A DNA stretch of 64,000 nt, taken from contig JAQMWT010000038.1 in the NCBI GenBank assembly GCA_029834535.1, positions 108,428 to 172,427 of the forward strand, written 5' to 3'. Position numbers and translations under genes: made by a program. The stretch's first letter is position 1; the number at the start of each line of letters is the position of its first letter. This document shows positions 1-64,000 of the stretch, piece after piece. Origin of the DNA: Chrysophaeum taylorii. Its lineage: Eukaryota; Sar; Pelagophyceae; Pelagomonadales; Pelagomonadaceae. The notes beneath the pieces were generated by a model that worked only from the letters and a program-made list of their open reading frames with translations, was not told the origin of the DNA and made no database searches.

Positions 1-430
1 TTTACAGCACCGCCGAATATCATCGCAACCACATCATTGATCTCCAACACATCACCCGCCTTGACAACCTTAGCGATATCTTCACCCGCAGTACGGAAGC
101 TCCTTCCTTCCTCTGGCTTCGTGCTCGTTACCTCACCTCGTGACTTCGCCCTGATATCTCCTGTCTCTTTCTGCCACACTGCCTCTCCTGACGTCTTCCT
201 TCAAGCTTCTCCTCTGTGAGCGTCTCACTTACCCCTTTTTCCTTTTCTTTCTTTTCCAGCACCTGTGTGCGGACCTCACTTACCCCTTTTTCCTTTTCTT
301 TCTTTTCCAGCACCTGTGTGAGGAAGCTATGACACTTACCCCTGCACCACATCCCCATTAGAGTTCTCACATCCCCACTTCAGTTCTCACAACAACACTC
401 CTCCGGTGGTTGTCGTGGCTCTTATTATTA
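1..430. other. gene-poor left edge
   Basis: No convincing gene is visible here. The stretch is pyrimidine-rich on the + strand and includes a 51-bp tandem duplication (224-325). The short ORFs on both strands have simple-sequence composition and no recognisable domain. It may be the downstream flank of the Rab gene that ends at 431, or part of a gene left of the window. Confidence 0.5.
224..325. repeat. 51-bp tandem duplication, two copies
   Basis: Two nearly identical units begin CTCACTTACCCC at 224 and at 275. Each has a long pyrimidine tract followed by CAG and then CACCTGTGTG, so each looks like an intron 3' end (polypyrimidine tract plus CAG). The 51-bp period is a multiple of three and stays open on the minus strand as a 17-residue repeat, but nothing else supports translation there. 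Confidence 0.8.
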
Positions 431-1051
431 TTACGAGGGCGAACAGAAAATGGAGTTGTCTTTCTGGTCGAAGGCGTCGGCGCGGCGAAACTTAACGGCC
501 TGTCGATGGGCCTGCTGGAAGATGTCGGCGTGGTCCATGATCGTCGCCGTCAGGTGCCGCACCGCCTCTTCGACGTTGTAGGCGGTCTTCGCCGACACGT
601 CGAACCAGGTGACGAAGCCGTGGTCCTGGCAGAACTTGTCGAGTTGGTGGCCGTCGGCCTGGGCGGTCTCGAGATCGTGCTTGTTGCCGACGAGAAGGAC
701 GGGAAGGGGCTGGCCGTTTGGCAGCTTGACCTTGGCGTCTATCTCACGTTTCCAATCGGCTACGGTGTCGAAGCTCGAGGGTCTCGTGATGTCGTAGACG
801 ACCATGGCCCCGAAGGCGTCCTTGTAGTAGGCTTTCGCGATAGCCCCGATTCTGTTGTCGCGTCCAGCGATGTCCCAGAGCTGGAGCCGCACCACCTCCT
901 CGCGGACGTGAATTTCGTCCAAGTAAAACTCCACGCCCGTGCTCCCCTTGTATTTTGGGTGGAATTTCCCGTGCACGAGCTGCTTAATCAGGCTCGTCTT
1001 CCCGGTCTCGGGATCACCCACCACAACAACCTTGATTGGCGCGCGCTCCAT
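431..1051 (-). CDS. Rab32/38-like small GTPase
   Basis: This 206-residue protein has the full Rab fold. The P-loop GDPETGKTS is at about residues 12-20, the switch II region WDIAG at 59-63, the guanine-specificity motif NKHD near 124 and SAK near 153. The pattern WKREIDAKVKLPNG after the fourth strand matches the Rab32/38 group, which in animals works on lysosome-related organelles and mitochondria-linked trafficking. The reading frame is open far upstream, but the ATG at 1051 is chosen because MERAPIKVVVVG begins just before the first beta strand. Two oddities: the catalytic Gln of WDIAGQE is Arg here (WDIAGRDN), which in other Rabs impairs GTP hydrolysis, and the C-terminus is CSPS, a possible CaaX box, instead of the usual double cysteine. 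Family assignment is firm; the effect of the Gln change is inference. Confidence 0.92.
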   Translation of the reverse strand: MERAPIKVVVVGDPETGKTSLIKQLVHGKFHPKYKGSTGVEFYLDEIHVREEVVRLQLWDIAGRDNRIGAIAKAYYKDAFGAMVVYDITRPSSFDTVADWKREIDAKVKLPNGQPLPVLLVGNKHDLETAQADGHQLDKFCQDHGFVTWFDVSAKTAYNVEEAVRHLTATIMDHADIFQQAHRQAVKFRRADAFDQKDNSIFCSPS

Positions 1052-1072
1052 CCTTACCCGTCCATCATCATC
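1052..1072. promoter_or_regulatory. 21-bp divergent start-to-start interval
   Basis: Only 21 bp separate the start codon of the Rab gene (minus strand, 1051) from the start codon of the ShK/aldo-keto reductase gene (plus strand, 1073). No TATA box fits in it. Each gene's 5' UTR and core promoter must therefore lie within the coding region of the other, or the transcripts have almost no leader. This rests on both chosen starts, which are supported by a Rab N-terminus on one side and a signal peptide on the other. Confidence 0.6.
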
Positions 1073-2620
1073 ATGTGGTTGTGGTTTGTTGTTGTCTGGG
1101 TGGCGGCCGCGTACGAGTGCGAGAAATGGGCGCGCGAGGGGGAATGTTCGGGAAACCCGGGGTTCATGCTGAGGGAGTGTCGCGAAGAGTGCCTGATCCA
1201 AGCCGGGGATTCGCGGGGCGAGTGCGAGGCGTGGGCGCGGGAGGACGAATGCTCTCGGAATCCCCTGTTCATGCAGGTGAGCTGCGCCGCGGCCTGCGGC
1301 CACCAGTGGGCGTGGGTGCCGTCGGTGCGGCGATTGCTGGGGCTCGAGGCGTTGCCGATCCGATCTTACGAGGAGACACCTAAAAAAAGCACCGGGCGAG
1401 GAGGCTTGACGGTGGACGCGGACGCTGCCGCTCGCTCGCAAATAGCAGCGCTGCGGGCTCTGGTGAGCGGCGTCTCGCAGCCCGGGCCGCTTCCCGATGA
1501 CAACGGAATGTTGGTGACCGGGGTCGTGTCGATGTTCTTGTATGCCGCGCGGTTGCTTCGCGCCGACGACCTCGTCGAGTGGGCCGAGCGAGCGCTCGTC
1601 GACGACCCGCGGCGCGTGGACTGGGCCCTTCGGCTGCTCCCTTCCCGCCTCTTGGAGCTCGAGGAGGCGAGACCACGCGTATCGGTGGTGACTGTCGTCG
1701 CCGGGGAGCAACCCCCCTCACGAGCACGAGGGACGGGCGTTCCGGCGATAGGACTAGGAACCTGCTGGCTGGATCAAGCCGAGACGGAGAACGCCGTGCG
1801 GGCGGCGATCGAATATCTCGAGGAGCACCCCGACCATCCGGGAATCCACATCGACTCGGCCGACGCGTACAGGAACGAGCGCGCGATCGGTCGCGCGCTC
1901 GCGGCGGCGGCTTCTACGAAGCCGCGAAGGTTGTTTCTGGCATCGAAGATTTCTGACGAGAAAGATTTGACGTACGACAACGCGCGCCGCCGCGTGCTCG
2001 AGACCCTCGAAAACTTCGGGACAGAGGTCGTGCACCTCTACTCCCTCCATTCCCCCTTCAACATGCGCGTGGGAGAAGCGTGGCGCGCGCTGAAGGATCT
2101 CAAAGACGAGGGTAAAATATTGGCGCTCGGGGTGTCGAATTTCGACAGAGACGAACTGAGAGCCTTCGTCGCTGACGTCGGAGTCCCAGATGTTGTCCAG
2201 AACAAGTTCGATCCCTACCGGCCTGGCCAGCAGACGGGCCGCCCGGGTGATCCGTTGGAGGTGATCCGCCGCGCGAACGCAACTCTGGTCGCGTATTCTA
2301 CGCTCTCGGGCTGGCCGTTCGGAGTAGGCGCTCTCGGCGATCCCATAGTCAAGCAAATCGCGAATCGCCGCGGGGTTTCTCCCGCGACCCTTCTCCTTCG
2401 CTGGGTTCTGGATTTAGGTCACGCGATCATTCCCCGATCCAAGTCGAGGGCTCGCGTCCACGAAAACCTCAACGTCTACTACGAACCGCCGCTCGACCCC
2501 GACGAGATCTACGCGCTGAGCTCCATCGCCCGCCTCACTGCGAGCCCCCGGTACCACCCCCCCCCAGACACACCCGACGCCTTTGGTGTAGCTACCTCTA
2601 ATTACAACCCCGACCTTTAG
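1073..2620 (+). CDS. secreted ShK-domain aldo/keto reductase
   Basis: The 515-residue protein starts with a hydrophobic signal peptide (MWLWFVVVWVAAA). Two ShK-like cysteine modules follow, at about residues 16-40 (CEKWAREGECSGNPGFM) and 49-75 (CEAWAREDECSRNPLFM). A helical linker of about 140 residues leads to an aldo/keto reductase barrel beginning near residue 220 (VPAIGLGT). The catalytic tetrad is present: Asp near 261 and Tyr near 266 (DSADAY), Lys near 292 (LASKIS) and His near 326 (LYSLHSPF). The family reduces carbonyls with NADPH. The ATG at 1073 is preferred to the much longer upstream frame because the upstream part is the antisense of the Rab gene. The 3' end overlaps the convergent ankyrin gene by 23 bp. 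An ShK-AKR fusion with a signal peptide suggests action in the secretory pathway or outside the cell; that is inference. Confidence 0.9.
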   Translation: MWLWFVVVWVAAAYECEKWAREGECSGNPGFMLRECREECLIQAGDSRGECEAWAREDECSRNPLFMQVSCAAACGHQWAWVPSVRRLLGLEALPIRSYEETPKKSTGRGGLTVDADAAARSQIAALRALVSGVSQPGPLPDDNGMLVTGVVSMFLYAARLLRADDLVEWAERALVDDPRRVDWALRLLPSRLLELEEARPRVSVVTVVAGEQPPSRARGTGVPAIGLGTCWLDQAETENAVRAAIEYLEEHPDHPGIHIDSADAYRNERAIGRALAAAASTKPRRLFLASKISDEKDLTYDNARRRVLETLENFGTEVVHLYSLHSPFNMRVGEAWRALKDLKDEGKILALGVSNFDRDELRAFVADVGVPDVVQNKFDPYRPGQQTGRPGDPLEVIRRANATLVAYSTLSGWPFGVGALGDPIVKQIANRRGVSPATLLLRWVLDLGHAIIPRSKSRARVHENLNVYYEPPLDPDEIYALSSIARLTASPRYHPPPDTPDAFGVATSNYNPDL

Positions 2621-3911
2621 GAGGAGGAGGATGAGGAGGAGGAGGAGGAGGGGGGGGAGGAGGAGGGGAGGGCGTCGTCTCTTTTATCCACCGTAGGACC
2701 TCGAGGTGCCCGCCCTCCGCCGCGCTCGCAGAACACGTCTCCTCGCTCCACGGACACCCCTGGCTTCGCGCCCATACTAAAACATCGAGGTGTCCGCCCC
2801 ACGCAGCCCGCTCACACGTCTCCTCGCTCCACGGGCACCCGTGTCCCCGCGCCCACTTCAACACCTCGAGATGCCCTCCTCGCGCCGCCAAGGCACAAGT
2901 CTCTTCGCTCCACGGACACCCGTGTCCCCGTGCCCACTTCAACACCTCGAGGTGGCCAAAACACGCCGCTTGCACGCACGTGTAGTCGTCCCACGGACAC
3001 CCGTTGGCCCGCGCCCACTTCAAGATCGCGAGGTGACCGCTCCGCGCGGCCCACGCGCACGTCCTCGAAGTCCAATCGCACCCGTGAGCGCGCGCGTACT
3101 TCAAAACTTCGAGATTCCCGCCTACCGCAGCCTGCGAGCACGTGAAGGCGTCCCACGGACACCCATGGTGTCTCGCCCATTTGAGGATGTCGAGGTGACC
3201 GCCAAGGGCAGCGCACGAGCAGGCGTGCTCGGTCCACGGGCAGCCACCCGCGCGCGCCCATTTCAAGACATCGAGGTGGCCGCCTACCGCAGCCTGCGAG
3301 CACGTAAAGGCATCCCACGGACACCCATGGTGTCGCGCCCACGTCAACACTTTAAGATGCCCACCCAGGGCTGCCGACGAAGCCGCGTGCTCGGTCCACG
3401 GACAACCCTCGCCCCGAGCCCATCGCAACACCTCGAGGTTCCCGACCCGAGCGGCGACCTGGCAGACGCGACGCCGGAGATGATCGTGTCGATTCAAAAA
3501 CCACTCGATCCATCCCATCGCCCCTACCTCCACTAACTCTTTGAGCTCGGCTTCGCTTCCGAAAGAGTCGGGTTCGAGCACGGCCCGCGGCAACCGAACG
3601 TTCTCGTCGACGCGAGGATCGTAGCCGTCGTGGCCGGGAACCATCACCGCGAGCAACTCGCGAAGGTGGTTCTCGACCCCGACCTTGTCGAACAGCTTGG
3701 AGATTTCCACAAGGTGCGACTGTTTTAAGATGTGTTTGTGCCGAAATGCCTCCAGAGCTTCCGCGGACACGCCCTCGAGCAAACTCAACACCCACTCCTC
3801 ACCAACCATCTCGCACAACACTCCTTGCTTGTCGGTTTCGTCGTCGTCCACGCCGTTGAGCATCGCCGCCGCGTTCATCGAGATGAGCCTCAACACCACT
3901 TCCTTCATCAT
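2598..3911 (-). CDS. GCPW-type ankyrin-repeat protein
   Basis: The 437-residue protein has a helical N-terminal region of about 150 residues and then nine and a half tandem repeats of 26-27 residues with the consensus GHLEVLKWARxxGCPWxxxTCxxAA. This repeat style is known from stramenopile and large-DNA-virus ankyrin proteins, often behind F-box-like domains; I see no clear F-box here. Repeats 1-2 and 3-4 are almost copies of each other (WTEHA then WDAFTCSQAAVG), so a two-repeat block has duplicated. The protein ends in a long proline run encoded by the GGA repeat at 2620-2672. The start is the first of two tandem ATGs. The likely role is protein-protein interaction; no partner can be inferred. 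Confidence 0.9.
   Translation of the reverse strand: MMKEVVLRLISMNAAAMLNGVDDDETDKQGVLCEMVGEEWVLSLLEGVSAEALEAFRHKHILKQSHLVEISKLFDKVGVENHLRELLAVMVPGHDGYDPRVDENVRLPRAVLEPDSFGSEAELKELVEVGAMGWIEWFLNRHDHLRRRVCQVAARVGNLEVLRWARGEGCPWTEHAASSAALGGHLKVLTWARHHGCPWDAFTCSQAAVGGHLDVLKWARAGGCPWTEHACSCAALGGHLDILKWARHHGCPWDAFTCSQAAVGGNLEVLKYARAHGCDWTSRTCAWAARSGHLAILKWARANGCPWDDYTCVQAACFGHLEVLKWARGHGCPWSEETCALAARGGHLEVLKWARGHGCPWSEETCERAAWGGHLDVLVWARSQGCPWSEETCSASAAEGGHLEVLRWIKETTPSPPPPPPPPPPPHPPPPKGRGCN
2619..2672. repeat. (GGA)n purine tract encoding poly-Pro
   Basis: An imperfect GGA/GGG run lies just after the stop codon of the aldo/keto reductase and codes on the minus strand for the C-terminal proline tail of the ankyrin protein. 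Slippage here would change the tail length without breaking the frame only when it moves in threes. Confidence 0.8.
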
Positions 3912-4129
3912 TTTTTTTTTTTCCTATAATGGTATATTCCCGGACTATTTATGTATTTTCGACCCTTTGTGTGTCTTCTCCAGTTTAAAAAATTTTCGCA
4001 TTCGGGCATCACAATTCTGAGCGGTTCAAGTTACGTCAGTCCTCCAGCTGTTGTTATTCCTAGAATTCTAGAATATAATCAATCAATCTATCTATTTGCA
4101 GGCGGCGCCTGCTGCGCCGAAAAAATTTT

Positions 4130-4618
4130 ATGGACCACCCGTGCTGGCGCGACGGCCAGTTCAAAGTCCACGCCCCCACCTGCGGCGGCGGCTGCGGAAA
4201 CACCTGCTTGCGAGCGACCCTCAACATCCACCAACAGGCCTTGCTCGTGCCCTACTACTACAACAACGCCTTGTACTACCCGTTCATGCCCGCCTACCCA
4301 CCGCAACCCATGGTGGTCGCCACAAGAAAACGACCCCGCAGCAAACCCCGCCCGCCGACCCAGACCAGAGGAGGATCCACCCAACCCGTCGCCGCCATCC
4401 CCCGCGCGGCGATGGGGATTCCTGCCCAGCCCAAACCCGTCGCCGCCCCTCCTTCTCAAAATGCTACCGAACCCCGCTGCATCGCCGAAACCGGCGCCAA
4501 AACTCGGCGTCGCTCCTGCGCGTCACACCTCGACGACGACGACGACGACGACGACGACAAAGAGGATGATGGCTACGGCCTTCCTCCGGGCAAACGGACC
4601 TACTTTTCGCCGCTGTGA
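4130..4618 (+). CDS. hypothetical protein, Pro/Arg-rich with Asp run
   Basis: I do not recognise this 162-residue ORF. It opens with a cysteine-rich stretch (TCGGGCGNTCL), has a Tyr/Pro segment (LLVPYYYNNALYYPF), then a basic Pro/Lys/Arg region (RKRPRSKPRP) and an Asp9 run from the GAC repeat at 4529-4557 followed by KEDDGYG. The basic-then-acidic layout resembles disordered nuclear proteins, which is only a compositional hint. An AT-rich patch (4070-4090) lies upstream. Other frames are also open here because the DNA is repetitive, so the frame choice rests on balanced composition alone. Confidence 0.45.
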   Translation: MDHPCWRDGQFKVHAPTCGGGCGNTCLRATLNIHQQALLVPYYYNNALYYPFMPAYPPQPMVVATRKRPRSKPRPPTQTRGGSTQPVAAIPRAAMGIPAQPKPVAAPPSQNATEPRCIAETGAKTRRRSCASHLDDDDDDDDDKEDDGYGLPPGKRTYFSPL

Positions 4619-4930
4619 GTGTTTGTTGTCGTCGTCCTGCGCGCGCGAAGCGGAGCCATCCGTCCATACGTCCATCATCGGGACGTCTGAGCCGCTTCTT
4701 TGAATCTGATTCCTCCTCCGCTCCATATGTGCGTGCCACGCGCTATTTTTTAGAGGGGCACGCCGTGCAGCCGGACGACATACATCTGATGGCGGCTTTT
4801 ATCCATAGGAATAATATGCGGCGGCCGCCGCCGCCGCCGCCGTCCATGCCAACAACAACAACAACAACCACAACCTTCTGTTCTTTGGTGGGCGGCCGAA
4901 GTTCTTTGAACACCCATCCATATCCATCCA
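4619..4930. other. intergenic, simple repeats
   Basis: This gap lies between the convergent ends of the hypothetical ORF and the VWA8-like gene. It contains a GCC run near 4818-4843 and an AAC/ACA run near 4850-4875. Near 4674-4698 there is a short stretch that matches 46418-46442 at about 20 of 25 positions. No gene is supported. Confidence 0.5.
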
Positions 4931-7900
4931 TCACGTGGGGCGGAGGGCCGCTTCGAGCGCAGCCCCGATGTTATTCGAGTCGGCGGCAGGGATCGCGGTG
5001 CCGGGCGGGAGCTTGTCGATGAGTGCTCGGAGACGAGTCGGCGAGTGCGGTTGACTCGTCTGCAGGTGCGCGAGACTCGCGTCGGCAACGAGGAGCACCT
5101 TGACAGGGATGGTCGCCTCGCGGAGCGCGGCGGCGAACTCGTTGAGCGGCTGCTCGGGCGGCGTCGCGAGGTAAGCGTCGAGCGCGACGACCAGAAGCAC
5201 GGGGTCCTCGCTCTTGGCGAGCGCGGCTCTAGTCGCGGCGAGGGTCGCGTCGCCGCGGCGGCAATGCTGCGCGTGCTCTGCGATCCGCCGCGCGAGAATT
5301 CCCCCGCCCGGACTTTGGTCGGCCCAGCGCTTGAACGCGATCTCGGGTCCCGAGCCAGAGAAACCGGAGAGAGACCAGTCCTTCAGCGCCTCGGCGAGGG
5401 TCGCGACGACGCGCAGCACGCGCCGGAGCCGCCCGTCGAGCGCGTCCGCTTCGTACGTAGTCGCAGAAACGTCGACGACCACCTTGAACCGTCCGGGCCG
5501 TTTCGCGAGGATCCGACGACGGCAAACGTTCGCATCACCGAGGACTGCGTCGACGAGCCTCCCGTCGTCGAGCTCGCCGTGCGTCTGGCGCTTGGCCCAA
5601 ACCCGCGCCTCGGCCGAAAGGATGCCTCGCACGAGCGCGACGTCGTACGCTGTCGTTAGCGTTCCGTAAATATCGCCCGTATCGGCCCGGCATTCGTCCC
5701 TGGTCGTCGTCGCCTCTTCTACGACCTCGACGCTCGAAAGTCTCATCTCCTGCCCGTTGCTGCTGCTGCTGCTTCTCGCGAAGCCCCCGTTTTCATCCTG
5801 ATGTTGTGCGTTGTTCTCACCTTTGTTGTCGTCTTCCGCGCCGCCACCTTCTTCATCTTCTGTTGCTCGTGCGTCCACAGGTTCTTCTTCTTCTTCTTCT
5901 TCTTCTTCTTGCTGTTGTTGTTGTTGTTGTGACGCATGATCATCATCATCATCGTTCGGCTGTTCTGATGAATGGTGTTCGTCAACTTGGCACAAGAAAT
6001 TGTCATCAGGATCCTCGAGACCTTGGAGGCGAGCGTCGAAGACTCTCCGCACCGTGTCGCGAATTTTAGGGTGCTCAAAGGCTAAAAGATCCTCGAGGGC
6101 TTCGTGGAGATCGTCGGGGAAGTGGTGGAGGTGCCGGGCGACGCGACAGAGGTCTCGCGTCGAGTATGGATAGGCGAGGCGGCCGGCGTCGGCTAAGGCC
6201 CGCAACTCGGCAAAAGCGTCGACGATCGCTCGGAGTTTTCTGCTGTCCACATTCGGCGCGATGGAAGTTGCCACCCGGAGTTCAGACTCGGGATCGGGCG
6301 GATCGAGGACGATGACGGTCGAGAAAAGGTCTGCACACTCGGCATAGAGATCGATGCCCGTAAACGGATATCCGGGACGGTTCGCGAGCACGATAATCCG
6401 GAAACCGGGACTCGGTTCCAGGCGCGAGCCATCGGGCAACGAGAGCGGGACAACATCGGAGAGCAGCGCTTTGAGGATCCTTGCGACTTCGGGCGGCGCC
6501 TTGTCTGCCTCGTCGACGACAACGACGCGACCGCGCCTCGCGGCCGTCACGATCGGCGACGGCCGCCACCCGAACTCGCGACGAGGCGAAATTTCTGGCG
6601 TCAAGAGGAGTTGCGACACGGTCGAGTCGCGGTGCAGTTGGATGTAGTCGCGCCGCTCCTCCGAAAAGAGCGTGTCGACGACGAGATTTTTTCCTACACC
6701 CTGATTCCCGACGAGGAGCGCGTGGCCGCGACTGGCCGCGAGTCTCTTCAGAGCTCGCGACTGCGGCGGCGTGAGGAAAGAACACCCGTCTTGTTCTTCT
6801 TTTTCTTCTTCTTCTAAAGAAGAAGAAGAAGAAGAAAGTTCAATGGGGGGGGCGAGGTCATCGAGCGCTTGGCGCAGGGTCGCGCGGTCCGCACCCCATC
6901 GCAGCTGGATTCCAAACGCCGAATCGATGGCGGATCGCAAGTTGCCGTTCGCCTCGCGCGAGGCGCGCGCGAGCGCTACGAGCTGCCGCGGCTGCGGGTT
7001 GGGGCCGAGGAACTGTAGCGCCGGTCCTCCGAGGATGGCCCTTTGCTCCTCTGGAGTCAGGTTCGGGAGCACGTGCGTCGTCTGGAAACCGCCAGGCATC
7101 CGTCTCGTCGCGGTAGCAACGAGTCGGAAGCCGGGTTTCGCTTCGAGGCGCGAACCGTCCGGCAAACCCAAGAACCCGTGGCTGGCGAGCGTCCCCAACT
7201 CGACCTCGGGCAGGCGGTCGATCCCGTCGAGCACGACGAGGCCGCCCGTGCGGAGGGCTGTGGTGAGGGGCGTGTCGATCCACGTCGTAGACGACCCTTC
7301 GCCGTGACGTCGTTGCGCGAGATCTCGAGTCGCGAGGTCTGCGTGGCACGCGAGCGTCCACAGCGGCTCGTAGCCGATAAGCGCGGCGAAGGCGCGCACG
7401 ACGGTCGCCTTCCCGGCGCCGCGCGGCCCAACGACCAGGAGGCACCGAGCGCCGGCCAGATGGTCTACGACGAGGTCTCTCGCGACGCGTCGGCGCGAAA
7501 CCGCAAGAGCTTTGTAAAGCGCCGTATCGCCCGTTCTTTTGTTGGTGGGGACGCGCTTGGCGGCGAACTCGATGGCCTGCGGCAGCACGCCCTCGATCAA
7601 CCCGAGCGGCTCCTCGTCGGTCGTGCAGCGACCGCGTGACCTCGCTTCGGCCCGCGCTCTCGAGCCGCCGATCGCCGCGACCGCGTCTGCCAAACAATAT
7701 TCTTCTTCGTATGAGGAGGAGGTCACGACGCGCGCCGCGAAGCGCGAACGCAAGGGTGGATCCAACGTCTTGTGCGTGGCGGCGATCGCCACCACAATAA
7801 AGCCGGGCTGCGCCTCGAGCATGCCGTCGTCCAGACCTATCCTCCTGTTCTCGAGAAGCTCGTGCAAGACGACCAGCGCGTTGGGCTCTGCGCGGTCGAT

Positions 7901-8425
7901 GCCGTCCAAAAGAAGCGGAACCCCCCGGCGCGCTGCGGCAACGGCGGGGGCGTCGACGCGCACGACCGCGCCGTCCCTCATTTCGAGTCGTTGCCTCAGA
8001 TCCGATCCGCACGCGTCGCGAGTCATCAAGAAGTATTCGAACGACCGACCTTCGAGCCACGCCAGCGCCACGTCGAGCCCCCTGCCAATCAGCACCACGT
8101 CCTCCCTCAACTCCGCTTTGCGCTCGAGCCACCGCAGCATTCGCTGGCCCTCCGCGTCGAGGACACGTCCAAGGCACCTGCCGGTGACCCACCCTGCGCA
8201 AGGCTCACAAATCCGCACCCGTCGCACATCCCGAACCCACCGCTCCTCTTCCACAACCACCTCGGTTCCCTTCGCGAGGGTACAAAGAGCTTCCGTCGAT
8301 AGGTCCCACCCACTCCGGACGCACGCTCCTGCTTTGCTTCGAACAACACGCAATCGACGACGACGACGACGACCACACTGCATTTTTTTCGGATTTCGGT
8401 TTTTACCCTCACTCCTTGAATTCAT
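4931..8425 (-). CDS. VWA8: VWA8-like AAA+ ATPase with VWA domain
   Basis: The 1164-residue protein follows the VWA8 plan: three AAA+ (midasin/MoxR-type) modules and a C-terminal von Willebrand A domain. Module 1 (about residues 105-270) has a degenerate P-loop but keeps the LLENR and LDPPLRSRF segments of VWA8. Module 2 has Walker A GPRGAGKAT. Module 3 has Walker A GNQGVGKN, the YIQLHRD segment, Walker B VVVVDEADKAP, LANRPGYPF and PYSTRDL, all diagnostic. An acidic Asp/Glu/Gln linker leads to the VWA domain, whose metal site reads DVSAT in place of DxSxS. At the N-terminus an Arg-rich stretch is followed by a bacterial-SH3-like segment (VRSGWDLSTEAL to GWVTGR). Animal VWA8 is a mitochondrial ATPase and is longer (about 1900 residues). 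The start may instead be the ATG at 8383. A retrotransposon LTR begins 5 bp upstream of the ATG at 8425. Confidence 0.9.
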   Translation of the reverse strand: MNSRSEGKNRNPKKMQCGRRRRRRLRVVRSKAGACVRSGWDLSTEALCTLAKGTEVVVEEERWVRDVRRVRICEPCAGWVTGRCLGRVLDAEGQRMLRWLERKAELREDVVLIGRGLDVALAWLEGRSFEYFLMTRDACGSDLRQRLEMRDGAVVRVDAPAVAAARRGVPLLLDGIDRAEPNALVVLHELLENRRIGLDDGMLEAQPGFIVVAIAATHKTLDPPLRSRFAARVVTSSSYEEEYCLADAVAAIGGSRARAEARSRGRCTTDEEPLGLIEGVLPQAIEFAAKRVPTNKRTGDTALYKALAVSRRRVARDLVVDHLAGARCLLVVGPRGAGKATVVRAFAALIGYEPLWTLACHADLATRDLAQRRHGEGSSTTWIDTPLTTALRTGGLVVLDGIDRLPEVELGTLASHGFLGLPDGSRLEAKPGFRLVATATRRMPGGFQTTHVLPNLTPEEQRAILGGPALQFLGPNPQPRQLVALARASREANGNLRSAIDSAFGIQLRWGADRATLRQALDDLAPPIELSSSSSSLEEEEKEEQDGCSFLTPPQSRALKRLAASRGHALLVGNQGVGKNLVVDTLFSEERRDYIQLHRDSTVSQLLLTPEISPRREFGWRPSPIVTAARRGRVVVVDEADKAPPEVARILKALLSDVVPLSLPDGSRLEPSPGFRIIVLANRPGYPFTGIDLYAECADLFSTVIVLDPPDPESELRVATSIAPNVDSRKLRAIVDAFAELRALADAGRLAYPYSTRDLCRVARHLHHFPDDLHEALEDLLAFEHPKIRDTVRRVFDARLQGLEDPDDNFLCQVDEHHSSEQPNDDDDDHASQQQQQQQEEEEEEEEEPVDARATEDEEGGGAEDDNKGENNAQHQDENGGFARSSSSSNGQEMRLSSVEVVEEATTTRDECRADTGDIYGTLTTAYDVALVRGILSAEARVWAKRQTHGELDDGRLVDAVLGDANVCRRRILAKRPGRFKVVVDVSATTYEADALDGRLRRVLRVVATLAEALKDWSLSGFSGSGPEIAFKRWADQSPGGGILARRIAEHAQHCRRGDATLAATRAALAKSEDPVLLVVALDAYLATPPEQPLNEFAAALREATIPVKVLLVADASLAHLQTSQPHSPTRLRALIDKLPPGTAIPAADSNNIGAALEAALRPT

Positions 8426-8426
8426 A

Positions 8427-8430
8427 CCCG
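8427..8430. repeat. target-site duplication CCCG, left copy
   Basis: CCCG directly precedes the 5' LTR and is repeated directly after the 3' LTR at 16553-16556. A 4-5 bp duplication fits Ty3/gypsy-type integration. If the LTR were read one base shorter, the duplication would be ACCCG. Confidence 0.8.
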
Positions 8431-8781
8431 TGTGGCAGTAACGCCCATTTCCCCCGCTTGCCTGCCTGCCACCTGACTTACCCTGATTGTTGCCTTTTAT
8501 TGACCTTGCATTTATGAGGGGGGGGTGTCATCTCGACACCTTCCTTCACCTGCTGCGCTTCCACTACTGGACCCAATGTACCGGGCATTTTTGTATTGCT
8601 TTTAAGAATATCTTCTTGATATTACCTACCCTCTTTTGACTGTCCGATTTCGTGATGGCGTGAGGTATTACGCTGAGATCGGGCGTGTGGTGGTTTCACC
8701 CGCGGTTCGGGTTGGGAGGAAGGGTTGTTGAGACCCCCGGTCCGGCCAGGAGGGGCGGGTATCTGAGAGAAAACCACTACA
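8431..8781 (+). repeat. 5' LTR
   Basis: The 351-bp repeat starts TGTGGCAGTAACGCCC and ends AAAACCACTACA, and aligns along its whole length to 16227-16552. Differences include a 12-bp insertion relative to the 3' copy near 8545-8560 and several point changes. Its outer end lies 5 bp from the start codon of the VWA8-like gene, so this LTR occupies that gene's promoter position in antisense orientation. Confidence 0.95.
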
Positions 8782-8782
8782 G

Positions 8783-8800
8783 TGGTCTCAGAAACGGGAA
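8783..8800 (+). other. probable primer binding site
   Basis: One base after the 5' LTR comes TGGTCTCAGAAACGGGAA. A site starting with TGG is expected to pair with the CCA end of a tRNA, and the reverse complement continues into CGATTCCCG, which resembles a tRNA T-arm. I cannot name the tRNA. The first ten bases are also the exact reverse complement of 15763-15772 near the 3' end of the same element. Confidence 0.6.
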
Positions 8801-8828
8801 TCGATAGTCCAACTCCCGGACTATCGAT
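8800..8828 (+). other. hairpin next to primer site
   Basis: An 11-bp perfect inverted repeat (ATCGATAGTCC at 8800-8810 and its complement at 8818-8828) closes a 7-base loop right after the primer site. Retroelement leaders often fold here for packaging or dimerisation; that role is inferred from position only. Confidence 0.65.
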
Positions 8829-8978
8829 CGATCTCCTGTTTTTCGGCGGCGAGTCGGTTCGTAACGGTCGAGTGAGTGCGAAGCCGACGCATTTGTGGGT
8901 GAAGATCCAGAGGATCACGGGTACCGCCGCGGGGTTCATTTTACGTGATTCGGATCGAACGGGGAGCGGAGTCACTAC

Positions 8979-9218
8979 GACTCATTTTGCATAATTTTGC
9001 ATATTGTAAGGCATCGTTTTATAAGTCCTAACCTAGCTCGCGCGAGGCAGACCACCTCCCTGACGGCGAGCGACTACACCGGGAAGGCCGTCCATACTCA
9101 TTTTGCATACTTTTGCATATCGTCATATCGTAAGGCATTGTTATAAGACCTAACTATAGCTCGCCCAGGCAGACCACCTCCCTGACGGCGAGCGACTACA
9201 CCGGGAAGACTGTCCATA
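8979..9218 (+). repeat. tandem duplication, period about 117 bp
   Basis: Both units start GACTCATTTTGCATA, pass through GTAAGGCAT and CAGACCACCTCCCTGACGG, and end CGACTACACCGGGAAG. The second copy (from about 9096) has small indels. The repeat is inside the retroelement leader and is non-coding. Confidence 0.85.
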
Positions 9219-9544
9219 GTCGTCACGCGCAAGGCTACTGCTTCCATAAGACCAGCGCACCGGTACAGCGCGCAGTAGTCAGACGGCTGCCGGCAATTGT
9301 CGTCTGAAGAAATGAATACAACAAGTGAGTTGAGAACGTCCGGAACAAACCTATTATCCGGGCAAATCGCGATCATGGTAGAGAGGCCAATGACAGAACG
9401 ATCGCAGTGGTTTCGGGACGCACAGGGGCGTCTGCAACGATTCAGTGCAGGGACTCCATTTGCGTCTATTGGAAGAACACCGTTCAGTACGCCCTTTCAA
9501 CGGCAGGAAGCCGAGGAAAGCGGCATCGGAAGAGAGGCAAGATC

Positions 9545-9611
9545 CACAGGGGTATATATAGCCCCGGGCACTCGCACACACCAGGACCGGCTTTCCTACC
9601 CTCACCTTTTG
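9545..9611 (+). repeat. 67-bp direct repeat with TATA core, copy 1
   Basis: The unit carries GGGGTATATATAGCCCC followed by GGGCACTCGCACACACCAGG and ends CCTCACCTTTTG. It differs from the copy at 9917-9983 at a single base. The TATATATA core flanked by G and C runs looks like a core promoter. Confidence 0.85.
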
Positions 9612-9916
9612 GTTATGGGCCCTTAAAGCGCTCGAGGTGGATCACGCGTTCGAATCCGCCCCACCGCTGCGCCGCAAGGAGCGTGTGAGTGCCTTCGAAG
9701 TAGTTGCCATCGCCAACTGCTGGAGCCCCATCGTCTAGCACAAACACTAGACCCCCCTCATCTGGGCGCTTTCACTTACCAGGACCGGGTGTTCATCTCC
9801 GACGCAGATGTTCATCTTAAGCAGATGGCGTCGTCGTCTGCTGGGTCCCCATCGTCTCGCATACACATACATGCTTGACTCGCCCCAGATGTTCACGTTT
9901 CACTATGATGGGGAAG

Positions 9917-9983
9917 CACAGGGGTATATATAGCCCCGGGCACTCGCACACACCAGGACCGGCATTCCTACCCTCACCTTTTG
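9917..9983 (+). promoter_or_regulatory. 67-bp direct repeat with TATA core, copy 2; possible internal promoter
   Basis: This copy places TATATATA about 95 bp upstream of the first gag ATG (10023). The near-perfect conservation with copy 1, inside an element whose coding parts have decayed, suggests either a recent duplication or a retained function such as an internal start of transcription. Promoter function is inference. Confidence 0.4.
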
Positions 9984-10022
9984 AGATCATCTGATAGCCT
10001 CGACAGCCCCCCAAGCGTGGTC

Positions 10023-11192
10023 ATGCTTCCGGATCCTCGCGGCGGCGAAGGGGGAGCTACGGTTGCGTCAGACGCAACTTCAAGACAAGGTGAGCCGACG
10101 TTCCCGTACGCACGACCCTACGAACGTGCGATGAATACTACGGAGTCATCTCGAGCGGAACCCGAACAGTTTACGGCGATGCGTGGACCAGAGGAGAGTG
10201 CACCTCCTAGGCCACCATCTGTGAATACGAGAGGGACAGATTTTCGCGGGGATGTCGACCCCGAGGTTCTGCAGACCATCAACGAACGATTCGAGATGTA
10301 CCAGTCGCAGATGGAGCAAATCATACGTGAACTTGAGAACACCCGCCGCGACGCTCAACAACAACGCTCAGAAGTGGAGCGACAGCGGATCGACAACGAT
10401 CGACTTCGGCGAATGATGGAGGAATCCATGCGGGCGCATGCTCGAGAGGCACGGCCAACCTCTCCGAATGCTACGCGTGTTACGCCCGACGACGATGATG
10501 ACGCTGTATCGGCACTGACCGACGATCAGCCACCGCGAAGTCGACCGGAGCCTACCCCGCACCATCATACTGACCCCGGTTCGGCGCGTCCTCGTGACGA
10601 AGAAGAAATACTTCGTATCAGGAAGGGAGCTGCTGGTATGACACGTATCACATTCTCGAATCTCACGGGGCAAATTACCAAGGACCGTGATGAGGTGGAC
10701 GCGTGGTGGATGCAATTGCGGCGTATGATGGAGGGAAAGATTGATAAACCCTCAATAGCGATGAACGTGATTGGAGGCGAGTATCAACTCGCCCCTATGG
10801 GAGCTTATCGCAAGTGGGAAGTTGAACGACCGCAGATGTGGAAACAATACAAGGATGGGACCATCACAATGAAAGAGTTGCGCCAGCATGATGAGGACTG
10901 TCTGGATGCTATGCAAGAAGCGACGAAGCTTCCTTGTCCACCTCGGGCTACGGTTGAGGAGCTTGAACGTGAATGGTTCAATTTACGGCAAGGGAATTTG
11001 TCACGAGATCCGCCTCTTTGGCGTATGTGCCTGTGGCTATCTCTTCGCAAGATGGTTCGAAATATTCCATCATCGCTGCCGGCTTGGATGGCATGGCTGA
11101 TTCCCCGTACATCGATCACCGCTTGTATCGCAAACTTGATCGTGACGGCAAAATCATCTATCATCAGCCACTCCCTACGATTCGTACTCTAA
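10023..11192 (+). CDS. retrotransposon Gag-like polyprotein
   Basis: The frame encodes about 390 residues from the ATG at 10023. A disordered N-terminus is followed by a coiled coil (from about DPEVLQTINERFEMYQSQ to MMEESMRAHARE, with an evenly spaced charged/Leu pattern), an acidic and Pro-rich linker, and a helical capsid-like region (ITFSNLTGQ to EELEREWFNL). No zinc knuckle is visible. The last 60 or so residues of this frame are probably not real, because the protease coding signal is in the -1 frame from about 11010. Identification rests on position and architecture; there is no diagnostic Gag motif. Confidence 0.7.
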   Translation: MLPDPRGGEGGATVASDATSRQGEPTFPYARPYERAMNTTESSRAEPEQFTAMRGPEESAPPRPPSVNTRGTDFRGDVDPEVLQTINERFEMYQSQMEQIIRELENTRRDAQQQRSEVERQRIDNDRLRRMMEESMRAHAREARPTSPNATRVTPDDDDDAVSALTDDQPPRSRPEPTPHHHTDPGSARPRDEEEILRIRKGAAGMTRITFSNLTGQITKDRDEVDAWWMQLRRMMEGKIDKPSIAMNVIGGEYQLAPMGAYRKWEVERPQMWKQYKDGTITMKELRQHDEDCLDAMQEATKLPCPPRATVEELEREWFNLRQGNLSRDPPLWRMCLWLSLRKMVRNIPSSLPAWMAWLIPRTSITACIANLIVTAKSSIISHSLRFVL

Positions 11193-11389
11193 ATGGGTCA
11201 GGAGGCTCGGGAGCTGCTATTCGAGAATGGGTCATCCTCCGGATCTCCTTGGTGCCGACGACATCCATGCTGCTCATGTTCTTCGTTGGTCGAACGAATG
11301 GGCAGTTACTATTAGGAGCACGAGAATTACGACTCTTGGGTACGATTTTGGATTATGCGACAGAGCTATTTTTCGGCGTTCTGAAGTGA
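11010..11389 (+). CDS. retropepsin-like protease domain with altered active site
   Basis: In frame 2, one base back from gag, the sequence YSIIAAGLDGMADSPYID followed by a flap-like TLNGSGGSG and then LLLGARELRLLGTILDY matches the layout of a retroelement aspartic protease (DTGA strand, flap, ILGR strand). The usual DTGA or DSGA is replaced by DGMA. The related element near 62990 has the same DGMAD, so the change belongs to the lineage and is not a private mutation. It would be made by -1 frameshifting from gag or is already decayed; I see no clear slippery heptamer. Confidence 0.6.
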
Positions 11390-13458
11390 CCATTGGAGTT
11401 CTCAAGAATCGGACTTCCGCCTCGCCACAAGACCAGCATGGAATTGTCCTTTACAATGATGCATTCGATGCGACTCCGCAGGTAGTGCAGATGTTCCCGA
11501 CAGCTAAGCTTGCTGTGCAATACGGAAACATCCAAACTTGGACGCCAGTTGGTAAACCGTGGAGTTATGACAGTCTATTGCGTTCTATTCGTATCAGAGC
11601 GAATCACCATCACATTCCTTCCGGTGATCAGACTGCTGGAAAAGCTGAAGACCAACTTGAATGCCCTGTAGACGAGGAAGATATCATCCCTCATTTCGCG
11701 TACGTGACGAGTACCCGATTTCTTCTTCCAAGCCAACCGTACTTCTTGGAGATGGAGTGCGATGTGCCGCTGGAAAAGGGTCACGTATTCCGAGCTCATC
11801 GGTCACTCCTCCAAGATCTCCGCCTTGTACCCGGCTCCTATTCATCGTATTGTGCCGATGAGCCCAACGAAGTTCACGTGGCTGTGGAGCACATTGGTGA
11901 CGAACCCATTGGTATCGACCCCGAAGTCCCGGTGGTCGAAGGCGAGATCATACCGCATGAAGGATGTGTCAACATGCAGCTAGAAGCCACTGATGACGTG
12001 TGTCATGCCACTCTTACGGCTGGTGTTGACGACGACGAAGTCAAGGAGGATGTCTTGAGTGACAAACCTCCTCCTCAGCCACCTCCAGATGAAGAAGTGA
12101 AAAAAACACCAGAAATGGAGATGGAGGCGACTGTTAAGGAGCTGCTATCTGAGCACGCCTCTTTGGTTTGGATACCCATCACCTACACCTTTGTCGTCGT
12201 CTATTTTGCTGGCGCTGGAGGATCAACGTTGGGTATTCGGCGATGCAATGAGCTATATGGCAGTTCATTTCGCATTGTCCTGGCTTTGGATGCTTGTCCT
12301 CAAGCCCGAGCCACCTTTGAACTCAATTTTCCGAAGATTCCCTATGTTTTGCATGAGTTGGGGAAATCTCATCGTCGTACATACGACTTGGTGTTGTCGT
12401 ATTTACACTCAGATTTTAGGAAGCACTCTTATTTTCACGCCAGTCCGCCGTGTATCTATGGATCGACTGCCAATTTGCACTACAGGGACGCACGCAAGGG
12501 CGCTACTATTACTTCTTGGGTCCTGCGTCATTTCCGCAACGCACCTTATGTGATTGGACGATGGACACTCGAGCACGAACCATCAGTGATCCCTTTGGTG
12601 CATCACCAATTTTATGTGCCGCGTATTGTTGATTTCTATAGTATCACGCCAGAGCTGCTGTGCTCGCGCACGCGCCTACTTGCTTGCAATGTTGGCTTGG
12701 AACTGCCGTTATTATCGCGTGTACCACCGAATTTACGGGACCGTTTTGGCCCAGCGTTGGGATTTACAGGTGGTCACCCGCTCATTATAGTGAACAGTTT
12801 CTCATCTACGCGCCCGGCTATCGGCCCTGCCTTCACGGTGACGCGCAATAAGCTCCGCTTAGGACCTCATTTCTCGAACACCCGTCCACTCACGTTGCAG
12901 ATGCACCAGGAAATTATGACCATTCCTGCTACGTGGCAATGGGGTGCGACAGTTTCCGAGACAGTAGCTATGAAGATGCTTGGCAGTATGGTGCCACCCG
13001 CGACTATGACGCGGATTGCGCTAGCAGTGCACAATTCGTTTGAACCTTCACTTCGAAATTTGGGTAAGTTGCGGAATATTGCGACGACTACGCTAGCCCG
13101 ACCTGATCACCATATTCTACGGTTTTCACCTTTTGCTGTAGAGTCGCGCATTCCAACGCTCGACCCTGCCACTCGAAGTGTATCATGGATTGCGCCCGAT
13201 GAACTGTATTCTTCTGCGAGTCCTGCACCATCCGCTGCTGCCACCACCACCCCGCCACCGCCTTCAGTTACATCGCCTGGGACGGCTTCATCTTTTGCAG
13301 GGGGCACCGTCGCCACTGCTGTTATGCAGAGCAACCAAGTTGATAACCAGCCCTCCGCAACTGCTGAAGAAGAAGGCACCGCGAAAGAGCGACCAGCGTA
13401 TTTCAATACGTACGACGTTCCGTGGGCGGACACGCCTCACGACGAACTAACTAACTAA
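11227..13458 (+). CDS. DNA (cytosine-5) methyltransferase in a retroelement ORF
   Basis: The open frame is 743 codons from ATG 11227. Residues 1-60 overlap the protease in another frame. About 140-310 form a beta-rich domain (IIPHFAYVTSTRFLLPS) that recurs in the second element. From about 320 the C5-methyltransferase motifs appear in order: motif I FAGAGGSTLGI (about 325), the acidic strand LALDACPQA, catalytic motif IV ASPPCIYGS with the PPC cysteine (about 406), motif VI EHEPS, where ENV is usual (about 448), motif VIII SRTRLL (about 479), and motifs IX-X MTIPATWQWG and MLGSMVPPATMTRIALAV (about 570-590). The enzyme transfers a methyl group from SAM to cytosine C5. The tail is Pro/Ser/Ala-rich. 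No targeting domain is recognised. Unlike the downstream reverse transcriptase, this frame has no break. Confidence 0.85.
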   Translation: MGHPPDLLGADDIHAAHVLRWSNEWAVTIRSTRITTLGYDFGLCDRAIFRRSEVTIGVLKNRTSASPQDQHGIVLYNDAFDATPQVVQMFPTAKLAVQYGNIQTWTPVGKPWSYDSLLRSIRIRANHHHIPSGDQTAGKAEDQLECPVDEEDIIPHFAYVTSTRFLLPSQPYFLEMECDVPLEKGHVFRAHRSLLQDLRLVPGSYSSYCADEPNEVHVAVEHIGDEPIGIDPEVPVVEGEIIPHEGCVNMQLEATDDVCHATLTAGVDDDEVKEDVLSDKPPPQPPPDEEVKKTPEMEMEATVKELLSEHASLVWIPITYTFVVVYFAGAGGSTLGIRRCNELYGSSFRIVLALDACPQARATFELNFPKIPYVLHELGKSHRRTYDLVLSYLHSDFRKHSYFHASPPCIYGSTANLHYRDARKGATITSWVLRHFRNAPYVIGRWTLEHEPSVIPLVHHQFYVPRIVDFYSITPELLCSRTRLLACNVGLELPLLSRVPPNLRDRFGPALGFTGGHPLIIVNSFSSTRPAIGPAFTVTRNKLRLGPHFSNTRPLTLQMHQEIMTIPATWQWGATVSETVAMKMLGSMVPPATMTRIALAVHNSFEPSLRNLGKLRNIATTTLARPDHHILRFSPFAVESRIPTLDPATRSVSWIAPDELYSSASPAPSAAATTTPPPPSVTSPGTASSFAGGTVATAVMQSNQVDNQPSATAEEEGTAKERPAYFNTYDVPWADTPHDELTN

Positions 13459-13938
13459 CTTCAGACCTCTCCCGAGCATGGGAGCCAGGCCGGACCGACA
13501 GGTGCCAGTCCGGAATCACGGGCCTGTAGACGAGGAGCGCCGAAAGGTCGGTCGGCGGAGAGTGACCATCAAGCTTGTCGCCATGCGACGAGGAGACCGC
13601 GATGTGACTGACAACCAGCTCGTCGATAACCTTCCGTCTTCGCCCCCCGGCCATACCCCGCCCCACTGCGAACGTTCCGGCTGCCAACCGGCCCGCCCGG
13701 GAGGCGAATAGGTGCCAACCTACGCCGGGAGGGCGGATGCCCTCGCAAGGCTCAGGATTCATGAGGCACCGTCCTCCATCGCAACCACAGTCGGCGATCA
13801 GGGTCACGACGAACATGGTCAACCTTCACCGGTGATGCCTCCTCATTTAGCGGATCAGGAGAGCATGCAGGTCATCCCTCCGACCGTCGCGCAGGTCGAA
13901 GAGGTGATGACTGAATTGGTATTACAGAGCATCCTGCC
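13459..13938 (+). other. linker between methyltransferase and reverse transcriptase
   Basis: After the methyltransferase stop the coding signal is weak. A frame-2 ORF (13712-13942) ends EEVMTELVLQSILP and probably runs toward the reverse transcriptase N-terminus, which continues in frame 1 from about 13905 (EHPALNDDEK). The mismatch in frame marks a frameshift near 13905-13940. Confidence 0.45.
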
Positions 13939-14578
13939 TTAAATGATGACGAGAAGTTGATGATGAAGCCTTTAATCTCGTATTCGTGGGCATTTTTCGA
14001 TGATGTGATGAGACCTGTTGATTCACCAGAAGTGACGCTCCGGTTCAAAGAAGAGAACCCGACTCCCTTCAAACTCTCGCCATATCGGTTGTCGAAAGAA
14101 AAGATTGAATGTTTGCGGATGCAGATTGAAGCATGGACCCGAGACGGAGTTATTCGTCCCGCGAATTCTCCGTGGTGCTGAGCCTGGCACTTCCAATGCT
14201 TACAGAGCAGCTGTCGACCTACGGCGCCTCAATGCATTGCTCAAGGATGATAGCTGGCCGAGTGTGAGCATGACTGACGCGTTGATGTTTCTCATTGACA
14301 AGTTTTGTCGTTCCAGTTTGGATATTCGTTGGGGCTATCACAATTTACGATTGTCGCTGGATGCACAAGATGTGGTCACCTTCACTAGTCCTCTGGGAGC
14401 GTACAGCTACATGCGTCTACCTTTGGGAGTCAAACCAGCCGGAAGTTTGTTTTGCAAGCAGTTGAACACTGACTTGTCGCAATGGCTATATCGTGATCTC
14501 GTGGCATGTACGCCGGTCACGCAGATACAAAGAATCACTTGCAGTGCCTTGTGCAAGTTATTCCCCATCTCGCCTTGA
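13939..14578 (+). pseudogene. Ty3-type reverse transcriptase, frameshifted, YxDD missing
   Basis: Frame 1 (to about 14170) carries the N-terminal segment FKLSPYRLSKEKIE to WTRDGVIRPANSP. The signal then moves to frame 2 with AVDLRRLNALL, motif A SSLDIRWGYHNLRL, and VTFTSPLGAYSYMRLPLGVKPAG. At about 14500 it returns to frame 1. Where motif C (YxDD) should stand, between VAC and DTKNHLQ, only a few residues without the Asp pair are present. At least two frameshifts and a small deletion have removed the catalytic box, so this copy cannot encode an active polymerase. Confidence 0.85.
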
Positions 14579-15663
14579 AGGAGTACAGCGCCAAGATCAA
14601 GAAGATTCATTTTATGCAAGAAGTCATTGAGTTTTTGGGTCATTTATCTACCCCGAACGGACTTCTTCCATCACCAAGATCTTTAGAAGCCATCAGACAC
14701 ATGCCAATTCCTGGCACTTTGTCGGATGCTGACCCTAAGAAGCAAGTGCGATCTTTCCTTGGAATGGGGAGCTTTTGCCGGCGTTATGTAAGGAATTTTG
14801 CGAAAGTTGCAGAGCCATTAAGACAACTGACGTTGCCGGACGTGAAATTCAAGTGGACGAAAGAGTGTCAGGAAGCTTGGGATGCCATCATCGAGGCTAT
14901 TGTCACGTCGAAGGGCGTCTATCATCCTGATTACTCATTACCTTTTTACATTCGAGCTGATGCTTCCGCGCATGGGTTGGGTGCTTACCTATTTCAAAAA
15001 GTACCAGTCGTTGACGACGATGGAAGAGAAAGAATCGAAGAGAGAGTTATAGAGTACTGGAGTCGAACCGTGCCTAAGTCGATGAGGAAGTATGATCCTC
15101 GGCGCTTGGAACTCCTCGCAGTACTCTCTGCTCTCGAAAATTTCCGATTTTATATCGAAGGTCATCATACGAAGTTAGAGACGGCTCATCGTAATTTGAC
15201 GTTTCTGCGGGATTCGAATCATACGTCTGGACAGTTAGCACGATGGGCTATGCGGCTTGCTGCGTTCGACCGGGAGCCCGGATACAAACCTGGAAGCTCC
15301 CCTGGCATGCGTATTCCGGATTGTCTGTCGCGCAACCCTATCGACAAATTGATCGAGAAAGACGAAGACGGGGAACCGATCAATGAAGCTTTTTTGATTT
15401 TCCAAGAAATCCCCACCGATGTCCCTGGCGCCGCTTGCTTCACCTTCTCTTCGGTGACGATGCCTATGCTGACGGACAGCGGACCCACCGCAGCTATGGT
15501 AGCAGTTAGTACGCGACAGAACGTACAACCGCCTCAATTCTCGTACGACTCTGAGCCAGTTGACTCCGTCGAACGTCTCCCTTTTGCGGATCAAGCGGAG
15601 GATGAGATCACACTCGATGAGATAGCGAAAGAACAAGCTGACGGATTACTACTCGGACGTTGA
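14506..15663 (+). CDS. reverse transcriptase thumb and RNase H domain
   Basis: This frame is still open for 385 codons (the first ATG-like codon is inside the broken polymerase). It covers the polymerase thumb (VIEFLGHLSTPNGLLPS, FLGMGSFCRRYVRNFAKVAEPL) and a Ty3-type RNase H: IRADASAHGLGAYLFQ with the first Asp, then RRLELLAVLSALENFRFYIEG with the Glu, LETAHRNLTFL and MRIPDCLSRNPID. It ends with a disordered tail. RNase H would degrade the RNA strand during reverse transcription. No integrase follows it. Confidence 0.8.
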   Translation: MYAGHADTKNHLQCLVQVIPHLALKEYSAKIKKIHFMQEVIEFLGHLSTPNGLLPSPRSLEAIRHMPIPGTLSDADPKKQVRSFLGMGSFCRRYVRNFAKVAEPLRQLTLPDVKFKWTKECQEAWDAIIEAIVTSKGVYHPDYSLPFYIRADASAHGLGAYLFQKVPVVDDDGRERIEERVIEYWSRTVPKSMRKYDPRRLELLAVLSALENFRFYIEGHHTKLETAHRNLTFLRDSNHTSGQLARWAMRLAAFDREPGYKPGSSPGMRIPDCLSRNPIDKLIEKDEDGEPINEAFLIFQEIPTDVPGAACFTFSSVTMPMLTDSGPTAAMVAVSTRQNVQPPQFSYDSEPVDSVERLPFADQAEDEITLDEIAKEQADGLLLGR

Positions 15664-15701
15664 GCGGATTTTTGTGCGTCTCAAGACAAAAAGCGAGCCC
15701 A

Positions 15702-15783
15702 GGAGACCACCCACAGTCTCCGAAAAGAGGCAGAAAGAAGGCCGGAGAGACCAACCATAGTCTCTGAGACCAACCATAGTCTC
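15702..15783 (+). repeat. three hairpins of form GAGAC-loop-GTCTC
   Basis: GGAGAC/GTCTCC at 15702-15721, AGAGAC/GTCTCT at 15746-15765 and GAGAC/GTCTC at 15766-15783 each close a loop of about 8 bases, and the last two loops are identical (CAACCATA). The sequence TCTGAGACCA at 15763-15772 is the exact complement of the first ten bases of the primer site. Confidence 0.8.
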
Positions 15784-16210
15784 TGGCGAGGCAAAAGGCT
15801 TGTGCCGTGTAAGTCCGTCGCACCGGTCAACCGCGCGAGTCGAACAGTAGCCGGCAAATTTTGCTGCTCGACGAGAAGTTTTGGTGTTCGAGCTAGCCGT
15901 TGATATCCGAGAGAAACCGCACCATGGAAACTAGAGGAGACTGACGTTTGTTCTGCGACCGCTTCTGCTGAAGAACGACGCTTATGACCAGAAGACAAAG
16001 ATCCTGACGGAGGTAGCTTCACATGCCTACGACCCAACATGGAGGGCTGTGAACCCTGTGTGACTGATTTTCGCCCGGATGAAATCGATGTCCTCGTCAC
16101 TAACTTCGGTCTGCACAGCAACAAAGTTCCTGCTGATGTAGCTGAACGAGCTTATCGTACCATTCGTGAGCATGACCTTCGTCACCCTTGAAGTCGAGGA
16201 CGACTTCATC

Positions 16211-16226
16211 TCAAGTAGGGGGCTCC
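16211..16226 (+). other. probable polypurine tract
   Basis: A purine-rich run (AAGTAGGGGG) lies 3 bases before the 3' LTR, the position where plus-strand DNA synthesis is primed. It is short and interrupted by pyrimidines, so the call is tentative. Confidence 0.45.
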
Positions 16227-16552
16227 TGTGGCAGTAACGCCCATTTCCCCCACTTGCCTGCCTGCCACCTGACTTACCCTGATTGTTGCCCTGGTATTGA
16301 CCTTGCATTTATGAGGGGGGGTGTCATCTCGACACCTTCGCTTCCACTGGACCCAATGTACCGGGCATTTGTATTGCTTTCTTCCTGTCTTCTTGATATT
16401 ACCCTCTTTTGATTGTCCGATTTCGTGATGGCGTGAGGTATTACGCTGAGATCGGGCGTGTGGTGGTTTCACCCGTGGTTCGGGTTGGGAGGAAGGGTTG
16501 TTGAGGCCCCCGGTCCGGCCAGGAGGGGCGGGTATCTGAGAAAACCACTACA
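16227..16552 (+). repeat. 3' LTR
   Basis: The 326-bp copy of the LTR begins TGTGGCAGTAACGCCC and ends AAAACCACTACA and is followed by the CCCG duplication. It lacks 12 bp and several smaller pieces present in the 5' copy and carries a handful of substitutions. Confidence 0.95.
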
Positions 16553-16556
16553 CCCG
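16553..16556. repeat. target-site duplication CCCG, right copy
   Basis: This copy matches 8427-8430. Joining the flanks across the element restores the original upstream region of the VWA8-like gene; in that order a TAA precedes the ATG at 8425 in frame with no ATG between them, so the annotated start does not depend on the insertion. Confidence 0.8.
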
Positions 16557-16833
16557 CTGCAGCAGCGGCGTTTAGTGGCTCGGGCGACGCCGCCAAGGAA
16601 AAATATTATGTCGTTGGTCACAACTATTCGAATCGTCTCGCAACCCTGCTGATAATCCCACCGCGCCTGAGGGAGGCGTCGTATTTGTACGTTGTTGGAT
16701 GAGGGCAGTTTTTCAGTAGCGCGAGGTCGCGGCCGCAACCCGCGTCCACAGGCCAGTTGTGTGGTGGCATTATCCTCGCGCAGCGCATCGCAGCCGAGTT
16801 CGTACTGTGCGAGCATGTGGCACTTAGATGCGA

Positions 16834-17040
16834 GACAAAAGCGCCTCGTCGCTTCGACAAAAACGCCTCGTCGGTTCGACAAAAGCGCTTCGACAAAAGC
16901 GCCTCGTCGGTTCGACAAAAGCGCTTCGACAAAAGCGCCTCGTCGCTTCGACAAAAGCGCCTCGTCGCTTCGACAAAAGCGCCTCGTCGCTTCGACAAAA
17001 GCGCCTCGTTGCTTCGACAAAAACGCCTCGTCGCTTCGAA
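16834..17040. repeat. 22-bp minisatellite, about eight full and two short units
   Basis: The unit is CGCCTCGTCGCTTCGACAAAAG with variants at two or three positions. Eight full units and two truncated 14-bp units (starting CGCTTCGAC) are arranged so that full and short copies alternate in the left half. Because 22 is not a multiple of three and the unit has no stop in any frame, all six frames are open, which produces several spurious ORFs. There are no unique spacers, so this is not a CRISPR array. Confidence 0.92.
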
Positions 17041-18100
17041 AATGTCTTTTGGGACTCCGCAATGAAATCAACGAAAGCCTCGACCGCCGACGCCGGCTTT
17101 ATTTTGAGCGAGTCCCAGATGATAGAAGGTAGGAGATCACGAGGTTGACGCTCCGCAATCCGCTTGGAATGAATGCTCGCATGCAACGACACGATTTGCA
17201 TCCACGCCACGGCCTTCGTCAAGGCAAAGGGCTTGTTGCTACGCGGCATCGTTTATTGGGCTTGTAGAATCGAGAAGCACACGCACGAAGATAGAACTTG
17301 ACTTGGCTTTTGCATCGCGATCGCCACGTTCGCAAGGCAACCACCTCCAAAGTCGTAGTAAAGTCCAAGTCGATACCGACCTAGCGAGTGTTGTTGGTCG
17401 GAGGCCGATGGGACCAAGGGGAATGGGATACTTCTCCATTGTAAAACCAAAACTCATGGAAAAAAAGGCGACACGATGCTGCGCTTCTGACCGCTGGCGG
17501 TAAGCGTCAACAGCGGCAAGGACGTCCTGTCGTTGCTTGGTATCGTTTTCGCAGCTGCTATGATCGTGACGCCAATCTGTGAAAGATCCCTCCGCTGCAA
17601 AATACCGCGTGTGTCATACGGTACTTGATATCCAAGGCGGCATTTTCGAAGATACATCGTCGTGTGACTTCGCAGCAGTGACAGGATCGCTCGCCAAACG
17701 CACGGGCCTCGTATGCCACCGCACAGCCGAAGTACTTCTCGGGCGCGTCCGAATCCTGCCGACGCCTCGCGAGGCGACACTGAGTTTTCTTAGCAGCCGC
17801 CGCTGCCCACACACCTTTATTGCCACCTGGTCTCGCAGCCGCAGCAACTTTGCTCGGCGCGTTTCCGTCGTTTTCTTTCTTTGGCTTTTTCCTTTGCGCG
17901 AGCCGCAGATCTCGCAGCGCGCGCGTCGACAACATCCATTCTCGACTCCGCCCGCGGTCACCGTCGGCGCTCTTTCGAGTGAGCACTGCTCTCAAATACG
18001 AAGCTTGCAACCTTCGCGATGAGGGGCTTTTTCGAGAAGCTATGATGACTACCCCCAAACGGACGGACACCTCCGCATTCCTTTGGGTCACAATTGTGCG
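17041..18100 (-). pseudogene. unidentified decayed coding sequence
   Basis: Several minus-strand pieces have a protein-like composition but change frame, for example AVAWMQIVSLHASIHSKR and LLPSIIWDSLKIKPASAVEA (17060-17249), DVLAAVDAYRQRSEAQHR (near 17480-17540) and EKYFGCAVAYEARAFGER (near 17670-17730). I cannot name the family. The pattern of short readable pieces separated by frame changes suggests a relic gene, but the evidence is compositional only. Confidence 0.25.
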
Positions 18101-18645
18101 GCCCCCGTTGAAAATTTAGGAGTGAAGACACTACGATCAACATCAGATCACCCGACCACAGAAAAACCTCGAACGAAAATGTGCAAGACAAGGTTGTCGA
18201 CCCTAATTTACTTCTCTATCTCGTGTCGGGAGGAAATCTCTCTCTCTTCTTCTCCTTCTGGTTGTTTCGCGTGTTCCATAAAAACGATGGCATCTAGCCG
18301 TCTTCTAGTCGGCGCTCTTCAGGGTCACGCCGGGCGACAGCGTCCCAGGCCTGTCGTGAGCCGGCCTATCACAACCCCTATCACCCGTCGCCATTTCCCA
18401 GCGGAGATCCTGATGGGCTTGCCACAGATCGATCGATGCAAAATCGGCTGAAAAAGGAGGAGCAAAACACCCCGAAATAACATATGAGACAAGATAATTT
18501 TCAGCAGGGCGACAAGGAAAGGGAGGAGGAGAAGGTGGGTGGATTATTATGAGCCTGGGAGTTGCAACTTGCTTGTTTTTTTCTAGATTTTTTTTTCAAG
18601 AAATAAATACTTACTATATTGTAGAATATTATTAGTGTCAAAAAA
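18101..18645. other. gap without supported gene
   Basis: I see no coding region. The right part (18560-18640) is AT-rich with poly-T and poly-A runs. It lies upstream of the Patched-like relic and may include its former promoter. Confidence 0.4.
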
Positions 18646-21124
18646 ATGACACTGCGGGAGTACTCGGAGGAGGCGTTGGAGAGGAGGATCGCCCGAGTCC
18701 TTCGTGAGGGTCGTCGTCGCATTTGTTATCAGCCGGGCGCGCTATCGGGGTGTGCCTGACGGGCGTGGCGATGTGCTCGGTTGGGTGGACTCAGTTCGCT
18801 GACGTAGACGACGGCCAGAAAATCTTGCACGCGAGGGCGTTCCGGGACTGCGACTTCGTAGAGGACCGGTTCGACGACCCAAATGCCAGGTGTTTTTGAA
18901 TCGGCGGGGCGACGGCGCAAAAATCCTCACGCGGGACGCGCTGCTCGAGGTGATGGGCGCGGAGAGAGCGACGACGAGGCAACGCGCGGCTACGACGGGA
19001 GAAGTTGTGCGGTGGCGTACTTGAGTAGCGAGCCCTCCGAATGCCAGAAGGGATCGATCCTGGCATTCTGGGACTACAACCGGCCGTCCCTCGCGCTCGA
19101 CGAGGACGATCAACGGGACGGCACGGCCGACGACTGCTGCTCGCCGTGGTCGACGTTGACCGATACGCGGCGAAAATTGGTAAAGACCTGGACGGCAAGA
19201 TCACGGGCGCTGCGGATGGGCTACTTCCTGCGGCAGAAGCTGCACCGCACCTAGACCCGCGCGCTTTCGCGTACGGCAGATCTGGACGACACGTTTGTCA
19301 TCCTCGGCGCGGAGGATATGGCGTCGTTTCCTCGAGACGCTGCGGCGATCGCGGTGCCGCGAGCGTCGAGACCGCCACCACAAAGAGGGTATGCATGCGC
19401 AGCTGCCGGGCCCTCGATTTTTCACGACCTCGATGATGACAGACGCTGCCGCCTTCCTCGCTGGTTCCTACTCTGCGCGAATCCATCCCCGTAATATCGA
19501 GCTTCTGCTTATGCTGCTCGGCCTGCGTCATCGTGCACTTCAAATCACGCTCTTTGTGGCCTTCTTCGTCTATGACACTCGCCGCCGCAAGCTCCGACAA
19601 CACGCGTCTGCTGTTGTCGTCGAGGTTGACGTTGCTGTTGTTCGGGACGTAATAAAGGGTGCTGCTGACGACGACGGTGAGACCATCCCATCTGCTGCTG
19701 CTGCTGCTGGTGGTGGTGCTGACACCACGTCGCGCGAGGGCCTGATCGCTGCACTCTTGTGGCAGAAAAAAATGCACAACGAGTCTCCGACGGCGAAGAA
19801 GACGACTTAGTTCGGGCGCGTCTACGCCGCGTGTCCCCCGTCGGACTCGCGGTGATCTTCGGCGGCACGATCGTCTTGATCGTTCTTGGTGGAATCGGTT
19901 GCGCGAACTTCAAAATGGACTTCGATAACTCGTGGTTGTATGGGAGCGGCATCGCCAACAACTACGTCCCGCGCGCCGACAGTTTCAATAAAAAATACGT
20001 TGTCCAAGGCACCACCACCACGAACTTTGGGATTTACACGAAGAAGAAAGGAGATTACTTTCTGCTCGGCGACGAGATGCGGGTCGACGACTACGATGAA
20101 ATTCGCGAGAACAACAACACAGTGTTCGACCTTCTTTATTAACGCACGAATGAAACCAATTTGTGACAGCAGCCTCGAGGCTCATTGGTATGATGCCCAC
20201 AATGCCTGGAGCGTCAACGTCACCACGAGCGACGAATATCTCGCGTCCGTCAAAACGTTCATTACGATCGACCAAGGCCGCGCCTACTCGCAGAAAATTG
20301 CCTTTGACGACGACGACGACGACGACGACGGTACCATCGCCGCCACAGAGATCGACTCTCTGTGGAAAAAAAGGCCGATGCCTCGAACAGCCAGGGCCAT
20401 GCGCGATGCTCGTTTTATCCTCAAAAAGGCTGCCCAATCCTTGGATCCAATCGTCTACACGTCGTTGTTTATATGGCTTGAAGGCCTGCGCGTCGTTACC
20501 TTTGAAACAGTAGTGAGAAGCTTGACGATCGCGTGCAGCGTCGTTTAGCTCGGCAACATCGACCGGCGCTAGTGAGCTCCTTTGTTTGCACGATCTGTCT
20601 GTGCACGATCTCGAGCACCTACTGGTACGATGACGACGCCGACGTTGCGCATCATACCACCTCGTAGTTACGGCGACGCGATCAACTTCGTCTCGGTGTG
20701 ATAGTTGTAAAATTTGAGCTCTTATTCCGCGCAGGCATTCTTCATCGTCATCACCGCCGGGCTTGCGACCGAATATGTATACGTCGTCCACGCACACATT
20801 CGCGCGCCGGTGTCCCTGACGACAGGAAAGGAGTGTCCCTGAAGGTGTCCCTGACGACAGGAAAGGAGCGCGCCGCGTACTGGACAAGCTCGGCACCTCT
20901 GTGTTTCGGAGTTCCGTTTCGACCATATGGTCGGCATCGTCGTGATGGCGGGCTACGTCTTTCAGACCTTCTTCTGGTACATATCTGCCAGGTCCTTTTT
21001 TATTTGTGTCTCTAGGCATTTGATGACGATCATGGTGCTCAGTCTCTGGTTCGGACTCGCGCCGTTGCGCTGGCTTCGCTCTCGCAGTCCTAGGCCCATT
21101 CGTCATCGCGACTCCCGCTGGTAG
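18646..21124 (+). pseudogene. Patched/NPC1-like sterol-sensing-domain transporter relic
   Basis: Pieces in all three + frames line up in the order of a Patched-family RND permease. In order: an N-terminal loop piece (LTGVAMCSVGWTQFADVDD, near 18750), the sterol-sensing domain (LDDTFVILGAEDM at about 19279, TDAAAFLAGSYS and LQITLFVAFFVYDTRRR at about 19440-19600), a membrane span and second loop (VSPVGLAVIFGGTIVLIVLG, then PRADSFNKKYVVQGTTTTNF, 19830-20040), a loop/helix with YDAHNAWSV and an Asp run (20190-20330), and the second RND half (GLATEYVYVVHAHI near 20760, GYVFQTFFWYI near 20950). At least five frame changes and in-frame stops separate them. Family members pump lipids or sterols across membranes. 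No intact frame longer than about 220 codons remains, so it is a relic. Confidence 0.75.
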
Positions 21125-21159
21125 CCGTTGTTCTGAAGTGCTTCGACCCGTGTCTGACT

Positions 21160-21191
<32 letters not shown>

Positions 21192-21738
21192 CAGCGGGTG
21201 CGTGATGTATCTTGGGGCAATCTTACGGGTGACGACGACAAACAACATAAGAACGTATTTCTGGCGGATTTTTCGAGATGTTTATTTAATCCTGCGATTT
21301 TGAACAAGGCATCATCACGGTGGACTCAGAACTAAACGAACGGAAAATTTTGGTACTTTGTAGAAGTGGCTTGCATTTCGTTGGCTAGGAGACGTGATGC
21401 GCGGCGCATCGCGCGAACCAACCCCGGCGATGGTCTTAGCCTTCGAAGAGGCGGAAATCTCGGAAGAGGTTCCAAATTATTAAAAAATAATTAATATTTA
21501 ATAATATTAATTATTTTTAAAATTAAATTATTAAAAACCGGCGTCAGTCAAGCAAGCCCGGCACACGATGATGGAGGCCAGCTTCGCCAGCATTTTTTTT
21601 ATGAGATCAAGCGAAGTCCAACGAGGGGACTCTCCGTCGGCTGTCGTCCAGGATCCCCCGGATGACACCTTTTTTTCTGGGTACGAGAATGCGCCCGCAC
21701 CGCGCGGGCCCTTAAATCATAGACGCTTGTAATCGCGC
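21125..21738. other. intergenic with AT-rich palindrome
   Basis: The gap contains a GAC run (21159-21190) and a 36-bp AT palindrome (21483-21518) in an AT-rich island, in contrast with the GC-rich surroundings. No gene is supported. Confidence 0.5.
21483..21518. repeat. 36-bp perfect AT palindrome
   Basis: Two perfect 16-bp arms (AAAAATAATTAATATT and its complement) close a TAAT loop. The sequence is pure A/T. It could form a cruciform, act as an attachment or replication-related site, or be the remnant of a small transposon; no terminal duplication was identified. Confidence 0.8.
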
Positions 21739-23190
21739 TCAGTAGGATGTGGCGTCTTTCGATTGTTGTTGTTGTTGTTGTTGTTGATCGGGGACACCAC
21801 CACCACCAGCACCATCGTCATCATCATGATGATATTGGAAGGGCGAGGCGTCGAAGCGGCCGGTATAGTTGTGGGGTGAAATGGAGTTGAGGCGGGCCTT
21901 GAGGACGTGATCTTTGATGTCGAGGGTGTCGATGAAGCGGGAAAAGTCTGCCTGCGTGCAGGCGTGTCCGCGCGTGAGGTTTTTGAGGGCCTCGTAGGGC
22001 TGGGGGTAGGCGTGCTTGCGGAGAATGGTCTGGATGGCCTCCGCAACGACGGCCCAGTTGGCATCGAGGTCTTGGCGGAGAAGGTCGGGGTTGAGGGTTA
22101 TTTTCGAAAGGCCCCTGAGGAGGGAGGTAAGGGCGAGGTAGGAGTGGCCGAGGGGCACGCCCAAGGTGCGGAGGGCGGTCGAGTCCGAGAGGTCGCGCTG
22201 GAGCCTCGAGATAGGCAGCTTGCGGGCGAGGTGTTCGAGGAGGGCGTTTGAGACCCCCAAGTTTCCCTCGGCGTTCTCGAAGTCGATGGGATTGACTTTG
22301 TGAGGCATGGCCGAGGACCCGACCTCGCCGCGTTGGACTTTTTGCTTAAAGTAGCCGAGAGATACGTAATGCCAGCAGTCCTTGCATAGATCGAGGAGAA
22401 CCACGTTTGCCCGGCAGACGGCGTGGCAAAAGGCCGCCAGACCGTCGTAGTGCTCGATCTGGGTCGTGTACTTCTGGCGCGAGAGCTTGCCGCGCGACGC
22501 GTCGGTCACGAATTTGTCGGCAAACCTCGCCCAATCGATATCCGGATAGGCGACAAAGTGCGCGTTCATGAGTCCAGTCGCTCCCCCGAATTTGGCGGTG
22601 TGCTGGGACGCGACGACGTCCTCGAGGCATTTTTCCAGGCGCGTCGCGAAAACTGCGAATTCCTTCCCCAGGATCGTCGGCGTCGCGGGTTGGCCGTGCG
22701 TGCGCGCGAGCATCGCCACCTCCCGGTAGTCCCAGGCCTTGCGCTTCAAGGCCGCGAGGACTTGGTGGTACTTTGGCGCAAGCACGGCCTCGACGCACTC
22801 GGCGACAGCGAGGGGCTGCGCGACGTGATTTACGTCCTGGCTCGTGAGCCCGAAATGGATCAGTTCTAAACCTTCGGCGGGAAGCCCCAGGGCTTCGTAC
22901 TCTTCTTTGAGGTAGTACTCGACGGCCTTGACGTCGTGGTTCAAGGTGGCCTCGAGCTCCTTGCACCGCTTGGCGCCGCGGAAATTATTGTACACGTCGC
23001 GCCACTTCAACTTCAAGTCCTCGGAGATCTCCAATCCCGTGGCCTCGGACAAAGCAAGCAAGTACTCCACCTCGACCCGGACGCGGTACTTGATGAGGGC
23101 CGCCTCGCTGAAGTAGGCGCGGAGGGCCGCGGTCCGCGACCGGTACCGCCCGTCGAGGGGACACAGCGCCTCGAGGGCTTCGTCGCTCAT
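21739..23190 (-). CDS. purB: adenylosuccinate lyase
   Basis: The 483-residue protein catalyses two steps of purine synthesis: fumarate release from SAICAR and from adenylosuccinate. It carries the fumarase/lyase signature SSAMPHKVNPIDFENAEGN with the mobile catalytic serine loop, the TSQDVNH segment, and HGQPATPTILGKEF. The opening LCPLDGRYRSRTAALRAYF and the overall pattern match the bacterial E. coli-type PurB (about 456 residues) more than animal ADSL. The C-terminus has an extra low-complexity tail with a Gln8 run (CAA repeat near 21762-21787). The start ATG at 23190 is followed directly by conserved sequence. It is divergent from the P450 reductase with 97 bp between the starts. Confidence 0.95.
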   Translation of the reverse strand: MSDEALEALCPLDGRYRSRTAALRAYFSEAALIKYRVRVEVEYLLALSEATGLEISEDLKLKWRDVYNNFRGAKRCKELEATLNHDVKAVEYYLKEEYEALGLPAEGLELIHFGLTSQDVNHVAQPLAVAECVEAVLAPKYHQVLAALKRKAWDYREVAMLARTHGQPATPTILGKEFAVFATRLEKCLEDVVASQHTAKFGGATGLMNAHFVAYPDIDWARFADKFVTDASRGKLSRQKYTTQIEHYDGLAAFCHAVCRANVVLLDLCKDCWHYVSLGYFKQKVQRGEVGSSAMPHKVNPIDFENAEGNLGVSNALLEHLARKLPISRLQRDLSDSTALRTLGVPLGHSYLALTSLLRGLSKITLNPDLLRQDLDANWAVVAEAIQTILRKHAYPQPYEALKNLTRGHACTQADFSRFIDTLDIKDHVLKARLNSISPHNYTGRFDASPFQYHHDDDDGAGGGGVPDQQQQQQQQSKDATSY

Positions 23191-23287
23191 ATATATATGA
23201 AGGGAGAGAGGGTTGGTTGACTTATTTTTGATCCGCTGCGAAAAAAAAAAAAAAGGAACTCAGCAGTGACGTGTCCACCAGCACCAC

Positions 23288-25189
23288 ATGGAAGGGGCGT
23301 CATTGGTGGTGGTCGCGGTGGCGGTCTTGGTGGCGTGCGGGGTGTGGTTTGCGCTGAGACGGAGCCCCGCCGGTGTGAATGAAAAGAAGAGCCCACCCCC
23401 CGCCCCGTCGAAAGAGGAAGGGCCGGCCTTGACCGTGTGCTTCGGGTCGCAGACGGGGACGGCCGAGCAGTTTGCTAAGGAGTTGTGCATAGACGCGAAG
23501 CGCGAAGGATACAACGCGCGGATCCTGGACCTCGAGGACTTTGAAGACGTGTCGGATCTCCGAGGAGGAGGAGGAGCGTTGGTGTTCGCGATGGCGACGT
23601 ACGGCGAGGGCGAACCGACCGACAACGCGCACGGGTTTATGAAGTGGGCCAAGAAGGCGGTGGCCGAGGGGGAAACCCCGCTCGCGGGGCAAGCGTTCGC
23701 CGTTTTTGGGCTCGGAAATACCCAGTACGAACACTACAACGCCGTCGGAAAGCAGACGGACGCGCTTCTAGCGCAGTTGGGCGGCGAGAGGTTCGCGGCT
23801 CTGGGTCTGGGCGACGACGACGGCGATCTAGAGGGCGACTTCGCGCGGTGGCGGGGGACGCTGTGGCGGCGTACGAAAAAAGAAGAAGATAGTGGGGGCG
23901 AGACCAAGGTAGAGACGAGCTTCGAGGTGGCGGTGGAGGGCGACTCCGAGGAGTTTTCGGAAGCGGCGGCTTTGGCCGCGGGGAGGGGCGCCGAGAGCGC
24001 GCCGTCGTCGTGCCGTTTCTACTTTACGGCCCACAGGCTCTGCGTCGTCGAGAGCCGCGAGCTCCGGGCTCCTCTAGATGGGGGTTCGACGCGACACGTC
24101 GAGGTCTCGGTGCCGCGCAAACACGTCGAGGAGACCACCTCCTCCTTCTACGAAGCCGCCGATACACTGCACGTACTCCCCGAGAACGCGGAAGACCTAG
24201 TCTTGCCTTTGGCGCGGGCGCTCGGGTTCCAAGGGAACGAGCGGTTTGCCGTGATCGGCGCGACTCCCTTTCCCTCGCCCTGCACGGTCAAGACGGCCCT
24301 CGAGCGCTACTGCGACCTCGCCGGCAAGCCGAAAGAGCGCCAGCTTCGCGCTCTCGCGTCGGTCGCGGAAGATTCGCCGAGAATGCGCGAGTTGTCGGAG
24401 GACCTGAAGCGCGGCAATTGGACACCCCCCCCGGACTCTTCGCTTGCCTCGACGATCATCGCGCTCGCGGACGGTGCTCCCCTCGCTACGCGCGAGACGA
24501 GGGCTCGGGCGTTGGCCGTCTTTCTCGACGCGGTCGCTCCGCGCCTTCAGCCCCGGGCCTACACGATCTCGTCCTCGCCCCGGTCTGACCCCGATCGCGT
24601 CCACGTCACCTGCGCTCTCGTCCACACCTTCGAGGACAATCCCGGCGTATGCTCGGGCTACCTCGGCTCGTTGCGCGCTGGCGACTCGTGCCGCGCCTTC
24701 GTCAGACCTTCTGCTTTTCGCCCGCCCCCCCGGGGCCCCCTCGTCCTCGTCGGTCCGGGCACCGGTCTCGCCCCCATGCGCGCCATCCTCCGCGATGTCA
24801 GCGTAGGCGGTACCTGGCGCCCCACCCGTTGCATCCTCTACTTTGGCTGCAAGCGGCCCGACCTCGACCACCTCTACCGGGACGAGATGGAGACTTGGGT
24901 GGCTGACGGCGTCCTCAACAAGCTCGAAATTGCGTATTCGCGCGCTCAATCGCACAAAGTTTACGTCCAGCACCTCATGCAGCGCCCGGACGACGCCACG
25001 AGCCTCTGCGACGCTCTCCTCGGCGAAAAAGGCGCCCTCCTCGTCTGCGGCGCGACTCAGATGGGCGCCGACGTCGCTTCAGCTATCCGTTCTATTTTCG
25101 CCAGCCGCCTCGGCAGCGCCGAAGCCGCCGACGAGGCGATTCGCGCCATGCGCGCCGAGGGCCGCTACGTGCAGGAGCTCTGGGCCTAG
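23288..25189 (+). CDS. NADPH-cytochrome P450 reductase
   Basis: The 633-residue diflavin reductase moves electrons from NADPH through FAD and FMN to ER cytochromes P450. An N-terminal membrane anchor (VVVAVAVLVACGVWFAL) is followed by the flavodoxin domain (FGSQTGTAEQFA, ATYGEGEPTDNA, FGLGNTQYEHYNA, LGLGDDDGDLEGDF), a connecting FAD domain (RAYTISSSP, GVCSGYL) and the NADPH domain (GPGTGLAPMRAIL, CILYFGCKRPDLDHLY, YSRAQSHKVYVQHLM, VCGATQMGADV). It ends in YVQELWA with the terminal Trp that stacks on FAD. Length and order are those of POR and not of nitric oxide synthase or methionine synthase reductase. The ATG gives the anchor directly, which supports the start. Confidence 0.95.
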   Translation: MEGASLVVVAVAVLVACGVWFALRRSPAGVNEKKSPPPAPSKEEGPALTVCFGSQTGTAEQFAKELCIDAKREGYNARILDLEDFEDVSDLRGGGGALVFAMATYGEGEPTDNAHGFMKWAKKAVAEGETPLAGQAFAVFGLGNTQYEHYNAVGKQTDALLAQLGGERFAALGLGDDDGDLEGDFARWRGTLWRRTKKEEDSGGETKVETSFEVAVEGDSEEFSEAAALAAGRGAESAPSSCRFYFTAHRLCVVESRELRAPLDGGSTRHVEVSVPRKHVEETTSSFYEAADTLHVLPENAEDLVLPLARALGFQGNERFAVIGATPFPSPCTVKTALERYCDLAGKPKERQLRALASVAEDSPRMRELSEDLKRGNWTPPPDSSLASTIIALADGAPLATRETRARALAVFLDAVAPRLQPRAYTISSSPRSDPDRVHVTCALVHTFEDNPGVCSGYLGSLRAGDSCRAFVRPSAFRPPPRGPLVLVGPGTGLAPMRAILRDVSVGGTWRPTRCILYFGCKRPDLDHLYRDEMETWVADGVLNKLEIAYSRAQSHKVYVQHLMQRPDDATSLCDALLGEKGALLVCGATQMGADVASAIRSIFASRLGSAEAADEAIRAMRAEGRYVQELWA

Positions 25190-25348
25190 TTTCATCATCT
25201 CATCCTCCAAGCTATTTCTTACACCCCCCTCCTTCGGGATAGTAGGTGGTTCTTATGAGTTGTTATAGATCCACCGCTTCGTTTTGTTTGTTAGTTTGTT
25301 TGTTGGTTGAAGAGGAGTGAAATAAATTCATACTACGATTGTGAAATA

Positions 25349-26491
25349 ATGCTTGAGGCTCAGGACGAGGCAATGGATCTCCTGAGCCCAACGGGTAAGT
25401 GGGAGGCCGCGCCGGAGTTGAAGCCATGCGGGTGTACGAAGGTGATCAAGAGGCCGTACTGGCCGCGCGGCGAGTATCTCGCTGCTGGGGTCTCCAAATA
25501 CCAGAACACGGCGCGGTACTTGATGGACGAAGATGACCTCGACAAACTGCCGCACGCCGCGCTCCCCAACGACCTCGACAGGTCCAAGCAGTGGGTCGCG
25601 GCGATTATTTCGCACTCGCCACCCCGGGGATATGCGTGCCGCCAGTTTACAACTTATCGGGATGCGGAAATGGCCTGGCGACGAGCGCGATTATTCGGAG
25701 CCGAGTTATGGCTCAAGTTCATGATCGTCGCGCACGTTTCCGTGGAGACCGTGATCGATGGGTATGTGTGGCGCAAGGTGCGATGCTGGGGGATTGTGCG
25801 GTTAAGTTCGCACAACCCGTTTTACGCAAAGCAGCGGTTTTTGAATACGATTCCAGATTTTGGCACGAGAATCTCTTACGGATCGTACGACGCAACCTTG
25901 CCAAACCTGGGAGCCTACTACAAACTGTGGGAAATGGTCTCGTACGGGCGACTGGGCGGGCTGACGCGATTGCACGACACATCGCCCCCTCGAAACGGGT
26001 CTATCATTCGCTTGACGCACCGCTACGCGCAGCATTGGGCCGTTCTGGCGGTCGACGTCGACGACGACGCTTGGGTCGTGTTTGAGGTCGAGACATTGAA
26101 GCTGCGTGCGCCGGCAAGACGACAACGACGCGTCGTGAGGAGCACGCTGGGCGCGTGGCTCGACCGCGTCTTGGAAGAGGGATACTACACCAAAGTGTTG
26201 ACGTTCGACGAAAAGAAGGATCTGAACTTTTTGACGAGTCCGCAGTTTCCCCCCTCCTCCCGGATGGCGACGAAAAAGCGACCCCCCCCTCGTGCGCCGA
26301 TCGGACCCCGCCGACATTTTGCGATACTGCAAGGTCGCGCTCGCCAAGGGCGCGTCGGACACCGACGCCAGGCGCTTCGCCTTTGGTGCAGTATACTCCT
26401 CTATTTCTCAAATCATCCACTAGTATATAAAAAAAACTTACTTTCGGCAGACGGAGCGTCGGGCGACGCGTATACGACTCGCATTTCTTGA
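25349..26491 (+). CDS. hypothetical protein, possible C-terminal frameshift
   Basis: I do not recognise this 380-residue protein. It has a plausible globular composition up to about residue 305, with segments such as PYWPRGEYLAAGVSKYQN, HWAVLAVDVDDDAWVVFEVE and WLDRVLEEGYYTKVLTFDE. After an eight-C run at 26282-26289 this frame turns Arg-rich and unlikely, while the frame shifted by one base reads DILRYCKVALAKGASDTDA and FAFGAVYSSISQIIH and stops at 26423. A one-base length error or polymorphism in the C run would join them. The first ATG in frame is 25349. No domain, signal peptide or membrane span is evident. Confidence 0.6.
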   Translation: MLEAQDEAMDLLSPTGKWEAAPELKPCGCTKVIKRPYWPRGEYLAAGVSKYQNTARYLMDEDDLDKLPHAALPNDLDRSKQWVAAIISHSPPRGYACRQFTTYRDAEMAWRRARLFGAELWLKFMIVAHVSVETVIDGYVWRKVRCWGIVRLSSHNPFYAKQRFLNTIPDFGTRISYGSYDATLPNLGAYYKLWEMVSYGRLGGLTRLHDTSPPRNGSIIRLTHRYAQHWAVLAVDVDDDAWVVFEVETLKLRAPARRQRRVVRSTLGAWLDRVLEEGYYTKVLTFDEKKDLNFLTSPQFPPSSRMATKKRPPPRAPIGPRRHFAILQGRARQGRVGHRRQALRLWCSILLYFSNHPLVYKKNLLSADGASGDAYTTRIS

Positions 26492-26525
26492 CACGCTCGG
26501 TCGGTCTCGGTCGATATTGTTGGTT

Positions 26526-27215
26526 TTAGCGGGTCGTCGTCTCGCCGACGGCGTCGCGAGGATACTTGTTGTTGTCGTCGTCGTCGTCGTCGTCGTGTTC
26601 GCGGTCGGGAAGTCCCCCAGCAATGGCGGCTTCGAGGTCCGTCGGCACGCGGGCCTCGAGTTGGAAGGTGGTAGGTTCGTTGGCGTCGTCCAATAGAGCG
26701 CCGAGACGCCTCGCGTACTCGGCGGCCAAAGAGTTGAGCAATAGGAAGAATAGATTGATCGCGATCTGCAAGGGTCTAGGATCAATAAGCGAAACGATGA
26801 GGGCTCCAGCGCGGAGGCAGGCGAGGATGATGTAGATGTGGAGAAACATCTGGAGGTAGCCGCAGTCACAGAGCAATCGACAGCAACGTTTGTTGCGGCT
26901 CTTGACGCCTTCGACTCCGATCCATAGTACGTAGTACGAGAAGAAAACCCAAAAGACGAAGGCAGCGATGTCGACAAATGATCCCTGAAGGAGCCCCACG
27001 ATCAACAAGGTCAACTCCAACACGATCGTCGCCACAAAATTAACCACCGCGAGCTGGAGCACCGTCTGCGACAACCGATGAATGTTTGGGTTGTCTTGCA
27101 GGGAGAACCCAGATTCGATCACGAAACTAGATCGCGGGACGGGATTTGCCAGGGGCACGAGCGAGACATACACGGGCCCGTCGGCGGCCTGGTCGAGAAT
27201 CGGGTTCCGAGGCAT
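26526..27215 (-). CDS. multi-pass membrane protein of unknown function
   Basis: The 229-residue protein has four likely membrane spans: FVATIVLELTLLIVGLLQG, IAAFVFWVFFSYYVLWIGV, MFLHIYIILACLRAGALIV and LQIAINLFFLLLNSLAAEYA. A Cys-rich basic loop (RNKRCCRLLCDCGY) lies between spans 2 and 3, and an acidic tail with an Asp run ends the protein. The start at 27215 (MPRNPIL) is preferred to the longer frame because the extra N-terminus is a Leu run translated from a GAA/CTT repeat. Four spans with a short loop recall tetraspan-type proteins, but no family motif is seen. Confidence 0.75.
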   Translation of the reverse strand: MPRNPILDQAADGPVYVSLVPLANPVPRSSFVIESGFSLQDNPNIHRLSQTVLQLAVVNFVATIVLELTLLIVGLLQGSFVDIAAFVFWVFFSYYVLWIGVEGVKSRNKRCCRLLCDCGYLQMFLHIYIILACLRAGALIVSLIDPRPLQIAINLFFLLLNSLAAEYARRLGALLDDANEPTTFQLEARVPTDLEAAIAGGLPDREHDDDDDDDNNKYPRDAVGETTTR

Positions 27216-27451
27216 CTCTCTCTTCAGAAGAAGAAGAAGAAGAAGAAGAAGCAGAAGACCATCCAAGACGAGTCCCGCAATTCTAAATTCTGCGGGCGGT
27301 GGGATCCCATGGCGACGCGTTGAAGCGAAAAATTTGAAAACATCGAAATCATTACCCTCCCTTTCTTCTGAAAACGGCCTCGTAAAAATAATAACCCGCG
27401 TCATTCATTTATGGTACGCGAAACTACTGCTGCTCCTGCTGCTGCTGCTGC

Positions 27452-27745
27452 CTAGGACGTGCTGTTCTCACCACGACGAGGTGGTGCCATTAGTTGGTGG
27501 TCGAGATTCGACGCGATTGGGTCGTCGTGGGGGAGTTTAGGTGGGGGGAAAGGAGTGTGTTGCGGGGGGAGAAGGAGTCGTTCGATGTTGACATAGAGAA
27601 TCGCACACCCAAGGGCGACGAGGATAGCGAGCAGAATCGAAAAGGCCTTTGACCGCGGGGGAGGGGGCGGGACGCGCACGGGTCTCTCCTTCTTGGTCGC
27701 GGCGACGCGGTCCCAGGCCGCCTGAAGCTCATCGTCGGCTCTCAT
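27452..27745 (-). CDS. small single-span membrane protein
   Basis: The 97-residue ORF begins with an acidic/amphipathic helix (DDELQAAWDRVAATKKE), a Pro run, and one strong membrane span (FSILLAILVALGCAILYV), followed by a Pro-rich tail. This layout fits a single-span organelle or ER protein with a cytosolic helix. No homologous family is recognised. The ATG at 27745 is the only one ahead of the span. Confidence 0.6.
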   Translation of the reverse strand: MRADDELQAAWDRVAATKKERPVRVPPPPPRSKAFSILLAILVALGCAILYVNIERLLLPPQHTPFPPPKLPHDDPIASNLDHQLMAPPRRGENSTS

Positions 27746-29872
27746 AAAACAAGAGAATCGATAGGGTTTCGTGAATCTTAAAGACGAGAGACGAACCCTT
27801 GTTGACCTTTTTGGAGCGAAATTTCCCCTTTTTGTTCTTTACTTTACATTTTACTTTGCGTAGTAGAAAATTTTGACTCTTAAACGGACAGTGTGTGGAG
27901 TCGGCGACAACGTCGAATATCTGCCGATGCCGCATCTCCAGATGCGACTCGCGCGGCCTAACAACAATAGTCATCATAAAACCCATCCCCCGCCTAGACT
28001 ACGGGGATCTCCGCTGCAAACTCCCGTTGACCAGATTTTGTCGCGCCCTGCACAAACACTGTCAGAATCGACACCATCGGATTTCCCGGACGCAGGCTAT
28101 GTGAAGTTGGAGACAGCGGCGCTCTCAACGGCTTGTGCCACGCTGAACAGCACCCGACGACGCAACGAAACGGGGTGGTTCGCAGCTGCAGCTAAGATTC
28201 TATCGCCCCTCCAAATAATTCAAGCGCGCGACTCGGCTTAAATTCGTAGCGTTCACGGCAGAATCATCGGCCGCCGGGCGTCGCTTGCTCCTCTTGCTCG
28301 TCGTGCCGTTTCTGTGGCCGTGTTAACAGGCCCCAAAGGAAACGCTGGATCTGCTCGATGTGTGACGGGCTGAATGCCGACCGCGAGTCGCTTGGCGATA
28401 TTGGGAGATTATCGTCCGTCTTAGGAACGATCTTTGTTTGTTTGTTTGTTTGTTTGTTTGTTTGTCCACTTGGATAGGTTGTCGCGTCAGACGCTCATGC
28501 AAAAAGGCAGATGGTGCGCGCTGTCCAACACCTCAGGAGAATGCCGAATGTTTCCGTGCAAAACTATATCACCGCCAACCTTGTTTTGACGCAGGAGTCA
28601 TTGAGGATATAGGACACGGCATCCAGTCCGTGCGGAGATATGGCGGATGATTGCTGGTTGTCAGAGCACATTTAGGATCCTCAGCAACTGCAGTGTGCAT
28701 GATTTCTGGCCGTCCGAGTCACAACAACTGGGAGAATGGGGTATCGGTATTTTTGGAATTTTGCTGAAGAAAGGAGGCCTTTCGCTGCCAGGTTCTATAT
28801 ATAGCGGAGTTGTGCCTCACGAGGTAGGTCGGTCGCGCAAAAGACTGCGGTCTCCTCCAATATCATACGCGCGGCGTCACATCCACCGAGCTACAGATGA
28901 CGAATCGCTTTGTGGCTCTCGGCTGGAACGGGAGACTACCGACGCAACCTTCAGACTGAAGTTGGGGCATTGAAGAAGCAGATTTCGTCTAGCCTTTCTT
29001 TCGACAGTGTCACCTACTATGGCAAGGGCCATCAAAGTTCGTCGTCCCGGCGAAGAAGAGGCTCGTACGCATGCACGTTTTAGCGCTCCGTTCTCCGTCT
29101 CCGACGCTACCGCTTCAATCTACTCGATCATCGGCGTTAAGAAGGGTGATGGATGTCCTAGGTCCGGTTCTTTTCGTTCTAGACATGGCAGCCTTGACCA
29201 TTTCATGGTGACGACGTTTCAAGATCGGGAACCAGCACGCGTTTTCGAGAAAACGAAGCAGGATGATGTACTCGCTGGAGACGAACGCGGCACTGAAAAA
29301 GAACAACGAGTCAGTATGTATTCAGATGAAGTTTTCAGATTCCCGAAGAACGTCTTGCTGTGAGTGAGGAGGCGCCCCGTCCCGTCCGTCTACTCGAGGA
29401 AGTAGTCCACGCGGGTGACCGCCAAAAAAGAGGGAACAAATCGAAATCCGAGATAATGTTTGCTGCCAAGCCCCAGGCATTCTCTACAATGACCCGGCAA
29501 CCTCCTGTGCCGACCTTTCCGACGTAAAAAAAGGAAGGTGACGGTCGTCAGTCATATGCTCGTCGTTGTGGCGACGCCTGGGCTCGGTGCTCTCTCGCAA
29601 CTGTGGTGACTGACTGACTCTGAGACTCTCGTCTGAAGAAGGCGGCAGCGGCCTTGGGTGGGCTTTTCGTCAGTACGTTTTCGATGATCGAAATCTCTGC
29701 GTCTCTGGTCGAGAGGCAAAACTCCTCGACTTTACTCTCATCTATCTCTACAGCTCTTTACAAAAAAAAAACTCTCTTTATATTATTTATTTTTTATTTA
29801 TTTATTTACAAGGAGAAGAAGATTGATTTACTCCTTTAGGTGCATGTATTCATTCATTCGTAAAGACGTAGT
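27746..29872. other. 2.1-kb gene-poor gap
   Basis: I find no supported gene. Several short ORFs (for example 27873-28241, 28647-28973 and 29007-29363, all +) have mixed composition, no domains and no agreement between frames. A TTTG microsatellite (28433-28464) and a TATATATA near 28797 are present. It may contain decayed genes or regulatory sequence for EDC4. Confidence 0.45.
28433..28464. repeat. (TTTG)8 microsatellite
   Basis: A perfect run of eight TTTG units lies in the gene-poor gap between the small membrane protein and EDC4. Confidence 0.9.
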
Positions 29873-31780
29873 ATGTTGTTCGACTGGAAGCAGCAGTATG
29901 AAGGCAAAACCCAGCTGAAGGTGTCGCCGATCACGTTGTACCAGTCCGAGGGTTTCGATGGAAGCGGGTCGCAGATCGCGGCGTGCGACGTGCTGATAAG
30001 CTACGCGATAAAGGGCGGTAAAATCCGCGTGCTGAACCGTAAGTCTGCCGCGCGGACGTTGCTGCGCGAGCACGAGTCGACGATCCTGGACCTGGCGTTC
30101 GCCCCCGTCGCGGGCGAGGTCCGGTATCTCGCGTCGTGCGCGGGAAACCGGGCGGTGGTCTGGGAGCTGCGCGCGGGAATCGACGGCGAAGAGATCCCCG
30201 CGAGCCTAGTCGCGAGCGGCGAGGGCGCGACGCGCGTCGCTTGGGCGCCAAAGGGCGTGGTGTTGGGGGTTGCGTCGGGGCAATTCGTGCGGGCCTGGAC
30301 CGACGGATTTACGGCGACAAAGGAGGGCATGCACGACGGAAACGTGACGGACTTGCGGTGGTCGCGAGAACTCGCGAGCGCTTCCGACGACGGCTCGGTG
30401 AGGCTCTGGGCTGTCGGGTCGACGTGCCTCGAGTGCACCGCGCACCTCACTCCCCACGGCGGCGAACCCGTGGTGGCGCTCCTGAGCGTGCGGCGCATGC
30501 TTCTGACGGCGAGCGCGACCGAGCTGAAATTGTGGCGCGGGAAAACGCTTTTGCAGACTTCGAAGAACTTCGCGCCGACTGCACCGTTTCGGCTCGCTGC
30601 CAACGACGACTTCGTGGTTGTCGGCGCCGGGAACACGGTGCTGGTGGCCCACCTTTCGGATTCTGCCTTGGATCGCGTCACGGCCTTCGACGTCGGCCAG
30701 GTCGTTTCGAGCTTGTGCTGTTTGGAGGCTCCCGTGTCGGCCGAGGCCGAGGACGCCGAGGCCGACGCCGAGACTTTCGGCTACGAGCTCCACCTCTTCT
30801 GCGTGCAGACCAAGGCCATCCAGCAGTTTTATGTCCGCCCCTCCACCTGCTACAAAAGAAAACGCGAAGAAGCAGCAGCAAAAGACGGCGGTGGAGACGA
30901 CGACGACGAGGAGACGAAGGTTCGCGCGGAGACGGCGGTTCGCGCGGCCGCGGCCCGGACGGCCGAGGCGGCGACGACGGCCCTCGCTGCGCGCTTCGAC
31001 GACGACAGCCGCGCCTGGCGCGACCTCGCGACCCGGGTGACCGCGTTAGAAGCCAATCACAACAACAACAACAACAACAAGAACGTCGAGGCGACGAGAG
31101 ACGCGGCGATCGACGCGTTCAAGGACGCGTTTCAAAAGGCCGTCGTGCCCGCCGTCCAAGCCGCGTGCCGGGCTATGTTCTCGCAGCTCGACGCAGCCCT
31201 TCAGGCGCGCCTCCAGCGCTTCGAGGAAATCGAGGCTCAGCGCATCGACCGCCTCGACGCCGCGATCGCCGCCTTCTTAGAGGACAACAAGCTCGGGTCC
31301 GCCGTTTCGAAACAGCCCGAAACAAACAACAACGATCAGAGGCGACCCGCCGACATCCGCGAACAGCTCCGCGACCTCGTCAAGAACGACGGCGACTACG
31401 ATACGGCGGTGTATCGCGCCGTCGAGGTGAGTGACGTTGACGTTCTGCTGTTTGCGTTGGACCTCGTCGGCATCCACAACGTCCAGCCCCTCCAGCCCAC
31501 CCCCTTCCAGCAACTCACCCTCCTCTGCGTCATTCAGCAGCTCGGCACCACCCTCGACAACCCCGACCACGCACCGCACGTATCCACCAAGCTCGACTGG
31601 ATCCAACTCTCTCTCCTTTCGCTCGACCCCGCAAACCCCCAGATATCCTCCCACGTCCCCGAGGTCCTCCGCCAGCTCCAGCGCACCCTCGACGCCCTCC
31701 CCCCCGACATCAAGGCCACCCACCGCAACGCCCTCGCCGTCCTCCCCCACATCACCAACTCGCTCCTCAACCTGATTTGA
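29873..31780 (+). CDS. EDC4: EDC4/Ge-1 (Varicose)-like mRNA decapping scaffold
   Basis: The 635-residue protein is a shortened Ge-1. The N-terminal WD40 propeller includes the Ge-1 hallmark VISYAIKGGKIRVLNRKSAARTLLREH-type segment near residues 45-75 and VQTKAIQQF near 305. A Lys/Asp-rich linker and a long Ala/Arg coiled coil (ETAVRAAAARTAEAATT, FQKAVVPAVQAACRAMF) follow. The C-terminal alpha-helical domain reads AVYRAVEVSDVDVLLFALDLV, LLCVIQQLG and SLLSLDPANPQISSHVPEVL. Ge-1 bridges the decapping enzyme DCP2 and DCP1 in P-bodies; the C-terminal domain carries the coiled-coil and P-body targeting role in animals and plants. Human EDC4 is about 1400 residues, so much of the linker is absent. 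An Asn6 run comes from an AAC repeat. Confidence 0.9.
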   Translation: MLFDWKQQYEGKTQLKVSPITLYQSEGFDGSGSQIAACDVLISYAIKGGKIRVLNRKSAARTLLREHESTILDLAFAPVAGEVRYLASCAGNRAVVWELRAGIDGEEIPASLVASGEGATRVAWAPKGVVLGVASGQFVRAWTDGFTATKEGMHDGNVTDLRWSRELASASDDGSVRLWAVGSTCLECTAHLTPHGGEPVVALLSVRRMLLTASATELKLWRGKTLLQTSKNFAPTAPFRLAANDDFVVVGAGNTVLVAHLSDSALDRVTAFDVGQVVSSLCCLEAPVSAEAEDAEADAETFGYELHLFCVQTKAIQQFYVRPSTCYKRKREEAAAKDGGGDDDDEETKVRAETAVRAAAARTAEAATTALAARFDDDSRAWRDLATRVTALEANHNNNNNNKNVEATRDAAIDAFKDAFQKAVVPAVQAACRAMFSQLDAALQARLQRFEEIEAQRIDRLDAAIAAFLEDNKLGSAVSKQPETNNNDQRRPADIREQLRDLVKNDGDYDTAVYRAVEVSDVDVLLFALDLVGIHNVQPLQPTPFQQLTLLCVIQQLGTTLDNPDHAPHVSTKLDWIQLSLLSLDPANPQISSHVPEVLRQLQRTLDALPPDIKATHRNALAVLPHITNSLLNLI

Positions 31781-31955
31781 TTTTTTGCAAAGAAATGATT
31801 GATTTATTATTACCGCTTTTAGGAAGGCCTACACTCCTAAATAATAATAAAAATAATAATAACCCCCCCCCCTTTCTACGACTACTACTACATGACGACG
31901 ACGACGACGTCAGAATAGGACTTTCGTGGAATAATTTCGGCATGGTGATGAGACG

Positions 31956-32444
31956 ATGAGGAGGCAGACGGAGGAGGAGGAGGAGGAGGAAAAGGAGTGT
32001 CGGCGGCCGACCAAGCTGCCGAGCTTCGACCGCAAGCCGTCGTCCTCGATGAACGGGCGGCGCAGGCTGTGGTCGCGGTGTCTGTGCTGCGCGAACGACG
32101 ATGTGGCCCCACGACCGTCTCGCGCATCGTCGACCTTTACTTTGAGCTCGATCTCCACCGACAGCGAGGCGACCCCGACGACGGTGTCCCCGGTGTCTCT
32201 GGGCCCAATGACGCCCCCCGAACCCCTCGAGGCCCGCCTCTCATCCCCGCCGAAAATCAAAAACCGGGGGGAAAAACTGACGCCACCGAGGCTGTGGCGC
32301 TCGGAGCCGGTCGAGCTCGAGGCACCCACCTACTTTGGGGAGGTCGTCCAGTGCGAGATGTCCCCCCTGCGCGGCACGGGCCTCGTTCCCGCGCGCGCGG
32401 GCAGCTTCAAGCGCCAAGCTTCAACAACGACTACTCGTGAGTAA
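31956..32444 (+). CDS. hypothetical Ser/Thr-rich protein
   Basis: The 162-residue ORF starts with an acidic Glu run from a GAG repeat, then a basic Cys-containing segment (RRRLWSRCLCCANDD), a Ser/Thr/Pro-rich middle (STFTLSSISTDSEATPTT, SLGPMTPPEPLEARLSS) and a C-terminal stretch TYFGEVVQCEMSPLRGTGL. It looks disordered. No family is recognised. It ends 9 bp from the convergent PH-domain gene. A competing + frame at 31997 is also open, so the frame is likely but not certain. Confidence 0.5.
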   Translation: MRRQTEEEEEEEKECRRPTKLPSFDRKPSSSMNGRRRLWSRCLCCANDDVAPRPSRASSTFTLSSISTDSEATPTTVSPVSLGPMTPPEPLEARLSSPPKIKNRGEKLTPPRLWRSEPVELEAPTYFGEVVQCEMSPLRGTGLVPARAGSFKRQASTTTTRE

Positions 32445-32453
32445 GAAGAGTAA

Positions 32454-33047
32454 TTATCGTGCGTCGAGGATGTGGCGGGCGTTGGCGATGGCGCGCTTCC
32501 GGCGCTCGTCGGGTGCGGCTTTCACGATCTCCGCTCGGACGCGCTCGGCCCAGGCGCGGGCGTCGTCGCTACTACTGAAGACGTATGGTCTTTGGGCGTC
32601 GTGCGTCACTTCGAAGCGGTCGGGAAAAGAACCCACCTCGCACCCCTCCAACAGCACGAGCCCCAGGAGTGCCCCGCTCGGGTCGCACCACTGGAGCGCG
32701 GGACCGAGGTCGACGCCGTCTTCGTCGTGGGCCGCCGCCACCAGCTCCACGAATCGCTCTTCGCCATCCTCCGTCAAGAGGCGTCCCGACAGCACGACCG
32801 CGTCGTCGCGCAGCGCGGCGAGACGCTTCTCGAGCGCGCGCCGCCGCGAACGCAGGCGGTCGAGGTCGCTCTGGGCGGCCCGCGCTTTCCTGGAATATTC
32901 CTCGCGCTGCGCGCCGAGGGTCGCCTCGAGTTCCTGGAGCGCAAACGCCTCGCGCTTCTCGAACTCCTCGCGCTCGAGAGCGGCGCACCGCGACTTCTCG
33001 GCACTCAGTGCTTCGACGCGCTTCACCTCGGACTGAAAAACCTCCAT
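32454..33047 (-). CDS. coiled-coil plus PH-like domain protein
   Basis: The 197-residue protein has an N-terminal coiled coil (residues 1-75, rich in Glu/Ala/Arg heptads such as LEREEFEKREAFALQELEAT) and a C-terminal pleckstrin-homology-like domain. The latter starts at VVLSGRLLTEDGEERFVEL, passes through ALQWCDPSGALLG, and ends with the helix SSSDDARAWAERVRAEIVK containing the conserved Trp. PH domains bind phosphoinositides or proteins; few basic residues are seen in the first loop, so lipid binding is uncertain. The gene lies 53 bp downstream of the stop of the giant REJ gene, on the same strand. Confidence 0.75.
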   Translation of the reverse strand: MEVFQSEVKRVEALSAEKSRCAALEREEFEKREAFALQELEATLGAQREEYSRKARAAQSDLDRLRSRRRALEKRLAALRDDAVVLSGRLLTEDGEERFVELVAAAHDEDGVDLGPALQWCDPSGALLGLVLLEGCEVGSFPDRFEVTHDAQRPYVFSSSDDARAWAERVRAEIVKAAPDERRKRAIANARHILDAR

Positions 33048-33100
33048 GTCTGAAAAAAAAAGGGTCTAGGGTAAGTAACGACGAGTAAATCTCTATACTA

Positions 33101-36100
33101 CTACGTGATGAAGGACGTGGAAGCGGTGGTGGTGGTGATTCCGTGAAGGACGGCGCGAAACCTGACAAAAATGCGGCCGAGAAGGACCCCGAGCACGGCG
33201 GAAAGGATGGCTACGAGCAGGAAGTAGAGCTCGCCGAAACGATCTTGGTATCTTAGGGTGGCGCGTCGCAGCAGGATGGACACCGCAACGGTGCCAAGGG
33301 TGGCGAACCACAGGACGAGTTCCTCGAAGACGGGCTTGCGGAGACCGTCGGGCAGCGCGATGATCCCGACGCAGAGCCGGAGGGCCGCGCGCACGGTGGG
33401 AGAGGGCGACCACGTCATGTCCTCGTAAATACCCGGGAGCTCGTCGAACAAGAACGCGTCGTCGAAGTCGAGGTCGCCGACGCCCGAGAGACGATAGGAA
33501 TCGCGTGATTTCCGCGCGACGCGACCGAGCGCGAACCTCCCCAGGCGCGTCGCCGCGTAGGCGGGCTCGAGTTGGCAGAAGAAAAAAATGGGGGAGGACG
33601 GGACGTTGGCCTTAAAGGGAAAGGTGCGGATGGCTGTCGGATCGTCTAGGAGTCGTAGTCTGTCGGCGATGAGCAAGGGCAGGGCAACGTCGAAAATCAG
33701 GATTCCAAGGGGGATGAGCACGACGAAAATAAGAACGAAGTCCACCAAGACGCCCATGACCCAAAGCCGCGTGCGATCGTAGCCAATCGACGTCGCCACT
33801 TGCATCATCACGATAACGGCGCCAACCATGATCACCAAGAGGCCGAGCCACGCCGAAACGTAGGCGGCTGGCGACGGCGAGGGCTTTTGATTTTGCCGGC
33901 GGATCGTGTCGTAGATGCGGCGCTCGACGAACGAGAGCCGCGAGGCGCGCTCGACGTCCACCATGCGCTCGAGCGCTTCCGAGGCGTTGTCTCCTCGAAT
34001 ATTCTCCATGTCATTCCACAGCCGCCAGGCCGCCTGGACGTGACCGCGAACCATTTCCAGTACGTTCGCGCGCCACGCGTCCTCGTCCCGTACCCAGTGC
34101 CACTCCCGTCTAAAACGCTCTTCGATCTCTGAAATCATCGCGACCTCTCGGACGTGTTCGTTTGACTCTGCGTAGCTGCGACACGTCTCGAGCTCGAGAA
34201 ACCCGAGACGCATATTTTGAACGACTTCGGCAGCCAACCCGCGCATGTCGACCTCCTCGGTGTTATTTTGTTGTGGTTGGCTTCCGGCCAACGATCGATT
34301 CCAAAGCGACTCGAGCCCAAACGACACCCGCCGACTCGCCCGACTGCCAAACGACTTTCCGCTGGTCCTTTCGTCATTCTTCTTCCTCTCGACGCTGGTC
34401 AGACCTGCGCCGCTGCGACGGGATCCGAGGCTCGCGTGACACCTCGCGATGAACTGCGGCCAAATCGAATCCGGAGGACCACCCGAGGGGAGTGCTATCA
34501 AGGTGCTCGAGGGTCGTGGACGTTCATCGTCTTCTTTATCGATGATGGTACTATCGCCGCTCCTCCGGGGCAGCTCGTCCTTCGCGCCGTCTTCTTCTTC
34601 TTCTTCTTCCGGGCTGTTGTTGTTCTTCGCGTCGTCGAAGACGACGAGCATCTTCGACCCGTTGTTGTCGTCGTCGTCGTCTACCGTCGATACGAAACAC
34701 TCGTCTAAATCGAAATCGTCGTCCTGCACTTGACGGATTGTAGCGGCCAGATTGTCGCCCCACGCGATAGCGACGTGTTCGCGAGGAGCACGAGAGCCGC
34801 CCTCGCCTGAGTGGTCGGCTGCCGTTACTTCTTCTTCTTCTTCTTCGAAGGTAGCTTCTACTTTGACTTGCGGCGGCGGCGGCGGCGGCGGCGGCGCATC
34901 TTCTTCGTTGTTTAGGACTTGGAGAACAGAGTCGTCATCGTCGTCGTCGTCGTCTGGGGACTCGTCCCGAACAGTTTTTTGCGCAGCGTCGTCGCTCGTC
35001 TCGTGCGCTGGAGGACCACCGCCAGCGATCGACGACGGGGAAAAGTGCGGCCACGACGACGACGATGATGATGACTCGCAACATAACCAGGCCGGCATCA
35101 GCGCGGGGGGTACGGGCGCAGCAATAATGCCATCAATGAGCCAATCTAAGAAGGTCAGCAGCGGAAGAATGACGGCTACAACCAGAGCCAATAGGACGAA
35201 ATGCTCCACGGTGGCTGCAGCCTCCGTCGTACTCTTCTCGACGCAGGAGGCAGAGCACTCGTCAAACTTGCAGAGCGGTTTACGAGATACGAGGCTCTTA
35301 GCCTCGACCTCGCACTTGGTCTCATCGTACGCGCCGCAGTTGATGCTGGGGAACTCGATCCAGGCGACCTCTAGGGCCAGCGCGAGAAATATGAGGGCGC
35401 TTTCGACGCCAAGTTTAAGAGCGCGCCATTTGCGAGGCATTTCCGCGTCGTACACGTAATACCAGTTGAGCATGGGGTGATGCTTGCGGAGTGATTCGAT
35501 GACGCCGCCCGCCGAAAGGCCAGGAACGTGCTCAATCTGTCGTCGAGCGAGGGCGCGCGTCGCTGGCGTGTTGAAGAAGCTGAAGCTCGTGCTTCTCGTT
35601 CTCATCGAGAATTCCTCGGACCCGCGGACGTCGCGATCCTCCTTGCCCTCGCTGCCTCGCCGGTCGAGTTGCTCTCCCAATACCGCCGCAACAATGGTGG
35701 CAACAACGAGACCAAGGCACATCGCGAGCACGAGCCGCGATTTGTGAATGTTAGGCTTGGTTTCGAATACTCGCGTAAATTCCTCGGCGGAGTTGGAAAC
35801 CTCTCGGCGGGTCGAGTAGTCGCGAGGTTCGTCTCGATTGTCGACGCGGCAATCGCAGCGCGTCGAGTCTTCTTCGTCTTGGACCGTCTCGCACGACGGT
35901 GGCAATACCCAGCGACGCGTCAGAGCATCCCACGTCGCGCACGCGAGCGACGTCGAGTTGCAAGTGTAGTTGAATACTCCCGGGGCGAGCCCGTCGCAGA
36001 AGAGCGAGACCGTCGCGTCCGGGCACTCGACCTCCTTGAAGCCAACGAAGCCACACTCGCACTCTGCCGTGACGGCGATCGCTGGCGTCCTGTTCAGAAA

Positions 36101-39100
36101 CACCTGCCCCGGGATCCTCAACGTGACATCCGTGAACCGCGTATTCGCGGTATTCAGAAGTGCTGCCCCATCATCATCAGCGAAGCGCTCTGATATCGTA
36201 GAAGAAACGTTGAGATCGAACCGCACGACCTGCGACAACGCCTTGTTGTTGTCTCCTTCTTCTTCAACCTCGTGCGGATTCACGAGGAACTCGGTCAAGG
36301 AGATCGCGTACACAGAACCATCGTCGGGCACGATCGACGAAGAAGCGTTCATACCCGCGATTCCGACCTCTTGCACCCCGTCCGTAAGCTGATTCGAGAC
36401 AATTTTTGAAGCAGTTCTCAGATTGGAAGCACGCGACCCAACCGCGTCCTCGTTCTCCACGAGCGTCTCGCGCTGCGCCAGCGTCAGCAAATCAACGGTC
36501 TGGAGAAGAAGATTCGAAGAAGAAACTCCTTCCTCGAGTTGGCGTCGGCGGCGCGACGATTCCGATTCTTCAGTTATAGTGGAGAACAGCCCCATGGTCA
36601 GCAGATTGCTTAGCGCTTCGGCGACAGAGTCCTGGGCCGTCGTGTTGCCCGAAACGCCAAGTCCAATGCGTGCGAGCTTCGAGGTGAGCCCGTTCAGCAC
36701 GTCGAGAACTTCCTGCGCCGAAGCGTCGTCGAGGTGGTTCTCGGTCAAGGCGCGCGACGACTCGATGCTCAGCTCCAGCTCTTCGAGCTCCGGATCGACG
36801 AACTCTTCCACGGCGCTCACGAGAGCGGAAACAATAGTTGCGAGCACCTCGTCGTCGTCATCATTATCATCATCCAAGAGGCCGGCAGTGGCGGCGACGA
36901 CCTGGCAGACTTCACTGAGCGAGTACTTTGCGAATCCCGTAGTCAAGGCGTCGTTCACATCGTCGACGAGCAGCGTGGTATTGAAAACGGTAACGTTCAC
37001 ATTCCGAGACGCGCTCGCCGTGCTTCGGAGAGCGTCCGTAACGACGACGGTAACTTCGAGAATGGGGGGCGCGAACCCTATCGGAAAGCGCGTGTTGTCG
37101 AGGACAGTGTCCGGCGAAGACGTGCGCAGCATGCCACGCTCGGTCTCGAAGCGGTACTGAAGCGGCGGTTCCGCCGACACCCAGCCCTCGGCCAAAAGCC
37201 TGAAGATTGTGTATAACGCAAAGCCAGTGGTCGGGTTCACGTCGAGGCCGCCAGAAGTCGGGGGCTCGACCACAACGACTGATACGCTCGCGTAACCGCG
37301 ATTTCCTTCGAAAATCGCGTCGAGTTCGAACGTGTACACACCACCAGGCACGAGCGCGGAGGGTGTGATGACGAGCGGATGAGACCGAGACAAGTTGCCA
37401 TCCAAACCCTTTGAAACGCTCAACGGCGTGCGCGCGACATTCTCGAGGCTGCGGTCGCCGGCAAGATCACCACTTGTGAGCGACCAGGTTGAGACAACAT
37501 CCTGTCCGGCGTCCGCCGCGCCCTCCGTGGTGAGCGCGACACTTGCCTCGATTGTCAACTTGTCTGCAGCGCTCACGACCGCGTCGAAAAAGGCGATATC
37601 GACGCGCGGGATTGGTGTCGCCGCCACCGTCAGGATCGTTTGCGCTTCTGCCGTTCGTCCATCTTCGGTGGAGATCTCGACAGTGAACGTGTAGGTGCCG
37701 GGCACGAGCGACCCAGCAGCCAGCGACAGCACAGGGTTCGAAGTCACGGGGACGTCGTCGTCGTCGTCGTCGTCGTCGCAGAGGCTCGTATCCTCAGAAA
37801 CACATTGCCATCGGAACGCGAGCGTTCCCACTGGGTCGTCTTCGTCGTATGATTCAGCTGCCGAGAGTGTGATATTCTCTAAATTTGATGCTGACTGCCT
37901 CGCACCACCATCGATGGCAGCGACGACTTGACCCACCCCGACATCTATCGACACGTCCTGCGTAGTGTTCAGGCCCGAGATGATCTGGTCGATAACGGTA
38001 ACTCGGAGTACGTAGGACGTGTTCGACGCCAAGGCCTGAGGTCGACAGTCTTCGCATAAAAGAAGGCAAGCGATTTCGATGGACTCTGGCCTGTGCGAAG
38101 GCATCGAGCTTAAAAAAACGTTCGTTGTTGGCGGTTGATTCGTAGCCCGTGCGCAGCAGCAAGGATCCGTCATCTGGTTGCACCTCAAAAAGCGTCCACG
38201 AAAAGTCGACCTGGCGCTCTGAGTCGGGTCTCCCGTCGCAAGCCGTGGCGAAACCTTCGGCTTCGATAGAGAGAGCTTCGCTTCGGCTCGCCAAGGCTAT
38301 GTCTGCGCCTCCGACGATGACAAGTGACGGGATCTGGCTGTAGGTAAGTCGAAGAGAATAGCTCGCAGTCGTGGTGACCTACTTTGACAAAAACGATGCG
38401 CAACGTGTTTATCCACCAAAAAACACTCGGTGGCGCACCTCGAGAAAATTTGTTAGACTGAGCGTCAGCTCGAGACGTGACCTGACTGCGATGAACTCCT
38501 CGAGCTCGGAGTATGACAAGACAAAGTAGGCGGACCCTTGAGCGCGCTCAACCGCAGCGGACAACGTCGCGCTGTTGGCGGCAGCTGCGGCACTCCAGAA
38601 AAACATCATCTCTCGACCAGCGCTACCCGTAGATTGATCGGCCACGAGGGTGAAATTATCGCAGACAGAGATCGAAGCAGGACCTTGGAAAACTACGCGG
38701 GGGACTACGGCGTCGACGGGCGTCATCGCGCGCACCGTAGTCCCGTTCGCTGGTTCATAGCACTCACACCTAAGAGGTGGTAACACCAACACGGGCGGAA
38801 AATAGGAGTCACCTTTCATCGTCTACACACGCTGCTTCAACGACACCATCTCGGAGCGTGACATTACTACCTGGCACGAAGCTCGGAGCATCGCTGACGA
38901 CAGCATCCGCTGTTGTCGTATTCACCCACGTGCACGTTGTTGCTTCAACGCCAGCAAAATCAAACACTTCGTCGCACGCAAACTCCACGCCCGAAACACG
39001 CCCACCGCGATTTGTCGACGAGTCGAAGCCGATATGCAATATTGCGCCGCTGGAGCTGAATTGGGCCGAGACGAGCTTTGGCGGATCGGTGATGTTGAGT

Positions 39101-42100
39101 TTTTCACACGAGACTTTTGTCGGCGATGCTGTCGGCGCGGAAGAAGGGAACGCCGAGGGTAGGCTCACTTTTATGGTCGGTTGCGGCGTCGGAACTCCTG
39201 GGGTCTCGATAAAATCGACTCTGGTTTCCGCAGCGATCGTTGCCAGCGAAGCGTCTTCGTCGACAACTGCATCGACCAACGGCGACGTTTGGTCGTTAGC
39301 CGCCGCGACAGCGGCTCGAAGTGAGTCTTGGAGAGGACTCGATGAACTGTTCGCCAAAGACGTGGTGACCGCTGTCGAGAGCTGTGCTTTCACGCCAGAC
39401 ACGAGCGCAATGCGTTCGGTCGTTTCAACAGCCTTGAACAAGACGACAAAGGAAACATCAATAAAACTCTCGACTTGTTGCAGACGACGGCCGCGCGCGC
39501 GCAGGCGGAAAGTGCGATCCTGCGCGCGAATATCTATGACGTCGTCGGCGCCATCTGTAAAGCCGATTATTGCCGAGGAAAAGAAGGCCGATTCGACTTC
39601 GCCGAACTCGGATGCCCTCAAGTTACCAAGGACGACCAACGATCCAATGCCCAGAGTCACGTTCGTACTTGAAGGCGCGGGTGTCGGCAGGGCAAGGGTG
39701 GACAGCGCAGTCGGGTTGTTGGCAGATTTTGGCGCACGCAGAGATGGGTAGCTCGTGGGCAATTGGCTCGGCGGCGACAAAGATAACCTCGAGGGTAGAT
39801 TTGAAGGAGCCCAAGTGCTCGTGCCAGGAGTTGGAAGCGGCGAGGGTGCGGACGCGGGCCGTTGAGTCGAGTTTGATGGTATAGTGGGAAAGATGGTTGG
39901 TTGCGTTGGCGCTGTGCTCGGAAAAGCCATCACCAAAGGCGACGCGATTGGAGATAGCGAGGGCGCAAACGACGGCGACAAGAAGGGACAGGTCGTTGGC
40001 GGCGTGCTGGGCAAGTTCGACGGCGAAGTTGTCGGGTTCTGCTTAAATGTGGGTGACTTAGACGGACAGACTGTTGGCGGCCCGCTCGGCGAGCTAAACG
40101 GCGACGTTGTCGGTGGGAGAGAGGGCGCAAACGAGGGTAAGGCGGATGACTGAGTCGTCTTCGGTAACGCTCCGAGCGAACTCGACGGTGATGTTGTTGG
40201 ATGCTGCGACGGCTCCGACGCAGGTAATGTCGAAGGAGATATCTTCGGCGGCACACTGGGCGAGCTAAAGGGCCACGTTGTTGGAGGCAGTGATGGCTCA
40301 GAAACGGGTGATGAAGAGGGACGAATCGTCGGCGGTGCACTGGGCCAGCTCGATGGTGGCGTTGTAGGATGCACTGAAGGCTCAGAAATGGGTGATGAGG
40401 ACGGATAGAGTGTCGGGGCCGCGTTCGATGGGAGCGGTGCTGGAGGCACTAAAGGCAGCGACGTAGGCGACGAGGACGGATAGTTCGTCGGCGCCACACT
40501 GGGCGAAGACAACGGCATCGTCGTTGGAGGCAACGATGGCTCAGATATGGGTGATGCAGAGGGATAAACCATCGTCAGCGCGCTCGGGGAGTTCGATGGT
40601 AGGGTTGTAGGATGCACGGAAGGCATCGATGTGGGTGACAAGGACGGATATCTCGACGGCGCCGCGCTGGGCAAGCTTGATGGCAGCGTTGAATGAGCAA
40701 ATGTGGGCACAGATGTGGGTGACGAGGACGGGTAGCTCGTCGGCGGCGGGTTCGGTGCGCTCGATGGGAGCGGTGTAGGAGGTGCTGAAGGCACGGATGT
40801 GGGTGATCCAGAGGGACTAGTCGTCGGCAGCGCGCTGGGCGCAGTTGATGGTAGCGTTGTAGGAGGTACTGAAGGCACGGATGTGGGTGACAAGGACGGA
40901 TAGCTGCTCGTCGGCAGCACGCTGGGCGAAGTTGATGGTAGTGTTGTAGGAGGTACTGATGGCGCAGTGGTGGGCGACGCGGTCGGACAGCTTGACGACA
41001 ACGCGCTTGGTGAGCTCGACGGCAACGTCGTTGGAGGCAGCGAGGGCGCAGATGTGGATGATGCAGAGGGAATTATCGTCGGCAGTGTGCTGGGCAAGCT
41101 CGATGGATACATCGTAGGAGGCACCGAAGGCACAAATGAGGGCGACGATGACGGATTGCTTGAAGGCTCAGAGATGGGCGAGCTCGATGGCGACGTTGTT
41201 GGAGGTAGCGATGGCTCGAATGCGGGCAACACAGAGGGACAAGGCGTTGGCATCGCGCTGGGCAAGCTCGATGGTAGCGTTGTAGGACACGCTGACGGCA
41301 ACGATGAAGGCGACGAGGTCGGACAGCTCGAAGGCGCCGCGCTTGATGAGCTTGAGGACAGCGTTGTAGGAGGCACCGAAGGCACAGACGTGGGAGATGC
41401 GGAGGGACTTTTTGTTGACAGCGCGCTCGGCGAGCTTGATGGTAGCGTTGTAGGAATCAATGAAGGTACGGACGCGGGTGACGAGGATGGACAGATAGAC
41501 GGCGCCGCGCTTGATGAGCTCGACGGCGACGTCATAGGAGGCATTGAAGGCACAGATGTGGGTGACGAGGATGGATAGTTCGTCGGCAGCACGCTGGGCG
41601 AGCTCGATGGTGGCATTGTAGGAAGCACTGACGGCGCATAGGTGGGCGACGATGTCGGACAGCTTGACGACAACGCGCTTGATGAGCTCGACGGCGACGC
41701 CATAGGAGGCATTGAAGGCACAGATGTGGGTGAGGAGGATGGATAGTTCGTCGGCAGCGCGCTGGGCGAGCTCGATGGTGGCATTGTAGGAAGCACTGAC
41801 GGCGCATAGGTGGGCGACGATGTCGGACAGCTTGACGACAACGCGCTTGGCGAGCTCGACGGCGACGTTGTTGGAGGTTGCGAGGGCGCAGATGTGGGTG
41901 ATGCAGAGGGAATTATCGTCGGCAGCGCGCTGGGCAAGGTCGATGGATACATTGTAGGAGGCCCCGAAGGCACCAACGTGGGCGACGATGAAGGACTGCT
42001 CGAAGGCGCCGCGATGGGCGAGCTCGATGGCGACGTCGTTGGAGGCAGCGACGGCTCGCAAGGCGTTGGCATCACGCTGGGCAAGCTCGATGGTAGCATT

Positions 42101-44394
42101 GTAGGACGCGCTAACGGCACCGATGAAGGCGACGAGGTTGGACAGCTTGACGGCGCTGCGCTTGATGAGCTTGATGGCAACGATGTAAGATGCATTGAAG
42201 GAGGCGCAGATGTGGAGGGACTTAACGTTGACAGCGCGCTGGGCGAGCTTGATGGTCGCGTTGCAGGAGGCAATGAAGGCACGGACACTGGTGACGAGGA
42301 GCTAGAGGGCGTCGCGCTGGGTGAGCTCGACGGCAGCGTTGTGGGAGGCACTGAAGGCACAGATGTGGGTGAAGCCGAAGGACTAATCGTCGGCAGCGCG
42401 CTGGGCGTGCTTGATGGTAATGCTGTAGGATGGACTGAAGGCATCGACGTGGGTAACGAGGACGGACAGCTAGAGGGCGCGGCGCTGGGTGAGCTCGACG
42501 GCACCGTTGTGGGAGGCACTGAAGGCACAGATGTGGGTGATGACGAAGGACTAATCGTCGGCAGCGCGCTGGGCGTGCTTGATGGTAATGCTGTAGGATG
42601 GACTGAAGGCATCGACGTGGGTAACGAGGATGGACAGCTAGAGGGCGCGGCGGTGGGTGAGCTCGACGGCACCGTTGTGGGAGGCACTGTAGGCACAGAC
42701 GTGGGTGATGCCGAAGGACTAATCGTCGGCAGCGCGGTGGGCGTGCTTGATGGTAGCGTTGTAGGATGCACTGAAGGCACCGACGTGGGTAACGAGGACG
42801 GACAGCTAGAGGGCGCGGCGCTGGGTGAGCTCGACGGCGACGCTGTCGGAGTCAGCGAGGGCGCGAACGAAGGTGACAAGGTGGGTTGAGGCGTCGGCAC
42901 CCCACTTGGACGTCTCGACGGCGACGCTGTCGGGGCCGGCGAGGGCGCAGATGTGGATGACGCCGACGGGCCGATAGTCGGTACCGCGCTGGGCGAGTTC
43001 GACGGCGACGAGGAGGGAAGACGTGTCGGTTTGAAAGTCGAGGGTGACGCTGATGGACGCGACGAGGAGGGAAGACGTGTCGGTTTGAAAGTCGAGGGTG
43101 ACGCTGATGGACGCGACGAGGAGGGAAGACGTGTCGGATCCCAACTCAACGGTGACGGACGCGACGAGGAGGGACGAGGCGACGTCGGACCCGACGAGGA
43201 GGGACGATGCGACGGGTTGAAACTCGACGAGTAGGGAAGACTGGGAGAGGCAGACGGTTGCTTTGTCGAGGGGGGCGGCAGCGAATAAACATAAACCGCG
43301 CCGGCGTCGGATCCGAGGTCGTCGTCGCCGTACGCTCCGACGACTATCGAGCTCTGAGATATTGCCGTAGACCACCCAAAGACATCGCCCGATCCGCCGT
43401 TTTTTGCGGAAAGAGTGGCAGTCTGGGTATAGGAGGTATCAAAGACGTAGGCCGCGCCCTTGTCGCCGGCGTCGCCGTAAGCACCGACAATGATCGCGTC
43501 GGCGTCGACCGAAACGGAGTATCCAAAAAAATCGTTCGAGTCGCCGTCGGACGCGACGAGCTTGGCGAGTTGATCGAAGGTCTTGGCGTTGAACACGTAC
43601 GCTGCGCCCGCGTCAGTCCCGAGATCGTCCTCGAGATACGCGCCAACGACGATCGTGTCGGCGTAAACTGCCACGGCGCGCCCAAAATTGTCTAGGTTGA
43701 AGGCGTCGGACGCCTGGAGCTTGGAGAGCTCGTTGAAGGTCGTCGCGTCGAAGACGTAGGCCGAGCCCGCATTCGGCCCCAAGTCCGAGTCCTGATGCGC
43801 GCCGACGACAATCCAGTCGATGTGGATTGCCACCGCCCTCCCAAAATAGGCGGCTTCCGAGCTGTCCGCCGCGACGAGCTTCTGAACCAACGAACCACGA
43901 TCGAAAACGTACGCCGCTCCGGCGTCGAAGGCACTGGCGAAGGCACCGTACGCGCCGACCACAATCTTGTTTTCGTAGATGGCTACCGCACTCCCAAAAT
44001 AATCGTTCGCTTCCCCGTCGTCGCCGGCCGTCAGTTTCGTAGTCTGCGAATACGTCGAAGCGTTGAAGACGTAGGCCGCGCCCTTCTTCTCGTTGTCGCC
44101 AGGAGCGCCGACGACGAACGTGGCGCCGTCGATCGCCACCGAAGACCCGAACTCGTCGGAAGCGGCGCCGTCGCTCGCGACGACCCTAGCGACCTGGGAC
44201 AACAAAGTCTCGTACACGAAGGCCTCGCCCATGGAATTGTTCGCCCGCGGGGCCCCGACGACGACCTTGTTGCTGTGGATCGCACAAGCGTACCCAAACT
44301 CCCCGGCGCCCCCCGTCAGCTTGCCGACCAGATCCGCTGCGCCGGCGAAGAGAATCATCATCATGAACGCCGCCATTCGCAGTGTCGCGATCAT
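33101..44394 (-). CDS. giant FG-GAP / REJ / GPS multi-span membrane protein, four exons
   Basis: I read exons 44394-38813, 38769-38427, 38378-38085 and 38035-33101 with GT-AG introns of 43, 48 and 49 bp; phases agree and give about 3717 residues. Order: signal peptide (MAAFMMMILFAGAA); about seven FG-GAP repeats (GSSVAIDGATFVVGAPGDNE, residues 25-370); a Pro/Ser stalk of about 1200 residues (SSPSAAPSSCPSSLPTS type, 39660-43270); a segment LRARGRRLQQVESFIDVSF; REJ/Ig-like modules (VVFQGPASISVCDNFTLVA, SYVLRVTVIDQI, GTLAFRWQC); a Cys-rich GPS-like region near residue 2730 (CECGFVGFKEVECP); then at least seven membrane spans (35740-33165) interrupted by a long acidic cytoplasmic loop with Asp, Glu and Pro runs. 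REJ-GPS proteins include polycystin-1. A cell-surface adhesion or sensory role is inferred. Without splicing the parts would be three separate ORFs. Confidence 0.8.
38036..38084 (-). other. intron 3 of the giant gene (49 bp)
   Basis: On the minus strand it starts GTCCATCG and ends GACCTCAG. Removing it joins FFKLDAFAQAR to ALASNTSYVLRVTV in frame (phase 0 on both sides). The reading frame changes exactly here and the joined sequence is continuous with an REJ module. Confidence 0.7.
38379..38426 (-). other. intron 2 of the giant gene (48 bp)
   Basis: On the minus strand it starts GTGTTTTTTGG and ends TCAAAGTAG. It contains an in-frame TAA. Removing it joins LTNFLEVRHR to VTTTASYSLRL, phase 0 on both sides. 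Confidence 0.75.
38770..38812 (-). other. intron 1 of the giant gene (43 bp)
   Basis: On the minus strand it starts GTGACTCC and ends CCTCTTAG. It begins two bases into the Arg codon after CVDDE; removal gives VDDERCECYEPANG in frame. The TGA that would end the first exon is inside it. Confidence 0.8.
39660..43270 (-). repeat. Pro/Ser-rich stalk-coding repeats
   Basis: About 3.6 kb of degenerate tandem repeats encode PSxxPS units on the minus strand. Block-level repeats are visible, for example between 42420-42540 and 42600-42720, which are nearly identical. The low complexity keeps the opposite strand open too, so the + strand ORFs at 40967-41578 and 41810-42889 are not genes. Confidence 0.9.
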
Positions 44395-46715
44395 TTTTTT
44401 TTTTTCCACGAACCTGATTGGTCCGTTAGAGGTGGCGACTACTTGAGAACAGACTTCTTTCAAGTTTGAGTCGTCAGAAAACAATTCGAACATAACCGTC
44501 TCCGTGTTGGCGTCATCGCACACAAACCGACGACGACGACGACGGCAAGGTAGATGTCGAAGAGGCGGCTGGCCGTGAGAACGAACAAATATCGACGTGA
44601 GCCTCGCCGTGCCCAGGCAACATCCCCAGGCTGCGTGAGAAGCTATTCTGCCGCGCCGGAGAGCTCCCCCGCGCGCAAGGAGAGCAAAGTACTCCCGTGG
44701 CGCTCTAATATCGACTCCCCCCTTCGCCGCTCGACACAACCTAAAAATTAATGGCGGAGGTCGCCGAGTGCGACGCACGAAGGCATGCAAACGGCAAGGA
44801 GCTAAAATCTACCAGCAGGAATGAGCCCTTGCTCTTTAGCGATTCTACCCCCCCAGCCCTCCTTTCCGCTCGACGCTCCGACCATCGCCAATCTGAAACC
44901 TGCGCCCTTTTCCACTTAACCTTTGAGTTTTACTCCTTAACCCTTTCAATTATCACCCCTTACCCTTTCAGTAGTAGTGACCCTAGACCCCTTTCTCATC
45001 ATGATGATGACTGGACAACATCGAGAAGAGCCAGAATTTCGGGGTGGGCGATCCTACTGGCAGGTGCCATTTCCGTGCTTGTGCAATGCCCAGCGGTGGG
45101 ACGGCTCGCGCGCAACTGTAGGTGAAAGCGGAGCGAGCGCCCGTAGCAGAAGATCGATTACTGGCCGCCACCAGGCAAAACGCATGACCGACGGCTCCGT
45201 GACGGTGAGGTCGACGTAGCTGGTGGCGGGGTGGACGATTTGACGGCTAGCCCGACGGCCAAGAAGGCTTGGCGAGAGGAAGACAAGACAAAATCCAGCA
45301 GCGACGATTTGGTCGGCGCCTCTTCGAGGACACCCAGCACGATCCGGGACTACGCGCTGCAGTGGTTCTTTGCAAGAAGGCCCTGGTGCTTGGCCTGCCG
45401 CCGTCGCTACGACCTGGTGCGCGCGGTTTCAAAACGACGACGACGACGACGACGATGGCGAGTCAATGAGCTGGAGCTCGCCGAGAAGGACAACTAGACC
45501 TTGTCGATAGGACGGCTGGTCGCAAACGGTCGAAGAGCTCGCGCGCCAAGAACGAACGAACGGGTTAGTAGGAGGATGGTTCCGAATGGACCCGAGGTGG
45601 CACCGCTTTCGCGCGTCGTGTTCGACAGTACCAATCAGTCCTCGAGCGAGGCTGAAGCTGAAATTCAACTTCTGGAAGGTGGTCTGGCGGCGGCAAATAC
45701 GGCCCTCTTCGGCGACAAGAACAAGAGAAAGACCTACGCAAGGTCAACGAGCGGGCCCGCGGTCTTTGTTGTTGGCGTCAGCATGAGCGATGCGCGGACT
45801 GACACGCAAAAGTTGCTACTTTGGCCTCAGAAAGGCGGGACGGGTACGCGCCCGGCACCAAAAGCGGGCCGCAGCTCCGTCCGAAGCTGCTGCGATATCG
45901 CTCGCCTCGTTAAGGCGCGTTGCCTAGAATGTCTCGGAAGCCGCCGAGCGTCGCAAGAAGCTTGGAGAATTGTTGCACCAGCTTCGCAAGGACAAGGCAT
46001 TGACTTGGAGTGTCAATTTGTGGCGTCCGACTCGACATCGTTGCCGGCCGTGAGTCCTCAAGTTACCGCTGTCGAGACTGACACCAACGCAGCCTCGAAT
46101 GTTAAGGCCGCGTATCACCAACGGCATGACTTACTCCAAGGTCATCTACGGGAAGGTAGCCCGATCCTGCCCGTTCTTCTTCTGAACCCCGCGACATTCT
46201 GACTACCTCCTGGGTTCGTCGCTCGACAATGGAGTTGTTCTCTCCTCGAGAATGAAGGCTCGTTTTCTCTTTTTCTTGCTCGATCTCTGCTTTTCATATG
46301 CTGTCACACGTTAGCAGCAAAAAGGGTGCTTTTTCCGGCATCACAGTTTGGGCCTCGGGGATTACGAGATACCGCCGCCGCGCTCTGAAGAGAGAGGAAG
46401 AAGAAGCCCCAATTCATCATCATCGGCACGTCGGACCCTCTGTTGCTGCTGCTCTCGAAAGTTAAGAGCAGGGTTCTCCAGACTTGAGACTGCGTGCTAA
46501 ACAAAACGAGCAGATGATCGAGGCGTGCTTTGCTCGACAACGCGAAGAGAGCAAGCCGCGGTTTGGTCGTCTTTGGCTCGTGAGGAGGAAATTGACGCGT
46601 CGCTCGCCTTGGGCAGCCCTCATGAGAGAGCCTGATCGCAAGCGGCCGAATATGTAGCGACGGGCATCCAACCGCGATTGATCTCGAGTAGTAGGGGGGT
46701 TGAATAACGTTACTA
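44395..46715. other. 2.3-kb gap with coding relics
   Basis: No intact gene is supported. On the + strand, pieces such as AEIQLLEGGLAAANTALFGDKNK-type coiled coil (about 45650-45725), continuing in another frame as QHERCADWHAKVATLASER (about 45780-45830), look like a frameshifted coiled-coil gene. Near 46410-46460 a short sequence resembles 4674-4698. The CTTAACCCTTTC / CTTACCCTTTC run near 44935-44975 is not a telomere repeat. Confidence 0.4.
45180..46200 (+). pseudogene. possible decayed coiled-coil gene
   Basis: The longest + frame (45501-46202) is open but changes character several times, and the most protein-like pieces lie in different frames. The Ala/Glu-rich heptad-like composition is the only feature. 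Family unknown; it may also be chance openness of GC-rich DNA. Confidence 0.25.
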
Positions 46716-47387
46716 TTATTGTCGGCCTTTGGAATTGTTCACCCTTGCTCTCTTCGAGGGAGGGGTCTCTTCGCGCGGCAGCTCGTCACGGCGCGGATCA
46801 GCTTGAAGCATTAACAAAAGAGACGACGCGGACGGTGCAACGGTAAGCCGCGCGGCAGCAGCACGGCGCGAGATTCCGGTCGTGGCGAGGAACGGGGCGA
46901 GGAGGGCCTCGCGACCTACGTTGCAGTCCCAGCTCCCTCCCCAGCCGAACCAGTGAACGCGGAACGGCGCCACGACGTCGTACGTGACCTCGACGATGCG
47001 GACGAAGTAGTACTCGTAGGTACCATCGCTACCGTCGCCGAGGACTACGTATCTCGCGAGCGCGACGTCGCGATCGCGAAATACGACTGCCGGTCCGCTC
47101 TGCTGCTTTTTCTCATCGAAAACCTGTCGCGGGGTCAGAATCACCGGCACTTTTCCCTGGCCGCGCATGCATTTCACGAAGATGTTCTGCGTCTCCTTGG
47201 TCGTCCAACGCCGTACCGTCGCCAACGCCGCTCGACGACGCTGCCTCTCGGATGATTCGTCGTCGTACCAGTGGACTGCGCCGTCTTCGGTCACGACCCC
47301 CCGCTTCAGCTCGTCGTCAGAGACGGCGACAACAACAGGCCGACCGCGCAGGTCGTCGCAAACGCGTCGTCGCCTCCAGAGATTCAT
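46716..47387 (-). CDS. chromo-barrel-like domain protein (or C-terminal part of the next gene)
   Basis: The 223-residue frame contains two candidate beta-barrel segments: DDELKRGVVTEDGAVHWYDD near residue 25-45, and YEYYFVRIVEVTYDVVAPFRVHWFGWGGSWDCNV near 115-150, which resembles chromo-barrel/Tudor-knot domains of MRG15 type (HYxGWxxxWD). Such domains bind methylated histone tails. The C-terminus is basic (PSKRARVNNSKGRQ), like a nuclear localisation signal. It starts 8 bp after the stop of the neighbouring frame, and a one-base shift there would read VIVIDDDTEMNLW, so it is probably the same gene as 47395-48000. Confidence 0.6.
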   Translation of the reverse strand: MNLWRRRRVCDDLRGRPVVVAVSDDELKRGVVTEDGAVHWYDDESSERQRRRAALATVRRWTTKETQNIFVKCMRGQGKVPVILTPRQVFDEKKQQSGPAVVFRDRDVALARYVVLGDGSDGTYEYYFVRIVEVTYDVVAPFRVHWFGWGGSWDCNVGREALLAPFLATTGISRRAAAARLTVAPSASSLLLMLQADPRRDELPREETPPSKRARVNNSKGRQ

Positions 47388-47394
47388 CTCAGTA

Positions 47395-48000
47395 TCAGTC
47401 GTCGATCACGATTACGTCGCGCTCGCTGGGCCGAGGAGAAGCATCGATCGTATCTGGCAGCCTGGTGTTATTCTCTTCGACACAGGAGGGCATTTCGGTC
47501 ACCTCGATCTTATCAGAAGGGAGTGGCGTGGCGCAATCCACGCGAGCCGTTGACACCTCGCTTGGACGGGGCGTAGTCTTCTCGGGCGGTGGTCGACTTT
47601 TGTCGCACCACCCCGTTATTGATACGACATCATCCGGCGGAGCATCGCGAATCGTCTGCACGCTTTGGTTAACCATCTTGACTGATTGCGAGGTGCTGCA
47701 CGGACTCGTCGTCGTCGTCGTCGTCGTCCGCAGCACAACCGCTTGCTGGGGTGACGTTGTCGGCGGCAGCGCGCGCTCGATCACGGCGCGCACCAACTTC
47801 AACTCGGCAGCATCGATGGCGGGCCACATACGCTCAACGAAGGGCTTGAGAGCGTCGTTGTCCTTCATAATCTCGAGTTGCCGCGCGTCGAGGAATTCGG
47901 GCCACCTCTCTAACTTCGCGACGACCACGGGGTGAATCTTCGGCTCAAGCGCGGCCCGTCGCGCCGCGTTGCCACCCCGCGGTCCGCGAGGACGGATCAT
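47395..48000 (-). CDS. protein with second copy of a 66-residue domain and a SUMO-interaction-like end
   Basis: The 201-residue frame holds PKIHPVVVAKLERWPEFLDA followed by RQLEIM and DAAELKLVRAVIERALPP, a close copy of the unit in 47945-48583. The middle is Thr/Ser/Pro-rich and disordered, and the frame ends RDVIVIDD, which has the hydrophobic-then-acidic form of a SUMO-interacting motif. It may be a separate gene starting at ATG 48000 or a later exon or frame of one longer gene. An in-phase GT-AG interval of 67 bp (47953-48019 approximately) would join it to the upstream unit but would remove conserved residues, so I do not favour it. Confidence 0.5.
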   Translation of the reverse strand: MIRPRGPRGGNAARRAALEPKIHPVVVAKLERWPEFLDARQLEIMKDNDALKPFVERMWPAIDAAELKLVRAVIERALPPTTSPQQAVVLRTTTTTTTSPCSTSQSVKMVNQSVQTIRDAPPDDVVSITGWCDKSRPPPEKTTPRPSEVSTARVDCATPLPSDKIEVTEMPSCVEENNTRLPDTIDASPRPSERDVIVIDD

Positions 48001-48468
48001 GCCACAGCACTATCTCGCGTCCGCGAACGTCGTCCGCTCGTGGCGTCGTCGCGGTTTCGTCGTCGCACGACAGAGCAGGAAGGGTCGGCGGCAGCACGCC
48101 CTCGATCAAGGCGCGCAGCAACGTCACCTCGGCCTCGTCGAGGGCGGACCACTTACTCAAGAACAACGGTTCGAGCGCGTTCAACTCGATGAGAACATTG
48201 AGTTGTCGAGCGTCGAGAAAGTCGGGCCACCGATCCAGCTTCTCCACAACGGTGGGGTGAATTTTTTTTCGAACTGAGCGCTGCCCACGCCGTCGAGCCT
48301 TGTTGCCAACAACAACAACAACAACAACAACCACCAAGGGCGTGCGGCTGTCCGTCGCGCACCGGGGCCGTTTGACCGCAACAACTCGAAGAAGAAGAAG
48401 AAAGAGGCTGGGCGCCGATCCGCCCTCTGCGAGCCTCCGTGGGCGTCTTTCGACGACACCCCCTCGAA

Positions 48469-48499
<31 letters not shown>

Positions 48500-48583
48500 T
48501 CGAAGGAGGCTCCTCCCATCTATCGAGAAAAGAAAATAAAGAAAAGGACTCAACCTAGTATAGTGCAAAGATAGATACGTCAA
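47945..48583 (-). CDS. protein with first copy of a 66-residue domain; start uncertain
   Basis: The frame contains KKIHPTVVEKLDRWPDFLDA, RQLNVLIELNALEPLF and DEAEVTLLRALIEGVLPP, paralogous to the unit in 47395-48000. Upstream of it the translation is dominated by Thr10 and Val9 runs from GAC/AAC repeats, so the true N-terminus is unclear; another frame offers MGGASFERRRR at 48519. The domain is not one I can name. It overlaps the next ORF by 56 bp. Confidence 0.4.
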
Positions 48584-48613
48584 GAATTATGCGCGCGTGC
48601 AACAACCATTTTA

Positions 48614-50548
48614 ATGTGTAAAATGGGGACAAGACGACGACGACCCCACTACATGGCGCCGTTGAAGCGCGAGGTGGTGATCGAACCAATGGACGCCTCC
48701 ATGCTGAGCCCACTCGTGGACCTCGCCTACTGGTCAAAGTTCGTCGAGGTGCGTCGAGACGCCGCGTCCGCAATCGCAGCGCTGGCAATGAACAAGGATA
48801 ACCTTAAGATAATGGCCGAGGCTGGGGCGTTGGGTGCCGTGATGGCGCTCCTGGGCTCCTCGGACGCAGAGTGCCTCCAGAGCGCGACGCTTGCCTTGAG
48901 CCGGCTCGTGACGCGCAAGGACGTGGCCGACAGGTTTCTCTCGGCGCCTGGCGGTCTCGACACGGTGTTCCGGCTCGCGGCGCGCGCCTCGAAGACTATT
49001 CGCAAGCACGCGCTGCGCGTCGTGCTGCACGTCGCGGCGTCGTCCGCATCGGCGAGCGAGGCGATTCTCGAACGCGGCGCGATGCGCGCGGTCGCGCCCC
49101 TTCTCGTTCACGAGAGCGCCGACGCGCGGCTCGCCGCGGGCGATATCCTCGGGACGATCGCCCGCGTGGTGCCGCGGAAGGCGCTCCTCGCGACCGACGC
49201 CGAGATGCTGGAGCTGGGGCTCCGCACGCTGCGGCGCGAGTTCGCCGACACCGACGACGCCCTCGAAGCCAACCTCGTCGACTTCTTCGCGGCCGTCGCG
49301 AGCGTCCCCGAGCTCCGCCAAAAGCTCGTCCACGCGCCCTTCCTCCACAAGCTCAGGACCCAGTATTTGCCCTTGAAGACCGTCGTCAAGCTCCTACATT
49401 GCGTCGGACACCTCGTCGCCGAGCCGGCGAACCGACGACCGTTGCTCGACGAGCACTCGTTGTTGCGGACGATTTCGAAGCTCGTCTTCGTGGACGTCCC
49501 CGGTCGCTTCGGCCTCGCCTCGCTCTCGGTCCTGGGGCCCCTCGAGGTGGCGGCCGACGACGACCCGAACGACGAGTCGGTCGTCTTCCGCGTCGACGAC
49601 GAGGCGATGGAGGCGACGCCAAAGAACTGGGAGCGGCGCGCGAGCGAGCTCCTGTTTCGCGCTCCCGACGACGACGCGGCGATCCGGGCGTCGATCGCGA
49701 TGCCCAACTCTCCGCCCCAGCTTTTGGTCCGCCATTGCGTCGGCATCCTCTGCGAGCTCGCGCAGGATCCGGGCTGTCGCGAGCGCGTCGTCGACGGCGA
49801 CCTCCTGACGCACGTGCTGTCGACGGCCTTTTCGACGTTCCGGCGCGATCGCCGAGTCTGCCGCACCGCGTCTGTTGCGCTCGAGCGCATCGCCGCTGGC
49901 GTCGCGCACACCGCGGACCCCCTGCGGTACGCGCGCTCGTTGCGAAAGCAGGGCCTCGCCGTCGCCGTCGAGGCGCAGCTCGCCGGCGACGACAACGTCC
50001 AGCGACGAAACGCCGTTCGGACGCTCGCGGCCGTTATCCTACGTTTGCGCGGCGACGACGCCTTCGACTTCCTCGAAAAGCCAGCGATCCTCCGCGAGCT
50101 CGTCGCGCTCGCGTTTATGCCCGACGCTCGCGAGGCCGTCGCCCGAGTCCTCTCCGTCGCCGTCGCCTCCTACCCGTCGGCCGCCTATACTCTTTCCGCC
50201 CACCTCGGCGCGCTCGAGGTCCTCGCCTCCATGACGGCCAGCTCGTGGCGCCAACACAACCCCGACTACGTCGCCGACCTCGTCAAGACCCTCGCTTGCC
50301 TCGCCGTCCACGCCACCGACGACCAGCGCCGCGCCCTCGTCGAAAGTTTCGCTATGACTCTCGTCTTTCGAATCGCCAAGCACCCCGCGCACCAGGCCTA
50401 CCCCCAGGCGACGGACCTCCTCCGCACCCTCGGCCACGAGGTCGCGACCCACCGCGTCACGACCGCCCTCGCCACCTTCGTCTCCAAGATGCGGGACCCT
50501 GCCTTCCGCGACACCTTCCGCCGGACCCGGGACGCCCTTGTCGCTTAA
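48614..50548 (+). CDS. armadillo-repeat protein
   Basis: The 644-residue protein is almost entirely alpha-helical ARM/HEAT-like repeats of about 42 residues, for example VRRDAASAIAALAMNKDNLKIMAEAGALGAVMALLGS, QSATLALSRLVTRKDVADRFL, IRKHALRVVLHVAASS and ARLAAGDILGTIARV. A charged insertion lies near residues 310-350 (DDDPNDESVVFRVDDEAME). Such solenoids bind other proteins; no catalytic domain is present and no subfamily can be named. The second ATG (48623) is an alternative start. The 5' end is 30 bp from the divergent gene at 48583. Confidence 0.85.
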   Translation: MCKMGTRRRRPHYMAPLKREVVIEPMDASMLSPLVDLAYWSKFVEVRRDAASAIAALAMNKDNLKIMAEAGALGAVMALLGSSDAECLQSATLALSRLVTRKDVADRFLSAPGGLDTVFRLAARASKTIRKHALRVVLHVAASSASASEAILERGAMRAVAPLLVHESADARLAAGDILGTIARVVPRKALLATDAEMLELGLRTLRREFADTDDALEANLVDFFAAVASVPELRQKLVHAPFLHKLRTQYLPLKTVVKLLHCVGHLVAEPANRRPLLDEHSLLRTISKLVFVDVPGRFGLASLSVLGPLEVAADDDPNDESVVFRVDDEAMEATPKNWERRASELLFRAPDDDAAIRASIAMPNSPPQLLVRHCVGILCELAQDPGCRERVVDGDLLTHVLSTAFSTFRRDRRVCRTASVALERIAAGVAHTADPLRYARSLRKQGLAVAVEAQLAGDDNVQRRNAVRTLAAVILRLRGDDAFDFLEKPAILRELVALAFMPDAREAVARVLSVAVASYPSAAYTLSAHLGALEVLASMTASSWRQHNPDYVADLVKTLACLAVHATDDQRRALVESFAMTLVFRIAKHPAHQAYPQATDLLRTLGHEVATHRVTTALATFVSKMRDPAFRDTFRRTRDALVA

Positions 50549-50602
50549 TCTTTAGACCAAGGTGCTTCATCTCATCTCATCACATCACATCACCCCCAGC
50601 AC

Positions 50603-50643
<41 letters not shown>

Positions 50644-51031
50644 GAAAAAAGTGCGTGCCGACGCGTTGTGGTTGGTTGCTTGATTGAACAAGGGCTCCGC
50701 GCCGAGGTGGCTGGCTCACTTCCGCCACCATTTGCTACTCCATCCATTCAACAGATCCCACGCGCTTTTTCTTTCTTTGCTTCTCGGGACAGCTCAAGTC
50801 CAGACATCGGAGGCTCGCTCCCGCCGCCCAACAACGTCAGGATCAACTCCCATCATGGGTTCACCACCCTCGTGTGCAAAGTGCACCGTGTCAGTCCCCA
50901 ATCGCGCTCATCAATCAATCATCATCGAGATTGAAAAAGATCCAACAACAATTTGCGGGTGACCTACCCCCCCCATTTTCTTTCCATTCCCGTTGCAGCA
51001 GAGTTAAGATTTGTTCGGGCAACCAATCAGG
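50549..51031. other. intergenic with (TGTC)n
   Basis: The gap follows the ARM gene. It contains CATCA repeats (50566-50593) and a TGTC microsatellite, then no recognisable feature up to the protease start. Confidence 0.5.
50605..50642. repeat. (TGTC)n microsatellite
   Basis: About nine perfect TGTC units lie 57 bp after the stop of the ARM-repeat gene, probably in its 3' UTR. Confidence 0.9.
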
Positions 51032-52201
51032 ATGCTGCTCGGACTTCTACCCGCGGTGGTTCTTGGGGCGGCTCGGCATGCGCGGCTCGGCAAGGTGGTC
51101 GTGGACGCGCCGCCGCGGAGCCGCGTGTTCTCCCACATTATCCCCGCGAACGGATCCGTGTGGCCGACCGCTATCTACTGGTGCCTCGTGCAGGTAGGGA
51201 CACCACCCGTGGATTTCCCCGTGGCCATAGATTCAGGTTCGGGGGACCTCGACATCGCCGGCATCGACTGCGATGGGTGCGTGGCGTCCTCACCAGCATA
51301 CGATCCGTCGGCGTCGTCGACGTCAAAATCGACCTTTCCCTACGTCTTCTCCAACACTTACGAAACGTGCGACCTGACCGACCCGACGGCCTCCTGCACG
51401 ATCGCCGGCCGCGTGTACCGGGACACGGTGTCGCTCGCCGGATACGAGGCGGAAGTCAGCTTTGGGAGCATCAAAACGCAGACGTCGAATTTTGACCAGT
51501 TTCAGCAGATAGACGGGGTGATCGGCTTTACGGGAGGCGGGGATATGGATGTCTTTGCTCAGATCGTCAAGACCGGCGTTCCTGATGTGTGGGGCATCTG
51601 CATGCACGAGGGATCCACGTCCAACGGCACGCTCGTGATTGGCGGCGTCGACGAGCGCCTCGGGGTCGGGGAGATCTTCTACGTTTCCAACGCCGGTTCG
51701 TACTACGATGGTGTCGTGGTCGAGAGCCTCATCGTCGCGGGACGGACCCGCTCTCGAATGGTCGCGCGATCCACGATCGCGGTCGGCTCGACCGCCATTC
51801 TCGACACGGGTACAAACGTCCTCCTGCTGCCAACCGATTTGCTCGCCGAGCTCGAAGCTTCCGTTTGCACCGACGACACCCTCGTCTCCTGCGAGGACCT
51901 CTTCGACAACGTCTGCCTCGACCTCACCGACGACCAAGTTGATGCCTATCCCGACCTCCTCCTCCGTCTCGAGGGTATCGACCTCACCATGACTTCCCGC
52001 GACTACCTCCTCCGGGGCTCGGCCCTCGCCACGACATACGCCCAGTACTGCATCGGCATCCGCGACGGCGGCTCCGACGGCGGCTCGGGTTTTATCATCG
52101 GCGACACCACCATGCGGAATTACTACGTCATATTCGACGCCGTCAACTCGACCGTCGGCTGGGTCCCCGTCAACCCCGAGACCTGCGGGTCTATCGTCTA
52201 G
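51032..52201 (+). CDS. pepsin-type (A1) aspartic protease
   Basis: The 389-residue protein has a short signal peptide (MLLGLLPAVVLGAARHA), a brief pro-segment and a bilobal pepsin fold. The first active-site motif is AIDSGSGDLDIAG and the second AILDTGTNVLLLP, each with the catalytic Asp. Other family marks are YWCLVQVGTPP before the first Asp, the flap region after it, GVIGFTG and the C-terminal GFIIGDTTMRNYYVIFDAVNSTVGW. Cysteines are spaced for disulfides, fitting a secreted, vacuolar or lysosomal enzyme. The ATG at 51032 is chosen because it places the signal peptide at the N-terminus. Confidence 0.93.
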   Translation: MLLGLLPAVVLGAARHARLGKVVVDAPPRSRVFSHIIPANGSVWPTAIYWCLVQVGTPPVDFPVAIDSGSGDLDIAGIDCDGCVASSPAYDPSASSTSKSTFPYVFSNTYETCDLTDPTASCTIAGRVYRDTVSLAGYEAEVSFGSIKTQTSNFDQFQQIDGVIGFTGGGDMDVFAQIVKTGVPDVWGICMHEGSTSNGTLVIGGVDERLGVGEIFYVSNAGSYYDGVVVESLIVAGRTRSRMVARSTIAVGSTAILDTGTNVLLLPTDLLAELEASVCTDDTLVSCEDLFDNVCLDLTDDQVDAYPDLLLRLEGIDLTMTSRDYLLRGSALATTYAQYCIGIRDGGSDGGSGFIIGDTTMRNYYVIFDAVNSTVGWVPVNPETCGSIV

Positions 52202-52672
52202 ATTAAGAAATTGAAAGAAAATAAGTCTTTTTTTCTTTCTTTCCTTCCTTTAACGTGGCGACCGACCGGCTACTGCGTGCAAAGAGGGAGTGGCGTGGAA
52301 GCGCGCAGGGTGGTCATGATGATGATTATTATTCAGGTGTGTGGGTGTACGAGGCGCGGCGCCTTTGTTATTTATAGTGGGCAGGCAGCGCGCCTTTGGT
52401 TGAAATATCGGCGATCGGCGGCAACTTTCTTTTTTCGTCGAACTGCTCGCCCTTCTAGGTGGGGGAGTGTGGAGGAGGAACGTTGACGCAAGCCGAGATT
52501 ATAAAAAAAGGGGGGCGCCGAGAGCCCCTAACCTAACCGTCGGCGTCGTCGAGAGGGGGTTAATGTTTCAAACGAAAAAAGGGGTTTGAGGTCCGGTAAG
52601 GTTCTGAGTGTTGTTTGTTCAACGGTCGTCCCCGAGGCCATCGTCGTCGGCCCGGAGAAGAAGAAGAAGAAG
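52202..52672. other. intergenic, nothing recognised
   Basis: This gap holds a TTTC run right after the protease stop and a GAAGAA run just before the next ATG. No gene or structured element was identified. Confidence 0.5.
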
Positions 52673-53074
52673 ATGGAAATACAGCGTCGATGCGCTGTGT
52701 TCGCCAAGGAGGCGAAGACGCTGACGCCGCAGATCGCGGAGGCGACCGTCGCGGCGTGCGTGGAGAACCTTGCGAGGCTCGAGACGGCCTCGCAGCGGCT
52801 CGTGTGCGTGAGACACCTACTTCGCGGCCTCCAGAAGAGACCGCTGCCAAACTCGACGTTGGTGCGCGAGCTGAAGGAGCGGCGACTGCGTCTCATCGCT
52901 ACCGCGCGCGAGGAAGCCAGGGAAGACCGGTGCCGGCGCGACGGGCGCCTGCGACGAGTTTTGGGGGGGTTTGCAGGGGAGGACGGCCTCGTTGTGGCGG
53001 ACTTCCTCGCCGAGAAGGAAACTAACGCCCCCCTCGACCACGTGAGCGGCCACCTCGCCAACACCTCCCTCTGA
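52673..53074 (+). CDS. small helical hypothetical protein
   Basis: The 133-residue ORF begins MEIQRRCAVFAKEAKTL and is predicted helical throughout, with charged amphipathic stretches (VRELKERRLRLIATAREEA) and a C-terminal GEDGLVVADFLAEKE. Composition and codon use match its neighbours, and it fits between two + strand genes. I do not recognise the family. The frame is open for 29 codons upstream, but those are low complexity. Confidence 0.55.
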   Translation: MEIQRRCAVFAKEAKTLTPQIAEATVAACVENLARLETASQRLVCVRHLLRGLQKRPLPNSTLVRELKERRLRLIATAREEAREDRCRRDGRLRRVLGGFAGEDGLVVADFLAEKETNAPLDHVSGHLANTSL

Positions 53075-53205
53075 TTATTATCGTATTTCAGTAGAGTATG
53101 ACGGATTGGACCGCGTCGTCGTCGATGTTGGGGGGGGGTCGGCACGAGCGTTGTAAGCCAGCCTGGGTAAATAAAATAAAGGGTTATTATCTGTCTATCA
53201 CAAAG

Positions 53206-55119
53206 ATGGACGAGGATGTGGAAATCGCGGCCGTTCGGCGCATGGAAGCCTTCGTTGGGCTCCCTCTGTTCAGCGAGGAGGAGCAGGCGAACCCGCACCG
53301 AGAGGGTCTCCGCGCGTGCTACGCCGAGGCCGCCAAGCTCGAGTTCTCGGCGGCGGCGGCGGCGTCGGAGGACGACTCCGACGACGACGACTTGGAGGCG
53401 CAGATTGCGGCGATAGTCGCGTGGGAGGAACGGTGCGGCGCGGTGTGCGGGGATGTCGAGAGCGCCATATCGAAGATTTCGGCCATCGGGCGGCTGCGGG
53501 ATGTCGCGCGGTCGCGCGCGGCGGAAGTGAAAGAAGCGTGCGACGTACTTCTCTCGGAACAGCGACGCCTGGTGCTCGAGGCGGAGAGCTACGACGAGAA
53601 GCTGCGCGACTACGAGGACCTCGACGAGGGCCTGGTGGACGCGTGGTGCGAGGACGACGTCGACGGCTTGGAAGCGGCTCTCAGGGACGCGGATTCGCGC
53701 GAGCGACGGATTCTGGAATCGTCGACGTTTTCGGACGACGATAAATTTATCTCCGAATTGCGGCGCGTTCGGGGCTTGTGGCTCGCGCGCGTCCGCGACG
53801 CCCTGAAGCGCCTCGTGACCACCACCACCACCATCGAAGAAACTACGTCTGCTGTCTCGAGGATGCAGGCGTTGCTCCGGAAGCGCGATCCCAAAGCGGC
53901 CGACGACGTGCAACGAGCGTACTGCGCTGCGAGGCTCCGCGCCTCGCCCCCCGAGGACCCCGTTGCCGCGAGCGCCGCGTGCGTCCAGGAGCGGGAGGCC
54001 CACGCGGCGTTGTTTGGAATCGACGAGGCCGACGCGATCGACGCCGCGCTTTTCGCTTTCGCAGAAAAACTTCACGAAGCCGGCAGAGCGAGGGTGTTGC
54101 ACGCCACAGAACTCTCCGATCTCCGCGAAATTTCGATGCGGTGCCAAGCACAGCGCGACGACGAGACCCTCGACGACGCGGTCCGGAAGGCGATGGGAGA
54201 CGTGTGCCGCGATGCCCGGGAGAGGGCGGTGTTCGTCGCGACGGCCAAGCTCCGCGAGGCGGTCGAGGTCGACCCGAAAGATCTCGAGCTCGCGCACGAC
54301 CGAAGAGATCACTTGTATGCGCCTGTCCGCATCGTGCTCCTCACGCTCTCCCAGCTCCACGGCGCCGTCGAGGCCGCCGTCTTCGACGACTTTGCTCAGG
54401 CCGCGGTCGCCTCGTGCGTCGCCGCGGTGAAACCGATAGACCACGATCTCTTCGCGATCAAGCACCTCCTCGCGCTCCGAGAGCGCGTCGTGCCCTTTGG
54501 GATCAGGTACGGCGCCGTCGTGCGCCGCCGTCTCAACTGGGCCACGGCGCGGGGGGCGTTGGCCGAATTTTCGAAAAAAAATAAGACGGCCGCCGAGCCG
54601 CCCAAAAACCGTCTCCGCAAACTCGCGGCTTTCGTGCGTCAAGCTCTCTTCCTGCCGCGCGTCGACGAGTCCACGGTCGACGCGCGCAAGGACCTCGAGG
54701 CCGAACTCAAGGCGCGATGCGCTTCTTTTGTGATTTCGGCGCGCGACGCCTTTTCGGGAAATCTTAAATCGTCGTTCGTGGAAAGAGTGAATTCCGAATT
54801 TCCAAAGGACTTCGACGTCCGCGACGCGTCCCCCGCCGAGCTCTCGCGAATCAAGGGCCTCGACTTGGCCCAGCCCGCGGCTTTGGGGAAGCTCCTCCGC
54901 GACGCCAAAGCCGCTGCCGAAACGACCACAATCAAGCAAGACCTCAACAAGTACCTCGACAACCCCAACACCCAGGCCCTCCTCCTCAAGCCCGCCAAGG
55001 ACCGCGCGCTCCACGTCCTCAACGACGTCGCCCACCTCTGCACCGCCATCCTTTCCCCCGACATCCGCTCCGAGCTCGACCCTCTCTTCGACGACTTCAA
55101 CCACCTCCTCACAACTTAG
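53206..55119 (+). CDS. COG3: COG complex subunit 3 (Sec34-like)
   Basis: The 637-residue protein (start MDEDVEIAAV) matches COG3, a lobe-A subunit of the conserved oligomeric Golgi tether that returns intra-Golgi vesicles. The N-terminal helical region has the COG3 pattern VKEACDVLLSEQRRLVLEAES. The C-terminal half carries DHLYAPVRIVLLTLSQLHGA and AVFDDFAQAAVASCV, then HDLFAIKHLLALRERVVPF, the most conserved part of the family, and ALLLKPAKDRALHVLNDV near the end. It is shorter than human COG3 (828 residues). The frame is open for 36 codons upstream, but that part has no conserved features. The neighbours are unrelated, spaced 131 bp and 50 bp. Confidence 0.9.
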   Translation: MDEDVEIAAVRRMEAFVGLPLFSEEEQANPHREGLRACYAEAAKLEFSAAAAASEDDSDDDDLEAQIAAIVAWEERCGAVCGDVESAISKISAIGRLRDVARSRAAEVKEACDVLLSEQRRLVLEAESYDEKLRDYEDLDEGLVDAWCEDDVDGLEAALRDADSRERRILESSTFSDDDKFISELRRVRGLWLARVRDALKRLVTTTTTIEETTSAVSRMQALLRKRDPKAADDVQRAYCAARLRASPPEDPVAASAACVQEREAHAALFGIDEADAIDAALFAFAEKLHEAGRARVLHATELSDLREISMRCQAQRDDETLDDAVRKAMGDVCRDARERAVFVATAKLREAVEVDPKDLELAHDRRDHLYAPVRIVLLTLSQLHGAVEAAVFDDFAQAAVASCVAAVKPIDHDLFAIKHLLALRERVVPFGIRYGAVVRRRLNWATARGALAEFSKKNKTAAEPPKNRLRKLAAFVRQALFLPRVDESTVDARKDLEAELKARCASFVISARDAFSGNLKSSFVERVNSEFPKDFDVRDASPAELSRIKGLDLAQPAALGKLLRDAKAAAETTTIKQDLNKYLDNPNTQALLLKPAKDRALHVLNDVAHLCTAILSPDIRSELDPLFDDFNHLLTT

Positions 55120-55169
55120 TACTTTCCTCCTAGGGTAAGGCGACTGACTGACTGAGTAGTCTTTATAGA

Positions 55170-56243
55170 ATGCAGCACAAGTGGCTTGGTGGCGCCGTGT
55201 TCGGTCGGTATGTGGTCGGCGTGCCGAGCCATCACTGGTCAGTGCTGAAGGTGGACGTGATCTCTGGCGAGATCTCCTATATCGAGACGCCCGCGCGGAG
55301 CGGAAAGTTTAAGTGGCTCCGCGGCGTCGCGACCGACCAAGGCGTCGTCGTCGGCGTTCCAAGCTCGGCTGACGCGGTGCTTCTCGTGGACCCGCAGACC
55401 GACAGCGTCGCGTTGTTGCCGCACGGCTTGGAGGGTAAATGGAAATGGCACGGCGGCCAGGTGGGCGGCGACGGGTGCGTGTATGCGCCGCCCGCGAACG
55501 CGCCGGGCGTGCTTCGGGTCGACCCTAAGCGGAGGACGTGCGAGGTCCTCGCCTGCGATGATCCCGGCGGCAGGAGCAAGTATTACGGAGGACTCGCATC
55601 GGAGGACGGGTGCGTCTGGGGCGTGCCGTTCGCCGCGGATCGGGCGCTCAAAATTGATCCTAAAAAAATGGCGGCAGAGCGAGTCGGGCGGAGCCTCGGG
55701 GGCTTCGGATTCGATCAAAACTGGCACGGCGGCCTGCGGTGCGAACGAACGGGCAGGCTCTACGGGTTTCCCGCCAACGCCGACGCCGTGTTGCGGATCG
55801 ATCCCGCCACCGACCGCGTCGACCGACTGGGCGTTCCGGGGCCGCGCGGCAGGTACCAGTGGGCGGGCGGTTTCCAGTGCGCGTCGTCCGGCGCTATCTA
55901 TGGCGTCCCGAGCGATGCCTCCGACGTGTTAAAGATCGAGGTCGACGGCCGCGTCTCGCGCTTCGGGGACCTTGGGAGGAAGAAGAACAAGTGGCAAAAT
56001 GCGGTCGAAGGCCCCGACGGTGCATTTTATTGCGTCCCTTGCGACGCCGACGCCGTGCTCCGGATTGACCCGCGCGACGACTCCCTCGGGTTTTTGAGAG
56101 GGACGATCCCCCCCGGAAAGGACAAATACCAGGGGGCCTTCTATGCGGGCGGCGCGATTTGGGCTCTCCCGGAGTCGGCGGATGCGGTGCTCCGAATCTC
56201 CTTCTCCGGGCCCCCCGAGGTGCAACTGCTCCCCCTTTATTAA
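55170..56243 (+). CDS. seven-bladed beta-propeller protein of unknown function
   Basis: The 357-residue protein consists of about seven repeats of 45-50 residues with the pattern KWxGG, then DGxxYGVPxxADxVLRIDP, for example GKWKWHGGQVGGDGCVYAPP, NWHGGLRCERTGRLYGFPAN and DKYQGAFYAGGAIWALPESA. This fits a beta-propeller of the SMP-30/Kelch-like class. The last strand (VQLLPLY) probably pairs with the N-terminal MQHKWLGG strand to close the ring. No catalytic metal residues can be assigned with confidence. No signal peptide is present. It starts 50 bp after the COG3 stop. Confidence 0.8.
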   Translation: MQHKWLGGAVFGRYVVGVPSHHWSVLKVDVISGEISYIETPARSGKFKWLRGVATDQGVVVGVPSSADAVLLVDPQTDSVALLPHGLEGKWKWHGGQVGGDGCVYAPPANAPGVLRVDPKRRTCEVLACDDPGGRSKYYGGLASEDGCVWGVPFAADRALKIDPKKMAAERVGRSLGGFGFDQNWHGGLRCERTGRLYGFPANADAVLRIDPATDRVDRLGVPGPRGRYQWAGGFQCASSGAIYGVPSDASDVLKIEVDGRVSRFGDLGRKKNKWQNAVEGPDGAFYCVPCDADAVLRIDPRDDSLGFLRGTIPPGKDKYQGAFYAGGAIWALPESADAVLRISFSGPPEVQLLPLY

Positions 56244-56396
56244 TAATAAAACTAAAAATAAAAGTACACCCCCCCGACCCGAGGCGACGGGTGAGCACAT
56301 CACAGGCGTCAGTCAGTGTCGGCAGCAGCAGGTAGAGGGAAGAGGAAGGGTGTTGTCTCTTGTTTTGTGTGAGGTGTGGCCGCAGCTGGTGCGAGC

Positions 56397-57665
56397 ATGA
56401 ATTCTCATACTCCATGGGCCACTTCTGTTGTCCCCCAACAAGCTCAGGCGAGAAATGAATACAGTGCCCCGCCCACTTATTACGTGCCGCGGCCCCAGCT
56501 GAAGAACCGCGGTATGCCGGACTCTCTGAAGGCTTTTGCGGAACGGGCGTTTTCGACGTGCGGCACCGACGGAGATCGCGGCGCGATGCAGGCCAAGCTG
56601 CACGCGATGATTTCTCGAGCTCTCCACGCGGGACGTCTCCACGCGACCGACTGGGCGACCGTCCCGGTCCCCGCGTTGGAGGAGCCCCCGTCGAAGCGGC
56701 CGTGTACCGACCTCGAACGCCAGCAGCGCGATAAGCGGGCGGAGCGCTTTTCGTCCCTGAGCGCGCCGTCGTCGTCGCGCGTCGCGCTCCCGCGCAAAAA
56801 AGAACCGCCGAGTGCCGAGAGAACGAGGGTTCTCGGAACGTGCGCTGATCTTGAAAAGGACTACTTTCGCCTGACCTCGGCCCCCGACCCCGCGACCATC
56901 CGACCCGAACCCGTCCTCGAGGCCGCGCTCCAGGCCCTCAAGACGAAGTGGAGGATTGGCGGCGTCGATTACGCGTGGATGTGCAATCAACTGAAATCGA
57001 TTCGACAGGATCTTACCGTACAGGGGGTGAAGACGCGCCTCGCGGTCAACGTCTACGAGACCCACGCGCGCGTTGCCCTCGAAAATTCCGACTTAAATGA
57101 ATTTAACCAGTGCCAGACTCAACTCAAAGACCTGTCGTTGCCTTACGGTCACCCCATGGAATTTTTAGCCTACAGGATTCTTTATTACTTGTATTTGCGG
57201 TTCACCGCCGATAACGATTCCAGCCAGTTGCTGCGAATTCTAGCGCAGCTTCCCGCAGACGCCTGGAAGGACGACGCCGTCAGACACGCGATTGCTTGCA
57301 CGCAGGCGGTCAACGCCTCCAACTATTCGCTCTTCTTCAAGCTGCTGAGAGAGTCGCCCTTCATGGGACAGTATATCTTGGACATGTTCGCCGACAGGAT
57401 CCGGATCGAAGCGGCGCAAAAAATCGCCAAATCCCACAGACCAAACATACCCCTCGACGCGGTGCGTTGCGCTTTTTTTTGGTGGCTCCTCGTTCGAGAC
57501 TTTTTGATTCCCCCGCAGCTCGTTCGCCAGCTCGGCCTGGAAGATCATCCCAACCATCGTAAGTTCCTCCGGACTATTGGCTTCAAGATCGAAAATCGAC
57601 TAGTCCTCACCAAGGATTCGAAAATAGACCCTTCCAGGCTCGCGCACTCGTCGTCCCTCCTCTAG
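56397..57665 (+). CDS. SAC3/GANP-domain protein, LENG8/THP3-like
   Basis: The 422-residue protein has a disordered N-terminus and a SAC3/GANP domain typical of the LENG8/yeast THP3 branch. The diagnostic run begins RVLGTCADLEKDYFRLTSAP and continues DPATIRPEPVLEAAL, CNQLKSIRQDLTVQGVKTRL, VNVYETHARVALE and DLNEFNQCQTQLKDL, followed by a winged-helix-like end. THP3 works with CSN12 in transcription elongation and splicing; the wider SAC3 family joins transcription to mRNA export. The first true ATG is 56397; the open frame just upstream starts with GTG. A basic RKK segment near residue 130 may be a nuclear signal. Confidence 0.9.
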   Translation: MNSHTPWATSVVPQQAQARNEYSAPPTYYVPRPQLKNRGMPDSLKAFAERAFSTCGTDGDRGAMQAKLHAMISRALHAGRLHATDWATVPVPALEEPPSKRPCTDLERQQRDKRAERFSSLSAPSSSRVALPRKKEPPSAERTRVLGTCADLEKDYFRLTSAPDPATIRPEPVLEAALQALKTKWRIGGVDYAWMCNQLKSIRQDLTVQGVKTRLAVNVYETHARVALENSDLNEFNQCQTQLKDLSLPYGHPMEFLAYRILYYLYLRFTADNDSSQLLRILAQLPADAWKDDAVRHAIACTQAVNASNYSLFFKLLRESPFMGQYILDMFADRIRIEAAQKIAKSHRPNIPLDAVRCAFFWWLLVRDFLIPPQLVRQLGLEDHPNHRKFLRTIGFKIENRLVLTKDSKIDPSRLAHSSSLL

Positions 57666-58838
57666 CTCGTCGCAGGTTTTACTGTTCTTCACAAAGATCG
57701 TTTGGCTTCTTTACTCTTGGCGCGCTCCTCGCGTTGGAACTATGTTTGCCTAGATTCGCGCGCGCGCTCTCTCGTTCATTGATGAAACACTCGTCGAACA
57801 AGAAGCTTTCTCTTGCTTTCTTTCTTTCTTTCCCCTTTGCTTGAATTCAATCCCCCCTTCTCTCCCCTTGGAGATTTGCAAGGCTTTGTCTGTGGCCAAC
57901 GAGGCGTCTCCACCCGCCGTCGCCGCCTCCAGCCGCTGCCGTATTGTTTTTTTTTTTTTTTTTAACTGCCCCAAATCCAGCCCACGACTTTTTAGTGTAC
58001 TCCTCGTGAACCTTCGAATCGACTCGTCGCCAAGACCAGCAACTTTTTTGCTGCTGGCCTTCACGCGCTAGTGTGTATTATTATTAAGGTGGGCTGAATG
58101 TGTCTCTGTCGCGGTCCCAACCAACCAATGCCCCCTATTGATTTTAGTAGCCGGCGGCGCCGTCGCCAAGGCCGCCGAGGTTCACGTCAAAACATATACC
58201 GCCTCTCGTACCTTGTGGGTGGTGTGATCCGCGTGTTTCGAACCTGACACCTCCTTTGTTTGAGAAATCTCGCCCATTTATTTTTTGTGCTGCCGCCGCC
58301 GCGTATGTACATAAATATTGGCTCCACCACTTCGCTGCCTCTTCCTTTCGTTCTCATCCACCCCGCACTTCATCATCATCATCATCATCATAGTGGCACA
58401 GCATGCGCGGTCTCACTCTCCTTTCTAAGCGCGCGCATTGCGGCGGGTTTGTATACTCGAGATGCCTGCCACAGGGCGGTGGTGGTAAGGTAGCGGCACT
58501 AATTATAAAGCCTTTTTTTTTTTAACAGGAAAAAAAAAAAAACCGACCATTTTTTACAACAAAAGCTTGGAACCATCACCTTTAGGTATAGGGGCCCCAC
58601 CTGCGATTCGGCGGTGTGTCTCTCTTCCGCTCCGACCCCCCATGACTTACTTACTTATTCCGACACTTCATGTTGCTACCTTACATATGCTAATAATAAT
58701 TTATTAATTTGCCCGCTCGCTCGTCGTGTACAGGACGAACTCGTGCCCCTGTCCTAGGATGAGTTCCCTCCTTAAGAGCGCTGACGGCGTCACACGCTCG
58801 GCAGTTTCAGCCTGCTGCTCGATGATATGCGCCCAAGG

Positions 58839-58942
58839 TCGATGTGCCGAGCTCATCGGTGTTTCGGCGGGAAATTACTTCGGGTCGGCCGTAGGCGCTT
58901 ATTCGTGCGCCGCCGCCTATACTTCCCGCCAGCTACATCGGC
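58839..58942. other. compound hairpin, possible structured RNA
   Basis: GGCGGGAA at 58866-58873 pairs perfectly with 58923-58930. Inside, GGCGC (58893-58897) can pair with GCGCC around 58906-58911. Outside, GTCGATGT...AGCT near 58839-58854 can pair with AGCTACATCGGC at 58931-58942. Nested stems of this kind suggest a structured RNA or a transposon end; no known RNA family is recognised. Confidence 0.4.
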
Positions 58943-59465
58943 AACAACAGTTCCGCTTTCGGTGACTAGCCCCGGAACTACTAGATTTTCCGCGGGCCCT
59001 GGGTGGACGAAAAGGCGGCCGGCGTCGAAGAAGAACAGCTTCTAAGGGGGGCGCTCACGTTTTCGAAATAGGGGCAGTTCCAACGAGGCAGCTGACAGTG
59101 TCACTTGGGCCCTTCATGGTCGACCTTCGAGCTGAAACCGCAGTTTCGGAGAGCAGCGCGTATGTTCGAAAAAAGGTCGAAAAGGACTGAGTCGTAGATA
59201 GCTGCAGGTTTGCCTCGCCGGTTCAATGCGGACGCACTTTCTAGGTGGTGCTTCGAGCAGGTTCTGGCGGATAAACTATATTTACCGGCTGGTGCTGTTT
59301 GTCCGAAACTACTGGCGTGCCAACACACGTCAATTCGATCGCTCGGGACTAACACTCTTCCCAACACAAAGCCCTTCTTTTCGGTACTGTGGCGGCAACT
59401 CCCGCCTCCTAAGGCTTACCCCTCTTCTAGGGCCCCCCCTTATCAGGGGCACCCTACTCCGTTCC

Positions 59466-59495
59466 GATGATGTCAGAGTTTTCTCTGACATCATC
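59466..59495. other. perfect 13-bp hairpin with TTTT loop
   Basis: GATGATGTCAGAG and its exact complement flank a four-T loop. It lies in non-coding DNA ahead of the second retroelement. Function unknown. Confidence 0.8.
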
Positions 59496-60128
59496 TTCCT
59501 TTTCCGTGACATGTGTCACTCTGATTTCTGATTTCGATTATCCTTGATCATAAAGCAACAGCCGATCCTCAAGTTGAGAGGACCAGGCGCAGGAGTTGTT
59601 TGTGGTCGCGTGGCGGGAGAACGGCCATCCTCGTCCAGTGATCCCACCAAGGGCACGGACGCGATCGGCGAGCCAGGATTCGAAGGCACGCCAGGTAGCC
59701 CCTAAAATTCTCCTTACGCCACAGGTGGTGGAGGAATACGAGATTCGAGCGACTATATCGGTCGCAGCGAACTAGTGCATCTTGCATTCTCTACACGGTC
59801 CGGACAAGCCGTGCGCGCCCTGATCAAGCGCGCCGACAAGGAATTCCAGAAGGACCATTGCCGTGGGAAAGTTCCCCGGCCGGATACGTTTGTCGTCGGA
59901 AGTGACGACGCGCGATTTGGTGCCAACCGACGCGCAACCCGGGTACCGCTGCCGCAGGCGAGCGGAGTGAGATCGCAACTCACGGATAAGGCATTGTTTG
60001 CCGGGCAGAGACGAGTTCTGCCGCCCACCGTACGGATAGATTTGTCGGTGGAAGACGCACGCAACGACGATATTACGCGTGTCGTGGACGATTAGAAGTT
60101 CCGGAGCCGAAGGAGCACGAGAACGACG

Positions 60129-61382
60129 ATGACTCAATTATTTTGGACCCGCTCTGATCTCGGCCGACTAGAACGAGCCAGAGCCGATATGGAAGACGAT
60201 GATGCTGCCGTCGAGCAGCTAAGATATGAAGAACCGCCAAGCCGTCAGGATGAGACGAACGAGCGGAATGACGATGATGATGATGATGATGATGAAGAAG
60301 AGCACGATACAGAAGTTGACGAGGAAGAAGAGCTAAACTACAACGACGGCAAGCCCACGGAGAGACCGGCGGGAGGACGATCGACAGCTCCGTCAACGCG
60401 TGCAGAACCCCCGGATGCAACGAAAATGAATGAGTTCTACGAAGCTCACTTGCGGGCATTACGCGAAGAGAACGAACGCGCGCCAGAACGACTTTTAAAA
60501 CAAATAGGGGAAGAGAACGAACGAAAAGAACGGCTACACCGGAATGAGATAAAAATAATGCGAGAGCAACTGCGTATGGCCAATGCTCGAGCAGACGCCC
60601 TCCAAGATCAAGCAAGCGCGTTGACACGTGAAATAGATGAATTGCGTATGCCGAATCGCCCGAGGCGAGCGAACGGTCTCGAGGGAGAATTCCGAACTTC
60701 GGAGGTACCGCCGCCCACGCGAACGCGAGCGAAAGTCAGGAAGCCGCGCGACGACGACGACGAGTCGTCCGAGATGACCGAAACGTCGTTAAACTACGAT
60801 CAAGAGCAATCCAAGTCGAAGGAGCTCACCCAAACCAAAATCCCCACAGAATCGAAGAATTTGACCGAAACGTCGTTAAACTACGGGTCGAAGCCGTCTA
60901 CCGCTTCTAACCCGGTGTCACCGTTGGTGGCACGATATGATTTGTCGTCAGCTGACACAACCCTCGGTCTTGACGACGCGCCGGAGTTATGTGTGAATCC
61001 GATTTACGAGCCCCGTGCAGCCGATGACGCCCAAAGTAAGGGACCCGCCGCTGCTACGCTCGATGCTATGAGTTTACCTCCGAACATTCAAGTGGATGGC
61101 ACGTCGCCTCCACGATCGATCGACGGTGCGTCGCAGAGGATTACCTCGAATGATAAGCGCGCACCTGAGTACACACCCATCGAACGTCACGTGCCCTTTG
61201 GTGGCCAGTTTTTGACAGATATGACGTCGGGGACGACGCCTTCTTCTTTTGCAGCCCCCCCCGACGAACCGACTGCAGACGTTTTTGCAGATGTTTTATT
61301 CCCTTTGACGATGGCAGACAATTCGTGTGCCGACATTTTTAGTGACGAGGCGATTGCCGATATTCGAAGCGATGGAGGATGA
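60129..61382 (+). CDS. Gag-like protein of the second element
   Basis: The 417-residue frame has Asp/Glu runs, a long coiled coil (EFYEAHLRALREENERAPER, LLKQIGEENERKERLHRNEI), a basic patch (RTRAKVRKPRD), and two copies of MTETSLNYDQ/LTETSLNYGS. Near its end is FLTDMTSGTTPSSF, which recurs as FTTELTSGTTPSFL at about 62310. The coiled coil in the same relative place as the first element's Gag supports the assignment; no Gag signature is present. Confidence 0.55.
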   Translation: MTQLFWTRSDLGRLERARADMEDDDAAVEQLRYEEPPSRQDETNERNDDDDDDDDEEEHDTEVDEEEELNYNDGKPTERPAGGRSTAPSTRAEPPDATKMNEFYEAHLRALREENERAPERLLKQIGEENERKERLHRNEIKIMREQLRMANARADALQDQASALTREIDELRMPNRPRRANGLEGEFRTSEVPPPTRTRAKVRKPRDDDDESSEMTETSLNYDQEQSKSKELTQTKIPTESKNLTETSLNYGSKPSTASNPVSPLVARYDLSSADTTLGLDDAPELCVNPIYEPRAADDAQSKGPAAATLDAMSLPPNIQVDGTSPPRSIDGASQRITSNDKRAPEYTPIERHVPFGGQFLTDMTSGTTPSSFAAPPDEPTADVFADVLFPLTMADNSCADIFSDEAIADIRSDGG

Positions 61383-62645
61383 GAGGCCGAGTGAAACGGC
61401 CGAGAAAATGAATACGAAAGCGGAAGAGATGAAGAATCTTATAACGCATGAACTGCCTTTGGAGCTCAGTGAAAGCCCTGGCGTATTACTCACGAACGAA
61501 GAGTTCAAAGATTTTCAGCCTGCATATGATGATGGCTACGTGATAAAAAGATCCCGAACATACTATGAGGGATGAGTATAGTGCCCCGGAACCGAATTTG
61601 GATGGGACGATCAGCATGGATAATAGGAAGATGAGCGTACCGACGATAAGGATACGAGCTCAATGTTTCCTGAAGAAGAAACCGCCAGAGCGGAAAGAAG
61701 TACAATTCCGACCCCGAGGCACGGAGTTATGGCCAACCGAGATTTAATTTACGTTTGGTCGGGTTTGGCAAAAAGACGACGAAGGCGTCGATGTTTGGAT
61801 AGACGAGACGATTGAGCCAGTTCGGATAGGGGTGACGGTGTACCCGAACACGGACACCCGCACCGACGACGCAGCCGACGCCCTTGCCGCGGCCGCATTC
61901 GAAGATCTTGCTCGCCCACCGATGGACGAGCCACCCAACGACGTGCTGACCAATCGTCGGTCTTTGGCACAGATTTATGAGCAGATGTCGAGCGATGAGC
62001 TCGAAGATTCGAGCGAGGAACTTGAAACTCCACGATACTGGGAAGGCGATTCAGATTCGGAAGATGAAGAAGCTACACTCTGTGAACCAGTGTCTGCGTT
62101 AACGTTATTTGACGAGTCGTCCATGGACGACCCACCGTTTATTTTTGATGAGGAAGCCCTCGATGCCATCGGCTTATCTTTGGACCCTCCAGAGACGACC
62201 GCTGGCGACCGAACTGGCTGTGAGCCAGACATGAATTTCTGCAGTGATAGCTCGTGCGCGCATTCGACTGAAGAGACGATGACCAGCGCGAGTATTGCAG
62301 ACGACGATTTTACGACAGAGTTGACGTCGGGGACGACGCCATCTTTTCTGCGGACCCCCGAAACGGTTTCGATTACTACGGATCGAGACACGGATACGCC
62401 GCCGGAAGAAAAGGATAGANTTATGAAGAAGATTAGCAGCGTTCTCGTGTGACGAAGACGAGCAGACGTGGAACCTGCAGGATTGGTGGACGAAAGCTCG
62501 GAATTTCTTGCTGAAGAAGCCACCAGAACAACCGCAGCAGACTCAAAGCCGCAGCTGACACGGAACCAATCGCCGATGCTGATGACGATCAGCAGGCGAC
62601 GAATGAATTTACAGATGCATTCTGGAAAGACGAAATGAATGATTT
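61383..62645 (+). pseudogene. frameshifted acidic region of the second element, with internal duplication
   Basis: Readable pieces lie in different frames: MNTKAEEMKNLITHELPLE (61408 on), an 'LKKKPPER' segment (about 61665), then the frame 61832-62452 with very acidic sequence (EQMSSDELEDSSEELETP, SDSEDEEATLCEP) and a second LLKKPPEQP-like segment (about 62510). The pair TSGTTPS plus KKPPE occurs twice, so an ancient duplication within the region is likely. The undetermined base at 62420 lies in this stretch. Confidence 0.5.
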
Positions 62646-63281
62646 ATGGGAGGGTCCTTTGCTTCCGTGAACTACGAAGACCAGGATCCCCTACCAGCAC
62701 TGATTCCCTCTGAGATTGTCTTGGAGGAAGAGCGGAAGCCGCCAGATAAAGAGGCTGCCGCGAGCATTATGGCGAAGACGCCAACAACAGATAATACGAA
62801 AGCTCAAGCCGCGGTATCGATGCCCAACCCCGGAGATGAGCGATTCAGAGCCCGATGTGCTCACACTTCGTTGACGCCGCGAGATGGCAAGACGATCGAA
62901 GATGATTTGATTACCCTCAGTTGTTTAGATACGGGTTCTCTAACGTTTATGGCCTGTCACATCTACAAGAATCGTGACGGTCCGAAATTCTCGACGACCA
63001 TCGGTGTCGATGGAATGGCCGATGTTTCTTATATTTGCCGAGAAATGGTCAAAAGGTTGACCAAAGATCAGTTGATTTTCGATGAAGGCGAACTTCCGAT
63101 TAAGCGCAAGCTGTACGGATCAGGATTGAATACGACGACGATCAATCGTTGGATCGCCCTTCGGGTCGCTTTCGCCGACGACTTCGCTGCCATTGTCGCT
63201 ATTGTAGCCGATACGAATTACGTTCCTGTTGGGAGGGCGCGATATACGAGTTTTAGGAGCCATCGTGGATTTTCCCCATGA
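62646..63281 (+). CDS. retropepsin-like protease region of the second element
   Basis: The 211-codon frame reads GPKFSTTIGVDGMADVSYIC near 63000, corresponding to the first element's protease, then a flap-like YGSGLNTTTINRW. The closing strand (LLGGRDIRVLGAIVDF) is in the next frame from about 63220, so one frameshift has occurred. The active-site triplet is DGM where DTG or DSG is expected. Confidence 0.55.
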   Translation: MGGSFASVNYEDQDPLPALIPSEIVLEEERKPPDKEAAASIMAKTPTTDNTKAQAAVSMPNPGDERFRARCAHTSLTPRDGKTIEDDLITLSCLDTGSLTFMACHIYKNRDGPKFSTTIGVDGMADVSYICREMVKRLTKDQLIFDEGELPIKRKLYGSGLNTTTINRWIALRVAFADDFAAIVAIVADTNYVPVGRARYTSFRSHRGFSP

Positions 63282-64000
63282 TCGGATCTGTTTTTGTCGA
63301 ACCCAAGTCGTCTACGGGCGCAAGAAGATTAAAGTTAAGGATGAACGAGTCGATGCACAATCGTGACCTTTCGGTCTATTTACGATCGAAATCCGATAAC
63401 CGTACCGATTTACAATCATCAACACGATGCCTTTCGGCAGAGTCTCGACCTGGTCAAGACTCGAGTTTATGCTCGTTTGAGCACGATTAAAGATCTCCGA
63501 AGCCCGCCGCCGGAACGTAAGGTAGCCATTGCTACGCGGGACATGCTACGACCAAATTCTCCCCAGCTCCGGGAGAAGACGCGCGAGTAATCGCTTATGC
63601 CGCGCGCACGCTTCAAATCGAGCCCGGTCGAACGTACAATCTACCGGTTATTTTGTCGAAGCCTATGGAAAAGGACGGGTTTCGTCGCTACGTTTGCTGA
63701 GAACGAGTTGGGAGTTGTCGAAGGAATGTGTTCTTCTTGCGAAGAGCGCGACCGGTCCGCTGCTCGGGTGGCAGTACTGCCACGGAAGAAGTGCCGACGA
63801 TCGTCACTCAAGGCGAAGCCCTTGCGATTGGTGATATCGTTCGGTACGAAGATGAGTTGAGCGTCTCTACGATCAACGAGCTTACGAAAGAATGTGAAGA
63901 AGGATACGACAAGAACCTTTCTTTCACCGTTTCTGTCGCTAGTCATTTGACGCGATGCGACGAATCTCCCCGCCGATGCTGGGCACGGTGCAGAAGGACG
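63278..64000 (+). pseudogene. post-protease domain of the second element, frameshifted
   Basis: Pieces such as VYGRKKIKVKDERVDAQS, VIAYAARTLQIEPGRTYNLP and QGEALAIGDIVRYEDELS occur in different frames. They correspond in order to the beta-rich domain that precedes the methyltransferase in the first element. The window ends before the next domain. Confidence 0.45.

What the first reader, a model, noticed from the sequence alone, without database searches (positions are those of the whole stretch)
11227..13458. LTR retrotransposon that carries its own DNA cytosine-5 methyltransferase
Seen: inside an element bounded by two LTRs, a 743-codon frame has the C5-methyltransferase motifs in order, including the PPC catalytic cysteine, with motif VI as EHEP in place of ENV. 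Known: such captures were described in Klebsormidium and in dinoflagellate retrotransposons. Inference: this looks like a stramenopile example, possibly an independent capture. The enzyme might methylate the element's own copies and so affect silencing or host tolerance.
Basis: partly seen in the sequence, partly recalled or inferred. Interest (0 to 1): 0.88.

Follow-up and report, generated by a model that had tools for sequence, protein, structure and literature searches.

The report
Retrotransposons carrying a DNA-methylating enzyme
In the genome of an alga, jumping genes of two different classes each carry an enzyme that looks able to methylate DNA; in the class studied closely selection has kept it as intact as the copying machinery, so these parasites may write the very mark that hosts use to silence them.

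Summary
Confirmed and extended. The window holds an LTR element (8431-16552; LTRs 351 and 326 bp; CCCG flanks) with a real C5-cytosine methyltransferase domain (PF00145, E 8.6e-9). In another copy of the same 70.8-Mb genome one 2115-aa frame holds PR-like, MTase, RT, RNase H and integrase: a Ty3/gypsy element with the MTase between protease and RT. Capped searches give 71 and 154 matches for this family and 150 for a diverged gypsy family. MTase dN/dS between subfamilies is 0.062, like integrase and unlike the linkers. Motif VI is E-Q-E-P; among 18 copies EHEP is only in the window's. Unexpectedly, a Ty1/copia family in the same genome carries a second, very different C5-MTase after its protease-like stretch. 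DNMT2-like and DNMT5-like genes are separate. The kind is known (KnitGypsy-Dnmt3, SymbioDIRS-Dnmt3); the enzyme type and the gypsy-copia pair appear new in what I could search. Activity, target and host species are untested; the CpG test gave no support.

The parts
8427..8430 (.). target-site duplication, left copy (CCCG)
8431..8781 (+). 5' LTR (351 bp, TGTGG...CTACA)
9545..9983 (+). about 440-bp insertion bounded by a 67-bp direct repeat (9545-9611, 9917-9983), absent from the 4 other copies aligned
10035..11000 (+). Gag-like frame by position (38% to L012 polyprotein residues 57-428; no Pfam gag match); followed by a deletion of about 1.4 kb relative to L010, L011 and L022
11003..11386 (+). 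protease-like segment by position and look (68-74% to L012/L013; no Pfam match), in another frame than the MTase in this copy
11365..13446 (+). methyltransferase-bearing part of Pol (68-69% identity to L012/L013)
12205..13050 (+). C5-cytosine methyltransferase domain core: motif I FAGAGG 12205-12222, motif IV SPPC to 12453, motif VI EHEP 12571-12582, motif VIII RxR 12667-12675, motif X VPP 12991-12999
13445..13804 (+). about 360-bp repeat inserted between MTase and RT; further copies in other loci in both orientations
13915..15642 (+). reverse transcriptase and RNase H (Ty3/gypsy type), broken by frameshifts; RNase H over its Pfam cut-off, RT below it in this copy
15946..16188 (+). remnant of the polyprotein C-terminus (70% to L013 residues 2035-2115 of that frame); integrase itself missing
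16227..16552 (+). 3' LTR (326 bp)
16553..16556 (.). target-site duplication, right copy (CCCG)

Best explanation
It is a decayed copy of a large, well-conserved lineage of Ty3/gypsy LTR retrotransposons that took up a C5-cytosine methyltransferase long ago and make it as a Pol domain between protease and reverse transcriptase. Shown by sequence: the domain, its place, its many copies, its presence in two diverged gypsy families, and purifying selection like that on Pol. Inferred: the MTase is packaged with RT and integrase and methylates the element's own DNA copy (or the insertion site) at or soon after reverse transcription; the host's DNMT5-like enzyme would then keep that mark through replication. 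This would shield new copies from being treated as foreign, or damp excess copying so that the host tolerates the family.
For: PF00145 over its cut-off for the window domain and matching 9 of 9 rows. A free-standing C5-MTase (P0006, origin not given) as query finds 105 places in this genome, of which 48 lie at listed family-3 (42) or family-1 (6) gypsy places; 57 are not in my capped lists and unassigned. L013: PF00145, RVT_1, RT_RNaseH, Integrase_H2C2 and rve (rve under its cut-off) in one 2115-aa frame. Gypsy families 1 and 3 align over 647 columns at 31% including the MTase, so the capture predates their split. dN/dS between subfamilies 1a and 1b: MTase 0.062, RT 0.030, RNase H 0.054, IN 0.056, PR 0.106, linkers 0.21 and 0.39; within 1a the MTase has the lowest ratio of the seven segments, 0.24. 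Catalytic Cys, motif-VI Glu and both Arg of RxR are kept in 17 of 18 copies. A DNMT5-like gene is present: E 3e-143 to 7r76 (deposited as 'DNA repair protein Rad8', that this is Cryptococcus Dnmt5 is recalled).
Against: No activity data. No clear CpG decay: C>T difference between gypsy copies 0.0230 at CG against 0.0239 at CC, 0.0275 at CT and 0.0124 at CA; copia 0.0432 at CG against 0.0359, 0.0475 and 0.0245. Element CpG o/e is 1.06, below the rest of the window (1.35) but not depleted. Motif VI is not ENV, and L013, the long-frame copy, reads VPH rather than VPP in motif X. AlphaFold models were too poor to use (mean pLDDT 36.0 and 32.4). In the dN/dS test dS is near saturation, pairs are not independent, and L021 was left out. 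Many copies carry stops or frameshifts.
Confidence: 0.6

Rival explanations
1. The domain keeps the methyltransferase fold but works on RNA (genomic RNA, tRNA primer or RNA:DNA hybrid) rather than DNA.
For: The best, though weak, fold match is DNMT2 (from a low-confidence model; DNMT3A also appears lower in that list). No clear CpG decay. The same idea was raised for SymbioLINE-Dnmt (PMC5890265, discussion read).
Against: Sequence profile hits are to DNA MTases. The DNMT2-type PPCQPxTR motif seen in the host DNMT2-like gene is absent; the family reads SPPCIYGS.
Confidence: 0.2
2. The domain is catalytically dead and kept as a structural or nucleic-acid-binding part of Pol.
For: Motif VI is EQE, not ENV; L013 has VPH in motif X; no clear trace of CpG mutation bias.
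Against: FxGAGG, PPC, motif-VI Glu, RxR and VPP are invariant in the 8 gypsy family-1 rows and the family-3 row of A1 (which does not hold L013). Of 18 copies, 15 keep the eleven positions checked apart from the window's Q-to-H, two have one change each, one is decayed.
Confidence: 0.15
3. The MTase acts in trans against other DNA, such as algal DNA viruses or rival elements, so that carriers protect the host.
For: Proposed in general for transposon-borne methylases (PMC6338049, passages seen). Many copies.
Confidence: 0.05
4. A host gene that happens to lie between LTRs, or a one-copy hitchhiker.
For: 14 of 107 family-1 RT matches have no MTase match in my capped list; not followed up for want of letters.
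Against: 71 matches and 154 (pieces of one copy counted apart); MTase upstream of 93 of 107 family-1 RTs; one frame with RT and IN in L013; purifying selection.
Confidence: 0.01

Closest known systems
KnitGypsy-Dnmt3 of Klebsormidium nitens (PMC5890265; parts 1-3 of 7 and the discussion read)
   Same: LTR/gypsy element with a C5-MTase domain inside Pol, several intronless copies, purifying selection on the MTase
   Different: That enzyme is a Dnmt3 and its repeats are described as arranged like those of a DIRS element. Here the window copy has ordinary flanking LTRs with a 4-bp duplication, and the enzyme shows FAGAGG/SPPC/VPP motifs with EQE; no DNMT3 chain reached E 10 in the solved-structure search.
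SymbioDIRS-Dnmt3 and SymbioLINE-Dnmt of Symbiodinium (PMC5890265)
   Same: Retrotransposon-encoded C5-MTases in high copy number; SymbioLINE also has an enzyme outside the named eukaryotic classes
   Different: DIRS (tyrosine recombinase) and LINE elements, not integrase-bearing LTR elements
Orphan eukaryotic DNMTs (PMC12344493; section 5 read, passages)
   Same: MTases outside DNMT1/2/3/5/6, some in mobile elements; the paper also says that Dnmt3 members sit in LTR Copia and DIRS elements
   Different: Its main text has no hit for stramenopile, pelagophyte or Aureococcus, and no gypsy/copia pair of this kind is described in the section read
Free-standing C5-MTases P0004-P0012 (bacterial-type by size and motifs; origin not given) and phage family PHROG 116
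   Same: Best sequence relatives found: E 2.4e-4 for the A1 profile in the protein search, 1.1e-10 to PHROG 116 for the window domain
   Different: 29-33% identity over 26-33% of the domain; the 7 sequences read are single-domain proteins with canonical ENV

Membership tests
Ty3/gypsy LTR retrotransposon | Paired LTRs with short target-site duplication | tested here: met
   (window copy)
Ty3/gypsy LTR retrotransposon | Pol order PR-RT-RH-IN with RVT_1-type RT | tested here: met
   L013 (PR by position and look only, no Pfam hit; rve under its cut-off, Integrase_H2C2 over it); the window copy itself lacks IN
Ty3/gypsy LTR retrotransposon | tRNA primer-binding site | not tested
   no search made
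C5-cytosine DNA methyltransferase (PF00145) | Profile match over the curated cut-off | tested here: met
C5-cytosine DNA methyltransferase (PF00145) | Catalytic PPC cysteine | tested here: met
C5-cytosine DNA methyltransferase (PF00145) | Motif VI ENV | tested here: inconclusive
   Glu kept, N and V replaced: EQE in the family, EHE in the window
C5-cytosine DNA methyltransferase (PF00145) | Methyl transfer to cytosine C5 of DNA | not testable with these tools
   needs enzyme assay
KnitGypsy-Dnmt3 / SymbioDIRS-Dnmt3 type | MTase inside Pol of a multicopy retroelement under purifying selection | tested here: met
KnitGypsy-Dnmt3 / SymbioDIRS-Dnmt3 type | Enzyme of the DNMT3 clade | tested here: inconclusive
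   No DNMT3 chain at E up to 10; no DNMT3 in my tree
Derived from this host's DNMT5-like or DNMT2-like gene | Groups with them in a tree | tested here: inconclusive
   gypsy rows join neither; copia rows join the DNMT2-like row at 83/82 on very long branches
Ty1/copia element with MTase (second family, L053) | RVT_2-type RT with IN before RT, plus PF00145 in the same ORF | tested here: met
   PF00145 1.1e-7 and RVT_2 1.6e-38 over cut-off; rve 0.0061 below cut-off
Ty1/copia element with MTase (second family, L053) | Paired LTRs | tested here: inconclusive
   no repeat pair inside the 8.5 kb fetched; the ends may lie outside it

The most novel reading that the evidence does not exclude
In one algal genome two unrelated LTR superfamilies, Ty3/gypsy and Ty1/copia, each hold a C5-MTase of a previously unnamed kind at the same place in the polyprotein (just after the protease). 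If the host truly has only a DNMT5-like enzyme for maintenance, these parasites may be its main source of new DNA methylation: elements write the mark, the host copies it.
Probability: 0.25. Interest if true: 0.92.

Novelty: new variant of a known kind. Interest (0 to 1): 0.76.

Why it matters
Retroelements that carry the enzyme class used to silence them are a standing puzzle, characterised in PMC5890265 from two lineages. A further host, with a different enzyme type, two superfamilies carrying it and many copies, under selection in the family tested, points to a repeated benefit for the element rather than accident. It also makes a question testable: where de novo methylation comes from in algae that have a DNMT5-like maintenance enzyme but no obvious DNMT1 or DNMT3.

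Tried and rejected
Host gene between LTRs: rejected. Chance motif match: rejected. Protein search with region 291-640 of the window ORF: none at E 1e-3; with the copia alignment: none at 0.01 among the 7999 candidates scored. Viral contigs: none for either MTase. Structure prediction gave no usable models; the one fold search is therefore weak: best hit DNMT2 at 2.7e-3, 0 matches at 1e-3. Tree of gypsy, copia, host and free-standing MTases: one or two captures cannot be told apart, p-AU 0.207 for holding gypsy and copia together. CpG tests: no clear signal. The PF00145 search of the genome did not list the window's own family, so the lack of DNMT1/3/6 there is not proof of absence. Matches are not copies: pieces of one copy count apart, and near-duplicate contigs (C25/C521, C6/C268, C10/C297 give matches at almost the same places) inflate the counts.

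Full report
Observation. The ORF at 11227-13458 exists and is a C5-cytosine methyltransferase by Pfam (PF00145, 8.6e-9); NCBIfam TIGR00675 matches at 0.0011, below its cut-off. A plain search of solved structures with the ORF found nothing up to E 1; a 9-row profile found two chains up to E 10, both cytosine-specific methyltransferases, at 0.012 and 1. The LTRs, their TG...CA ends and the CCCG flanks are. Without gap columns the LTRs agree at 313 of 325 sites, so the insertion is not very recent.

Anatomy. The window copy is broken: an insertion of about 440 bp in the leader bounded by 67-bp repeats, a gag/PR deletion, frameshifts at about 11365 and within RT, a 360-bp repeat at 13445-13804, and loss of integrase. 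L013 keeps one 2115-aa frame with a PR-like stretch, MTase (PF00145 1.7e-6), RT (2.3e-12), RNase H (2.4e-25), Integrase_H2C2 (1.1e-16) and rve (1e-6, under its cut-off); L012 has one 2129-aa frame from a Gag-like stretch (no Pfam gag match) through MTase into RT. The MTase is therefore an integral Pol domain. L013's motif X reads VPH.

Copies. Family 1 (window): 71 matches, 60 of 1171 candidates scored; with a 150-aa MTase query 154 matches, 150 of 673 scored. Family 3 (202 of 647 alignment columns identical to family 1): 150 matches, 150 of 818 scored, open frames up to 3063 aa. The free-standing C5-MTase P0006 as query finds 105 places, 105 of 424 scored; 42 lie just upstream of a family-3 place, 6 at family-1 places, 57 are not in those capped lists and were not read. 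Matches are lower bounds for the search, but they count pieces apart and include near-duplicate contigs. RT-MTase linkage: of the 132 RT matches I used 108 (24 left out: 23 at 60-62% and one partial row), one more fell under my 74% limit, and 93 of the 107 left have an MTase match upstream.

Selection. NG86 dN/dS, 14 subfamily-1a copies against 3 of 1b (27-42 pairs a segment; L021 left out): MTase 0.062 (0.048-0.091), RT 0.030, RNase H 0.054, IN 0.056, PR 0.106, N-linker 0.213, C-linker 0.394. Within 1a (ratio of means; 36-91 pairs): MTase 0.236, IN 0.348, RNase H 0.384, PR 0.387, RT 0.413, linkers 0.53 and 0.64. dS is about 1.6 for MTase, N-linker, PR and IN and saturated for some RT pairs; RNase H has odd values (low dS, ratios out to 1.2 and one undefined), perhaps from recombination between subfamilies. 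Stops are absent from the MTase in 15 of 18 copies, and 15 of 18 keep the eleven positions checked apart from the window's Q-to-H at motif VI; two have one change each and one is decayed. The copia MTase was not tested for selection.

A second carrier. The genome-wide PF00145 search gave 57 places (123 of 474 candidates scored). Of the 30 fetched, one is DNMT2-like (1g55, 3.9e-39), one DNMT5-like (7r76, 3e-143), and 28 of the other 28 match one further retroelement family; 27 places were not fetched. The DNMT5 name rests on recall that 7r76, deposited as 'DNA repair protein Rad8', is Cryptococcus Dnmt5; the ATPase half of the gene was not read. L053 is Ty1/copia: a 544-aa frame in the Gag position (no Pfam hit), then a 1952-aa frame with a PR-like LIDGGASFC stretch, MTase (PF00145 1.1e-7), rve (0.0061, under its cut-off) and RVT_2 (1.6e-38). 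Its MTase has TLPCQHLS and a canonical ENVPP; the gypsy domain has no useful BLAST match to it. 73 matches were found, 61 of 795 candidates scored. Whether the two MTases come from one or two captures is open.

Origin. The nearest proteins are free-standing C5-MTases of unnamed source at 29-33% identity, and PHROG 116 at 1.1e-10 for the window domain. In the tree gypsy rows join neither host gene; copia rows join the DNMT2-like one at 83/82 on very long branches. Dnmt3 membership was not tested with a Dnmt3 reference; that Dnmt3 lacks the VPP form of motif X is recalled, not from a call.

Mechanism. Shown: place, conservation, selection. Inferred: co-packaging, methylation of cDNA or insertion site, maintenance by the DNMT5-like enzyme. 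Against: no clear CpG mutation excess between copies (gypsy: CG 0.0230, CC 0.0239, CT 0.0275, CA 0.0124; copia: CG 0.0432, CC 0.0359, CT 0.0475, CA 0.0245), and CpG o/e of 1.06 in the element against 1.35 in the rest of the window, a gap that may only follow base composition.

Literature. Seven searches. Read: PMC5890265 parts 1-3 of 7 and the discussion; PMC12344493 section 5 and passages; passages only of PMC9998398, PMC10538959, PMC6338049, PMC3145265, PMC12477816; all others as listings. PMC6338049 says that DAM- and DCM-encoding Ty3/gypsy and DIRS elements were found in Stramenopiles among others, without details in the passages seen. In what I read I found no report of non-Dnmt3 MTases in gypsy and copia elements of one alga; preprints and most subscription papers were not searchable.

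Host. Unnamed; 70.8 Mb, 697 contigs; 84 PF00504 (chlorophyll a/b-binding) matches. Stramenopile identity is plausible but not shown.

Noticed in passing
L053 (G000:C96:61500-69999), L034, L040 and others: A Ty1/copia family carries a second, very different C5-MTase after its protease-like stretch; 73 matches in the genome (61 of 795 candidates scored).
   Followed up: yes
L014:9628-10000 and L054:1-1400: A family-1 gypsy element sits directly beside a piece of a family-3 MTase element, probably one inserted in the other.
   Followed up: partly
window:10973-11386; L053 PR region: The protease-like segments read LDGMADS (gypsy) and LIDGGASFC (copia) in place of the usual D-T/S-G active-site motif (usual motif recalled).
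   Followed up: no
window:13445-13804: A 360-bp repeat with full-length or nearly full-length copies at 96-99% identity in several other loci and in both orientations, some beside or inside MTase elements: probably a non-autonomous mobile element.
   Followed up: partly
L009:6293-6652: The same 360-bp repeat lies inside the RT region of L009, so the last third of my RT query is repeat, not RT; most matches accordingly end near residue 187.
   Followed up: partly
window:4931-8425 (-): A dynein-related AAA_5 ATPase gene whose ORF start lies 6 bp from the element's 5' LTR.
   Followed up: no
window:2733-3461: Nine copies of an 81-nt (27-aa) tandem repeat; likeness to ankyrin-like repeats is by eye.
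   Followed up: no
G000 contigs C25/C521, C6/C268, C10/C297: Matches at nearly the same places on paired contigs suggest retained haplotype duplicates in the assembly.
   Followed up: no
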